A stretch of DNA of 42,152 nt from Bacteroidales bacterium (GTDB lineage Bacteria; Bacteroidota; Bacteroidia; Bacteroidales; UBA12170), in the NCBI GenBank assembly GCA_016933745.1, contig JAFGAK010000188.1:1-42152 (forward strand). Direction: 5' to 3'. The notes under the pieces were generated by a model that had not been told where the DNA came from, made no database searches, and saw only the letters and a list, made by a program, of their open reading frames with translations. Both the position numbers and the translations under genes were made by a program. This document shows positions 1 through 42,152 of the stretch, in pieces. Position 1 is the stretch's first letter. Every line of letters starts with the position of its first letter.

Positions 1-14
1 AACGAATTACTCCT

Positions 15-22
15 TACCTTTG
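15..22 (+). promoter_or_regulatory. -7 promoter element (TACCTTTG) of the RNase H gene
   Basis: An exact match to the Bacteroidota -7 consensus TAnnTTTG ends 8 bp before the ATG at 31, so the transcript should be leaderless or nearly so. The matching -33 element would lie outside the window. Confidence 0.6.
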
Positions 23-30
23 TAAAGACA

Positions 31-678
31 ATGAGTAAAAGCAAAACGAAATACTACACGGTATGGAAAGGCCATCAACCCGGAGTTTACAACTCTTGGG
101 CAGATTGTCTCAAACAAACAAAAGGCTTTGAAGGCGCCGTTTATAAGTCGTTTCCGAGTTTGGAAATGGCCACTGAGGCTTTGCATGGAAATCCGGCTCA
201 TTTCATGAAACGCTCCAGCAAAGAAGTGTATGATACTTCGGCAGCTTATGCTATGAATCTAGCAAAAGAAAAAATTAGTTGGGATAGTTTGTCGGTAGAT
301 GCTGCTTGTAGCGGGAATCCTGGAATTTTGGAATACCGTGGTGTAGATACAAAATCCGGAATTCAATTGTTTCATCAAGGACCTTTTCCGGAAGGAACTG
401 TAAATATTGGTGAGTTTCTAGCAATTGTTCATGCCTTGGCTTTTCTTCAAAAACAAAACTCATCGTTGCCCGTTTATACGGATTCCATAACGGCCTTGAG
501 TTGGTTACGCAAAAAACAAATCAATACTAAATTGGTTCGAAGTGCCAAAAACGAAAAACTCTTTCAGTTAGTTGACCGCGCTTTGTTTTGGTTGCACAAC
601 AATTCGTATCCAAACAAAGTGATTAAATGGGACACCAAACAATGGGGCGAAATTCCGGCTGATTTTGGCAGGAAATAA
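31..678 (+). CDS. rnhA: Viroplasmin-type ribonuclease H (RNase HI family)
   Basis: Endonuclease that cleaves the RNA strand of RNA-DNA hybrids, acting in the cytoplasm on primers and R-loops. Residues about 7-52 form a caulimovirus-viroplasmin-like hybrid-binding domain (YYTVWKGHQPGVY, then AVYKSF). Residues about 84-215 form the RNase H fold. The four carboxylates expected for two-metal catalysis can be read as D90 (SVDAACSGNPG), E128 (NIGEFLA), D151 (YTDSITAL) and D211 (PADFGRK). At 215 aa the length is normal for the Bacteroidota version with an N-terminal binding domain. The start is set by a -7 element directly upstream. The gene is followed by a gap and a separate GAPDH promoter, so it is probably monocistronic at its 3' side. 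The fold assignment is firm; whether it is the cell's main RNase HI cannot be judged here. Confidence 0.9.
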   Translation: MSKSKTKYYTVWKGHQPGVYNSWADCLKQTKGFEGAVYKSFPSLEMATEALHGNPAHFMKRSSKEVYDTSAAYAMNLAKEKISWDSLSVDAACSGNPGILEYRGVDTKSGIQLFHQGPFPEGTVNIGEFLAIVHALAFLQKQNSSLPVYTDSITALSWLRKKQINTKLVRSAKNEKLFQLVDRALFWLHNNSYPNKVIKWDTKQWGEIPADFGRK

Positions 679-722
679 ACGATTATTCTTTCTTCTCCAA
701 CTAACTATCGGAATTGGAATCG

Positions 723-753
723 TTTGCGGAAATATTGTTTTGCATTAACTTTG
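723..753 (+). promoter_or_regulatory. Promoter of gapA (TTTG-N19-TAACTTTG)
   Basis: TTTG at 723-726 and TAACTTTG at 746-753 are separated by 19 bp, the full -33/-7 architecture of the Bacteroidota housekeeping sigma factor. Transcription should begin near 759, giving a leader of about 55 nt before the ATG at 815. Confidence 0.7.
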
Positions 754-802
754 TTAAGTGTGGAATTATTCGGTACTTTGAAGTCTGAAATTAATTTATT
801 AA

Positions 803-1822
<1,020 letters not shown>

Positions 1823-1840
1823 TCCGATCGCGATAGCTTA

Positions 1841-1880
1841 AAGCCTCATTCTGCAATTGCCGGATGAGGCTTTTTATTTT
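1841..1880 (+). terminator. Intrinsic terminator of gapA
   Basis: A perfect 9-bp stem (AAGCCTCAT at 1841-1849 with ATGAGGCTT at 1864-1872) has a 14-nt loop and is followed by a T-rich tract. It lies 19 bp after the gapA stop. Confidence 0.85.
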
Positions 1881-1914
1881 CGATCAAAAACAGTTATTTT
1901 GTAAAAAAAACACG

Positions 1915-2643
1915 ATGGATTGGCAAGAGCGAACCAAATTACTAATTGGCGAAGAAAAACAAACTATTTTAAGCAATTCTCATGTATTGATTGTTGGCTT
2001 GGGCGGTGTTGGAGCTTATGCAGCAGAACAATTAGCGCGCGCCGGCATTGGTAAATTAACCATTGTTGATGGAGATTCTATTCAGCCAAGTAACCGAAAT
2101 CGACAACTGCTTGCTCTGCTAGAAAATGAAGGAAAAGCGAAATCAGATTTAATGAAAGAAAGATTGCTACAGATCAATCCCAATCTAGAAGTAATTGCTA
2201 TTCAGGAATATCTTCAAAATGAACGCCTAGATGAAATTGTTTCTCAGAAATACGATTTCATTGTGGATGCCATTGACACCTTGGCGCCGAAAATTTTTCT
2301 AATTTATGCCGCTCTCAAAAGCGGAAATAAACTCGTTAGTTCGATGGGAGCTGGAGGAAAAATAGATCCTGCCAAAATACAAATAGCAGATCTTTCAAAA
2401 TCTTTCAATGACAAGCTTGCTCGAATTTTGCGTAAACGCTTGCACAAACTGGGAATTTTCAAAGGCTTTCCAGTAGTTTTCTCCTCCGAACAGGTTCATC
2501 CCAAGAGTGTCATCTTTGTGGAAGGCGAAGCGAATAAAAAAACCACCGTTGGAACCATCTCCTACATGCCAGCTCTTTTTGGGCTGCACATGGCATCCGT
2601 AGTAATTAGAGAATTAATTGATCTCCCAATGGAACTGGCATAA
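1915..2643 (+). CDS. tcdA: tRNA threonylcarbamoyladenosine dehydratase (ThiF/E1-like)
   Basis: ATP-dependent enzyme that cyclises the t6A modification at position 37 of ANN-decoding tRNAs to ct6A. It is an E1/ThiF/MoeB-type adenylating protein: the nucleotide-binding motif GLGGVG is at residues 28-33, then YAAEQLARAGI, an acidic strand end (IVDGD) and the RNRQ segment at 61-64 that binds ATP phosphates in this family. The FDAIDT-like motif appears as FIVDAIDTL. The length of 242 aa fits TcdA. I start at the ATG at 1915 because the longer open frame begins inside the gapA terminator hairpin. The gene converges on lpxK with a gap of about 35 bp. It could be another small E1-like protein, but the family match is good. 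Confidence 0.88.
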   Translation: MDWQERTKLLIGEEKQTILSNSHVLIVGLGGVGAYAAEQLARAGIGKLTIVDGDSIQPSNRNRQLLALLENEGKAKSDLMKERLLQINPNLEVIAIQEYLQNERLDEIVSQKYDFIVDAIDTLAPKIFLIYAALKSGNKLVSSMGAGGKIDPAKIQIADLSKSFNDKLARILRKRLHKLGIFKGFPVVFSSEQVHPKSVIFVEGEANKKTTVGTISYMPALFGLHMASVVIRELIDLPMELA

Positions 2644-2678
2644 TTTTCAAAACGCAAATTGAGCCTATTATTTCAGTT

Positions 2679-3746
2679 TTACTCTTTTGTTTTGCTTAAT
2701 TCTGGAAGAAAGTCTAGAATCTTTTTCGAAAATAAATCGCCATCACCATTATGAAATACGGTACGAATTGGAACATAATACAGCGGAGTCCCATCCGAAA
2801 ATTTAACTTCGCAACACGACTGTAATCGCATTGCGTCTTTTTCGGTTGTCACAAGAATCTTGTCTTTTGTAAAAACCTCATTAAATTTTTCTAAAATACG
2901 ATCAATATCTTCTTGAGTATAAATATGATGATCTCCATAGGACAAGACGGTTAACTCAGAACAAAGTGGTTGTAAATATTCTTGAATCGGGTAATTATTT
3001 GCTATACCCGTAAATAAAACAATGTGAGAATATCTTTTTTTGATTCTTTTCTTTGTCGAAACTAGAAAAGGAACCAAACCATCGTAAATAATCTTTGTAA
3101 ACAGCAAAAGTTGATACTCTTTCAACTTAAGTTCTTCCGCAATTCTTCTTCGGGTAATGGGCGATAGCACAACCGGGGTTTTAGTCACAATTACAATATC
3201 AGCTCGCTTTGCGCCACCTCTAAATTCCCTTAATTTTCCGGTTGGGAAAACATAATCATTGGAATACAAATTAAAATAATCCGTTAACAAAATACTCAAG
3301 CCCGGTTTAATCCATCGATGTTGAAAGGCATCATCTAAAAGCACCACATCCAAATCAGGAAAACTCTTTACTAAATTATTTACACCTCGATTCCTGTTTT
3401 CATCCACAGCAACCTTTACTTGATTATATTTATACAGATATTGCATGGACTCATCGCCAATTGTTTTGGCACTTGCCATTTCATCTGCTAATACAAAACC
3501 CTTTGTTTTTCTTCCGTAACCACGACTTAATGTAGCTACTTTAAATTGATTCTGAAGCAACCGAATTAAATACTCGACCATGGGTGTTTTTCCTGTCCCA
3601 CCCATACTGAGATTTCCAACCGAAATGATTGGAATAGCATGTTTCTTCACAGAAAGAATACCGATATCGAAAAATAAATTACGAAACCAAGTAAACATTC
3701 CATAAAGCAAGGAAATTGGAAATAAAATCAGACCTAATAAACCCAC
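2679..3746 (-). CDS. lpxK: Tetraacyldisaccharide 4'-kinase
   Basis: Phosphorylates the 4' position of the lipid A disaccharide at the inner membrane, the step that makes lipid IVA. The N-terminus is hydrophobic (residues about 3-26) and anchors the protein. The Walker A motif GNLSMGGTGKT is at residues 44-54, SRGYGRK follows at 74-80, and the family signature DDAFQHR is at 138-144. At 355 aa the length is normal. No ATG is available: the frame begins with GTG at 3746, which places the first membrane helix right at the N-terminus. A start a few codons further upstream cannot be excluded. It is divergent from the Nif3-like gene. Confidence 0.93.
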   Translation of the reverse strand: MGLLGLILFPISLLYGMFTWFRNLFFDIGILSVKKHAIPIISVGNLSMGGTGKTPMVEYLIRLLQNQFKVATLSRGYGRKTKGFVLADEMASAKTIGDESMQYLYKYNQVKVAVDENRNRGVNNLVKSFPDLDVVLLDDAFQHRWIKPGLSILLTDYFNLYSNDYVFPTGKLREFRGGAKRADIVIVTKTPVVLSPITRRRIAEELKLKEYQLLLFTKIIYDGLVPFLVSTKKRIKKRYSHIVLFTGIANNYPIQEYLQPLCSELTVLSYGDHHIYTQEDIDRILEKFNEVFTKDKILVTTEKDAMRLQSCCEVKFSDGTPLYYVPIRTVFHNGDGDLFSKKILDFLPELSKTKE

Positions 3747-3865
3747 CTTATTTAACTCTTTTAACGCGTCGGGAAAAATAAACTGTTTTTTTTACGTATC
3801 CCTATTGGTTTCGTTACACCAATTCTATCTTTTTAGGTATTTTAGCAAAACAATACGATTTGATT

Positions 3866-4960
3866 ATGACACTTCAAAACCTTTGCGATAGCTTAGAATT
3901 ATTAGCGCCCCTTTCTTTGCAAGAAAGCTACGACAATAGTGGACTTTTAATTGGACACCGAAAAAAACCAATCCAAAAAGCGCTCGTAAGCCTTGATGTA
4001 ACGGAAGAAATAATGGAGGAAGCTCTCGAGATAAGAGCGGATGTAATTATTGCTCATCATCCGCTTATTTTTAAATCTGTAAAAAAACTTACTGGTGCCA
4101 ATTCTGTTGAAAGAATCATCGAAATAGCACTGAAAAACGATATTGCCATATATGCCATTCACACCAACCTTGACAATGTATTTGAAGGTGTAAATCAGGT
4201 ATTTGCGCAACAACTTGACTTAGAAAACTTACAAATCCTTGTCCCTAAACCAGCCACACTTAAAAAACTAATTACTTTCGTTCCGCCAGATCATTTGAAT
4301 GATTTACAAAACGCTTTATTTGAAGTTGGAGCCGGTAAAATTGGGAATTATGATCGTTGTAGTTTTGTTTCAGAAGGAAAAGGATCTTTTCGTGCTTTAG
4401 AAGGAAGCAATCCATTTGTAGGCGAAAAAAACCAGTTACATCACGAAAATGAAACTAGATTAGAACTCGTATTTCCCGCTTATTTACAAAGTAATATCAT
4501 TAACTGTTTACTCAACAACCATCCTTACGAAGAGCCCGCATTTGATATTTTAGCTTTGGAAAATGAATGGACAAAAACGGGAGCTGGAATGATAGGCACG
4601 CTTAAAAATCCAATGGATGCAATGGACTTTTTGCGTTTTGTTAAAGAAAAAATGGCAACATCTTGTATAAAACACAGCCCATTATTAGAAAAACCAATAC
4701 ATAAAGTAGCTTTATGTGGTGGAAGTGGAAGTTTTTTAATTGGAGCAGCCAAAGCGGCAAGAGCCGATATTTTTATCAGTGGCGACATTAAATACCACGA
4801 ATTTTTTGAAGCAGAAAATAAGCTCCTAATTGTAGATATTGGACACCATGAAAGCGAACAACTTACAAAACAACTTTTAGTTGATTATCTAAACAAAAAA
4901 TTTCCTAACTTTGCAGTCCAAATTTCGAGGCGTAATACAAACGTCGTTAATTACTTATAG
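3866..4960 (+). CDS. Nif3-like dinuclear metal centre protein (YbgI/YqfO family)
   Basis: Member of the Nif3/YbgI family, ring-shaped hexamers with a two-metal site; biochemical role unsettled, although databases often carry the label GTP cyclohydrolase I type 2. The metal ligands can be read in AHHPLIF (residues about 65-71), HTNLDN near 98-103, and the C-terminal DIGHHESE. The middle third (about 128-230) is the PII/CutA-like insertion seen in the long form of the family, consistent with the 364-aa length. The ATG at 3866 is preferred over an upstream TTG. A variant -7 element (TA, three bases, TTTG at 3854-3862) precedes it. The zinc-ribbon gene follows after 22 bp, the usual Bacteroidota arrangement, so the two probably form an operon. 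Confidence 0.9.
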   Translation: MTLQNLCDSLELLAPLSLQESYDNSGLLIGHRKKPIQKALVSLDVTEEIMEEALEIRADVIIAHHPLIFKSVKKLTGANSVERIIEIALKNDIAIYAIHTNLDNVFEGVNQVFAQQLDLENLQILVPKPATLKKLITFVPPDHLNDLQNALFEVGAGKIGNYDRCSFVSEGKGSFRALEGSNPFVGEKNQLHHENETRLELVFPAYLQSNIINCLLNNHPYEEPAFDILALENEWTKTGAGMIGTLKNPMDAMDFLRFVKEKMATSCIKHSPLLEKPIHKVALCGGSGSFLIGAAKAARADIFISGDIKYHEFFEAENKLLIVDIGHHESEQLTKQLLVDYLNKKFPNFAVQISRRNTNVVNYL

Positions 4961-4982
4961 AATAATATAATTCGTAAACAAT

Positions 4983-5792
4983 ATGGCAAAGAAAAATACG
5001 GAAGTTGAAGAAGTAAGCGCTCCGGTAGCTCAATATAAAAAAACGGAAGATGAAATTAGCAACAAAAAACGCTTAGCGGCACTTTTTGCTTTGCAACAAA
5101 TTGATTCACAAGTTGATAAAATCCGAATCATCCGTGGAGAGCTTCCGCTTGAAGTTCAAGATTTGGAAGATGAAGTTGCAGGTTTAGGTACACGTATCGA
5201 CAATTACATCGTGGAAACTACGCAATTAGAACGTCAGATTGCTGAGAAAAAAGCATTAATTTCTGATAGTCAAGCGCTCATTAAAAAATACGAAGAACAA
5301 CAAATGAACGTTCGTAATAACCGCGAATACGATTCTTTGTCGAAAGAATTAGAATTTCAAAACCTCGAAATTCAGCTTGCTGAAAAACGTATTAAAGAGT
5401 TTTCTGTTGAATTAGAAGCACGTAAAGAAGATATTGCAAAAGCAAATCTTGTACTCGAAGAACGCCGTGGTGACTTAAAAATCAAAGAGTCGGAACTCAA
5501 TGATATCGTTGAAGAAACCAAAAAAGAAGAAACAGAACTGATTGAAAAATCAAATAATTACGAGTCTGTTATCGAACCCCGATTACTTACTGCTTATAAA
5601 AGAATTCGTGCAAACGCTCGCAATGGTTTGGCAGTTGTTCAGATTGAACGTGAATCTTGTGGTGGTTGCTTCAACAAAATTCCGCCTCAGCATCAATTAG
5701 ACATTAAGATGCATAAAAAGATTATTGTTTGTGAGTATTGCGGTCGAATCCTGATTGATTCAGAATTGGCTGAAGAAACTCAAAACGCATAA
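4983..5792 (+). CDS. Coiled-coil protein with C-terminal C4 zinc ribbon
   Basis: Protein of the C4-type zinc-ribbon family (CT398/HP0958-like), often encoded next to Nif3 genes; molecular role not established. Residues about 40-210 are charged heptad-rich sequence predicted to form a long helical hairpin. The zinc ribbon has two CxxC knuckles, C226/C229 (SCGGCFNKIP) and C250/C253 (CEYCGRIL). The sequence QMNVRNNREYDSL near 110 is characteristic of this family. Length 269 aa. It is cotranscribed with the Nif3-like gene 22 bp upstream, and a symmetric terminator follows the stop codon. In relatives the family has been linked to protein or RNA interaction; I do not assign a function here. Confidence 0.88.
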   Translation: MAKKNTEVEEVSAPVAQYKKTEDEISNKKRLAALFALQQIDSQVDKIRIIRGELPLEVQDLEDEVAGLGTRIDNYIVETTQLERQIAEKKALISDSQALIKKYEEQQMNVRNNREYDSLSKELEFQNLEIQLAEKRIKEFSVELEARKEDIAKANLVLEERRGDLKIKESELNDIVEETKKEETELIEKSNNYESVIEPRLLTAYKRIRANARNGLAVVQIERESCGGCFNKIPPQHQLDIKMHKKIIVCEYCGRILIDSELAEETQNA

Positions 5793-5823
5793 AAAAAAAG
5801 AGGCTTTTAAGCCTCTTTTTTTT
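5791..5823. terminator. Bidirectional intrinsic terminator
   Basis: AGAGGCTT (5799-5806) and AAGCCTCT (5809-5816) pair perfectly. The stem is flanked by an A-tract on the left and a T-tract on the right, so it can end both the plus-strand zinc-ribbon transcript and readthrough from the minus-strand ROK gene. Confidence 0.85.
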
Positions 5824-5897
5824 GCTTTCTACCCTATTGTTTTATCACTGAAATAAAACTCTAATGCGCATTCATAAACACTATCGAGCAGATTGCC

Positions 5898-7145
5898 TTA
5901 AGCTAGGAATTCTTTTTCCTGCTCAAAAAGTCGATTCATTACCATCGCAACAGCACCTAAGAGTTTGACTTTACCACCAAGCTCCGAAGCAATTATTTCG
6001 GTATCTTGTTTTAAGCGATAAATGGTGTATTTATTTAAACTTTGTTGAATTGAGTCGAGCAAAAAATGTTTCGCGCTAGCTACTTTTCCACCAATTATTA
6101 TGGCTTCCGGATTAAAAATATGAATCAATCCGGCAATTCCTTTTCCAAGATAATAACCGGCCTGACTAATCAATTCGATCGCAAAAGCATCCCCATTATG
6201 AACCGCATCAATGATGGTTGAAACATGAATATCATCCAGGTTATTTGCAACCATTTCGACAAGGACACTTTGTTTTCCTTCCAAAATCCCTTTTTGAGCA
6301 TGTTCAATCAACGCTGTTCCCGAAGCTACTGTTTCTAAGCATCCTTTTTTTCCACAGGTACACAAAAGGCCATCTTCCACCACATTAATATGACCGAGTT
6401 CACCTGCATAACCGCTTTTGCCTTCGTAAATTTTTCCATTTACAATCATTCCCATTCCAATGCCATCACAAATATTTATGCAAAGCACGTTTTCTTTATT
6501 TTTAGCAGCGCCAAAAACCTGTTCTCCCAGAGCCATCACACGAGAATCATTACCAATAAATGTAGGCAATTTGTAGCGCTGCATAAAAAAGGATTCGAGA
6601 CTTTGTTCATCAATTTTCAAATCGCTGAAGGTTTCTCCTGTTTTTGCTTCAATTAAACCTGGCAAAGAAATTCCAACTCCTAAATACTGATCCAACGACA
6701 AACTAAGTTCCCGCAGCATGGTGTCCAATCGATTAAAGATTTCGTCAAAAACCTTACTTTTATTTTTCACATTATCAAAGTAAGTTACAACATCCGAAAC
6801 TGCTTCGTTTTGCAAATTGAACACGCCCATTTTTATCATCCGACAGTCAATATCGATGCTGATAATGTATTTTGCATTTGGATTAATTCCATAAAGATTG
6901 GGACGTCGGCCTCCAATCGAATCGCCAAAACCCAATTCCAACACCAAGTTCATGCCCATTAATTCGACCAAAAGCTTATTGATTGTAGGCGAACTCATAT
7001 TGGTTAGCTTAGCTAATTCAGGATTGGAAGTAGGACCATTTCGATAAAGATATTCAACGATAAAACTTTGTTGACGAATTCTCTTTTGGTCCGTATTCGA
7101 ATTATTTTTAGTAAGATCAGCGTTTTTTAGTAAGAGATTTAACAT
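5898..7145 (-). CDS. ROK-family transcriptional regulator (NagC/XylR type)
   Basis: Probable sugar-responsive DNA-binding regulator. Residues about 24-72 form a winged helix-turn-helix (SNPELAKLTNMSSPTINKLL). The ROK sugar-kinase fold follows, with sugar-binding N199-D200 and the zinc motif H252, C262, C264, C269 (CTCGKKGCLE). The first phosphate loop, DIGGT in active ROK kinases, reads DIDCRMIK near residue 98, so catalysis is unlikely and a regulatory role is favoured. Length 415 aa is right for NagC-type repressors. No sugar transport or catabolic genes adjoin it; nadK is divergent across a 277-bp gap. Its targets are therefore probably elsewhere or include itself. The inducer cannot be inferred. 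Confidence 0.85.
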   Translation of the reverse strand: MLNLLLKNADLTKNNSNTDQKRIRQQSFIVEYLYRNGPTSNPELAKLTNMSSPTINKLLVELMGMNLVLELGFGDSIGGRRPNLYGINPNAKYIISIDIDCRMIKMGVFNLQNEAVSDVVTYFDNVKNKSKVFDEIFNRLDTMLRELSLSLDQYLGVGISLPGLIEAKTGETFSDLKIDEQSLESFFMQRYKLPTFIGNDSRVMALGEQVFGAAKNKENVLCINICDGIGMGMIVNGKIYEGKSGYAGELGHINVVEDGLLCTCGKKGCLETVASGTALIEHAQKGILEGKQSVLVEMVANNLDDIHVSTIIDAVHNGDAFAIELISQAGYYLGKGIAGLIHIFNPEAIIIGGKVASAKHFLLDSIQQSLNKYTIYRLKQDTEIIASELGGKVKLLGAVAMVMNRLFEQEKEFLA

Positions 7146-7362
7146 GCTTATGAATGGTTATTTTATTAAGATGTAAAAATAAGCTAAATTTTTTAGAAAG
7201 TTTTCTGTATTTCAAAATCAACTCTTTTTGAATAGGTAAAACAAGTCTGATTTTAGATATATTTTCGAATTGAACATCTTACAGAAAGCCTATAAATGGC
7301 GGCATATCCGTTAATTATTGTTAATATTGCAGAGTGATATTTTTAAGGCATTATTAAAAGTT

Positions 7363-7370
7363 TAATTTTG
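7363..7370 (+). promoter_or_regulatory. -7 promoter element (TAATTTTG) of the nadK cluster
   Basis: Exact TAnnTTTG match 53 bp before the nadK start. No clear -33 TTTG at the usual distance. The rest of the 7146-7422 gap shows AT-rich sequence without another recognisable element. Confidence 0.45.
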
Positions 7371-7422
7371 CGCAGAACTAATCGCAGAATAGTCATTAAA
7401 AGCGAATAATATACCTGCTGAT

Positions 7423-8298
7423 ATGGTAATTGGAATATTTGGAAAAGCATTAAACGAAGCATCCTTACCCTTTCTCAAAGAGTTGATTGAAACGCTTGAA
7501 GAAGCGAGGATTACTACTTTTTTTTATGCTCCTTTTGCTGACGAAATAAAAGCAGATATCGATCTGAAGCGCTTTCAACGCTTTTCCGGACCTGATGATG
7601 CTCCCGAAAAAATTGATTATATCATATCTCTTGGTGGCGATGGCAACATGTTGAATACAGTAGCAATGGTGCACGATTCAGGAATCCCAATTTTGGGAAT
7701 CAATATGGGTCGGTTGGGATTTTTGTCCAGTGTAAATCGAGAACAAATTAAAGAAGCTATTGAGGTTCTGATTTCCGGAAACTTCAAAATAGAAACACGT
7801 AATTTACTAACGCTCAGCTCACATGCTGATCTTTTCGAAAATAAAAATTTTGCTCTCAACGAAGTAACCGTCTATAAACAACAACCAAATTCAATGGTAT
7901 CGGTGCATGTTTATATCGACGATGATTTTTTAAATTCCTATTGGGCAGATGGACTGATTGTTGCTACGCCAACCGGATCAACAGCTTATTCATTAAGTAC
8001 AGGTGGTCCTATTCTATCGCCCGAAACAAATAACTTTATTATCACACCGATTGCGCCTCACAATTTATCCGTGCGTCCGATCGTTATTCCTGACAGTAAG
8101 AAAGTACGCTTAAAGGTAAGTGGTCGCGACGACAGTTTTTTTGTCAGTTTAGACGCGCGCACCCAGAGTTTCTTTTCCAGTGAAGAACTTATTATCGAAA
8201 AAGCCAACTTCGAAATTCAATTGATTCGCCTTCCTGACGAGAATTTCTTCTCTACGGTTCGGGCTAAACTATTATGGGGAATTGATAAACGTAATTAA
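7423..8298 (+). CDS. nadK: NAD kinase
   Basis: Phosphorylates NAD+ to NADP+ with ATP in the cytoplasm. The diagnostic motifs are intact: GGDG at residues 71-74, the NE pair at 146-147, and the glycine-rich TPTGSTAYSLSTGGP at 182-196. The 291-aa length is normal. It is the first gene of a tightly spaced run: only 3 bp separate its stop from the DUF6089 gene, and uppS and bamA follow. This gene order is conserved in many Bacteroidota. The start at 7423 agrees with the usual short N-terminus before the first Rossmann strand (IGIFGK). Confidence 0.95.
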   Translation: MVIGIFGKALNEASLPFLKELIETLEEARITTFFYAPFADEIKADIDLKRFQRFSGPDDAPEKIDYIISLGGDGNMLNTVAMVHDSGIPILGINMGRLGFLSSVNREQIKEAIEVLISGNFKIETRNLLTLSSHADLFENKNFALNEVTVYKQQPNSMVSVHVYIDDDFLNSYWADGLIVATPTGSTAYSLSTGGPILSPETNNFIITPIAPHNLSVRPIVIPDSKKVRLKVSGRDDSFFVSLDARTQSFFSSEELIIEKANFEIQLIRLPDENFFSTVRAKLLWGIDKRN

Positions 8299-8301
8299 GT
8301 T

Positions 8302-9000
8302 ATGAAAAGATCTACTCTACTACTCAAAACAGGAAAAGCACAAATAAACCAAATTATTTTTGGCTTTGCTATCGTGCTGCTTTTTCTGAGTTCTGAAACA
8401 AATGCACAAACACTCGAAGTAGGGCCTTTTATTGGAGGAGCATATTATCTTGGCGATTTAAATCCACAAAAACATTTTATCGAAAGCAATTTAGCTTTTG
8501 GAGGAATTTTAAAATACAACCTAAATCAACGCTGGGCCCTAAGTTTATCGGCGAATCAAACTACATTAAAATCCGATGCAAGCAATTACAATGCAGATCA
8601 TACAGTAGTTCCGGCAAGCAATTTATCTACTTCATTATCCGAACTCTCCTTGCAAGGCGAATTAAACTTTTTTCGTTATGCTGTTGGCGATCGAAAGGAA
8701 TTCTGGACTCCCTACCTTTTTGCAGGTGCTTCGGTATTTCTTGCTAATTCGGTAAATTCGATTGCCTATTCTACTCCTTTTGGAATGGGAGTCAAATACA
8801 GCCCGTTTAAAAAACTCGGTTTAAACTTATTTTGGGGAGCTCGAAAAACATTTACGGATGAATTAGATCAAGTGGTTTCTATTGATTATCAAGGTTACAA
8901 TGGCGATTGGTATATTTTTTACGGATTAAACATTACTTTTGCCTTCCATTTAGGAAAAGATAACAGTTGTAGAAATTTAATTAACGGGAAATATTATTGA
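8302..9000 (+). CDS. DUF6089-like outer-membrane beta-barrel protein
   Basis: Exported protein of unknown function. A long positively charged N-terminus and a hydrophobic stretch (about residues 19-33) end in TNA-QT, a plausible signal peptidase I site near residue 36. The mature part alternates polar and hydrophobic residues with aromatic strand ends (GPFIGGAYYLGDLNP, then WALSLSANQTTL, FFRYAVG, WTPYLFAGASVF), typical of small eight-stranded barrels. Its position between nadK and uppS is the usual one for DUF6089 proteins. It probably shares the nadK transcript (3-bp gap). No catalytic residues are evident; a structural or assembly role in the outer membrane is only an inference from the neighbouring bamA cluster. 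Confidence 0.78.
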   Translation: MKRSTLLLKTGKAQINQIIFGFAIVLLFLSSETNAQTLEVGPFIGGAYYLGDLNPQKHFIESNLAFGGILKYNLNQRWALSLSANQTTLKSDASNYNADHTVVPASNLSTSLSELSLQGELNFFRYAVGDRKEFWTPYLFAGASVFLANSVNSIAYSTPFGMGVKYSPFKKLGLNLFWGARKTFTDELDQVVSIDYQGYNGDWYIFYGLNITFAFHLGKDNSCRNLINGKYY

Positions 9001-9006
9001 TTATAC

Positions 9007-9014
9007 TAAATTTG
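9007..9014 (+). promoter_or_regulatory. -7 promoter element (TAAATTTG) for uppS-bamA
   Basis: Exact TAnnTTTG match in the 18-bp gap after the DUF6089 gene, 4 bp before the uppS ATG. It predicts a leaderless uppS-bamA transcript in addition to readthrough from nadK. Confidence 0.55.
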
Positions 9015-9018
9015 CACG

Positions 9019-9762
9019 ATGAATTTTAAAGAGCAAATAGACACAACTCGCTTGCCAAAGCACATTGCTATTATTATGGATGGCAATGGTCGTTGGGCCA
9101 AAGAACGCGGCAAAATGCGTGTTTTTGGACATGAAAACGGAGTGCGTGCCGTACGAGATACTGCAGAAGCTGCGGCTGAAATTGGTGTTGAATATGTCAC
9201 TCTGTATGCTTTTTCTACCGAAAATTGGAATCGACCACAGATGGAAGTAGATGCTTTAATGAACCTACTGGTTAAAACCATCAACAAAGAAACCGAAACA
9301 CTCAACAAAAACGATATCCGATTACAAGCAATTGGCGATTTAAAAAGCTTGAAAAAAGACACCTACAAAGAGCTTATGTTAGCCATTGAAAACACATCGA
9401 AAAATAAGCGAATGACACTGACGTTAGCACTTTCTTACAGCTCTAGATGGGAAATTGTAGATGCCGTTAAGCAAATTGCCGAAAAAGTAAAGTCGGGCGA
9501 ATTGACATCGCAAGAGATATCAGACGAAACAATCAACCAACACCTCACAACGAATTTTATGCCGGATCCGGAACTCCTGATCCGCACCAGTGGCGAACAG
9601 CGCATTAGCAATTATATGCTTTGGCAAATTGCCTACAGCGAATTGTACTTTTGCCCAAAATACTGGCCTGATTTTAATAAAGAAGATTTTTATAAAGCCA
9701 TTGTCGATTATCAAATGCGCGAAAGACGATTTGGCAAAACAAGTGAACAGATAACTAAGTAA
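9019..9762 (+). CDS. uppS: Isoprenyl transferase (undecaprenyl diphosphate synthase)
   Basis: Cis-prenyltransferase that adds isopentenyl units to farnesyl diphosphate to make the C55 carrier lipid for peptidoglycan and O-antigen. The signature [16 protein letters not shown] is at residues 17-32, with catalytic D21. The later motifs [12 protein letters not shown] and the C-terminal [23 protein letters not shown] split region (about 190-212) are complete, including the RxSGExRxSNF-type phosphate-binding arginines. At 247 aa the length is standard. Its own -7 element lies 4 bp upstream, and bamA starts 6 bp after its stop, so the two are coexpressed. Confidence 0.96.
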
Positions 9763-9768
9763 GCTAAG

Positions 9769-12423
9769 ATGCAGATTCAAAATTATTTAAAATACACCAA
9801 ACAAAGTATTGTTACCACGCTCCTACTATTGTTTATCCTTTTGGGAACAAAAACATTGATTGCGCAGGATAACAATTTAATTGATTTGGATTACGCCAAA
9901 CCAAAATCCTACACCATCGAATCAATAGAAGTAAGTGGCATCGAATTTCTCGACGAAAATGCATTGATCATCATCTCAGGTTTGAATATTGGTAAAACCA
10001 TCAATATTCCGGGCGATGACATTTCTATGGCCATCCGAAAATTATGGAAACAAGGTCTGTTCGAAGATATTAGTATCAGCGTTATTGCTATCCGCGACGA
10101 CAATGTTAGTTTGCGAATTACGCTAAAAGAACGTCCTAGACTATCAAGTTATACAATCAGTGGAATTAGTAAAACCAACGAAGAAACTTTACGCGAAAAA
10201 TCAAAGTTAGTTACCGGCGATGTGGTTACAGAAAACCTTTTGATTCGAACCAAAGAAATTATCGAAGGCCATTTTATCGAAAAAGGATTTTTCAATGCCA
10301 ATGTAGAAATTTCAAAAAAACAAGATCCCAAAAGACCCAACAGCGTTCATCTCGATATCAAAGTAAAAAAGAATAACCGTATTCGAATCGACGAGATTAA
10401 CATCATTGGAAACAACGAAGTAAAATCAGATCGATTAAAAGTAGCTTTAAAAGAAACCAAAGAAAAAGCCTTTGTTCGTCCATTAAAACATGCAGATGAA
10501 TTGGTAGCAGATATCGCCAAAGATGCCATACAACTCAAACTGCCTAAAATGCGCGAAGATTTTCTAGCGTATTTGAAAAAGAGTTTCAGGCTAACTTTCT
10601 TAAAATCATCAAAATATGTTCCAGATGTGTTTGAAGACGACAAAGCATTATTAATAGCTAAATACAATAAGTTAGGCTACCGCGATGCAAAAATCATCAG
10701 CGATAGCATCTACCGTAAAAAGAATAACACAATGGCCATCGATATTCGAGTGGACGAAGGCAACAAATACTATTTTAGAAACATCAATTGGGTTGGAAAT
10801 ACGGTTTATTCTGATTTTGATCTCTCTACTGTTTTACAAGTTAGAAAAGGCGATACCTACAATAAAGAATTGCTAGAAACCAACTTATCATTCAATCAAA
10901 ACGGCCCAGATGTTAGTTCGATGTATTTAGATAACGGTTATTTGTTTTTCAATGTAGATCCAATTGAAGTTCAGGTTGAAAACGATTCCATCGATTTAGA
11001 AATCAGAATCAGAGAAGGAGATCAAGCTTATCTTAAAAACATTATAATTAAAGGAAATACACGCACCAACGATCACGTAATTGTACGTGAACTAAGAACT
11101 CGTCCGGGACAGCTTTTTAGTCGGGATGCAATTATTCGTACACAACGCGAGTTGGCACAATTAAAATATTTCGATCCTGAAAAATTAGGCGTGGATGTTC
11201 AACCAAATCCGGTTGACGGAACTGTAGATATTATTTACACCGTAGAAGAAACTTCATCCGACCAAATTGAACTTTCAGGAGGTTGGGGTTACGGGCGAAT
11301 TATCGGTACCGTTGGATTATCGTTCAATAACTTTTCTATCCGGAATATTTTCAACAAAAAAGCCTATCAACCTATTCCTTCAGGCGATGGTCAGAAATTA
11401 AGTTTGCGCTTTCAAACCTATGGTGCCGGCTATACAAGTTACAGTGCATCCTTTACCGAACCTTGGTTAGGAGGAAAAAGACCAAATGCATTAACCGTAT
11501 CACTTTATCACTCAAAATACTCTTACACAACCACTTACGACGCAACTACAGATCCTCAAAACTCCTTTATCATCAATGGTTTATCGGTAGGTATTGGACG
11601 GAGATTAACTTGGCCTGATGACTTTTTTCAGATGTATATGGGAATCAATTTACAACAGTACGATTTGAATAATTACAATATTTTTAGTTTTGGCGATGGA
11701 ACTGGTCAATTCAATAATTTCAATTATACATTAACCATCAATCGAAATTCTACTGACCAACCTATTTATCCACGTGGCGGTTCTGATGTTGGATTTACAC
11801 TCGAAGCAACACCGCCTTATTCTTCCTTTGGAAATAAGGATTATGCAAACATGGGTGATGAAGAAAAATACAAGTGGGTTGAATATCACAAATGGAAATT
11901 TAAAAGTAATTTCTTTTCATCTATTGTTGGCGACTTGGTGTTAAGCACGCGTGCACAATTTGGATTCTTAGGTTATTACAACAAAGACATTGGTGTAACA
12001 CCATTCGATCGCTTTTACTTAGGAGGAGATGGATTATCAGGTTATAACAACATGGATGGTCGCGAATTGATTGGTTTAAGAGGATATTCCAATGAATCCT
12101 TAACACCTGATTATTACAGAAATAGTAATCAAGGAGGTGTAATCTACAACAAATATACGTTGGAACTTCGCTATCCACTTTCTTTAAATCCGAGCGCAAC
12201 TATTTATGTAATGGGTTATTTTGAAGGAGGAAATTCTTGGGCACGCTTTGCCGATTTTAGTCCATTTAAAATTTACAAATCTGCCGGCGTTGGAGTTCGA
12301 GTATTTTTACCTATGTTCGGCTTGTTAGGATTAGATTGGGCTTATGGTTTCGACGATGTTCCGGGTATGCCGGATGCAGGAGGCGGACAATTCCATTTCT
12401 CTATCAATCAGAGCTTAGATTAA
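9769..12423 (+). CDS. bamA: Outer-membrane protein assembly factor BamA
   Basis: Central subunit of the BAM machine that folds beta-barrel proteins into the outer membrane (Omp85 family). A signal peptide covers about residues 1-33 (cleavage near LIAQ). Several POTRA repeats follow (about 45-500), recognisable by segments such as YTIESIEVSGIEFLDENA and RIDEINIIGNNEVKSDRL. The C-terminal half is the 16-strand barrel, with the conserved GGWGYGRIIGTVGLSFNNFS region after residue 500 and a long extracellular insertion. At 884 aa it is longer than proteobacterial BamA but normal for Bacteroidota, which carry larger POTRA and loop regions. The linked skp/ompH genes downstream support the assignment. 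Confidence 0.96.
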   Translation: MQIQNYLKYTKQSIVTTLLLLFILLGTKTLIAQDNNLIDLDYAKPKSYTIESIEVSGIEFLDENALIIISGLNIGKTINIPGDDISMAIRKLWKQGLFEDISISVIAIRDDNVSLRITLKERPRLSSYTISGISKTNEETLREKSKLVTGDVVTENLLIRTKEIIEGHFIEKGFFNANVEISKKQDPKRPNSVHLDIKVKKNNRIRIDEINIIGNNEVKSDRLKVALKETKEKAFVRPLKHADELVADIAKDAIQLKLPKMREDFLAYLKKSFRLTFLKSSKYVPDVFEDDKALLIAKYNKLGYRDAKIISDSIYRKKNNTMAIDIRVDEGNKYYFRNINWVGNTVYSDFDLSTVLQVRKGDTYNKELLETNLSFNQNGPDVSSMYLDNGYLFFNVDPIEVQVENDSIDLEIRIREGDQAYLKNIIIKGNTRTNDHVIVRELRTRPGQLFSRDAIIRTQRELAQLKYFDPEKLGVDVQPNPVDGTVDIIYTVEETSSDQIELSGGWGYGRIIGTVGLSFNNFSIRNIFNKKAYQPIPSGDGQKLSLRFQTYGAGYTSYSASFTEPWLGGKRPNALTVSLYHSKYSYTTTYDATTDPQNSFIINGLSVGIGRRLTWPDDFFQMYMGINLQQYDLNNYNIFSFGDGTGQFNNFNYTLTINRNSTDQPIYPRGGSDVGFTLEATPPYSSFGNKDYANMGDEEKYKWVEYHKWKFKSNFFSSIVGDLVLSTRAQFGFLGYYNKDIGVTPFDRFYLGGDGLSGYNNMDGRELIGLRGYSNESLTPDYYRNSNQGGVIYNKYTLELRYPLSLNPSATIYVMGYFEGGNSWARFADFSPFKIYKSAGVGVRVFLPMFGLLGLDWAYGFDDVPGMPDAGGGQFHFSINQSLD

Positions 12424-12506
12424 GCTTGGCATAGTTTTGGGATAAGCCATTACAGAATAATCCTGAAAAGATTTAAAATGTATGTTCCATATTAAAAAGA
12501 ATCGCT

Positions 12507-13055
12507 ATGAAAACAAATAAGAAATTAAGATTTAGCCTGTTATTTGCCTTTTTATTTACTGCTGTTGCTTTTGGTTACAGTCAGAAATTTGCTTACGTAG
12601 ATAGCAATTATATTCTCGAAAACATTCCCGAATATCAAGATGCTCAAAACCAATTGGATGAATTTGCAGCAAACTGGCAAGAAGAAATTGAACAAAAATT
12701 TAGTGTTGTTGATGCATTGTACCGGAAATATCAAGCCGATGCTGTTCTGCTTCCCGAAGACATGAAAAGAAAGCGCGAAGATGAAATCATCAGCAAAGAA
12801 AAAGAAGTGAAAAAATTTCAAGACGAAGTATTTGGTCAAGAAGGACTTCTGTTCAAAAAGCGCGAAGAGTTAGTCTTACCAATTCAAGAACGCGTATACA
12901 ATGCCATTGAGAAAATAGCTCAGCTTAAAAACTACGGAATTATCTTTGATAAATCTTCTGGAGCAAGCATGCTTTTCAGCGACCCTAAACTAAATATAAG
13001 CGACGAAGTACTTGAGGAACTAGGCTATAGCTATAATACGCAAGGCAATAATTAA
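12507..13055 (+). CDS. OmpH/Skp-family periplasmic chaperone, copy 1
   Basis: Holdase that escorts unfolded outer-membrane proteins to BamA. A signal peptide covers residues 1 to about 25 (cleaved near FGYSQ), followed by the OmpH start motif KFAYVDSNYILENIPEYQ. A long charged helical region (about 45-135) would form the tentacle hairpin of the trimer, ending in the conserved C-terminal strand YGIIFDKSSGASMLFSDP. Length 182 aa. It lies 83 bp after bamA and is probably on the same transcript. A second homologue follows 124 bp later with its own promoter. The two differ clearly in sequence and are not recent copies. Confidence 0.92.
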   Translation: MKTNKKLRFSLLFAFLFTAVAFGYSQKFAYVDSNYILENIPEYQDAQNQLDEFAANWQEEIEQKFSVVDALYRKYQADAVLLPEDMKRKREDEIISKEKEVKKFQDEVFGQEGLLFKKREELVLPIQERVYNAIEKIAQLKNYGIIFDKSSGASMLFSDPKLNISDEVLEELGYSYNTQGNN

Positions 13056-13077
13056 TAAAAAATCTTAAAAATAACTT

Positions 13078-13104
13078 TTTGTTTCAGATAAAACTATAAA
13101 TTTG
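13078..13104 (+). promoter_or_regulatory. Promoter of second ompH gene (TTTG-N15-TAAATTTG)
   Basis: TAAATTTG at 13097-13104 is an exact -7 element. TTTG at 13078-13081 is a possible -33 element, though the 15-bp spacing is short. Start near 13110 would give a leader of about 70 nt. Confidence 0.5.
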
Positions 13105-13179
13105 CGCCCTGTTGATAACTCAGTAAAGCTGTTTTATTGAAGCATTAATCAGATAAATCGAAATCTAATACGAAAAAAA

Positions 13180-13698
13180 ATGAAAAATATTTTAAAAGCT
13201 TTTGTTGTTGTTTTATTGTTTGTTGCCGGAGTAAGTGCTCAAGCTCAAACTGCTACTGTTAAAATTGGTTATGTTGATTTTGCACAAATTGTAAGTGTAA
13301 TGCCTGGTCAGGATTCGATCAATCAAAAACTTCAAGCGCATGTTAGTTCGCTCGAAGCACAATTGAAGGCAATGCAAACAGAATACGAAGCTAAATTGAA
13401 CGACTACCAAGCTAAACAAGCTACAATGTCGCAAATCATCAAGCAAACAAAAGAAAAAGAAATCATGGATCTTCAACAACGTATTGAAGCTTTTAATCAA
13501 CAAGCACAATATGAAATCCAAAACAAGCAAATGGAATTAACTCAGCCACTTATTGATCGCATTCAAAACGCTATCAAAGCAGTTGGAAAAGAAAACGGAT
13601 TTACTTATATCTTGAACGGAAATGAGCAAATCATTCTTTATTCTGACGGTGGCATCAATGTTTTACCATTGGTTAAAAAGAAACTTGGCATTAAATAA
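13180..13698 (+). CDS. OmpH/Skp-family periplasmic chaperone, copy 2
   Basis: Second Skp-like chaperone. The signal peptide is residues 1 to about 22 (VAGVSAQAQ). The mature start IGYVDFAQIVSVMPGQDSI matches the OmpH pattern. Gln/Lys-rich heptads (about 50-125) form the helical arms, and the end YILNGNEQIILYSDGGINV is the conserved core strand. Length 172 aa. It has its own promoter and leader and a strong terminator, so it can be expressed separately from bamA. Tandem Skp homologues after bamA are common in Bacteroidota. Confidence 0.92.
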   Translation: MKNILKAFVVVLLFVAGVSAQAQTATVKIGYVDFAQIVSVMPGQDSINQKLQAHVSSLEAQLKAMQTEYEAKLNDYQAKQATMSQIIKQTKEKEIMDLQQRIEAFNQQAQYEIQNKQMELTQPLIDRIQNAIKAVGKENGFTYILNGNEQIILYSDGGINVLPLVKKKLGIK

Positions 13699-13710
13699 TT
13701 AGAATTGCAC

Positions 13711-13748
13711 AAAAAAAAGCCGTTAATCTTTATTAGCGGCTTTTTTTA
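13711..13748 (+). terminator. Intrinsic terminator after second ompH
   Basis: AGCCGTTAAT (13718-13727) pairs with ATTAGCGGCT (13732-13741) over 10 bp with one G-T wobble, followed by a run of seven or more T. Confidence 0.88.
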
Positions 13749-13783
13749 TACCTAGTCATTAACTAACTATGCTAAACGCATTG

Positions 13784-13791
13784 TATATTTG
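13784..13791 (+). promoter_or_regulatory. -7 promoter element (TATATTTG) of the LuxE-like gene
   Basis: Exact TAnnTTTG match ending 6 bp before the ATG at 13798, predicting leaderless transcription. It also argues against the TTG at 13789 as a start, since that codon is part of the promoter. Confidence 0.6.
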
Positions 13792-13797
13792 CATCCG

Positions 13798-14787
13798 ATG
13801 AATTTAGGTCTATATCAAAAGGAATTATTTACGCTGAAAACAGAAAACGCATTCAATCAAATGTGCTTATTTGCATTTCAGTATCAATACAATTCGATTG
13901 ATATTTATAAGGAATATGTTGATTCGCTTGGGATAAAATTGGAAAATATCCTTCACTATTCGCAAATACCATTTCTACCCATATCGTTTTTTAAAAGTCA
14001 TCAACTTTTAGCAAAAAACACCAAAGCTCAACTGATGTTTCAGAGCAGCGGCACAAGCATGCAAACCCGAAGTAAACATTTTGTGACGCAAGCTTCCGTT
14101 TACGAAAGCTCTTTTACATTTGCTTTTACCCAATTTTATGGCGATATTGATTCGTATTGTATTTTAGCGTTACTTCCTTCCTATCTAGAAAATGGGGATT
14201 CCTCATTGGTTTACATGACCCAACATCTAATTAACAAAAGTAAGCATCCAAAAAGCGGTTTTTATTTAAATCACACCGAAAATTTGCGTGAAACAATTTT
14301 GGAATTAGAAGAAAACAAGCAGAAAACTTTGCTCATTGGCGTTTCTTATGCTTTACTCGATTTGATTGAAAAAGATACGTTTCAATTAAAAAATACGATT
14401 GTGATGGAAACCGGAGGAATGAAAGGAAGACGAATTGAAATGGTAAGAGAAGAGCTTCATGATCATTTAAAAAAAGGATTTGGTATTCAGGAGATCCATT
14501 CAGAATACGGTATGACTGAATTACTTTCGCAAGCTTACTCGAAAGGAAAAGGCATCTTCCAAAGCCCATCTTGGATGAAAATTCTCATCAGAGATGTAAA
14601 CGATCCGTTTACTTTGCTGCCAAAAGGTCAGAATGGAGGGATCAATATCATCGATTTGGCCAATATTTTTTCCATTTCATTTATCGAAACAAAAGATTTG
14701 GGAGTTACACATTCTAAACAATCATTTGAAATCTTAGGTCGCTTCGACGACAGCGATATTCGAGGTTGTAACTTGTTAATTGTCTGA
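13798..14787 (+). CDS. LuxE-like acyl-protein synthetase/acyltransferase
   Basis: Member of the LuxE/PaaK-like branch of adenylate-forming enzymes, which activate a carboxylic acid as an acyl-AMP. Motifs: phosphate-binding FQSSGTSMQTRSKH at residues 81-94, ETGGMKGRR at 204-212 and the adenylate-binding HSEYGMTELLSQAYS at 234-248. Length 329 aa is close to LuxE (about 370) and much shorter than full acyl-CoA synthetases. No LuxC reductase or LuxAB luciferase genes are present, so luminescence is not implied. Bacteroidota carry stand-alone homologues of unknown substrate, sometimes near surface-polysaccharide genes. It is a separate unit with its own promoter after a strong terminator. Start corrected to the ATG at 13798. 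Confidence 0.78.
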   Translation: MNLGLYQKELFTLKTENAFNQMCLFAFQYQYNSIDIYKEYVDSLGIKLENILHYSQIPFLPISFFKSHQLLAKNTKAQLMFQSSGTSMQTRSKHFVTQASVYESSFTFAFTQFYGDIDSYCILALLPSYLENGDSSLVYMTQHLINKSKHPKSGFYLNHTENLRETILELEENKQKTLLIGVSYALLDLIEKDTFQLKNTIVMETGGMKGRRIEMVREELHDHLKKGFGIQEIHSEYGMTELLSQAYSKGKGIFQSPSWMKILIRDVNDPFTLLPKGQNGGINIIDLANIFSISFIETKDLGVTHSKQSFEILGRFDDSDIRGCNLLIV

Positions 14788-15006
14788 TGCAATTAATCTT
14801 ACGTAATTACGTTTCAATTAAAACAAAAAATAAAGATGCATGTAACCATCTTCTTGAAAGTTCGTCTAGTATTCAGAACATAAAACTGAAAAAAGAAAAT
14901 CGAAGAATACGCCATTCTTGGCATGTTTTTCGTTAGTTTTTAATTATTATAAACGCTACAATGCTAAAAAATCTTAACTTAGTACTCCGAAATAAAAAAC
15001 AGACCT

Positions 15007-16350
15007 ATGACCACTTTTAAATTTAATACATCAATCATAACTGCCCTTTTTGTTTTTCTTTCGCTCGGCATAAGCTCTGCCTTTGCACAAAAAGTGTGGA
15101 CTTTAGAAGACTGCATCAATTATGCTTTCGAGAATAATATTCAAATTAAGCAAAGCAAATTGCAAATTCAATCTGTTCAAGCAGATTTAAAACAAAGTAA
15201 ATTTGATTTTGCGCCTTCCTTAAATGCATCTTCATCTCTAAGTTATAATTGGGGAAGATTTGTTGGTCCGGATAATACCTATATCAATACTCAAAACACC
15301 AGTTCGAGTTATGGGATTAACTCTGCTGTTGCTATTTTCGAAGGTTTTCAAAAGCACAATACTTTAAAGCAAAATGAACTTGCTTATAGTACGAGTTTAT
15401 ATGATTCGGAAAAAATGGAGAACGATATTGCATTGCAATTAACGGCTGCTTATCTCAATATTCTTTTCAATCATGAAATGTATATGGTTGCCAAAGGGCA
15501 AGCAGACGTTACCAAGCAACAGCTTTCTAGAACTTCTAAATTAGTCGAGGCAGGAACTTTACCAAAAGGCGACTTACTCGAAATGGAAGCCCAAGGATTG
15601 ATGGAAGAAGTAAACGTTATTAAAGCCGATAATAATTTAAGCTTAGCCTATTTAGATTTACTTCAAATTTTAGATTTACCAGCCAACGAAGATTTCGAAA
15701 TTGAACGTCCTGAAATCGAAATTAATCAAGAATTAGGAGTTATTCCTTCGGAACAAGTGTATGCAAGTGCCGTTAATTTCATGCCTGAAATTAAAAGTGC
15801 AGAGTTGAATGTATTGAGTTCCAATAGAAGCGTTATGATTGCTAAAGGTGCGGCATACCCTTCTTTATCACTTCGAGGAGGCATAAATTCATCGGTTGAT
15901 TTGTCAAACTTATCCTCTCCCTCCATGGCATTTTGGGATCAATTATCGGATAAAATGAATGAATATCTTTCCCTTTCTTTGAGTGTTCCCATTTTCAATG
16001 CTTATCAAACCACCACACGAATAAAAAAAGCCGAAATCCAAAATATGAACAGCAAGTTCAATTTGGAATTGGCCAAAAACGCACTCCGTAAAAATATCGA
16101 ACAAAAATATTTTGATGCCATTGCAGCCTATAAAACTTATCACGCTAACAAAGCTTCGGTAGCATCTTTGAAAGAATCATTTAAATATACGGAGGAAAAA
16201 TTTAATTTAGGAATGCTCAATTCAGTAGATTATAATCAAGCAAAGATCAAACTTACACAATCCGAATCTGAATTGCTTAGAGCAAAGTACGATTATATTT
16301 TCAAAACCAAAATACTTGACTTCTACATGGGAGTTCCTTTAAAATTTTAA
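15007..16350 (+). CDS. TolC-family outer-membrane efflux protein
   Basis: Trimeric outer-membrane channel component for efflux or secretion. The signal peptide covers residues 1 to about 28 (SSAFAQ). The TolC repeat begins WTLEDCINYAFENNIQIKQSKL, and two helical-hairpin repeats of about 200 aa follow, the second ending in EEKFNLGMLNSVDYNQAKIKLTQSESELLRAKYDYIFKTKILDFYMG, as usual for the family. Length 447 aa. The membrane-fusion gene follows after 33 bp, so they form an operon. The 219-bp upstream gap contains a 12-bp palindrome (14801-14812) but no clear consensus promoter. Confidence 0.93.
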   Translation: MTTFKFNTSIITALFVFLSLGISSAFAQKVWTLEDCINYAFENNIQIKQSKLQIQSVQADLKQSKFDFAPSLNASSSLSYNWGRFVGPDNTYINTQNTSSSYGINSAVAIFEGFQKHNTLKQNELAYSTSLYDSEKMENDIALQLTAAYLNILFNHEMYMVAKGQADVTKQQLSRTSKLVEAGTLPKGDLLEMEAQGLMEEVNVIKADNNLSLAYLDLLQILDLPANEDFEIERPEIEINQELGVIPSEQVYASAVNFMPEIKSAELNVLSSNRSVMIAKGAAYPSLSLRGGINSSVDLSNLSSPSMAFWDQLSDKMNEYLSLSLSVPIFNAYQTTTRIKKAEIQNMNSKFNLELAKNALRKNIEQKYFDAIAAYKTYHANKASVASLKESFKYTEEKFNLGMLNSVDYNQAKIKLTQSESELLRAKYDYIFKTKILDFYMGVPLKF

Positions 16351-16383
16351 TGCCTATTAATTGAAAATTGTAAACTTTTAAGA

Positions 16384-17742
16384 ATGAATAATAAATTAAT
16401 TTATTGGATTGGCGGAGCCTTAGTTATCACAATTATCGTTTTAGCTGTATTAAAAAAGAATGGCAAAATTGGAGCTACAGATGCTACCAAAGTAACTGTA
16501 GAAAGTGTTTCTAAAACAACAATTATCGAAACAGTGACTGCCAATGGTAAAATACAACCAGAAAAAGACATCAAAGTAAGTCCGTTTATTTCAGGCGAAG
16601 TTATTGAATTAACTGTTCTTGAAGGAGATATGGTACATACCGGACAACTTTTAGCCAAAATAGATCCAGAATCGTATATTGCAGCTTATGAGCGTGCCGA
16701 AGCAGGTTTAAACTCTCAAAAAGCTGGAGAAGCAAATGCGCGTGCAAACCTAGCCCAAGCTAGATCTGAGTTTGAAAAGAACAAATTAGATTACAATCGG
16801 AATAAAGAATTATGGGAAAAGAAAGTAATTTCCGATTCTGAAATGGAACGTATTAAATCTACGTTTGATGTTTCGCAAGCACGTGTTGTTGCTGCAGAAG
16901 AATCTTTAAAATCTGCTGAATTTCAGGTAAAAAGCTCTGCTGCTTCCTTACGCGAAGCCAAAGAAAACTTAAGTAGAACTGCTGTTTATGCTCCACAAAA
17001 CGGAACGGTTTCTAAACTAAATGTGGAACGTGGAGAGCGCGTTCAAGGAGCATCTCAATTTTCTGCAGGTACCGAGTTGATGCGTATTGCCAACCTAAAT
17101 AATATGGAAGTTAGTGTTGAAGTTAGTGAAAACGACATTGTTCGTGTACATTTAGGAGACACTACTCTAATTGAAGTGGATGCTTATTTGAACAGAGATT
17201 TTAAAGGCTTAGTTACCGAAATTGCCACCTCGGCAAATACAACCGGAACAAGTGCGGATCAGGTAACTAATTTCGATGTGAAGATTCGCATTCTAAGTTC
17301 TTCTTATACTGATTTAGTGCCAGAAAATGATCCAAATTATTCTCCATTCCGTCCTGGAATGTCTGCTTCTGTTGATATTCAAACACATACCGAACGGAAT
17401 ATTTTGGTAGTACCAATTGCCGCAGTAACTACACGCGCAGATACGACCGGCAGAATGCAAACAGCACGCGAAAAACGTGATGAAGCAAAAGATGAGGATG
17501 AAAAATCTGTAGCAAAAAAAGAAATCAAAGAATATGTTTTCTTATACGAAAATGGCGAAGCAAAAATGGTTGCTGTAAAAACCGGCATTCAGGACAATAC
17601 CAATATTCAGATTTTAGAAGGTGTTGAATTTGAGCAAGAAGTTATTACAGGACCTTATACTGCCGTTTCAAAAACACTTCGTAATCACGATAAAGTTGAA
17701 AAAACCAAGAAAGAAGATTTGTTTAAAGAGAAAAAGGATTAA
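16384..17742 (+). CDS. HlyD/MacA-type periplasmic adaptor
   Basis: Membrane-fusion protein that joins an inner-membrane pump to the TolC channel. One N-terminal transmembrane helix is at about residues 5-23. The split lipoyl halves (KVSPFISGEVIELTVLEGDMVHTGQLLAKIDP, and VYAPQNGTVSKLNVERGERV) flank a coiled-coil hairpin at about 100-200. Beta-barrel and membrane-proximal domains follow. A highly charged insertion near residues 360-385 (REKRDEAKDEDEKS) interrupts the membrane-proximal part. Length 452 aa. It forms an operon with the TolC gene. The MacB-type ABC permease/ATPase that normally follows in Bacteroidota is missing: the next gene is convergent, and an intrinsic terminator lies just beyond the stop. 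Confidence 0.9.
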   Translation: MNNKLIYWIGGALVITIIVLAVLKKNGKIGATDATKVTVESVSKTTIIETVTANGKIQPEKDIKVSPFISGEVIELTVLEGDMVHTGQLLAKIDPESYIAAYERAEAGLNSQKAGEANARANLAQARSEFEKNKLDYNRNKELWEKKVISDSEMERIKSTFDVSQARVVAAEESLKSAEFQVKSSAASLREAKENLSRTAVYAPQNGTVSKLNVERGERVQGASQFSAGTELMRIANLNNMEVSVEVSENDIVRVHLGDTTLIEVDAYLNRDFKGLVTEIATSANTTGTSADQVTNFDVKIRILSSSYTDLVPENDPNYSPFRPGMSASVDIQTHTERNILVVPIAAVTTRADTTGRMQTAREKRDEAKDEDEKSVAKKEIKEYVFLYENGEAKMVAVKTGIQDNTNIQILEGVEFEQEVITGPYTAVSKTLRNHDKVEKTKKEDLFKEKKD

Positions 17743-18068
17743 CCAATTTTTAATCCATTATCAATCCTAAAAGAAGGCTCCAGTAATACAACGGAGCCTT
17801 CTTTTGTATAAACGCCCAGCACCAAACACTCCGAAATAAAATCGGCAATTTGTTTGGGTGGAAAATTAACAACAGCCACAATTTGTTTTCCTAACAATGA
17901 ATCGATTGTATAATGATCTGTGATTTGAGCACTTGATTGCTTCATGCCAAAATCCCCAAAATCAATCCGTAATTTAAAAGCAGGTTTTCGTGCTTTTTCA
18001 AATACTTCAGCTCGAAGAATTGTGCCTGTTCGAATCTCTATTTTTTCAAAATCATCCCAAGAAATCAT
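17739..18068 (-). CDS. csaA: CsaA-type tRNA-binding protein
   Basis: Small OB-fold protein of the CsaA/Arc1p/EMAP-II tRNA-binding family. The whole 109-aa protein is the domain: EIRTGTILRAEVFEKARKPA, then KLRIDFGD, the loop SSAQITDHY, and VVNFPPKQIADFISECLVLG. Family members bind tRNA non-specifically and were described in Bacillus as secretion-related chaperones; the in vivo role is uncertain. It overlaps the stop of the MacA-type gene by 4 bp tail-to-tail. A 13-bp perfect hairpin at 17769-17805 lies inside its 3' coding region and can also end the opposing transcript. Confidence 0.88.
   Translation of the reverse strand: MISWDDFEKIEIRTGTILRAEVFEKARKPAFKLRIDFGDFGMKQSSAQITDHYTIDSLLGKQIVAVVNFPPKQIADFISECLVLGVYTKEGSVVLLEPSFRIDNGLKIG
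17769..17808. terminator. Terminator hairpin embedded in the csaA coding end
   Basis: AAAAGAAGGCTCC (17769-17781) pairs perfectly over 13 bp with GGAGCCTTCTTTT (17793-17805), with an 11-nt loop and short T-tract. It lies 27 bp past the MacA stop, and within csaA codons on the other strand. Confidence 0.7.
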
Positions 18069-18113
18069 TGTATTTCAATTTAAGTATAACGCTACTAAAC
18101 TACTAAAAAAGAT

Positions 18114-18143
18114 CAAATCTAGCATGAATAGAATAGCTGTCAA
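18114..18143 (-). promoter_or_regulatory. Promoter of csaA (TTG-N19-TAGATTTG)
   Basis: On the minus strand TAGATTTG (18114-18121) is an exact -7 element with TTG (18141-18143) 19 bp upstream. Start near 18108 gives about 40 nt of leader. Confidence 0.55.
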
Positions 18144-18242
18144 GAATTCCTTCTAAAAGTAAAAACAAATAGGAATTATTTGCCAAAGGCGATTAAGTAG
18201 TAAATAATTTAGACAAGAATACAAAGCACTTTGGGAAGAAAT

Positions 18243-19268
18243 TTATCCTTTTAAAACAATCTTGTGCAAGGCGTTTACCCATGCGTCGGAATCGTTCAAG
18301 CTTTCTACCAACTGCAGCGTTTCGCCTCCTGCATTTTGAAAGATTTCAGCATATTCTATTCCAAGTTCAACTTTCGTTTCTAAACAATCTGCAACAAAAG
18401 CGGGCGCCAAAATTAAAACCCGTTTATGTCCATTTTTAGCAAGTTGTTGAATTATTTCATCTGTAAACGGACTTAACCACTTATTGGTCAACCTCGACTG
18501 AAATCCAACAGAATGATTTTCCTTTTTAATTCCGAGTTGCTTTACAAGGAGTCGGGTGGTTTCATAAACAGCCGCTTTATAACAATGATGACCGTGTTTA
18601 GGCATTTCCGATTCACAGGAGCATTCCGAAATTTTTTGTTCCGGATGCGCCTGCGCTATATGTGATAATGGCAAACCATGATAGGAAAACAGAACATGAT
18701 CGTAAGTCCCCAATTGATATTCATTTATTCTTGAAACCCAAGCCTCAATAAATTCCGGTTGAGCATAAAACTGATCAATCACTTCTATTTTTGGCAAGTT
18801 AACAATGGATCTTGCTTCTTTCAAAACTTTTTGAACTGCAGTTTCCGTAGTAGAAGCAGCAAATTGCGGAAACAGCGGAACCAATACGATCTTCTCGAAA
18901 TCTCCTTTAGAGATTTCTAATAATGCCTTTTTTATGGATGGATTACCATAACGCATAGCTGCAAAAACCTGAAACGAATTACCCAATTTATCCTGTAACT
19001 TTGCTTTTAAATTTTCTGCATGAATTAAAAGTGGCGAGCCGGATTTAGTCCAAAGCTGCTGATAAAGCTTGGTAGATTTTGGAGCGCGAAATGGGACAAT
19101 AATTAAATTCACCAATAATTTTCTAAAAAACCAAGGAATAGTAATTACATATGGATCGTTGAGAAATTCTGAGAGAAATCTTCTAACACTTTTTACATTT
19201 GGCTGATCGGGAGTTCCAACATTGAGTAGTACAATAGCGGTTTTATGTTCATTCGTTGTATTACTCAT
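18243..19268 (-). CDS. hemH: Ferrochelatase
   Basis: Inserts Fe2+ into protoporphyrin IX in the last step of haem synthesis (or into coproporphyrin in organisms using that route). The N-terminal VLLNVGTPDQP and the porphyrin-binding FSYHGLPLSHI with its catalytic histidine (about residue 195) are present, as is the C-terminal APAFVADCLETKVELGIEY with the conserved glutamate. A cysteine/histidine-rich stretch (CSCESEMPKHGHHCYKA) follows the active-site loop. Length 341 aa is normal. It starts 10 bp after hflX and is probably cotranscribed with it. No other haem genes are in the window. Confidence 0.94.
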   Translation of the reverse strand: MSNTTNEHKTAIVLLNVGTPDQPNVKSVRRFLSEFLNDPYVITIPWFFRKLLVNLIIVPFRAPKSTKLYQQLWTKSGSPLLIHAENLKAKLQDKLGNSFQVFAAMRYGNPSIKKALLEISKGDFEKIVLVPLFPQFAASTTETAVQKVLKEARSIVNLPKIEVIDQFYAQPEFIEAWVSRINEYQLGTYDHVLFSYHGLPLSHIAQAHPEQKISECSCESEMPKHGHHCYKAAVYETTRLLVKQLGIKKENHSVGFQSRLTNKWLSPFTDEIIQQLAKNGHKRVLILAPAFVADCLETKVELGIEYAEIFQNAGGETLQLVESLNDSDAWVNALHKIVLKG

Positions 19269-19278
19269 CGTCAGCTAT

Positions 19279-20463
19279 TTAGTACAAATAATTATTATAA
19301 GGATATCGAACCGCGTGGATTTCCTTTACCTCTTCGTAAATCAAATCTTTCAACTCAACCACATTGATTTTTTCTTTCGCTGAAATAAAAATGGATTTGG
19401 TATGTTCTTTACTCATCCATGTTTTCTGCCAAACTTCCAACGAATAATTTTCTTTGGTTTCAGGGCTTAAATCATCGGCTTCCTTTTTAACGTACGAAAA
19501 TGCATCAATTTTATTAAAAACCATCACAACAGGTTTATCTCCAGCTTTTATTTCTTGCAAAGTTTGATGCACCACATTTATTTGCTCCTCAAAATCGGGA
19601 TGTGAAATATCTACAATATGCAGCAGCAAATCAGCTTCTCTAACTTCGTCCAAGGTAGATTTGAAACTTTCTACCAAACCATGAGGTAGTTTTCTGATAA
19701 ATCCAACGGTATCGGACATTAAGAAAGGAAGGTTTTCGATAACTACTTTTCGCACAGTTGTATCCAAAGTGGCAAAGAGCTTATTTTCGGCAAAAACATC
19801 CGATTTACTCAATAAATTCATCAAAGTTGATTTACCCACATTGGTATATCCCACCAAAGCTATACGCACCATGCTACCGCGATTGGATCGTTGTGTTTCC
19901 ATTTGTCGGTCGATTTGCTCTAGCCTTTTCTTTAAAAGCGAAATGCGATCACGAATAATCCGACGGTCAGTTTCGATTTCTGTTTCTCCAGGTCCACGCA
20001 TTCCAATACCGCCTCGCTGACGTTCCAAGTGCGTCCACATACCTGTTAATCTAGGTAAAAGATATTGATATTGAGCCAATTCAACTTGCGTTTTTGCGTG
20101 AGCTGTTTGCGCTCTTTTAGCGAAAATATCCAAAATAAGATTGGTTCGATCCAGAATTTTACATTTCAATTCTTTCTCTAAATTTCGTATTTGCGATGGT
20201 CCTAGCTCATCATCTATTACTGCAATATCTATTTCTTCGTATTCTACATAAGCGCTAATCTCTTCTAATTTTCCGCTACCTACATAGGTTTTTTTATCTG
20301 GAGACGATAGTCTTTGGACAAACCTTTTCTTAGTTATAGCTCCTGCAGTATCAACTAAAAATTCCAATTCATCAAGATATTCCTTACTTCGAGCATCATC
20401 CTGACCTTTGGTAATCAAACCAATTAATATGGCTTTTTCTTGTGCTTTAGCGGTTTCGTTCAA
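19279..20463 (-). CDS. hflX: Ribosome-associated GTPase HflX
   Basis: GTPase that binds the 50S subunit and splits stalled ribosomes under stress. The N-terminal HflX domain (about 1-175) contains the glycine-rich linker QRGGIGMRGPGETEIETDRR. The G domain follows with G1 GYTNVGKST, the switch region DTTVRK, G3 DTVGF and G4 FNKID. Length 394 aa is typical. The only start compatible with the -7 element upstream is TTG at 20463; no in-frame ATG lies near the N-terminus. hemH follows 10 bp after its stop. A standard housekeeping gene apart from its start codon. Confidence 0.94.
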   Translation of the reverse strand: MNETAKAQEKAILIGLITKGQDDARSKEYLDELEFLVDTAGAITKKRFVQRLSSPDKKTYVGSGKLEEISAYVEYEEIDIAVIDDELGPSQIRNLEKELKCKILDRTNLILDIFAKRAQTAHAKTQVELAQYQYLLPRLTGMWTHLERQRGGIGMRGPGETEIETDRRIIRDRISLLKKRLEQIDRQMETQRSNRGSMVRIALVGYTNVGKSTLMNLLSKSDVFAENKLFATLDTTVRKVVIENLPFLMSDTVGFIRKLPHGLVESFKSTLDEVREADLLLHIVDISHPDFEEQINVVHQTLQEIKAGDKPVVMVFNKIDAFSYVKKEADDLSPETKENYSLEVWQKTWMSKEHTKSIFISAKEKINVVELKDLIYEEVKEIHAVRYPYNNYLY

Positions 20464-20487
20464 TTTGCGATTTTTTTAAATACGATA

Positions 20488-20495
20488 CAAAATTA
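20488..20495 (-). promoter_or_regulatory. -7 promoter element (TAATTTTG) of hflX-hemH
   Basis: Exact TAnnTTTG match on the minus strand, about 25 bp before the hflX TTG start. No matching -33 element seen. Confidence 0.5.
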
Positions 20496-20564
20496 CATAA
20501 TTAAATACTTCTACCTGCGAAGTACCAATTTAAACTTTAAGAAGAAAAAAGGGGTTAGTGCAAA

Positions 20565-21560
20565 TTAAAATTTACGGATTCCAATAATTTCGCGTACATC
20601 TTTTAAGGTTGCCGAAGCGCTTTCTCGTGCTTGTTCAGCGCCCATTCGTGTTACTTTACTCAAATAATCCGTGTTATTATACATTTCCTGAATTCGTTCA
20701 CGAATTGGACTTGTAAAGTGGATTACGTCTTCGGCAAGTTGCTTTTTCAAATCGCCATAGCGGATTTCGCAATTATTCCAAAGACCATCAAAATGGGCAA
20801 TTGTATCCGCAGTAGATACCACTTTCATTAAGTCGAATAGATTTTGAATTACGGCTGGTTTTTCTTGATTCATTTCTGTTGGACCACTATCCGTAACTGC
20901 TTTCATTATTTTTTTCCGAATGGATTTTGGATCTTCTGCTAGAAAAATAGCGTTTCCTTCGCCTTCCGATTTTCCCATTTTTCCACTTCCGTCTAAACCT
21001 GGAATTTTCACCAAGGATTCGCCAAAATTGTAAGCTTGAGGAATGGGAAAATAATCGTTTTTATACATGCGATTAAACCGACGTGCAAACGTACGCATCA
21101 TTTCCAAGTTTTGCTCTTGATCTTTTCCTACTGGAACCTTTGCCGCTTTGTGTATTATCACATCCGCTGCCATTAAAGTTGGATAAGTCAATAATCCGGC
21201 ATTCACATTTTCAGGCTGTTGTCTGACTTTATCTTTGAAAGAAGTAACACGTTCCAGTTCACCTAAATACGCATTCATGTTAAGAAGCAAATACAATTCA
21301 GTTACTTCAGGAACATCACTTTGGATATAAATGCACGCCTTTTCCGGATCGATGCCACAAGCCAAATATTCAGCCAATACTGCACGAACATTTTCATGCA
21401 AATTAAGCGGAGTTGGATGCGTTGTTAAAGAATGGTAATCTGCTATAAAAAAATAAGCATTGCTATTTTCTTGCATTTTAACAAAGTTTTTAACTGCTCC
21501 AAAATAATTACCTAAATGTAAATTTCCTGTCGGACGAATTCCGCTAACTACTGTTTCCAT
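20565..21560 (-). CDS. trpS: Tryptophanyl-tRNA synthetase
   Basis: Class I synthetase that charges tRNA-Trp. The HIGH-equivalent HLGN is at residues 15-18 (RPTGNLHLGNYFG), and the KMSKS-equivalent is KMGKS at 194-198. The specificity segment ADYHSLTT follows the first motif. Length 331 aa matches bacterial TrpRS. The ATG at 21560 is the true start: a longer frame begins with TTG inside the -7 promoter element. It is followed by hflX about 100 bp downstream, which has its own promoter. No trp leader or T-box was seen upstream, as expected for Bacteroidota. Confidence 0.96.
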   Translation of the reverse strand: METVVSGIRPTGNLHLGNYFGAVKNFVKMQENSNAYFFIADYHSLTTHPTPLNLHENVRAVLAEYLACGIDPEKACIYIQSDVPEVTELYLLLNMNAYLGELERVTSFKDKVRQQPENVNAGLLTYPTLMAADVIIHKAAKVPVGKDQEQNLEMMRTFARRFNRMYKNDYFPIPQAYNFGESLVKIPGLDGSGKMGKSEGEGNAIFLAEDPKSIRKKIMKAVTDSGPTEMNQEKPAVIQNLFDLMKVVSTADTIAHFDGLWNNCEIRYGDLKKQLAEDVIHFTSPIRERIQEMYNNTDYLSKVTRMGAEQARESASATLKDVREIIGIRKF

Positions 21561-21581
21561 AATAACTTGCTTAACTGGGCG

Positions 21582-21589
21582 CAAATTTA
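21582..21589 (-). promoter_or_regulatory. -7 promoter element (TAAATTTG) of trpS
   Basis: Exact match on the minus strand, 21 bp upstream of the trpS ATG; predicts a leader of about 15 nt and excludes the upstream TTG start. Confidence 0.6.
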
Positions 21590-21611
21590 AGGAATCTCGC
21601 TTGAAGTAGCT

Positions 21612-22247
21612 CTATTTTTTCTGTTCACTAACAAAAGTTCCTTTAGCAATGTATAATTGTTTTACAATTAGCGTTTTTGTTCTACTATTTTCTCCTTTAT
21701 CAAGTTCTTCGTTAACAGTTTTAAAATCAGCATCTAAAACGACAAAACCACCCTTTTCATTCCTAAAATAAGCAGAAAAAAGTATTTGTTTTCCGAACCT
21801 TCGATGTAATTCTTTCAATTGTTTTTGGGCCTTTATCTTTGCATTTTCACTTATTCGGATAAAAACCAAAGTTGTCATCTCAAGAGGTTCCATATATGGC
21901 GCTATCTTACCAGAGCTTATTTCCAAAGGATAAATTTCCAATTTGAATCTATTTGCAGCAATTGCCGGATCGGTTTGCACTAATTTTTCTACTGCTAAAA
22001 GTGATTGTTCTTTAAAAACAAACAAACCACCTCCACTATAAAATGGTCCTGCGGCTATTATTTTACCTTCTTGATAAAGTCGTTCGATATTTGCTAGATG
22101 TTGTGTCTGCAATTCTGCAATTCGACAACTATCGAGCACTTCTTTATCCGGATTCGTATTTAAAAACACAAAAAATAAATTATTTTTTTCTTGTGCCTGG
22201 CCCAAAAGTGGCATTATTGCCAAAAAAATAAAAAGAAGTCGATTCAT
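21612..22247 (-). CDS. Exported YCII-like domain protein
   Basis: Protein of unknown function. The ATG at 22247 gives a clean signal peptide (MNRLLFIFLAIMPLLGQAQ). Residues about 22-115 resemble the YciI/YCII dimeric alpha-beta fold: FFVFLNTNPDKE at the start, QTQHLANIERLYQEGKIIAAGPF, then GGLFVFKEQSLLAVEKLVQTDPA. The second half (about 120-205) repeats a similar pattern (TTLVFIRISENA, KQLKELHRRFGKQILFSAYF, GGFVVLDAD), suggesting a duplicated fold. The catalytic His-Asp pair of YciI enzymes is only partly visible. Length 211 aa, about twice a single YCII domain. It lies between prx and trpS, downstream of the prx terminator; no clear promoter seen. Confidence 0.68.
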   Translation of the reverse strand: MNRLLFIFLAIMPLLGQAQEKNNLFFVFLNTNPDKEVLDSCRIAELQTQHLANIERLYQEGKIIAAGPFYSGGGLFVFKEQSLLAVEKLVQTDPAIAANRFKLEIYPLEISSGKIAPYMEPLEMTTLVFIRISENAKIKAQKQLKELHRRFGKQILFSAYFRNEKGGFVVLDADFKTVNEELDKGENSRTKTLIVKQLYIAKGTFVSEQKK

Positions 22248-22320
22248 TATACTCGTTTGTAATCTCGTAAAAATAAACATAAAAATGATTAAGCTGTTTA
22301 CGCAAACTGGAAGGATCATC

Positions 22321-22357
22321 TAAAAAAAAACCCACCTTTCAATGGAAAGGTAGGTTT
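22321..22357 (-). terminator. Intrinsic terminator of the peroxiredoxin gene
   Basis: On the minus strand a hairpin with arms AAACC/ACCTTTC and GAAAGGT/GGTTT (22328-22357, one mismatch) and a 4-nt loop is followed by a T-tract. It lies about 32 bp after the prx stop. Confidence 0.8.
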
Positions 22358-22389
22358 AAGAGAAATAATTCTAATGCGTGCGTTAATTC

Positions 22390-23040
22390 TTAGATATCTT
22401 TTCTTGCAAGATAAAAATCGACCATTTCGTATTTACTTGCAATGCGCTCATTCATCTCATCTAAAGTCTTTGGTGGAGGAACAATCGCTTTTTCGCCTCT
22501 TACCCAATTCAATGGTAGAGCAACTTTTTTCTCGTCTGCAACTTGCAAAGCATCAAGAGCGCGAAGAATTTCGTCCATATTTCTACCAACATTTAGAGGG
22601 TAATACATTACTAAACGAATTTTCTTTTTAGGATCGATGAAGAATACGGCACGAACAGCAGCAGTTTCGCTTTCGCCTGGTTGTAGCATTCCGTATAATT
22701 TTGATACACTCATGTCGATATCAGCAATGATTGGGAAATCAAAATAAACGCCCGTTTTTTCACGAACATTTTGAACCCATGCCAAATGCGCATGAATACT
22801 GTCAATACTTAATCCCATTAGTTCTGTGTTCAAGGCGTCGAATTCTCCTTTGCGCAAAGCAAATCCAGTCATCTCAGTAGTACATACCGGAGTAAAATCT
22901 GCTGGGTGAGAAAATAATACTACCCACTTGTCTTTTGCAAAATCTGAAAATTTGATAGTTCCTTTGGTTGTTACAGCTGTAAAGTCTGGAGCTAAATCGC
23001 CAATAACGGGCATTTTAGTTACTTGTACTTGATCTTCCAT
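22390..23040 (-). CDS. 1-Cys peroxiredoxin (Prx6-like)
   Basis: Thiol peroxidase that reduces H2O2 and organic peroxides. The peroxidatic site PADFTPVCTTE has C53 with P46, T50 and the conserved later arginine (AVRAVFFID). No other cysteine occurs in the 216-aa protein, so it is a 1-Cys enzyme needing an external thiol. The Prx6-subfamily C-terminal arm is present (LPLNWVRGEKAIVPPP). It is divergent from an OxyR gene, and the shared 120-bp region contains a -33/-7 promoter for this gene with an OxyR-type palindrome centred about 65 bp upstream of its predicted start. Peroxide induction through OxyR is therefore likely. A terminator follows. Confidence 0.93.
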   Translation of the reverse strand: MEDQVQVTKMPVIGDLAPDFTAVTTKGTIKFSDFAKDKWVVLFSHPADFTPVCTTEMTGFALRKGEFDALNTELMGLSIDSIHAHLAWVQNVREKTGVYFDFPIIADIDMSVSKLYGMLQPGESETAAVRAVFFIDPKKKIRLVMYYPLNVGRNMDEILRALDALQVADEKKVALPLNWVRGEKAIVPPPKTLDEMNERIASKYEMVDFYLARKDI

Positions 23041-23084
23041 AATTTATTTTATTTTTAAATGAATATTATTTTTTATTGATAAAG

Positions 23085-23116
23085 CAAAGATACGGCCGAA
23101 TTATATATTTGTCAAA
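23085..23116 (-). promoter_or_regulatory. Promoter of prx (TTTG-N20-TATCTTTG)
   Basis: On the minus strand TATCTTTG (23085-23092) and TTTG (23113-23116) are 20 bp apart. The -33 element lies within an 11-bp palindrome (23107-23117). Start predicted near 23079. Confidence 0.65.
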
Positions 23117-23136
23117 TCGATTGTTTTTATATTATC

Positions 23137-23151
23137 ATAGATTTTATCTAT
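23137..23151. promoter_or_regulatory. OxyR-type operator (ATAG-N7-CTAT)
   Basis: A perfect inverted repeat, ATAGAT-TTT-ATCTAT, that matches the OxyR half-consensus ATAG-N7-CTAT exactly. It overlaps the oxyR -7 element (23149-23156) and is centred about 65 bp upstream of the predicted prx start. Confidence 0.65.
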
Positions 23152-23156
23152 ATTTG
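23149..23156 (+). promoter_or_regulatory. -7 promoter element (TATATTTG) of oxyR
   Basis: Exact TAnnTTTG match ending 4 bp before the oxyR ATG, predicting a leaderless message. It overlaps the operator, which suggests autorepression. Confidence 0.6.
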
Positions 23157-23160
23157 CAAG

Positions 23161-24102
23161 ATGATAACTTTAATTCAACTTGAATACGTAGTCGCGGTTG
23201 ATACGTATCGCCATTTTGCTACCGCAGCCGAAAAATGTTTTGTAACTCAGCCCACCTTGAGCATGCAGATAAAAAAGCTGGAAGAGCATTTAGACTTGAT
23301 TATTTTTGATCGAACCCGTCAACCTGTTGTGCCAACGCTTTTAGGTGAAAAGGTTATTGAACAAGCTCGTATTGTTTTGCACGAAAGTAAACGAATTCAT
23401 AGCCTGATTTTAGAAGAAAAAGAAGATATTACGGGCGAAATCCGAATCGGAGTTATTCCAACCATATCGCCTTATCTTTTGCCACTATTCACCGGTAAAT
23501 TCAAATCGCTCTATCCAAAAGTAAAAATAAAAGTAGAAGAGCTGATAACTGAACGAATTGAGGAGCAAATCAAAAAAGATTTACTCGATGTTGGAATTCT
23601 AGTTACTCCTTTACAAAATCCAGGTATTATTGAACAGCCATTATATTACGAAGAAATGCTCGTTTACTCGAACCCTAAACATCAGTTTGCTGCTCAGCCA
23701 ATCATTGATATTAAGGACATTGCCACGCCAGAAATCTGGTTGTTAAGCGACGGGCATTGTTTCCGCCATCAAGTAGTAAACCTCTGTGATATTCAGAATT
23801 TCAAATCAGACGCCTTACCCTTTGAATTTGAAGGCGGTAATTTAGATACTTTGATGCGCATTATCGACAAAGAGGGCGGTTATACGCTAATTCCTGAATT
23901 AAGTAGTTTGGAATTGGATTTTGAAAAGCAAAAACAAGTGCGAAGATTCCATGACCTAACTCCACTGCGCGAAGTCGCATTGGTTTACACACGGAAATTT
24001 GCTAAAACAAAACTCATCGATAATTTAATACAAACCATCAAAGATAGCGTACCTCAACACATGCTCGATCAAAAAAGAGGAACCATTGTCGAATGGAAAT
24101 AA
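23161..24102 (+). CDS. oxyR: Hydrogen peroxide-sensing regulator OxyR (LysR family)
   Basis: LysR-type regulator that senses peroxide by disulfide formation. The winged helix-turn-helix is at about residues 3-62 (FATAAEKCFVTQPTLSMQIKKLEEHL). The effector domain carries the OxyR redox pair C200 and C209 in DGHCFRHQVVNLC, with the same 9-residue spacing as C199/C208 of the E. coli protein. Another cysteine, C26, is in the DNA-binding domain. Length 313 aa is typical. It is divergent from a peroxiredoxin gene with an ATAG-N7-CTAT palindrome between. The gene converges on the next one with a 15-bp gap. Confidence 0.93.
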   Translation: MITLIQLEYVVAVDTYRHFATAAEKCFVTQPTLSMQIKKLEEHLDLIIFDRTRQPVVPTLLGEKVIEQARIVLHESKRIHSLILEEKEDITGEIRIGVIPTISPYLLPLFTGKFKSLYPKVKIKVEELITERIEEQIKKDLLDVGILVTPLQNPGIIEQPLYYEEMLVYSNPKHQFAAQPIIDIKDIATPEIWLLSDGHCFRHQVVNLCDIQNFKSDALPFEFEGGNLDTLMRIIDKEGGYTLIPELSSLELDFEKQKQVRRFHDLTPLREVALVYTRKFAKTKLIDNLIQTIKDSVPQHMLDQKRGTIVEWK

Positions 24103-24117
24103 ACTCCTGTCGATACT

Positions 24118-25011
24118 TTATTTCTCAGTTACCGAAGAAAAGAAATCTTCAATATCGCCAGGTGTACTCATAATTTTCATGAAAGTACCCATCGTCAACT
24201 CAGGCCAGTATAAAGCAATTCTGTATTTTCCAGGAAGCATCGTTACTTCATTTCCTTGCAAAATGATTTCATAAGGCAAAGCTGCCAAATGACTTTCTCC
24301 AATAATTGGTAAATAATGAGCTTCTCCTTTTTCCTGCTCATGAATAGCTAATCCAAAAACGGCTACTTTTTTGTCGGCAAAGATTTGCTCATAAACCTTC
24401 ACTACAGTTCCTGATTTTGCAATCATACTTTGAATATGCGCCAATCCTTCTTCAAAACTAGCGTAAGTCTCTAATTCTTCCGGATCCGTAAAATAAGGCA
24501 TCATCACTTTATAATGATAATTCATTAGTTTTTCTTCTGTCAACTCACCTCCAAATGGTGTTAATTTACCAAATAGTTCAGTTAAAACACCTTTTACATC
24601 GGTATCAATTAGCGTGAGTTCATTCATTTTAGAGGAAATATCTTCGCGAAAATAAGCGTTGAACATATACATTGGATTTAACAAACTTACGCTTACGCCT
24701 CCGTCCATTTTTTGTAGGCCTATTTTTAGAACAGATGCTAATGCTCCACGATCTTTAAATGAAAGACTGGTTTGTTGTAAATCTTTACGAGTAAAACAAA
24801 CAACCATTAAATCATTCGATTCCATAGGTTTATATTGACCAACAACTTGAAAATTCTTCGTTTCTAAACCCGACTTAATTGTAACCGAGAGTTCGTCAAT
24901 TGATTTCTGTTGTATACTTGTTTTAACAAATGGAGAATAGGTTTTCTGAGCAAAACCAAAACTGAAAGTAACTATTACCAGAACTAAAGTAGATAACCAA
25001 TATTTTTTCAT
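24118..25011 (-). CDS. Exported protein of unknown function, possibly DUF302-related
   Basis: I do not recognise this gene with confidence. A signal peptide is clear (residues 1 to about 21, TFSFGFAQ). The mature part contains SGLETKNFQVVGQYKP and DLMVVCFTRKDLQQ, then a segment ending LLNPMYMFNAYF, a pattern that recalls exported DUF302-like proteins. The C-terminal half has no known motif. It contains one cysteine and no membrane helix after the signal. Length 297 aa. It faces oxyR tail-to-tail. Its upstream side adjoins the orphan transcription unit near 25.2 kb on the other strand, and no consensus -7 element was seen for it. Confidence 0.7.
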   Translation of the reverse strand: MKKYWLSTLVLVIVTFSFGFAQKTYSPFVKTSIQQKSIDELSVTIKSGLETKNFQVVGQYKPMESNDLMVVCFTRKDLQQTSLSFKDRGALASVLKIGLQKMDGGVSVSLLNPMYMFNAYFREDISSKMNELTLIDTDVKGVLTELFGKLTPFGGELTEEKLMNYHYKVMMPYFTDPEELETYASFEEGLAHIQSMIAKSGTVVKVYEQIFADKKVAVFGLAIHEQEKGEAHYLPIIGESHLAALPYEIILQGNEVTMLPGKYRIALYWPELTMGTFMKIMSTPGDIEDFFSSVTEK

Positions 25012-25142
25012 AGTATTAAGATATTTAATTGTTTAGATGTGAAGTATCAAATATATTCAATTATCGCAAACCGTGTGAATCACTTCACAATAAAAATCAA
25101 TTCTAAATAAGACAAAAAAATATAAAAAAAATAGTTAATTGT

Positions 25143-25173
25143 TTTGCAAATAACAGAAAGGGTAGTACATTTG
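25143..25173 (+). promoter_or_regulatory. Strong promoter (TTTG-N19-TACATTTG) with no known gene behind it
   Basis: TTTG at 25143-25146 and TACATTTG at 25166-25173 are spaced exactly 19 bp, one of the best -33/-7 matches in the window. The next recognised gene starts 160 bp on, beyond an intrinsic terminator and a second -7 element. Confidence 0.7.
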
Positions 25174-25178
25174 CATTG

Positions 25179-25289
25179 TTTATTTATGAACAATGTTATT
25201 TCATTAACATATTATTCTAAAAATAAATTTTTGTTTTATAATTTAGGTTTTTTGGTTTTACCTCCCGAGTGGTTTCGGGAGGTTTTTTT
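25179..25289 (+). ncRNA. Candidate small RNA or leader-attenuator transcript of about 110 nt
   Basis: The predicted transcript runs from the promoter at 25143-25173 to a GC-rich terminator at 25261-25289. Two short hairpins are possible near the 5' end, including ATGTTA/TAACAT (25193-25198 with 25205-25210). An open frame of 44 codons begins at the ATG at 25186, rich in Tyr and Phe, and runs through the terminator to 25320, which would fit an attenuator leader peptide. The 25012-25332 gap (321 bp) holds otherwise only AT-rich sequence and the promoter of the next gene. No named RNA family was recognised. Confidence 0.5.
25261..25289 (+). terminator. Intrinsic terminator of the orphan transcript
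   Basis: CCTCCCGA (25261-25268) and TCGGGAGG (25275-25282) pair perfectly with a 6-nt loop, followed by seven T. The GC content stands out from the surrounding AT-rich DNA. Confidence 0.85.
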
Positions 25290-25311
25290 ATTTAAAATGA
25301 AAAAGTCTCTG

Positions 25312-25319
25312 TATTTTTG
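25312..25319 (+). promoter_or_regulatory. -7 promoter element (TATTTTTG) of the LRR gene
   Basis: Exact TAnnTTTG match 13 bp before the ATG at 25333, after the terminator, so the LRR gene can be transcribed independently of the orphan unit. Confidence 0.5.
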
Positions 25320-25332
25320 ATAGAAAAACTTG

Positions 25333-26562
25333 ATGCGAACTAAAGTTATTATTGGACTTCTTTTCCTTGGGTATAATTTAAACATTTCAGGGCAAGAATT
25401 TAAGTCGATAAAGATTAAAGATCAACTAAGCATCTCTCAGAGTGAAAAGAGAACTATTGCGTTCGAACAGCTTAAAACTATTCCAAGTGATTCTAGCTTT
25501 TCATTAAATCTCAACAACTTAGGAATTGTTCAATTACCCGACCTATCCAACTTTAAAACCCTTAGAAAAGTACAGCTAAGCAATAACCTATTCACTTATT
25601 TACCCAAATATATATTCGCATCAGATAGTTTAAAATCAATCGATTTAAGCAGTAATAAAATTGAAAGATTACGGTTCCCAAAAAACTCAAATGTCATTTC
25701 TGTCGATTTAAGCAAAATGGCATTAAAACGCATCCCAAGGTCATTGCGAAAATTCAAACATCTCAAATACATTGATCTTAGTAATAATCACATTCGAAGA
25801 ATCCCATGTTTTCTTAGCAAGATGGATTCGCTCAGCGAGATCAAACTAAACCACAGTTTCATTCCAGTAAACAAGCGCACCATAAATCGCTTACGAAACA
25901 TAAAACAACTACAACTTGCCGGAAACAATCTGTCAGAATTGCCCAAGAATATAAACAAATTAAAGAAGCTTACAAACTTGAATTTAGCAGAAAACAAGCT
26001 AAGTAATCTTCCTCATCAATTTAAAGAACTAAAAAATTTAGAGCACCTGATCTTTTACAAGAACAATTTTACGGAAATACCTCAAGAAATATTTGAGCTT
26101 AACAAACTGAAAGAAATTGACTTTTATTACAATCAACTTACAGCTATTCCACCTGAAATTGAAAAGCTTAAGAAAATAGAGTTGCTCTTTTTTTCTTTTA
26201 ACCTAATTGCAAACTTACCGGAAAACATGAGTCATCTAACACATGTAAAAAGCCTCTACATGCATCATAATCAAATTGTTTTCTTGCCAAATTGGATCTC
26301 CGAATTTAAACATTTAGAGATTCTTGATTTCGGATTTAACAAAATTCAAAACGTACCCGATTTAAGTGGGATAGAAACACTTTTCTGGGTCGATCTTCAA
26401 GGAAATAATTTGGAACAAATACCAATGAAATTACTGGCAAAACCCGGGCTTAAAAACATTCTCTTAAGAGACAATCCGTTTATCTTGAATGCCAAAGATT
26501 TAGATGATTTTCAGAAACTTATAGACGAATTAGCAAAAAAAGAAGTTCGTGTATTTTTTTAG
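25333..26562 (+). CDS. Exported leucine-rich repeat protein
   Basis: Protein of about 409 aa with a signal peptide (residues 1 to about 20, NISGQ) and roughly 14 leucine-rich repeats from about residue 50 to 390, of the form LxxLxLxxNxLxxLPxxhxxL (for example LTNLNLAENKLSNLP and LEHLIFYKNNFTEIP). Repeats of 23 residues resemble the bacterial and plant-like LRR class that binds proteins or glycans. There is no transmembrane anchor, lipobox or Por-type sorting domain at the short C-terminus, so it is probably periplasmic or secreted. It lies just upstream of lnt, whose -7 element starts 12 bp after its stop. The start is corrected to the ATG at 25333, as the preceding TTG adds nothing. Partner unknown. 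Confidence 0.85.
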   Translation: MRTKVIIGLLFLGYNLNISGQEFKSIKIKDQLSISQSEKRTIAFEQLKTIPSDSSFSLNLNNLGIVQLPDLSNFKTLRKVQLSNNLFTYLPKYIFASDSLKSIDLSSNKIERLRFPKNSNVISVDLSKMALKRIPRSLRKFKHLKYIDLSNNHIRRIPCFLSKMDSLSEIKLNHSFIPVNKRTINRLRNIKQLQLAGNNLSELPKNINKLKKLTNLNLAENKLSNLPHQFKELKNLEHLIFYKNNFTEIPQEIFELNKLKEIDFYYNQLTAIPPEIEKLKKIELLFFSFNLIANLPENMSHLTHVKSLYMHHNQIVFLPNWISEFKHLEILDFGFNKIQNVPDLSGIETLFWVDLQGNNLEQIPMKLLAKPGLKNILLRDNPFILNAKDLDDFQKLIDELAKKEVRVFF

Positions 26563-26573
26563 TTGCTTTTACC

Positions 26574-26581
26574 TATTTTTG
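26574..26581 (+). promoter_or_regulatory. -7 promoter element (TATTTTTG) of lnt
   Basis: Exact match in the 24-bp gap, ending 5 bp before the lnt ATG; predicts a leaderless message. Confidence 0.5.
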
Positions 26582-26586
26582 TGCAG

Positions 26587-28221
26587 ATGAATCGTTACCA
26601 AAATCTTATTCTCTCCATCTTATCTGGTATCTTATTTGGTTTAGGATGGCCACCTAACGGTATTCCTTTTTTCCTTTTTGTTGCATTTGTCCCTCTACTC
26701 CTTTTAGAAGAAAAAATTGCCAAAGATGATTTCGGAGTTAAAACATGGCGAGCCACGGCTTATTCCTATTTAGCATTTATCATTTGGCATGCGATAAGCG
26801 TTTGGTGGATATGGAATGCATCAGATTATGGAGCAATCATGGCCATCCTACTGAATGCTTCTTTTATGGCTATTGCTTTTGGCTTATATGCTTTCACAAA
26901 AAGATATTTTTCGTTTACGACAAAACCCTTTTATCTACTTGCTGTTTTTTGGTTGGCATTTGAATATTTTCATCTCGATTGGGCGCTTTCATTTCCTTGG
27001 TTAAATTTGGGAAATGCATTTGCAAAATACCCTTCCCTGATTCAATGGTACGAATACACGGGGATTTTTGGAGGTAGTTTATGGATATTGGTAATGAACT
27101 TACTCGTTTTAAAAACGTATTTATACTTTAAAAATACATCTTCAAAAAAAAGTAAGAGAATCTCAGTAAGTCTAATTTTCATTTTCCTACTACTCCCTAT
27201 TTCCTATTCTGTTTATCGCTATCATTCTTATAAAGAAATCGAAAATCCTGTCAGCGTTGTGGTTACTCAACCAAACATGGATCCATATGGCGAACAGTAC
27301 GACGCTCCACCACAGGAAGTCATTGAACGAATAATAGCGCTTAGCACTCCGCTAATCGACGAACAGACTGATTTTTTATTAGCTCCTGAATCGGCCATAC
27401 AAGAACATCTCCAAGAGCCTGACTTTAATTATTCCACAACACTTGGACACCAGACGATTTCCATTCCGATGCTTCAAAAATTTATTGCTTCTTATCCAAA
27501 TTTAAATCTTTTAGTTGGCGCTTCGTCGTATCGATTTTTAAAAGTGCCAACCGAAACAGCTCGAACCACACGTTCCGGAGCTTTTTACGATGAATACAAT
27601 ACAGCGATCTTTTTAAACCAAAACAATAAGCTTGAATATTATCATAAGTCGAAGTTTGTGCCTGGAGCCGAAAAAATGCCATTTCAAAAACTCTTAGCTC
27701 CTTTCCAACAAATTGCCTTCGATTTGGGAGGAACTGTTGGGAGTTTGGGTTACGATACCGAACGTAAAGTATTTACTTCCTTTGACGGAAAATTCAACAT
27801 AGCGCCGCTGGTTTGCTTTGAATCTGTTTTTGGAGGTTTTACCAACGGCTTTGTGAGAAATGGTGCTGAATTACTTTTTATTATTACGAACGATGGTTGG
27901 TGGGGAGATACCTCTGGCTACAAACAACACCTTATGTTTGCTTCTTTGCGTGCAATTGAAACCCGAAGGAGTGTGGCTCGCTCTGCCAATACAGGTATTT
28001 CTTGTTTTGTAAATCAACGTGGTGATCTACTAGAAAAAACAGACTATTGGACACGAGATGCTCGAAAAGCAACACTCAATGCAAACCAGGAAATTACTTT
28101 CTACGTTCGTTTTGGCGATTTTATTGGTAGACTAGCCTCCTTTGTTGCTGCTTTATTTTTATTAATCGCTTTTTCTACAAGAATTCGAACCAAGGGATTT
28201 TGGCGCACAAACCAAGCATAA
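26587..28221 (+). CDS. lnt: Apolipoprotein N-acyltransferase
   Basis: Integral inner-membrane enzyme that adds the third acyl chain to the N-terminal cysteine of lipoproteins. Several transmembrane helices occupy residues about 5-210, followed by the periplasmic nitrilase-like domain with the triad E268 (LLAPESAI), K354 (YYHKSKFVPG) and C410 (APLVCFESVFGG), and a C-terminal helix at about 512-532. Length 544 aa is normal. The start is the ATG at 26587 just after a -7 element rather than the upstream TTG. thiL follows after 50 bp with its own -7 element. Confidence 0.94.
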   Translation: MNRYQNLILSILSGILFGLGWPPNGIPFFLFVAFVPLLLLEEKIAKDDFGVKTWRATAYSYLAFIIWHAISVWWIWNASDYGAIMAILLNASFMAIAFGLYAFTKRYFSFTTKPFYLLAVFWLAFEYFHLDWALSFPWLNLGNAFAKYPSLIQWYEYTGIFGGSLWILVMNLLVLKTYLYFKNTSSKKSKRISVSLIFIFLLLPISYSVYRYHSYKEIENPVSVVVTQPNMDPYGEQYDAPPQEVIERIIALSTPLIDEQTDFLLAPESAIQEHLQEPDFNYSTTLGHQTISIPMLQKFIASYPNLNLLVGASSYRFLKVPTETARTTRSGAFYDEYNTAIFLNQNNKLEYYHKSKFVPGAEKMPFQKLLAPFQQIAFDLGGTVGSLGYDTERKVFTSFDGKFNIAPLVCFESVFGGFTNGFVRNGAELLFIITNDGWWGDTSGYKQHLMFASLRAIETRRSVARSANTGISCFVNQRGDLLEKTDYWTRDARKATLNANQEITFYVRFGDFIGRLASFVAALFLLIAFSTRIRTKGFWRTNQA

Positions 28222-28245
28222 TCAACATTAAACTACAATTATTTG

Positions 28246-28253
28246 TATTTTTG
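28246..28253 (+). promoter_or_regulatory. -7 promoter element (TATTTTTG) of thiL
   Basis: Exact match 18 bp before the thiL ATG; no clear -33 partner. Confidence 0.45.
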
Positions 28254-28271
28254 CAAACAAAATAATATTTC

Positions 28272-29321
28272 ATGTTTGAGAATAGACAAAAACGCACTGA
28301 ACTCGCAGAATTAGGCGAATTTAAGCTCATAAATAGACTAACTAAAAATATCGCAAACCGACAAAAATCAACGATTTTAGGAATTGGAGATGATGCGGCC
28401 ATTTTAAATTTCGATCAGCAACAAGTTTTACTTTCAACGGATTTATTAGTAGAAGGCGTTCACTTTGATTTGAGCTATATGCCTTTGAAGCATCTTGGAT
28501 ACAAAGCGGTGATGGTCAATCTATCTGACATTGCGGCAATGAATGCAATTCCAACCCAAATAACCGTTGGGCTAGCCGTTTCAAACCGTTTTTCGGTAGA
28601 AGCGCTTGAAGAAATTTATGCAGGAATGCAATTGGCATGCGATAAACATCAGGTTGATTTAGTTGGAGGCGATACAACCTCAAGTACAAGTGGATTAATA
28701 CTTGCCATCAGTGTTTTAGGCACAGCCAATCCAAAAGATATTGTAAAACGAAGCACTGCTAAACAAGGAGATTTAATTGTTGTTAGTGGCGATTTGGGTG
28801 CTGCTTATGCAGGTTTATTGCTTTTTGAACGCGAAAAAGCTATTTTTGCTAAAGACCCAACCATCCAGCCCGATTTAGCAGGTTACGAATATGTTTTGGA
28901 AAGACAAATGCTTCCGGAAGCAAGAGTGGATATGGTGCATCGATTCAAAGAAATGGACTTAATCCCCACATCCATGATTGACATTTCTGATGGATTAGCT
29001 TCTGAAATTATCCACCTCTGCGAAGATTCATTATTAGGCTGCACAATTTATGAAGAAAAAATCCCAATCGATCCTCAAACGGTAACTGTAGCCGATTTAT
29101 TTAAAATTCATCCTGTTACTTGCGCTTTGAATGGCGGCGAAGATTACGAATTGCTATTTACGGTAAGTCAAAAAGATTTTGAAAAGATAAATGGTCAAGG
29201 CGAATTCTATATCATCGGGCATATGAATGAAACAGGATCTGAAAGAACATTGATTACCAATGCAAACGAATCGATACCTTTAACAGCTCAAGGTTGGGAT
29301 GGAATGAAAAAGAAAGATTAA
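28272..29321 (+). CDS. thiL: Thiamine-monophosphate kinase
   Basis: Phosphorylates thiamine monophosphate to the cofactor thiamine diphosphate using ATP. It belongs to the PurM/AIR-synthase-like fold. The metal-binding loops are visible: LGIGDDAAIL (about residues 36-45), VNLSDIAAMNA near 93, VGGDTTSS near 134 and DISDGLASEI near 237. Length 349 aa fits ThiL, slightly long in the C-terminal domain as in other Bacteroidota. uvrC follows after 38 bp, possibly on the same transcript. No TPP riboswitch was recognised upstream, where only 50 bp separate it from lnt. Confidence 0.94.
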   Translation: MFENRQKRTELAELGEFKLINRLTKNIANRQKSTILGIGDDAAILNFDQQQVLLSTDLLVEGVHFDLSYMPLKHLGYKAVMVNLSDIAAMNAIPTQITVGLAVSNRFSVEALEEIYAGMQLACDKHQVDLVGGDTTSSTSGLILAISVLGTANPKDIVKRSTAKQGDLIVVSGDLGAAYAGLLLFEREKAIFAKDPTIQPDLAGYEYVLERQMLPEARVDMVHRFKEMDLIPTSMIDISDGLASEIIHLCEDSLLGCTIYEEKIPIDPQTVTVADLFKIHPVTCALNGGEDYELLFTVSQKDFEKINGQGEFYIIGHMNETGSERTLITNANESIPLTAQGWDGMKKKD

Positions 29322-29359
29322 AATTCTTTTCTCTTTTTTATTTCTAATTTAGAGTATTC

Positions 29360-31177
29360 ATGAGAAGCGATAAAGATTTTCAAAATCAACTTAAATTACA
29401 AATACGGAGCCTTCCCCAATCGCCCGGAATTTACCAATATTTCGACTCGGAAAACCGAGTTATCTATGTTGGAAAAGCCAAAAACCTGAAAAAACGAGTT
29501 GCTTCTTACTTTAACAAAGAAGCAAGTGCAACAGGCAAACTTCGTGTTTTGGTTTCTAAAATTGCACGCATCGAGTTTATGGTTGTTGATACAGAACTGG
29601 ATGCACTTTTACTCGAAAATAATCTGATCAAGAAATACCAACCTCGTTACAACATTCTTTTAAAAGACGACAAAACATTTCCATGGATTTGCATCAAGAA
29701 AGAAGCTTTTCCACGAATTTTCCCTACGCGTAACCTTGTCAACGATGGAAGTGAATATTTTGGGCCTTATGCTTCGGTAAAAATGATGAATACAATTCTT
29801 GAGTTAATCCGACAATTGTATCCAATCAGAAGCTGCAAATTGAATTTAACAGAACAATCCATTGCTTCCGGAAAATTTACGGTTTGCCTTGATTATCACA
29901 TCGGAAAATGTTTGGGACCTTGTATTGGAAAGCAAAGCGAAGCGGAATATTTAGAGAATATAGCAGAGATTCGAAATATTATTAAAGGAGATATTGTTAC
30001 TCTCATTTCGAATTTAAAAGAGCGGATGCATTCTTTTGCCAAAGCAATGGAATTTGAAAAAGCACAAATTGTAAAAGAACGCATCGAAATTCTCTCTTCG
30101 TACCGAAGCAAATCTTTGGTTGTCAATCCAAAAATAAACAATGTAGATGTGTTTTCATTTGTTTCAGAAGCAGAAGTAGCATTTGTAAATTTTCTGAAAA
30201 TCCTGAATGGCGCCATTGTTCAAACTCACACCATTGAGTTAAAAAAACGTTTGGAGGAATCCAATACCCAATTACTTGAAATGGCGATTGCTGAGCTGTA
30301 TTCTCGTTTCGGCAGTCAAGCAAAAGAAATCATTCTTCCTTTTAAAATTGATTTAGATTTGCCGAATTCGAAGCTTTTAGTTCCTCAAAAAGGCGACAAA
30401 AAAAATCTGCTTGATTTATCTACACGCAATGCTAAGTTTTATCAAATGGAACGTCAGAAACGAAAAGATCTGGTGGATCCGAACCGTCATAGTAAACGCG
30501 TTTTAGAGCAATTACAGAACGATTTACAAATGAACGTTTTGCCTGAACACATTGAGTGTTTTGACAATTCAAACTTCCAAGGCGATTATCCGGTAGCTGC
30601 CATGGTCGTTTTTAAGAATGCGAAAGCATACAAAAAAGGATATCGTCATTTCAATATTAAAACAGTAGTTGGGCCGGATGATTTTCATTCGATGGAAGAA
30701 ATCATTCATCGTCGCTACAAACGTCTTTTGGATGAAAACGAGCCCTTGCCTCAACTCATTATTGTGGATGGCGGAAAAGGACAGCTTAGCGCTGCTGTAC
30801 GAAGCTTGGATGCTCTTCATTTAAGAGGTAAAATAAGCATCATCGGCATTGCCAAAAAATTGGAAGAGATCTATTTTCCTAACGATAGCATGCCTTTATA
30901 CATCAATAAAAAATCAGAAAGTTTAAAACTAATTCAACAACTTCGCGACGAAGCACATCGGTTTGGAATAACACATCATCGCAACAAAAGAGACAAAGGA
31001 ACTCTAAAAACTGAGTTAACAACAATTACCGGAATTGGGCCTCAAACGGCCAATACACTGCTTCAAACATTTGGCTCAGTAAATAAAATAAAACAACTCG
31101 ACAAAGAAACCATTGCTACATCGATTGGAGAATCGAAAGCGAGCATCGTTTTTGATTATTTTCAAGCAAAAAAATAA
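29360..31177 (+). CDS. uvrC: Excinuclease ABC subunit C
   Basis: Makes the dual incisions in nucleotide excision repair together with UvrB. Domains in order: GIY-YIG nuclease (GIYQYFDSENRVIYVGKA, residues 23-40), a cysteine cluster C159, C176, C184 and C188 (CLDYHIGKCLGPC), positions that in other UvrC proteins can bind an iron-sulfur cluster, the UvrB-interacting UVR helix near 225, the RNase H-like 3' nuclease (HIECFDNSNFQGDYPVAAMVVF and IIVDGGKGQLSA) and C-terminal helix-hairpin-helix repeats (ITGIGPQTANTLLQTFGS). Length 605 aa is typical. A convergent terminator follows. Confidence 0.96.
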   Translation: MRSDKDFQNQLKLQIRSLPQSPGIYQYFDSENRVIYVGKAKNLKKRVASYFNKEASATGKLRVLVSKIARIEFMVVDTELDALLLENNLIKKYQPRYNILLKDDKTFPWICIKKEAFPRIFPTRNLVNDGSEYFGPYASVKMMNTILELIRQLYPIRSCKLNLTEQSIASGKFTVCLDYHIGKCLGPCIGKQSEAEYLENIAEIRNIIKGDIVTLISNLKERMHSFAKAMEFEKAQIVKERIEILSSYRSKSLVVNPKINNVDVFSFVSEAEVAFVNFLKILNGAIVQTHTIELKKRLEESNTQLLEMAIAELYSRFGSQAKEIILPFKIDLDLPNSKLLVPQKGDKKNLLDLSTRNAKFYQMERQKRKDLVDPNRHSKRVLEQLQNDLQMNVLPEHIECFDNSNFQGDYPVAAMVVFKNAKAYKKGYRHFNIKTVVGPDDFHSMEEIIHRRYKRLLDENEPLPQLIIVDGGKGQLSAAVRSLDALHLRGKISIIGIAKKLEEIYFPNDSMPLYINKKSESLKLIQQLRDEAHRFGITHHRNKRDKGTLKTELTTITGIGPQTANTLLQTFGSVNKIKQLDKETIATSIGESKASIVFDYFQAKK

Positions 31178-31178
31178 A

Positions 31179-31206
31179 AAACCCCGCTATCGCGAGGTTT
31201 AATTTT
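31179..31206. terminator. Convergent terminator between uvrC and tonB copy 1
   Basis: AAACC-C-CGC and GCG-A-GGTTT form a hairpin around 31181-31200 with one internal mismatch and a 4-nt loop. A- and T-rich flanks on both sides suit termination in either direction. Confidence 0.65.
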
Positions 31207-31877
31207 TACTGTAAGGTAAATTTGATAGGCATTTGGAATTGTACCCGAACTGGTTTTCCTCTTTGTTTGCCGGGATTCCATTTGGGCATGAGCTGTATCA
31301 CACGAAGGGCTTCTTCGTCGCAGCCACCACCTATTCCCCGAATCACCTTGACATCTGTAATGCTTCCGTCTTTCTCTACCACAAACGTGATAAATACTTT
31401 ACCGCTAATTCCCATTTCTTTGGCTTGTCTTGGATATTCGATATTTCTTCCAATAAAACGATACATGCTTGCCATACCGCCATTAAATTCCGGCATCTCT
31501 TCTACTACTTTAAAGATCTTTTCTTCTGGAATTTCGGTAGGCTCATCAATAGGAAAATAATCATCCATACCATAACCTTCATCAATTAAAACATCTATTT
31601 CAATAACATCGATTACATCTACATGATTATCGACCAAATGAATTACTGTAACTTGTTGAGGAGGAAGCGCTGGTGGTTTCACTTTTTGTTGAATAATTGG
31701 AACAATTTCATCTGGTAGTTCTTGTGCAAATGACTCCCATTTGGTGTATTCTATTTTTTCATACGATTTGTATTCAAAAGCCATCAGTACAAATCCCAAA
31801 GCAACAATAAAACCGATTTCTAAGAACAAGATTCGTTTATTTTCCAAATCTTTGTTTTTACTCTTTTTTGTTTTCAT
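31206..31877 (-). CDS. tonB: Energy transducer TonB, copy 1
   Basis: Couples the inner-membrane proton motive force (through ExbB/ExbD) to outer-membrane TonB-dependent transporters. A single N-terminal helix (about residues 16-36, FLEIGFIVALGFVLMAF) anchors a short linker with a Pro-rich patch (VKPPALPPQQ). The C-terminal TonB domain (about 140-223) includes PEFNGGMASMYRFI, IEYPRQAKEMGISGKVFI, VVEKDGSITDVKV and the end MPKWNPGKQRGKPVRVQF. Length 223 aa from the ATG at 31877; a longer upstream frame has no support. It is a close paralogue of the next minus-strand gene, from which it is separated by 325 bp. No ExbB/ExbD genes are nearby. Confidence 0.9.
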   Translation of the reverse strand: MKTKKSKNKDLENKRILFLEIGFIVALGFVLMAFEYKSYEKIEYTKWESFAQELPDEIVPIIQQKVKPPALPPQQVTVIHLVDNHVDVIDVIEIDVLIDEGYGMDDYFPIDEPTEIPEEKIFKVVEEMPEFNGGMASMYRFIGRNIEYPRQAKEMGISGKVFITFVVEKDGSITDVKVIRGIGGGCDEEALRVIQLMPKWNPGKQRGKPVRVQFQMPIKFTLQ

Positions 31878-32170
31878 AACCATTCTTATTTCGTTAAACA
31901 ATTTATTTGCTAGTCGGAAAGTGACATACGATCTCCTTATGTAAAGCATCGGTTTTTATTAGAGCAGAACAATAAAATCTCTTATTCTACTTCTTTTTAA
32001 GCACCTTTTACAGTTCAGAGTTTTGTTAACAAAATCAGGTGTTACTTCTTAACTGGCTAAAAACAAGAACCATTCCAAAAAAAATATTTGGAATAGAAAG
32101 CGTTTCGTTTTATCGTCAGATTTATAATAGAACCCCTTATTTTACAATGGTTATAAAAAAATACTGGGCA

Positions 32171-32197
32171 TAAAAAAAGCTCCGAATTCGGAGCTTT
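32171..32197 (-). terminator. Intrinsic terminator of tonB copy 2
   Basis: A perfect 22-bp palindrome with arm AAAGCTCCGAA (32176-32197) lies just after the stop codon of copy 2 and is followed by a T-tract on the minus strand. The rest of the 31878-32202 gap has two more palindromes (32021-32034, 32072-32094) and no recognisable -7 element for copy 1. Confidence 0.85.
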
Positions 32198-32202
32198 ATA
32201 TT

Positions 32203-32877
32203 TTATTGAAGAGTAAACTTAATCGGCATTCGATACTGAACACGTACTGGTTTACCACGTTGTTTTCCGGCATTCCATTTAGGCATTGCTTGAATTACCC
32301 GAATTGCTTCTTCGTCGCAACCGCCACCAATTCCGCGCAACACTTTAACATCGGTCACGCTACCGTCGCGTTCTACTACAAAGGTTACAAAAACACGACC
32401 ACTGATCCCGCTTTCTTTAGCCATGCGTGGATATTCAATGTTCTTGCCAATGAATTTGTACATGGCAGCTTCTCCACCTGGAAACTCAGGCATATTTTCT
32501 ACTACAAGGAAAATCTGTTGTTCTTCGATTTCTTCTTCTTCTTGAACAAACTCAAACTCTTGCATAGCTTCGTCTTCGTCAAACTCGATATCAATATCGA
32601 TATCATTCTCAACCTCAACATCATCCTCAACTACATTGATAATAGTTACTTGTGGAGGAGGCTTTGGTGGAGGAGGCTTTACTTTCTGTTCTGTAATTGG
32701 GATAATTTCTTCCTGAATATCATCCACTACGCGCTCAATGTTTGCGTACTCTACTTTATCATACGATTTGTATTCAAAAGCAAAGAACACCAAAGCTAGC
32801 GCGATCACAAAACCAATCTCTAGAAATACAGTTCTTTTGTTTTCTAAATTCGCTTTGTTGGATTTTTTCTGTTCCAT
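32203..32877 (-). CDS. tonB: Energy transducer TonB, copy 2
   Basis: Paralogue of the gene downstream, with the same layout: short basic N-terminus, membrane helix (about residues 18-38), a linker and the C-terminal TonB domain (about 140-224) with PEFPGGEAAMYKFI, GISGRVFVTFVVERDG and MPKWNAGKQRGKPVRVQY. Linker differs strongly: after KPPPPKPPPQ it becomes very acidic (EDDVEVENDIDIDIEFDEDE, then EEEEIEEQ), where copy 1 is shorter and less charged. Length 224 aa. Its own -7 element (32957-32964) and terminator make it a separate unit. Confidence 0.92.
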   Translation of the reverse strand: MEQKKSNKANLENKRTVFLEIGFVIALALVFFAFEYKSYDKVEYANIERVVDDIQEEIIPITEQKVKPPPPKPPPQVTIINVVEDDVEVENDIDIDIEFDEDEAMQEFEFVQEEEEIEEQQIFLVVENMPEFPGGEAAMYKFIGKNIEYPRMAKESGISGRVFVTFVVERDGSVTDVKVLRGIGGGCDEEAIRVIQAMPKWNAGKQRGKPVRVQYRMPIKFTLQ

Positions 32878-32956
32878 AATCTTGCTTTTTTCCGGCTAAA
32901 ATTCTCTTTTCGAGCCGCTAAATTATTAAATATTTCCTTTCAACTGGCAGAATAAC

Positions 32957-32964
32957 CAAAATTA
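32957..32964 (-). promoter_or_regulatory. -7 promoter element (TAATTTTG) of tonB copy 2
   Basis: Exact match on the minus strand about 80 bp before the ATG, inside the gap after gcvH. No -33 partner at the usual spacing. Confidence 0.45.
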
Positions 32965-32989
32965 TGCCAAAGGTTTTTACGGAGAAGCT

Positions 32990-33370
32990 CTAGCCTTCGA
33001 CCATATTTTTATAATCTTCGCTGGAAAGTAATTCATCCAATTCGGCAGGATTAGCTACTTTCACTTTGATTATCCAACCTTTTCCATAAGGATCTTGATT
33101 TACTAATTCAGGATTTGCTTCTAATTCTTCGTTAAAAACAAGAACCTCTCCTGAAACAGGCATAAACAAATCCGAAACGGTTTTAACAGCTTCTATTGTT
33201 CCAAAAACTTCTTCTTTTTCCAAGGTTTCACCAGCCGTTTCAACCTCAATAAAAACGATATCACCAAGTTCTCCTTGTGCAAAATCTGTGATTCCGATTG
33301 TTGCTTCATCACCATCCAATGAGATCCATTCGTGATCTTTTGTGTACTTTAAATTTTCTTTAATATTCAT
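32990..33370 (-). CDS. gcvH: Glycine cleavage system H protein
   Basis: Lipoyl carrier of the glycine cleavage complex, shuttling the aminomethyl group between P, T and L proteins. The lipoylation site is K63 in [16 protein letters not shown]. The N-terminal KYTKDHEWI and the segment [17 protein letters not shown] are family hallmarks. Length 126 aa is normal. It stands alone here; the other gcv genes are not in the window, as usual in Bacteroidota. A 217-bp AT-rich gap upstream (33371-33587) shows no other feature I can support. Confidence 0.96.
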
Positions 33371-33587
33371 ATCTCTAAATTATAAATCAGCTAATTATAT
33401 TTGTTTTTTACTGTGAAATCATATTTAAGTTTGAGCCATGCAATATTATTAATATTTTTTGACTTTTTTTATTTGCAATCGAATTAATATTCATTCCAAA
33501 CTATAAAAAATAGCATTTAAAAATCCTTTTATTTTGTGTAGAGAGAAACAAAAAATATGCCGAAAATGACTGATCATCTGACACTCT

Positions 33588-34244
33588 TTAACTGAAGTTG
33601 AAAATAGTGTGAAAATGAGGAAAAACACGTTCTAGTATTGCAGACTTTTCTATTTTCAGTTTTTCGCCAGCTAAACGATAAACTTCTTCTATCGGCAGTT
33701 GCAAAGTATCTGTTTCAAAGAAAATTTGTTCCAAATCAAGCTCTAAGAGAGTTTGACTTGCCCGGGAATTGGGATTCACCAACGCACTTCCGAAAGAAAG
33801 ATAACAACCCGCCTTGATGAATTGAGTTGCGGCTTGACCGTTTCCATTAAATCCATGAATAATCCAAGCTTGTTTTGCTTTACTTTGTTTTCTGACTTCT
33901 AAAATTTCATTCGATGCTTTTACGGCATGCACGATCACTGGTTTTCCACGAAACTCACTCAGTTCTACTTGTTGCCTAAAAGCAATGAGTTGAAGATTAA
34001 AATCTGTAGAACAAATTTTATCTAAGCCGCATTCTCCTATTGCCACACATTTTTCCACTTGGCATTGATCAGAAAGTAATTGCAAATCATCTGTTAAGCT
34101 TTCTTCTTTTAGGTACCAGGGATGCAGACCAAGTGAGTAATACGCCTTTGGTTGAAAAGTACTCCTAGGACGATATGAATAATCCAAAATTTGTAAATAA
34201 TTCGGATTAAAGGAACTATGTGTATGAATATCAATGTATTTCAA
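33588..34244 (-). CDS. TatD-family metal-dependent hydrolase
   Basis: Probable metal-dependent DNase/phosphohydrolase of the amidohydrolase superfamily. The metal-binding DIHTHSS (residues about 4-10), the acidic loop VAIGECGLDKI, the histidine in VIVHAVKA and in WIIHGFNG, and the final aspartate in FFETDTLQLP are all present. At 218 aa it is shorter than E. coli TatD (about 260), as in the compact Bacteroidota subgroup. The frame starts with TTG at 34244 directly before the first strand (KYIDIHTH); no upstream ATG fits. It is divergent from relA/spoT across 107 bp. Confidence 0.87.
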   Translation of the reverse strand: MKYIDIHTHSSFNPNYLQILDYSYRPRSTFQPKAYYSLGLHPWYLKEESLTDDLQLLSDQCQVEKCVAIGECGLDKICSTDFNLQLIAFRQQVELSEFRGKPVIVHAVKASNEILEVRKQSKAKQAWIIHGFNGNGQAATQFIKAGCYLSFGSALVNPNSRASQTLLELDLEQIFFETDTLQLPIEEVYRLAGEKLKIEKSAILERVFPHFHTIFNFS

Positions 34245-34326
34245 TGTTTGTACTGCTTTCTAACAAGATTACAAATTTTCATTTGAAATGCGCTGGTTTA
34301 TTTTCAGAAAAAAATGAAAAAATGCC

Positions 34327-34334
34327 TAAATTTG
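34327..34334 (+). promoter_or_regulatory. -7 promoter element (TAAATTTG) of relA/spoT
   Basis: Exact match 17 bp before the ATG at 34352; predicts a leader of about 12 nt. Confidence 0.5.
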
Positions 34335-34351
34335 TTTTTTAAGATTGATCT

Positions 34352-36622
34352 ATGGGAGAGAGCGATAAATTCAACTACATCATTGATACTGAAAATGAGG
34401 CAAAACAAATCAAGAGTAAGTATCGTGCACTATTAAAAGCTTGGCGACCAAAAGAAGCAACTAAAGACCGCGATCGAAAATTAATTCGAAAAGCTTTTAA
34501 AGTAGCTAATGAGGCGCATCAAGGTATGCGGCGCAGGAGTGGTGAACCTTATATTTTTCACCCCTTGGAAGTGGCTTTGATTTGTGTAAACGAAATTGGT
34601 TTGGGAACCAAATCCATTGTGAGTGCACTTTTGCATGATGTTGTTGAAGATACAGACTACACGCTAGAAGATATTCAATCCTTGTTTGGAGATAAGATTG
34701 CTAAAATTATTGGTGGTCTGACGAAAATCAAAGAAATTTTCGGAAATCAACCGGCAGAATCAATGCAGGCAGAAAATTTTAAAAGACTCTTATTAACACT
34801 TTCTGATGATGTTCGTGTAATCCTGATCAAACTCGCTGACCGTTTGCATAATATGCGCACTTTAGATTCGATGCCAACAGTAAAACAATTGAAAGTGGCT
34901 TCGGAAACAACTTTCTTATATGCTCCAATGGCACACCGCTTAGGGTTGTATGCGATTAAAAGTGAACTTGAAGATTTAGCGCTTCGTTATACCGATCCAG
35001 ATGCTTTTCAATCGGTCATTACTAACCTGAGAGATACGAGCGAAGAACGGAAAAAATTTATTCGAAGTTTCGTTCGTCCCATAAAAACAGAATTAGATCG
35101 ACAAGGAATTAAATATCAAATTGTTGATCGAGAGAAATCAATCTCGTCCATTTGGAATAAAATGAAAAACAAAGGCGTTCCTTTTCACGAAGTCTTTGAT
35201 ATTTTTGCCGTTCGTATTATTGTTGATACGCCATTAGAAACAGAAAAAAGCGTTTGTCTGAACGTATACTCCATTGTAACAGATTTCTATCTTCCTAATC
35301 GACAACGTTTTAGAGACTGGATTTCCACACCTAAAGCAAATGGTTACGAATCGTTACACACTACCGTGATGAGCAAATCCGGACGATGGGTTGAAGTACA
35401 AATCCGCACCGTACGGATGGATGAAATTGCAGAAAAAGGGTATGCTGCTCACTGGAAATATAAATCGGATGTAAATAAAGTTGAAAGCGGACTGGACGAA
35501 TGGCTAGAAAAAGTAAGGGATTTACTTCAAGGAAGCGATGTAGATGCTTTGGATTTCATGACTGAATTCAAACTCAATCTTTTTTCAAAAGAGATCATGG
35601 TTTTCACTCCAAAAGGCGAAGTTAAAACACTTCCTCTTGGCGCCACGGCTTTGGACTTTGCATATAGCATTCACTCCGAAGTTGGAAATAAGTGCATTGC
35701 GGCAAAGGTTAATCATAAAGTAGTTCCATTAGACTTTGTTTTATCGCAAGGAGACCAAGTTCAAATTTTAACTTCAGAATCTCACCAACCACTCGAAGAA
35801 TGGTTTGGGTATTTAAAAACAGCCAGAGCAAAGAGCAGCTTAAAAACGGCCATTAAAGAAATTAAAAAACGAGAAACAGAAAAAGGGAGAGCCAAACTTG
35901 CCCAAATTTTCGAGTTGTATAAAATTGAGAATACACGAGAAAACCGGATGAAACTCTTTACCTATTTAAACTGTAACTCAAAGCTCGATTTTTATTATAA
36001 AATCGGGAATAATTCGATCGAAGAACAAACTATTCGGGATTGTTTTGATGTTGTTGCCGGTTTTAATTGGAAAAAATACATTCCTTTTTGGCGTCCATCT
36101 TCAGAAGCAAAGAAAAATCTTGAAAATCTATTCCTCGAAGAAATCAATAAAAATCCTGACAATCTTCTTTTGAATAAAGACATCAAAGATATCAAATTTA
36201 GTGTTGCTTCGTGCTGTAATCCTATTCCGGGCGACGATGTGATTGGAATTAACCGTCCGGGAAAACCAATACAAATTCATCGCACAAATTGCGAAACAGC
36301 AATTTCGCTCATGTCAACTTTCGGAAATCAGATTATTAAAGCGAAATGGAATCCGGGAGAAAAAGTTGGATTCTTGGCCGGAATTAAAATATCTGGAAAA
36401 GATTCCTTCGGATTGATCTCTTCCATTGTTGGTGTCATTACGAAAGAGTATAATATCAATATTCGCACTTTCCATATCCGAAGTTCAGGCGGAACAGCCG
36501 GAGGAACAATCACTCTTTATGTTTCCGATAACAACACGCTCAAAAAACTAATCAAAAACATCAATGCCATTGAGGGTGTGATGTCGGTAATTCGTATCGA
36601 CGAAATTAAAGACTATCACTAA
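34352..36622 (+). CDS. Bifunctional (p)ppGpp synthetase/hydrolase (long RSH)
   Basis: Makes and degrades the alarmone (p)ppGpp in the stringent response. Domains in order: HD hydrolase (about 45-200) with H56, H70 and the H95-D96 pair (LLHDVVEDT) and the downstream KLADRLHNMRTL, so hydrolysis is probably active; synthetase (about 250-370) with SIWNKMKNKGVPFHEVFDIFAVRI, YESLHTTV and VEVQIRT; TGS (about 415-475); a helical/zinc-finger region with CCNPIPGD; and a C-terminal ACT domain. Length 756 aa is standard. It overlaps the rluA-like gene by 17 bp tail-to-tail. Bacteroidota often carry a second RelA-like protein; only one is here. Confidence 0.95.
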   Translation: MGESDKFNYIIDTENEAKQIKSKYRALLKAWRPKEATKDRDRKLIRKAFKVANEAHQGMRRRSGEPYIFHPLEVALICVNEIGLGTKSIVSALLHDVVEDTDYTLEDIQSLFGDKIAKIIGGLTKIKEIFGNQPAESMQAENFKRLLLTLSDDVRVILIKLADRLHNMRTLDSMPTVKQLKVASETTFLYAPMAHRLGLYAIKSELEDLALRYTDPDAFQSVITNLRDTSEERKKFIRSFVRPIKTELDRQGIKYQIVDREKSISSIWNKMKNKGVPFHEVFDIFAVRIIVDTPLETEKSVCLNVYSIVTDFYLPNRQRFRDWISTPKANGYESLHTTVMSKSGRWVEVQIRTVRMDEIAEKGYAAHWKYKSDVNKVESGLDEWLEKVRDLLQGSDVDALDFMTEFKLNLFSKEIMVFTPKGEVKTLPLGATALDFAYSIHSEVGNKCIAAKVNHKVVPLDFVLSQGDQVQILTSESHQPLEEWFGYLKTARAKSSLKTAIKEIKKRETEKGRAKLAQIFELYKIENTRENRMKLFTYLNCNSKLDFYYKIGNNSIEEQTIRDCFDVVAGFNWKKYIPFWRPSSEAKKNLENLFLEEINKNPDNLLLNKDIKDIKFSVASCCNPIPGDDVIGINRPGKPIQIHRTNCETAISLMSTFGNQIIKAKWNPGEKVGFLAGIKISGKDSFGLISSIVGVITKEYNINIRTFHIRSSGGTAGGTITLYVSDNNTLKKLIKNINAIEGVMSVIRIDEIKDYH

Positions 36623-37319
36623 ACATATCGGCAAAATAATTCCAAACTGGATCTTCAGGTGGCTTTGCTACTAAATGAATAGCTTCCTTTTTTACAGGAT
36701 GTTCAAACTCGATTGAGCGCGCATGAAGATGAATAGATAAATCTTCGTTAGCACGATCAAAACCATATTTTACATCGCCTTTGATAAGACAACCTATATG
36801 GGCAAGCTGACATCTTATTTGATGATGCCTTCCGGTATGTAACTCGATTTCTAATAAATGATATCGATCACTTTTACCCTTGTAAACATAAGTCAGTTCT
36901 GCTCTTTTAGCGCCAAAAGTAGATTCAGAAACAACGAACGACCTGTTTTTTTGTTCGTTTTTTTTTAAATAATTAACCAAAGTTCCTGTTGATTCCTGAG
37001 GCGCTTTATTTACGACAGCCCAATATTTTTTGCTTAGTCCTCTCTGCTGGAATAGCAGCGAAAGACGTTTGCTAGCTTTGTCTGTCTTAGCAAAAACCAA
37101 TATTCCGCTAGTTGGTCGATCCAATCGATGTACTAAACCTAAGTACACATTTCCTGCTTTGTTGTACTTTTCTTTTAGGTAATCTTTTAAGATATCTGTT
37201 AAAGGAACGTCTCCGGTTTTATCACCTTGCACAATTTGAGAAGGTCGTTTGTTGATAACGATTAAATGATTGTCGTCATACACAACCTCGATGTTGTATT
37301 TTTTTTCCAGATTGTCCAT
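36606..37319 (-). CDS. RluA-family pseudouridine synthase
   Basis: Isomerises specific uridines to pseudouridine in rRNA or tRNA. The catalytic aspartate is D67 in the signature HRLDRPTSG (residues 64-72). Later motifs KKYWAVV and ELHTGRHHQIRCQLAHIG (about 165-185) are typical. There is no N-terminal S4 domain, as in the RluA/RluC-short (TruC-like) subgroup, so the target cannot be named. Length 237 aa from the ATG at 37319; a longer frame would overlap the PAP2 gene. One base separates it from the PAP2 stop, so the two are translationally close. Its 3' end overlaps relA/spoT. Confidence 0.92.
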   Translation of the reverse strand: MDNLEKKYNIEVVYDDNHLIVINKRPSQIVQGDKTGDVPLTDILKDYLKEKYNKAGNVYLGLVHRLDRPTSGILVFAKTDKASKRLSLLFQQRGLSKKYWAVVNKAPQESTGTLVNYLKKNEQKNRSFVVSESTFGAKRAELTYVYKGKSDRYHLLEIELHTGRHHQIRCQLAHIGCLIKGDVKYGFDRANEDLSIHLHARSIEFEHPVKKEAIHLVAKPPEDPVWNYFADMFSDSL

Positions 37320-37320
37320 G

Positions 37321-37899
37321 CTAACATTGTTTTGCAAAACAGCTTTTCGCGATGATCCAATTGTAGCATACACGAACCAATGATGCCAAAACCAAACCTA
37401 GAAGTGCTCCACCAAGAATATCACCAGGATAATGCACTCCTAAATAAATTCGACTATGAGAAACTACAAAAGCCCAAACAAATAACAACCATGAATAATT
37501 AGGAAAATCTTTTTTTAGAAAGCTATACACAAAGTAAGCCATTCCAAAACTATTGGCTGCGTGTGAACTAACAAAACCATAATTTCCTCCAACATATCCT
37601 TTTAAAGTTCTCACTAATGCTACTAAATCGGGCGAATGACTAGGCCTTAAACGCATGACTGAATCTTTAATTAATCCGGAAACTTGATCGCTTAAAGCAA
37701 TGAGGATAGCGATAGCAAACAAGATTGCAATGGTTTCCCATTTGTATTTTCGAATTAATAGAAAAAGTAAAAAAAGATAAAATGGTAGCCAAATCAATTT
37801 GTCACTTGCCCACCACATCAGTACATCGCATGCATTGCAATGCCAACTATTCAGAATTAAGAATAATTGAGCATCCAATTCATTTAAAAACTCGAGCAT
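37321..37899 (-). CDS. PAP2-family membrane phosphatase
   Basis: Lipid phosphatase of the PAP2 superfamily, often acting on undecaprenyl diphosphate or phosphatidic/lipid A phosphates at the outer face of the inner membrane. The three-part active site is readable: KDSVMRLRPSH (motif 1), SSHAANSFG (motif 2, with catalytic H) and SRIYLGVHYPGD (motif 3, with nucleophile H). About five to six transmembrane helices. Length 192 aa. It lies 3 bp after obgE and 1 bp before the rluA-like gene, in a tight operon. A role in recycling the C55 carrier made by UppS is possible but inferred. Confidence 0.9.
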   Translation of the reverse strand: MLEFLNELDAQLFLILNSWHCNACDVLMWWASDKLIWLPFYLFLLFLLIRKYKWETIAILFAIAILIALSDQVSGLIKDSVMRLRPSHSPDLVALVRTLKGYVGGNYGFVSSHAANSFGMAYFVYSFLKKDFPNYSWLLFVWAFVVSHSRIYLGVHYPGDILGGALLGLVLASLVRVCYNWIIAKSCFAKQC

Positions 37900-37902
37900 G
37901 GA

Positions 37903-38895
37903 TTAATCGTTTTTATTTAATCGAACCCAAAGAGCATCTTTTAATTCGGTAAGTCCTTTTTGTGCGACCGAAGAAATAAATAAATGAGGAATTCCTTCTA
38001 GTTCTTGGCTCAGCATTGTTTCCAATTCCTGATCTAACAAATCGGACTTTGAAATAGCCAAAAGGCGATCTTTATCTAAAAGCTCTGGGTTAAATTGGCG
38101 TAGTTCATTAACTAAAATTTCATATTCTTTGCGAATATTATCACTGGAAGCAGGAACCATAAACAACAAAACTGCGTTACGTTCAATATGTCTCAAGAAT
38201 CTCAGCCCTAATCCTTTTCCTTGATGTGCATCTTCAATAATTCCTGGAATATCGGCCATTGCAAAGGATAAATTATCGCGGTAGCTAACAATACCCAAAT
38301 TAGGCACTAAAGTGGTAAATGGATAATCTGCTATTTCAGGTTTGGCAGCAGAAAGAACAGAAAGGAGAGTTGATTTTCCAGCGTTCGGAAATCCAACTAA
38401 ACCCACATCTGCCAATACTTTCAACTCAAAAACGATTTCTCTTTCGATATAAGGTTCTCCAGGCTGAGCATATTCAGGTGCTTGATTGGTAGAAGTTTTG
38501 AAATGATCGTTGCCTAAACCTCCTCTACCACCCTGAAGTAAAACTTGTCGTTCGTTGTGTTCCAACACTTCGCAAAGCACTTCTCCGGTTTCAAAATCTT
38601 TACAAACGGTTCCCAATGGAACTTCGAGAACGGCATCGCTCCCATCTGCTCCAGTACTCCTTGAACCGCTTCCGTTTTCGCCTCCTTCGGCATACAGATG
38701 ACGTGTATAACGTAAATGCAAAAGTGTCCAAAGATTTTTATTTCCAATAGCAATTACATCGCCACCTTTGCCGCCATCTCCTCCATCGGGACCGCCTTTC
38801 GGAATGTATTTTTCTCTTCTAAAATGAACAGATCCTGCGCCTCCTTTTCCGGAACGACAATAAATTTTTATGTAATCAACAAAGTTTGAATTCAC
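37903..38895 (-). CDS. obgE: GTPase ObgE
   Basis: Essential ribosome-associated GTPase that binds the 50S subunit and ppGpp. The N-terminal Obg domain (about 1-160) has the glycine-rich loops [20 protein letters not shown]. The G domain follows with GFPNAGKST (G1), the switch segment [27 protein letters not shown] (G3) and SKSD (G4). The C-terminal OCT domain of some Obg proteins is absent, as usual in this phylum. Length 330 aa. It starts with GTG at 38895. It sits 20 bp after adk and 3 bp before PAP2. The pairing with a RelA/SpoT gene across the strand fits its ppGpp link. Confidence 0.95.
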
Positions 38896-38915
38896 TGTTT
38901 GGGTTTTAGTTCTAA

Positions 38916-40085
38916 TTATCGGCTCTGCATCAATGCTTTGTCCATGGTATCTGTAAGACGTTCAAAAATCTCATCTTCGCTACCATGACCATTTACACTT
39001 ACAAATTTCCGCTGTTTTTCATAATAATCGCCGACACGTTTTGTACGACTAATAAATTCATCCAAGCGATTAATAATCAACTCCATACTCGCATCATAAG
39101 GACGTTTATTATCGGTTTTCCCACGGTTACTTAAACGTTTGAAGCATTCCAAAGTGGAAATTTCCATTCCAATAGCGATAGAAACACTTTGATTTAATTT
39201 AAGTAACAAGCCGTCTAAGATATAGGCTTGCACAATTGTTTTAGGAAATCCTTTGAAGATAAAGCCTTGGGCATCCGGATGGTCTTGAATTTTCCGTTCT
39301 ATTAACGTGATTGCTATTTCGTCGGGAACAATCTCTCCTTTTTCCATGTAAGGAGAAATCGTTTTACCAATTTCGGTTCTAGCGGCTACTTCGTAACGAA
39401 GCATTTTTCCGGTTGAAATGTATACGAGGTTGTATTTTTCGGCCAATTTCAAAGCTTGTGTTCCTTTTCCTGATCCCGGAGGGCCATAAAGAACCACATT
39501 AATCCACGTTTTACGTAATGTTTGTTTAATTACTTCGTTGAGCGAATTAAATATATCGGTGACATTTCCGGTTCCTTTGATTGCTTGATATTTCCCTTTT
39601 GCTTTGTAGAAATCGGCCACGGGTTTGGTTTTATCGTCGTATTCTTTTAATCTGAATTGGATTACTTCTTTGGTATCATCAGATCTTCCGGAAGTTTTTG
39701 CACGTTCCATCATTCTAGAAACAAGCTCTTCGCGAGGAACTTCCAAACTAAGCATACAAGTTAAAGAGGATTTTAAACGTAGCATTAATCCATCTAAAAT
39801 ATAAGCTTGTACGGTAGTTCGAGGAAAACCATCGAACAAGATGCCGTTGGTATTTGTGTTGTCTACAATCCTTTTTTCAATGAGTTGCACAATAATTTCG
39901 TCAGAAACCAATCCCCCCATTTCAATAACCGATTTGGCTTGCATTCCAAGCTTTGAACCTTCGGCTATTTCTTGGCGAAGCATATCGCCAGTTGAAATGT
40001 AAGTTAAATTGTACTTTTCGACTAACATTTTTGATTGTGTTCCTTTACCTGCGCCTGGGGGGCCAAACAATGCTATGTTTAACAT
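38916..40085 (-). CDS. adk: Adenylate kinase, tandem two-domain fusion with a degenerate second domain
   Basis: Residues 1-190 form a complete short-lid adenylate kinase (ATP + AMP to 2 ADP): P-loop GPPGAGKGT (8-16), GDMLR with D34, FDGFPRT with D85 and R89, and the lid SGRSDD with later arginine FRLKEY. Residues 194-389 repeat the fold. The second P-loop GPPGSGKGT (201-209) is intact, but GDMLR becomes GKMLR (K227) and DGFPR becomes KGFPK (K278, K282). In active enzymes these aspartates and the arginine help hold Mg-nucleotide, so the second half is probably catalytically weak or dead. Length 389 aa is about twice normal. It lies between hpt and obgE in the same orientation (55- and 20-bp gaps). 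Confidence 0.92.
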
Positions 40086-40140
40086 TTTCTAGATTTTTGG
40101 TAATTAACTTTTTTTGTCGATAAATTAGGTTTGCGCGTGC

Positions 40141-40677
40141 TTATTCTACAATTTTATAGATATCGGCAAGATTTCTTCCTAGTCCATCATAATCTAAACC
40201 ATAACCAACGATAAAATCGTTGGGAATTTCCATTCCGATATAATCAATTGAGTAGTTTTTTTCGAATGCATTTGGCTTAAACAGTAAAGTGGCAATCTTT
40301 ACATCAGCTGCTTGCAAATGTTTTAGTTTTTGAATTGTGTTATCCATGGTAATTCCGGTATCGATAATATCCTCAATCACTAGAACATATCTATTTGTTA
40401 GGGCTTCGTCGAGACCAATCAGTTCTCTTACAACATGTGTTGAACTTGTTCCGGAATAGGAAGAAAGTTTCACGAAACTCACTTCGCAATCGATATTTAC
40501 TTTTTTTAGTAAATCGGAAGCGAACATAAAAGCACCGTTAAGAACCACTAAGAAAAGTGGATTTTTGCCTTGATAATCGATGTTTATTTTATCAGCAACA
40601 ACTTGAATAGCTTCATCAATTTTTTTTGAATCAATGGAAACTGAAAATTTTTTGTCATGTAATCGTATCTCTTTCAT
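40141..40677 (-). CDS. hpt: Hypoxanthine phosphoribosyltransferase
   Basis: Salvages hypoxanthine (and guanine) with PRPP to IMP/GMP. The PRPP-binding signature VLVIEDIIDTGITMDN lies at about residues 95-110, and the purine-contacting C-terminal NDFIVGYGLDYDGLGRNL at about 152-170. The catalytic loop SYSGTSST is at about 73-80. Length 178 aa is standard. It probably leads the hpt-adk-obgE-PAP2-rluA run, with a full promoter (40787-40816) about 110 bp upstream that contains a 14-bp palindrome between its two elements. Next to adk, it marks this as a purine-salvage and nucleotide-balance operon. Confidence 0.95.
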   Translation of the reverse strand: MKEIRLHDKKFSVSIDSKKIDEAIQVVADKINIDYQGKNPLFLVVLNGAFMFASDLLKKVNIDCEVSFVKLSSYSGTSSTHVVRELIGLDEALTNRYVLVIEDIIDTGITMDNTIQKLKHLQAADVKIATLLFKPNAFEKNYSIDYIGMEIPNDFIVGYGLDYDGLGRNLADIYKIVE

Positions 40678-40786
40678 ACCATTTGTTTTTATTCTATAAA
40701 AAATAAAACCTCATAGGTTTACCATGGAATGATAAACCCAACAATATCTTTTCAATAAATATAATTAAATATGATTTTAGCGCGAT

Positions 40787-40816
40787 CAAAAGTACCAAAA
40801 TATTTTGGATTCCAAA
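40787..40816 (-). promoter_or_regulatory. Promoter of the hpt-adk cluster with internal palindrome
   Basis: On the minus strand TACTTTTG (40787-40794) and TTTG (40813-40816) are 18 bp apart. The spacer holds the perfect palindrome CCAAAATATTTTGG (40795-40808), a candidate repressor site. Start near 40781, leader about 100 nt. Confidence 0.65.
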
Positions 40817-40842
40817 AGCTTATTTTGATTTGAAAAATAGGA

Positions 40843-41388
40843 TTAAGCCGTTTGATCGAGCTTAATTTCAGCTGCCTTTAGCGTTCTTGCACGTGTTCGC
40901 TTTAAAAGGGTACGCTCAACTAAAGATTCAACCGGTTTGATTAGCAAAGCGATAATTCCTTTGATTCCAAGGCTAATAAAAAAATTATTGTAATAGGTTT
41001 CAATCCAAGGTTCAATAAAGGCTTCGGAAACAATGAATAAAAAGATAGCGAAAATAAAAACAAGGGTAGTAGCTCTTCGCCCAATTTTTGCTTCTGCTAA
41101 ATCATTGATCGTTTGTTCCAATTGCACATTTTTGCGCTGAATTTCTTCATTCACCAAATTTAACGCATCGTTGGTTTGATCAAGCTTACGCTGCAATCGA
41201 TCACTAATTCGAGTAATTAATTTTACTTGATCAAGCAACTCTGAATAATTGCCGGTTAAATTGGTAAGTTCTTCTTTGGTTTCCTCTTTGGTTTTATTTT
41301 CGTCTTGCAGAAAAAATTTTGATCGGTCAAGAAATGAAGCTTCATCAAAATAGATATCTTCTTTCTTTGCTTTTTTCCTTTCGGCCAT
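40843..41388 (-). CDS. Coiled-coil protein with two transmembrane helices, linked to siaB-siaC
   Basis: Not recognised as a named family. Residues about 35-100 are a heptad-rich coiled coil (ISDRLQRKLDQTNDALNLVN and following). Two transmembrane helices follow at about 106-122 (TLVFIFAIFLFIVSEAF) and 136-152, then a basic C-terminal tail (TLLKRTRARTLKAAE). There is no signal peptide. Length 181 aa. The N-terminal half should face the cytoplasm, where it could meet SiaB or SiaC. It starts 3 bp after the SiaC stop, so cotranslation and shared function are likely. It lies after SiaC, where SiaD is found in Pseudomonas, but carries no GGDEF domain. The hpt promoter lies just beyond its stop. Confidence 0.75.
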   Translation of the reverse strand: MAERKKAKKEDIYFDEASFLDRSKFFLQDENKTKEETKEELTNLTGNYSELLDQVKLITRISDRLQRKLDQTNDALNLVNEEIQRKNVQLEQTINDLAEAKIGRRATTLVFIFAIFLFIVSEAFIEPWIETYYNNFFISLGIKGIIALLIKPVESLVERTLLKRTRARTLKAAEIKLDQTA

Positions 41389-41391
41389 TTT

Positions 41392-41775
41392 CTATTCGTC
41401 TATTTCGGTATAATTAAAATGCAAACCGGTTACATCTTCGTAATCTTCGCCGGTTTCAAGCATTTCATCATCGTCGGCATCATAGCACCATTCAACACTT
41501 ACTTTTTTTCCTTCCAACTCGTTTACATCTTTTAAACGCTTTAAAACTTCGAGGATGTATTTTGAGGAGCTTGTATTGAAATATTCCAAGTACACTCTGA
41601 TATCGGTTTGCGGCAAAGCAACACTCGAGTATTCTGAAAGCCATTCCAATAAAGGATTATAAAATTCAAAAGAATTTTCAGGGATAGAACGACCACTTAA
41701 TTCCAGTTTACCCGTTTGGGCGTTGAAATTTACATAGGGTGTTTGCTTACTTCCGTTTAAAATTAACTCATTCAT
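41392..41775 (-). CDS. siaC: SiaC-family regulatory phosphoprotein (DUF1987)
   Basis: Partner-switch protein. In Pseudomonas aeruginosa SiaC is phosphorylated by SiaB and controls the diguanylate cyclase SiaD; here the output is unknown. The fold and signature are clear: TPYVNFNAQTGKLELSGRSIPENSFEFYNPLLEW at residues 12-45 and LEYFNTSSSKYILEVLKRL at 63-81. The phosphosite threonine is T68 in FNTSSSK, the same number as in P. aeruginosa. Length 127 aa. Its ATG overlaps the siaB stop (ATGA), and the coiled-coil membrane gene follows after 3 bp. Acidic C-terminal tail. Confidence 0.9.
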   Translation of the reverse strand: MNELILNGSKQTPYVNFNAQTGKLELSGRSIPENSFEFYNPLLEWLSEYSSVALPQTDIRVYLEYFNTSSSKYILEVLKRLKDVNELEGKKVSVEWCYDADDDEMLETGEDYEDVTGLHFNYTEIDE

Positions 41776-42152
41776 TCCTTATCTTTCTTTTTGTTTATCC
41801 TAACTAAAAATGTAAATCGAGCCAGAATTGAATCTACTTGTTCTATTTGGTAAACTAATTCTGATTCTGATTTCTTACGCATATCTATAAAGCCCAATCC
41901 TGCTCCTCCTTTATTAGAAATTTGGTTATTGGTAAGTACTTTACGGTACAATTCTTTTAGCTCCTCTTTCGAAAGCTGATTGACAAAATTAATCTTTTCT
42001 TCAACAATTTGGATCTGATTTTTTAATAAAAGATTACTTGTTTGGATGAAAAAATTCTCTTCATCTTCAGAAAAAGTAAACTGAACTCTTCGAACCTCTT
42101 CGTCGGATTTTCCGGCGATGCTAAAGTCGCGAGTGTGATGATATAGGTTTTG
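41772..42152 (-). CDS. siaB: SiaB-family protein kinase, C-terminal part (cut by the window edge)
   Basis: The open frame runs from the window edge to a TGA at 41772 and gives 126 residues, so the N-terminus lies outside. It contains RDFSIAGKSDEEVRRVQF, a helix rich in charged residues and the glycine-rich GGAGLGFIDMRKKS followed by YQIEQVDSILARFTFLVRI. This GxGLGxIDMxRKS segment is the nucleotide-lid region of the SiaB/DUF6272 kinases, which have a GHKL-type fold. Its stop overlaps the siaC ATG by 4 bp, indicating translational coupling. What lies upstream (for example a SiaA phosphatase) cannot be seen. Confidence 0.83.
   Translation of the reverse strand, partial: QNLYHHTRDFSIAGKSDEEVRRVQFTFSEDEENFFIQTSNLLLKNQIQIVEEKINFVNQLSKEELKELYRKVLTNNQISNKGGAGLGFIDMRKKSESELVYQIEQVDSILARFTFLVRINKKKDKE

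Follow-up and report, generated by a model that had tools for sequence, protein, structure and literature searches.

The closest described system to the locus reported here is SiaABCD of Pseudomonas aeruginosa (PMC7647112, PMC8457831), in which SiaC activates SiaD (PMC8457831), a protein that has a GGDEF domain (NF038266, 7e6g). In the SiaC-SiaD crystal structure, SiaC T68 sits between the two stalk helices of SiaD, where it bonds to S82 and Q86, and D83 and Q86 of SiaD are contacted by SiaC N67 and S69 (PMC8457831). Phosphorylation of SiaC at T68 prevents SiaD binding (PMC8457831).

We analyzed a stretch of 42,152 nucleotides from a Bacteroidales bacterium (the window), which spans one contig from end to end in a MAG of 76% completeness. 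At its right end, siaB, siaC and a gene for a 181-aa protein with two transmembrane segments (2-TM), here named MEM, lie tightly packed in this order on the minus strand. The contig ends inside siaB, hence the genes upstream of siaB cannot be read in the window. The features are:

41772-42152, minus strand: siaB, SiaB-family kinase, GHKL-like, 126 codons with the 5' end cut off (PF19788/DUF6272, E=1.1e-24; NF038262 SiaB_fam_kinase, E=1.9e-22)
41392-41775, minus strand: siaC, STAS-like phosphoprotein switch of 127 aa (PF09345, E=2.4e-39)
41572-41574, minus strand: codon of SiaC T68, reading ACA; by alignment, the phospho-acceptor of P. aeruginosa SiaC
40843-41388, minus strand: MEM, open reading frame of 181 aa, putative SiaC-docking stalk and 2-TM hairpin; conserved family (A2/A3) of 15-20 sequences
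41140-41355, minus strand: putative SiaC-docking domain of MEM, residues 12-83, placed by hhalign to the docking N-termini of siaC-linked enzymes and by the NCBIfam SiaD model
41191-41211, minus strand: core SiaC-contact motif of MEM, R60-I-S-D-R-L-Q66, equivalent to SiaD R80-I-S-D-R-Y-Q86
40996-41076, minus strand: first transmembrane segment of the hairpin (TM1), by hydropathy, with conserved E122 and E126-P127
40915-40989, minus strand: second transmembrane segment (TM2), by hydropathy, with conserved K143 and K151-P152-x-E154

Separately, the window carries at 38916-40085 an adenylate kinase gene whose 389-aa product is a tandem of two complete ADK domains, an arrangement conserved in the genus.

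The gene order is shown directly: siaB and siaC share 4 bp (41772-41775) and 3 bp (41389-41391) separate siaC from MEM. The window holds the 3' two thirds of siaB, in which the N box survives as its second half (QNLYHH) and the G box (GGAGLGFIDM) is retained; the predicted catalytic Glu falls just past the contig end, in the missing 5' third, and is kept in full-length relatives. SiaC matches NF038265 under the equivalog cut-off (E=3.9e-25) and the SiaC chains of 6kko, 6kkp and 7e6g at 3e-16. It reads Y65-F66-N67-T68-S69-S70, with Y65, N67, T68 and S69 numbered as in P. aeruginosa SiaC. A first-pass annotation had described the overlap, the gap and the two-helix membrane protein, and had noted that T68 is kept; all of this held on inspection of the reading frames, hydropathy and alignment, the activity of the phospho-switch itself being inferred. 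MEM gave no Pfam match above the curated cut-off. None of MEM, SiaC and SiaB meaningfully matched a PADLOC defence model and the neighboring genes are housekeeping, so a reading as anti-phage defence was dropped.

The locus shares with SiaABCD the SiaC family, T68, SiaB as judged by the family match of the truncated gene, and a putative SiaC-docking helix at the start of the target protein; the SpoIIE/PP2C phosphatase family and the order siaA-siaB-siaC-target are shared by relatives, the order in related families. It differs in that the target is a 2-TM membrane protein rather than a GGDEF protein, and in that siaA is encoded in trans in the genus of the window. We consider the locus likely to be a genuine and conserved version of the SiaABC switch whose output is a membrane protein without enzymatic function, an inference from sequence without binding data.

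The central evidence is the N-terminal stalk of MEM. The NCBIfam SiaD model (NF038266) matches MEM residues 37-80 at SiaD 51-94 with 18.3 bits (E=0.0012), far under its 290-bit cut-off. Since this match is weak on its own, proteins with a related N-terminus were gathered from other genomes of the phylum. Comparison of the MEM N-termini with the docking N-termini of other siaC-linked proteins using hhalign gave a probability of 98.9 and E=1.1e-17 over 75 columns. When a profile of these docking N-termini, containing no MEM sequence, was searched against all PDB sequences, SiaD (7e6g) ranked first (E=2.1e-5), with both SiaC-binding stalk repeats matched. The evidence from MEM on its own is weak: the MEM profile A6 scored just 0.77 against 7e6g, and PDB searches with a single sequence or a MEM-only profile did not rank SiaD at the top. 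Thus, the link between MEM and SiaD is strong via the intermediate docking proteins and weak directly.

MEM and SiaD share the RISDRxQ stalk with its flanking heptads. Residues S62, D63 and Q66 of MEM are the equivalents of S82, D83 and Q86, which surround T68 in the SiaD complex, and S62, D63, R64, L65 and Q66 are invariant across 20 MEM proteins, down to 35% identity with that of the window. On the opposite side of the putative interface, Y65, N67, T68 and S69 are retained in all MEM-linked SiaCs. Several peripheral contact residues are changed from SiaD to MEM (R74 to Q, K77 to L, M88 to K, R90 to D and D91 to Q). MEM has one docking motif and SiaD has two, and on this basis a 2:2 rather than a 2:4 stoichiometry is merely a guess. 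The docking-domain homology and the conservation of the T68 contacts are shown, and that MEM carries a SiaC-docking stalk is well supported; physical binding of SiaC to MEM is inferred, from sequence alone.

The stalk is not confined to MEM. Proteins with the docking N-terminus follow siaC in 20/29 cases, and their C-terminal parts vary: GGDEF domain, class III adenylate cyclase, HisKA-HATPase kinase, SpoIIE phosphatase or MEM hairpin, with some proteins ending after the stalk. The siaC-adjoining enzymes of other phylum members (L168-L182, L188, L196) share a homologous 75-residue N-terminus and the operon position of MEM, but unlike MEM end in GGDEF, adenylate cyclase, HisKA-HATPase or SpoIIE domains. 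Stalk-only proteins of 77-99 aa (L183:1486-1716, L184:1450-1704, L185:1474-1728, L194:1474-1770) are encoded by the fourth gene in siaA-siaB-siaC operons, where the SiaCs have N-S-S instead of N-T-S at the phospho-site. We found no description of this docking-stalk scheme in the literature searched, in which subscription journals are largely uncovered, and the scheme is apparently undescribed.

Partner classes differ at the edge of the interface. At SiaC 29/stalk 90, Pseudomonas has D-R, most kinase cases and two SpoIIE cases have E-R, and in the MEM class R is paired with D or N. At SiaC 103/stalk 91, Pseudomonas has R-D, and in the MEM class E is paired with K, Q, R or T. These pairs could reflect co-evolution, although the changes follow clades and so represent few independent events. 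SiaC R29/I31 was ruled out as a MEM-specific partner signature; the neighboring clade of ABC-linked SiaCs has R29/I31 too, and therefore MEM partners are separable by E103/T107 and the tree only.

We then compared linkage across genomes. Among 25 full-length MEM loci, siaC directly adjoins MEM in 20 and siaB does so in 3 more. In Reichenbachiella (L102-L104), MEM adjoins siaB and siaC is encoded elsewhere; in two further loci (L100, L101) MEM is unlinked and the sole siaC sits in a siaA(SpoIIE)-siaB-siaC operon without an output gene. In a SiaC tree, all MEM-linked SiaCs group with these two orphans in a single clade (support 0.99), which includes a genome of another class (G219) and stands apart from the SiaCs of cyclase, kinase and ABC-transporter neighborhoods. 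Co-inheritance is also shown. Within the genus, among whose members are public Bacteroidales MAGs, some under the name Draconibacterium, siaC and MEM are both present in 8 genomes and both absent from 3 (Fisher p=0.006), and in the sample of the order siaC occurs in 9/9 MEM genomes compared to 140/344 overall (p=3e-4). These p-values overstate independence because the genomes are related. MEM genomes mostly have a single siaC.

Other arrangements of siaC were also seen. Some Bacteroidales genomes hold up to about 20 copies, some in tandem and many solitary without siaB (among the loci, L143 and L144). Elsewhere in the Bacteroidales, siaB and siaC as a pair often adjoin a gene for an ABC-2 type transporter of ~1010-1030 aa, with ATPase and permease in one chain, mostly convergent and sometimes co-directional (L011, L013, L014, L016-L021, L023, L024, L026, L030, L031, L207). 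This transporter, which lacks the docking stalk, is conceivably another non-cyclase partner of SiaC.

A search for GGDEF domains that gave matches in 8/14 control genomes returned none from 18 related genomes, among them every one of the 11 in the genus; MEM itself has no such domain. It is therefore very unlikely that c-di-GMP is the output of the MEM-linked switch.

The inputs are best seen in a related family (f50), where the order is siaA-siaB-siaC-MEM, with siaA directly upstream of siaB. This SiaA carries a SpoIIE domain together with a Reg_prop/Y_Y_Y beta-propeller sensor and, judged by its domains, is a membrane protein. Members of the genus of the window encode a full-length SiaA orthologue in trans (36-40% identity over about 1060 aa); none was found in the 76%-complete genome of the window itself. 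SpoIIE is present in all six siaC-bearing genus members tested, this incomplete genome excepted, and SpoIIE proteins are wholly absent from the two tested genus members without siaC and MEM (G001, G004). Directly upstream of siaA, in 14/14 loci from two families (L077, L068, L069, L089, L090, L091, L093, L096, L198-L202, L205), lies a gene whose TPR-containing product also has a caspase-like (Peptidase_C14) domain with the catalytic His (GHG) and Cys (DACESG) kept and, where complete, a signal-peptide-like start. Other inputs are a TPR-SpoIIE protein (L071), a REC-SpoIIE-SiaB fusion (L074) and, in Reichenbachiella, HK with REC-SpoIIE. Two fusions confirm the order of the pathway, REC-SpoIIE-SiaB (L074:7165-9039) and SiaB-SiaC (L012:1949-2821), each in one chain.

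The remaining claims of the first-pass annotation can now be judged. It had placed MEM in the position of SiaD as a possible output independent of c-di-GMP, which is supported on stronger grounds, the docking stalk and the lack of a detectable GGDEF domain; the homology of MEM 12-83 to the SiaC-binding stalk of SiaD was absent from it. It held that the idea would fall if MEM were rarely next to siaC, which the linkage counts above do not bear out, or if a known output were encoded on the other side, and no cyclase lies beyond siaB in the relatives examined. A SiaA-like phosphatase upstream, which it had raised, does not adjoin siaB in the genus of the window but does so in the related family. 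Its proposal of the locus as a candidate for an undescribed system held in part: the SiaABC core is known and the output is different.

The hydrophobic segments of MEM span roughly residues 105-131 and 134-158. Both cytoplasmic flanks are positively charged, from which we predict an N-in/C-in topology. The loop between the segments is a few residues long, leaving almost no periplasmic domain. AF2 predicted helices at 2-28, 34-132 (a single helix through the stalk and TM1) and 136-180, with a mean pLDDT of 75 and a pTM of 0.36; because of the low pTM the model is usable for secondary structure only. A Foldseek search of this all-helix model against the PDB returned nothing usable (one match, E=5.5). 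The 2-TM hairpin is an unnamed membrane domain without a family. Hairpins of the MEM type also end a REC protein (L073:2503-3156) and TPR proteins (L075:4650-6587, L076:6072-8048 and, more distantly, L139:421-1716). In these proteins the same or a related hairpin follows a coiled coil, as in MEM, whereas TPR repeats or a receiver domain take the place of the SiaC-docking stalk as input. This pattern fits a hairpin that serves as the output module for several kinds of input.

Taking these observations together, the likely explanation is that SiaB and SiaC are part of a SiaABC threonine-phosphorylation switch in which a membrane hairpin replaces the diguanylate cyclase as output. SiaB would phosphorylate SiaC at T68, and the SpoIIE/PP2C phosphatase SiaA, predicted to be encoded elsewhere in the genome and to bear a periplasmic beta-propeller sensor as in relatives, would strip the phosphate. 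Unphosphorylated SiaC would dock via T68 and helices 2 and 3 on the MEM stalk (residues 12-83, core RISDRLQ) and hold two stalks as a parallel coiled coil. Dimerization and the control of binding by reversible SiaC phosphorylation are inferred, and the direction of the switch rests on analogy with the P. aeruginosa precedent. Because the stalk is predicted to run as one helix into TM1, docking should alter the state of the paired hairpins (conserved E122, E126-P127, K143 and KPxE), which would give a membrane signal without c-di-GMP. What the hairpin does downstream is inferred with little evidence. Points against the explanation are the weak direct match of MEM to SiaD, the changed peripheral contacts, the lack of a SiaA in the incomplete genome of the window, the low pTM of the model and the separate location of siaC in Reichenbachiella.

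The main rival, which we regard as unlikely, is that MEM is a membrane scaffold that tethers SiaC near the membrane phosphatase SiaA, with another SiaC target as the true output. The first-pass annotation had offered a scaffold, and this alternative still stands beside a true output. In its favor, MEM is a 2-TM hairpin without a catalytic domain, the stalk-only proteins in the same operon position demonstrate that docking proteins without an enzyme exist, and the related-family SiaA also appears to be a membrane protein. Against it, an output domain lies behind the stalk in every other long docking-stalk protein, MEM genomes mostly encode one siaC with no second docking protein found in the genome of the window, and the hairpin also occurs behind TPR repeats and a REC domain, as expected of an output module. 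A second rival places MEM upstream of the switch, as a membrane sensor that sequesters SiaC or passes it to SiaA or SiaB. In support, membrane location is common among inputs, and the operon encodes MEM as a membrane protein; however, MEM has almost no periplasmic domain, SiaA in relatives already bears dedicated sensors (propeller, TPR, REC/HK), and the docking site of MEM equals that of the output SiaD, making this reading very unlikely. A diguanylate cyclase acting in trans, as the activation of SiaD by SiaC in Pseudomonas might suggest, is all but excluded by the 0/18 genomes with a GGDEF match. MEM as a chance neighbor without a functional tie to SiaC, for which it may be said that siaC is common in the order and MEM rare, is likewise practically ruled out by linkage conserved across families and another class, docking homology, co-inheritance and the SiaC clade.

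Returning to the preferred reading of MEM as the output, a bolder version is possible when its parts are taken jointly. The hairpin may be a SiaC-gated membrane effector, either an inside-out signalling device or an ion-conducting bundle with a conserved intramembrane E122/E126-K143 pair, within a complete envelope pathway running from the TPR-caspase protein and propeller phosphatase to SiaB, SiaC and the membrane, and docking stalks may be a general plug-in. The SiaC pattern suggests a portable phospho-controlled clamp, with the docking stalk as the plug-in placed before many different outputs, here a membrane protein in organisms with no detectable diguanylate cyclase. An unannotated N-terminal domain common to several signalling enzymes thereby gains a place, as does a 2-TM domain without a family. 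If the bolder reading is true, one phospho-switch would drive cyclases, kinases, phosphatases and membrane effectors via docking stalks.
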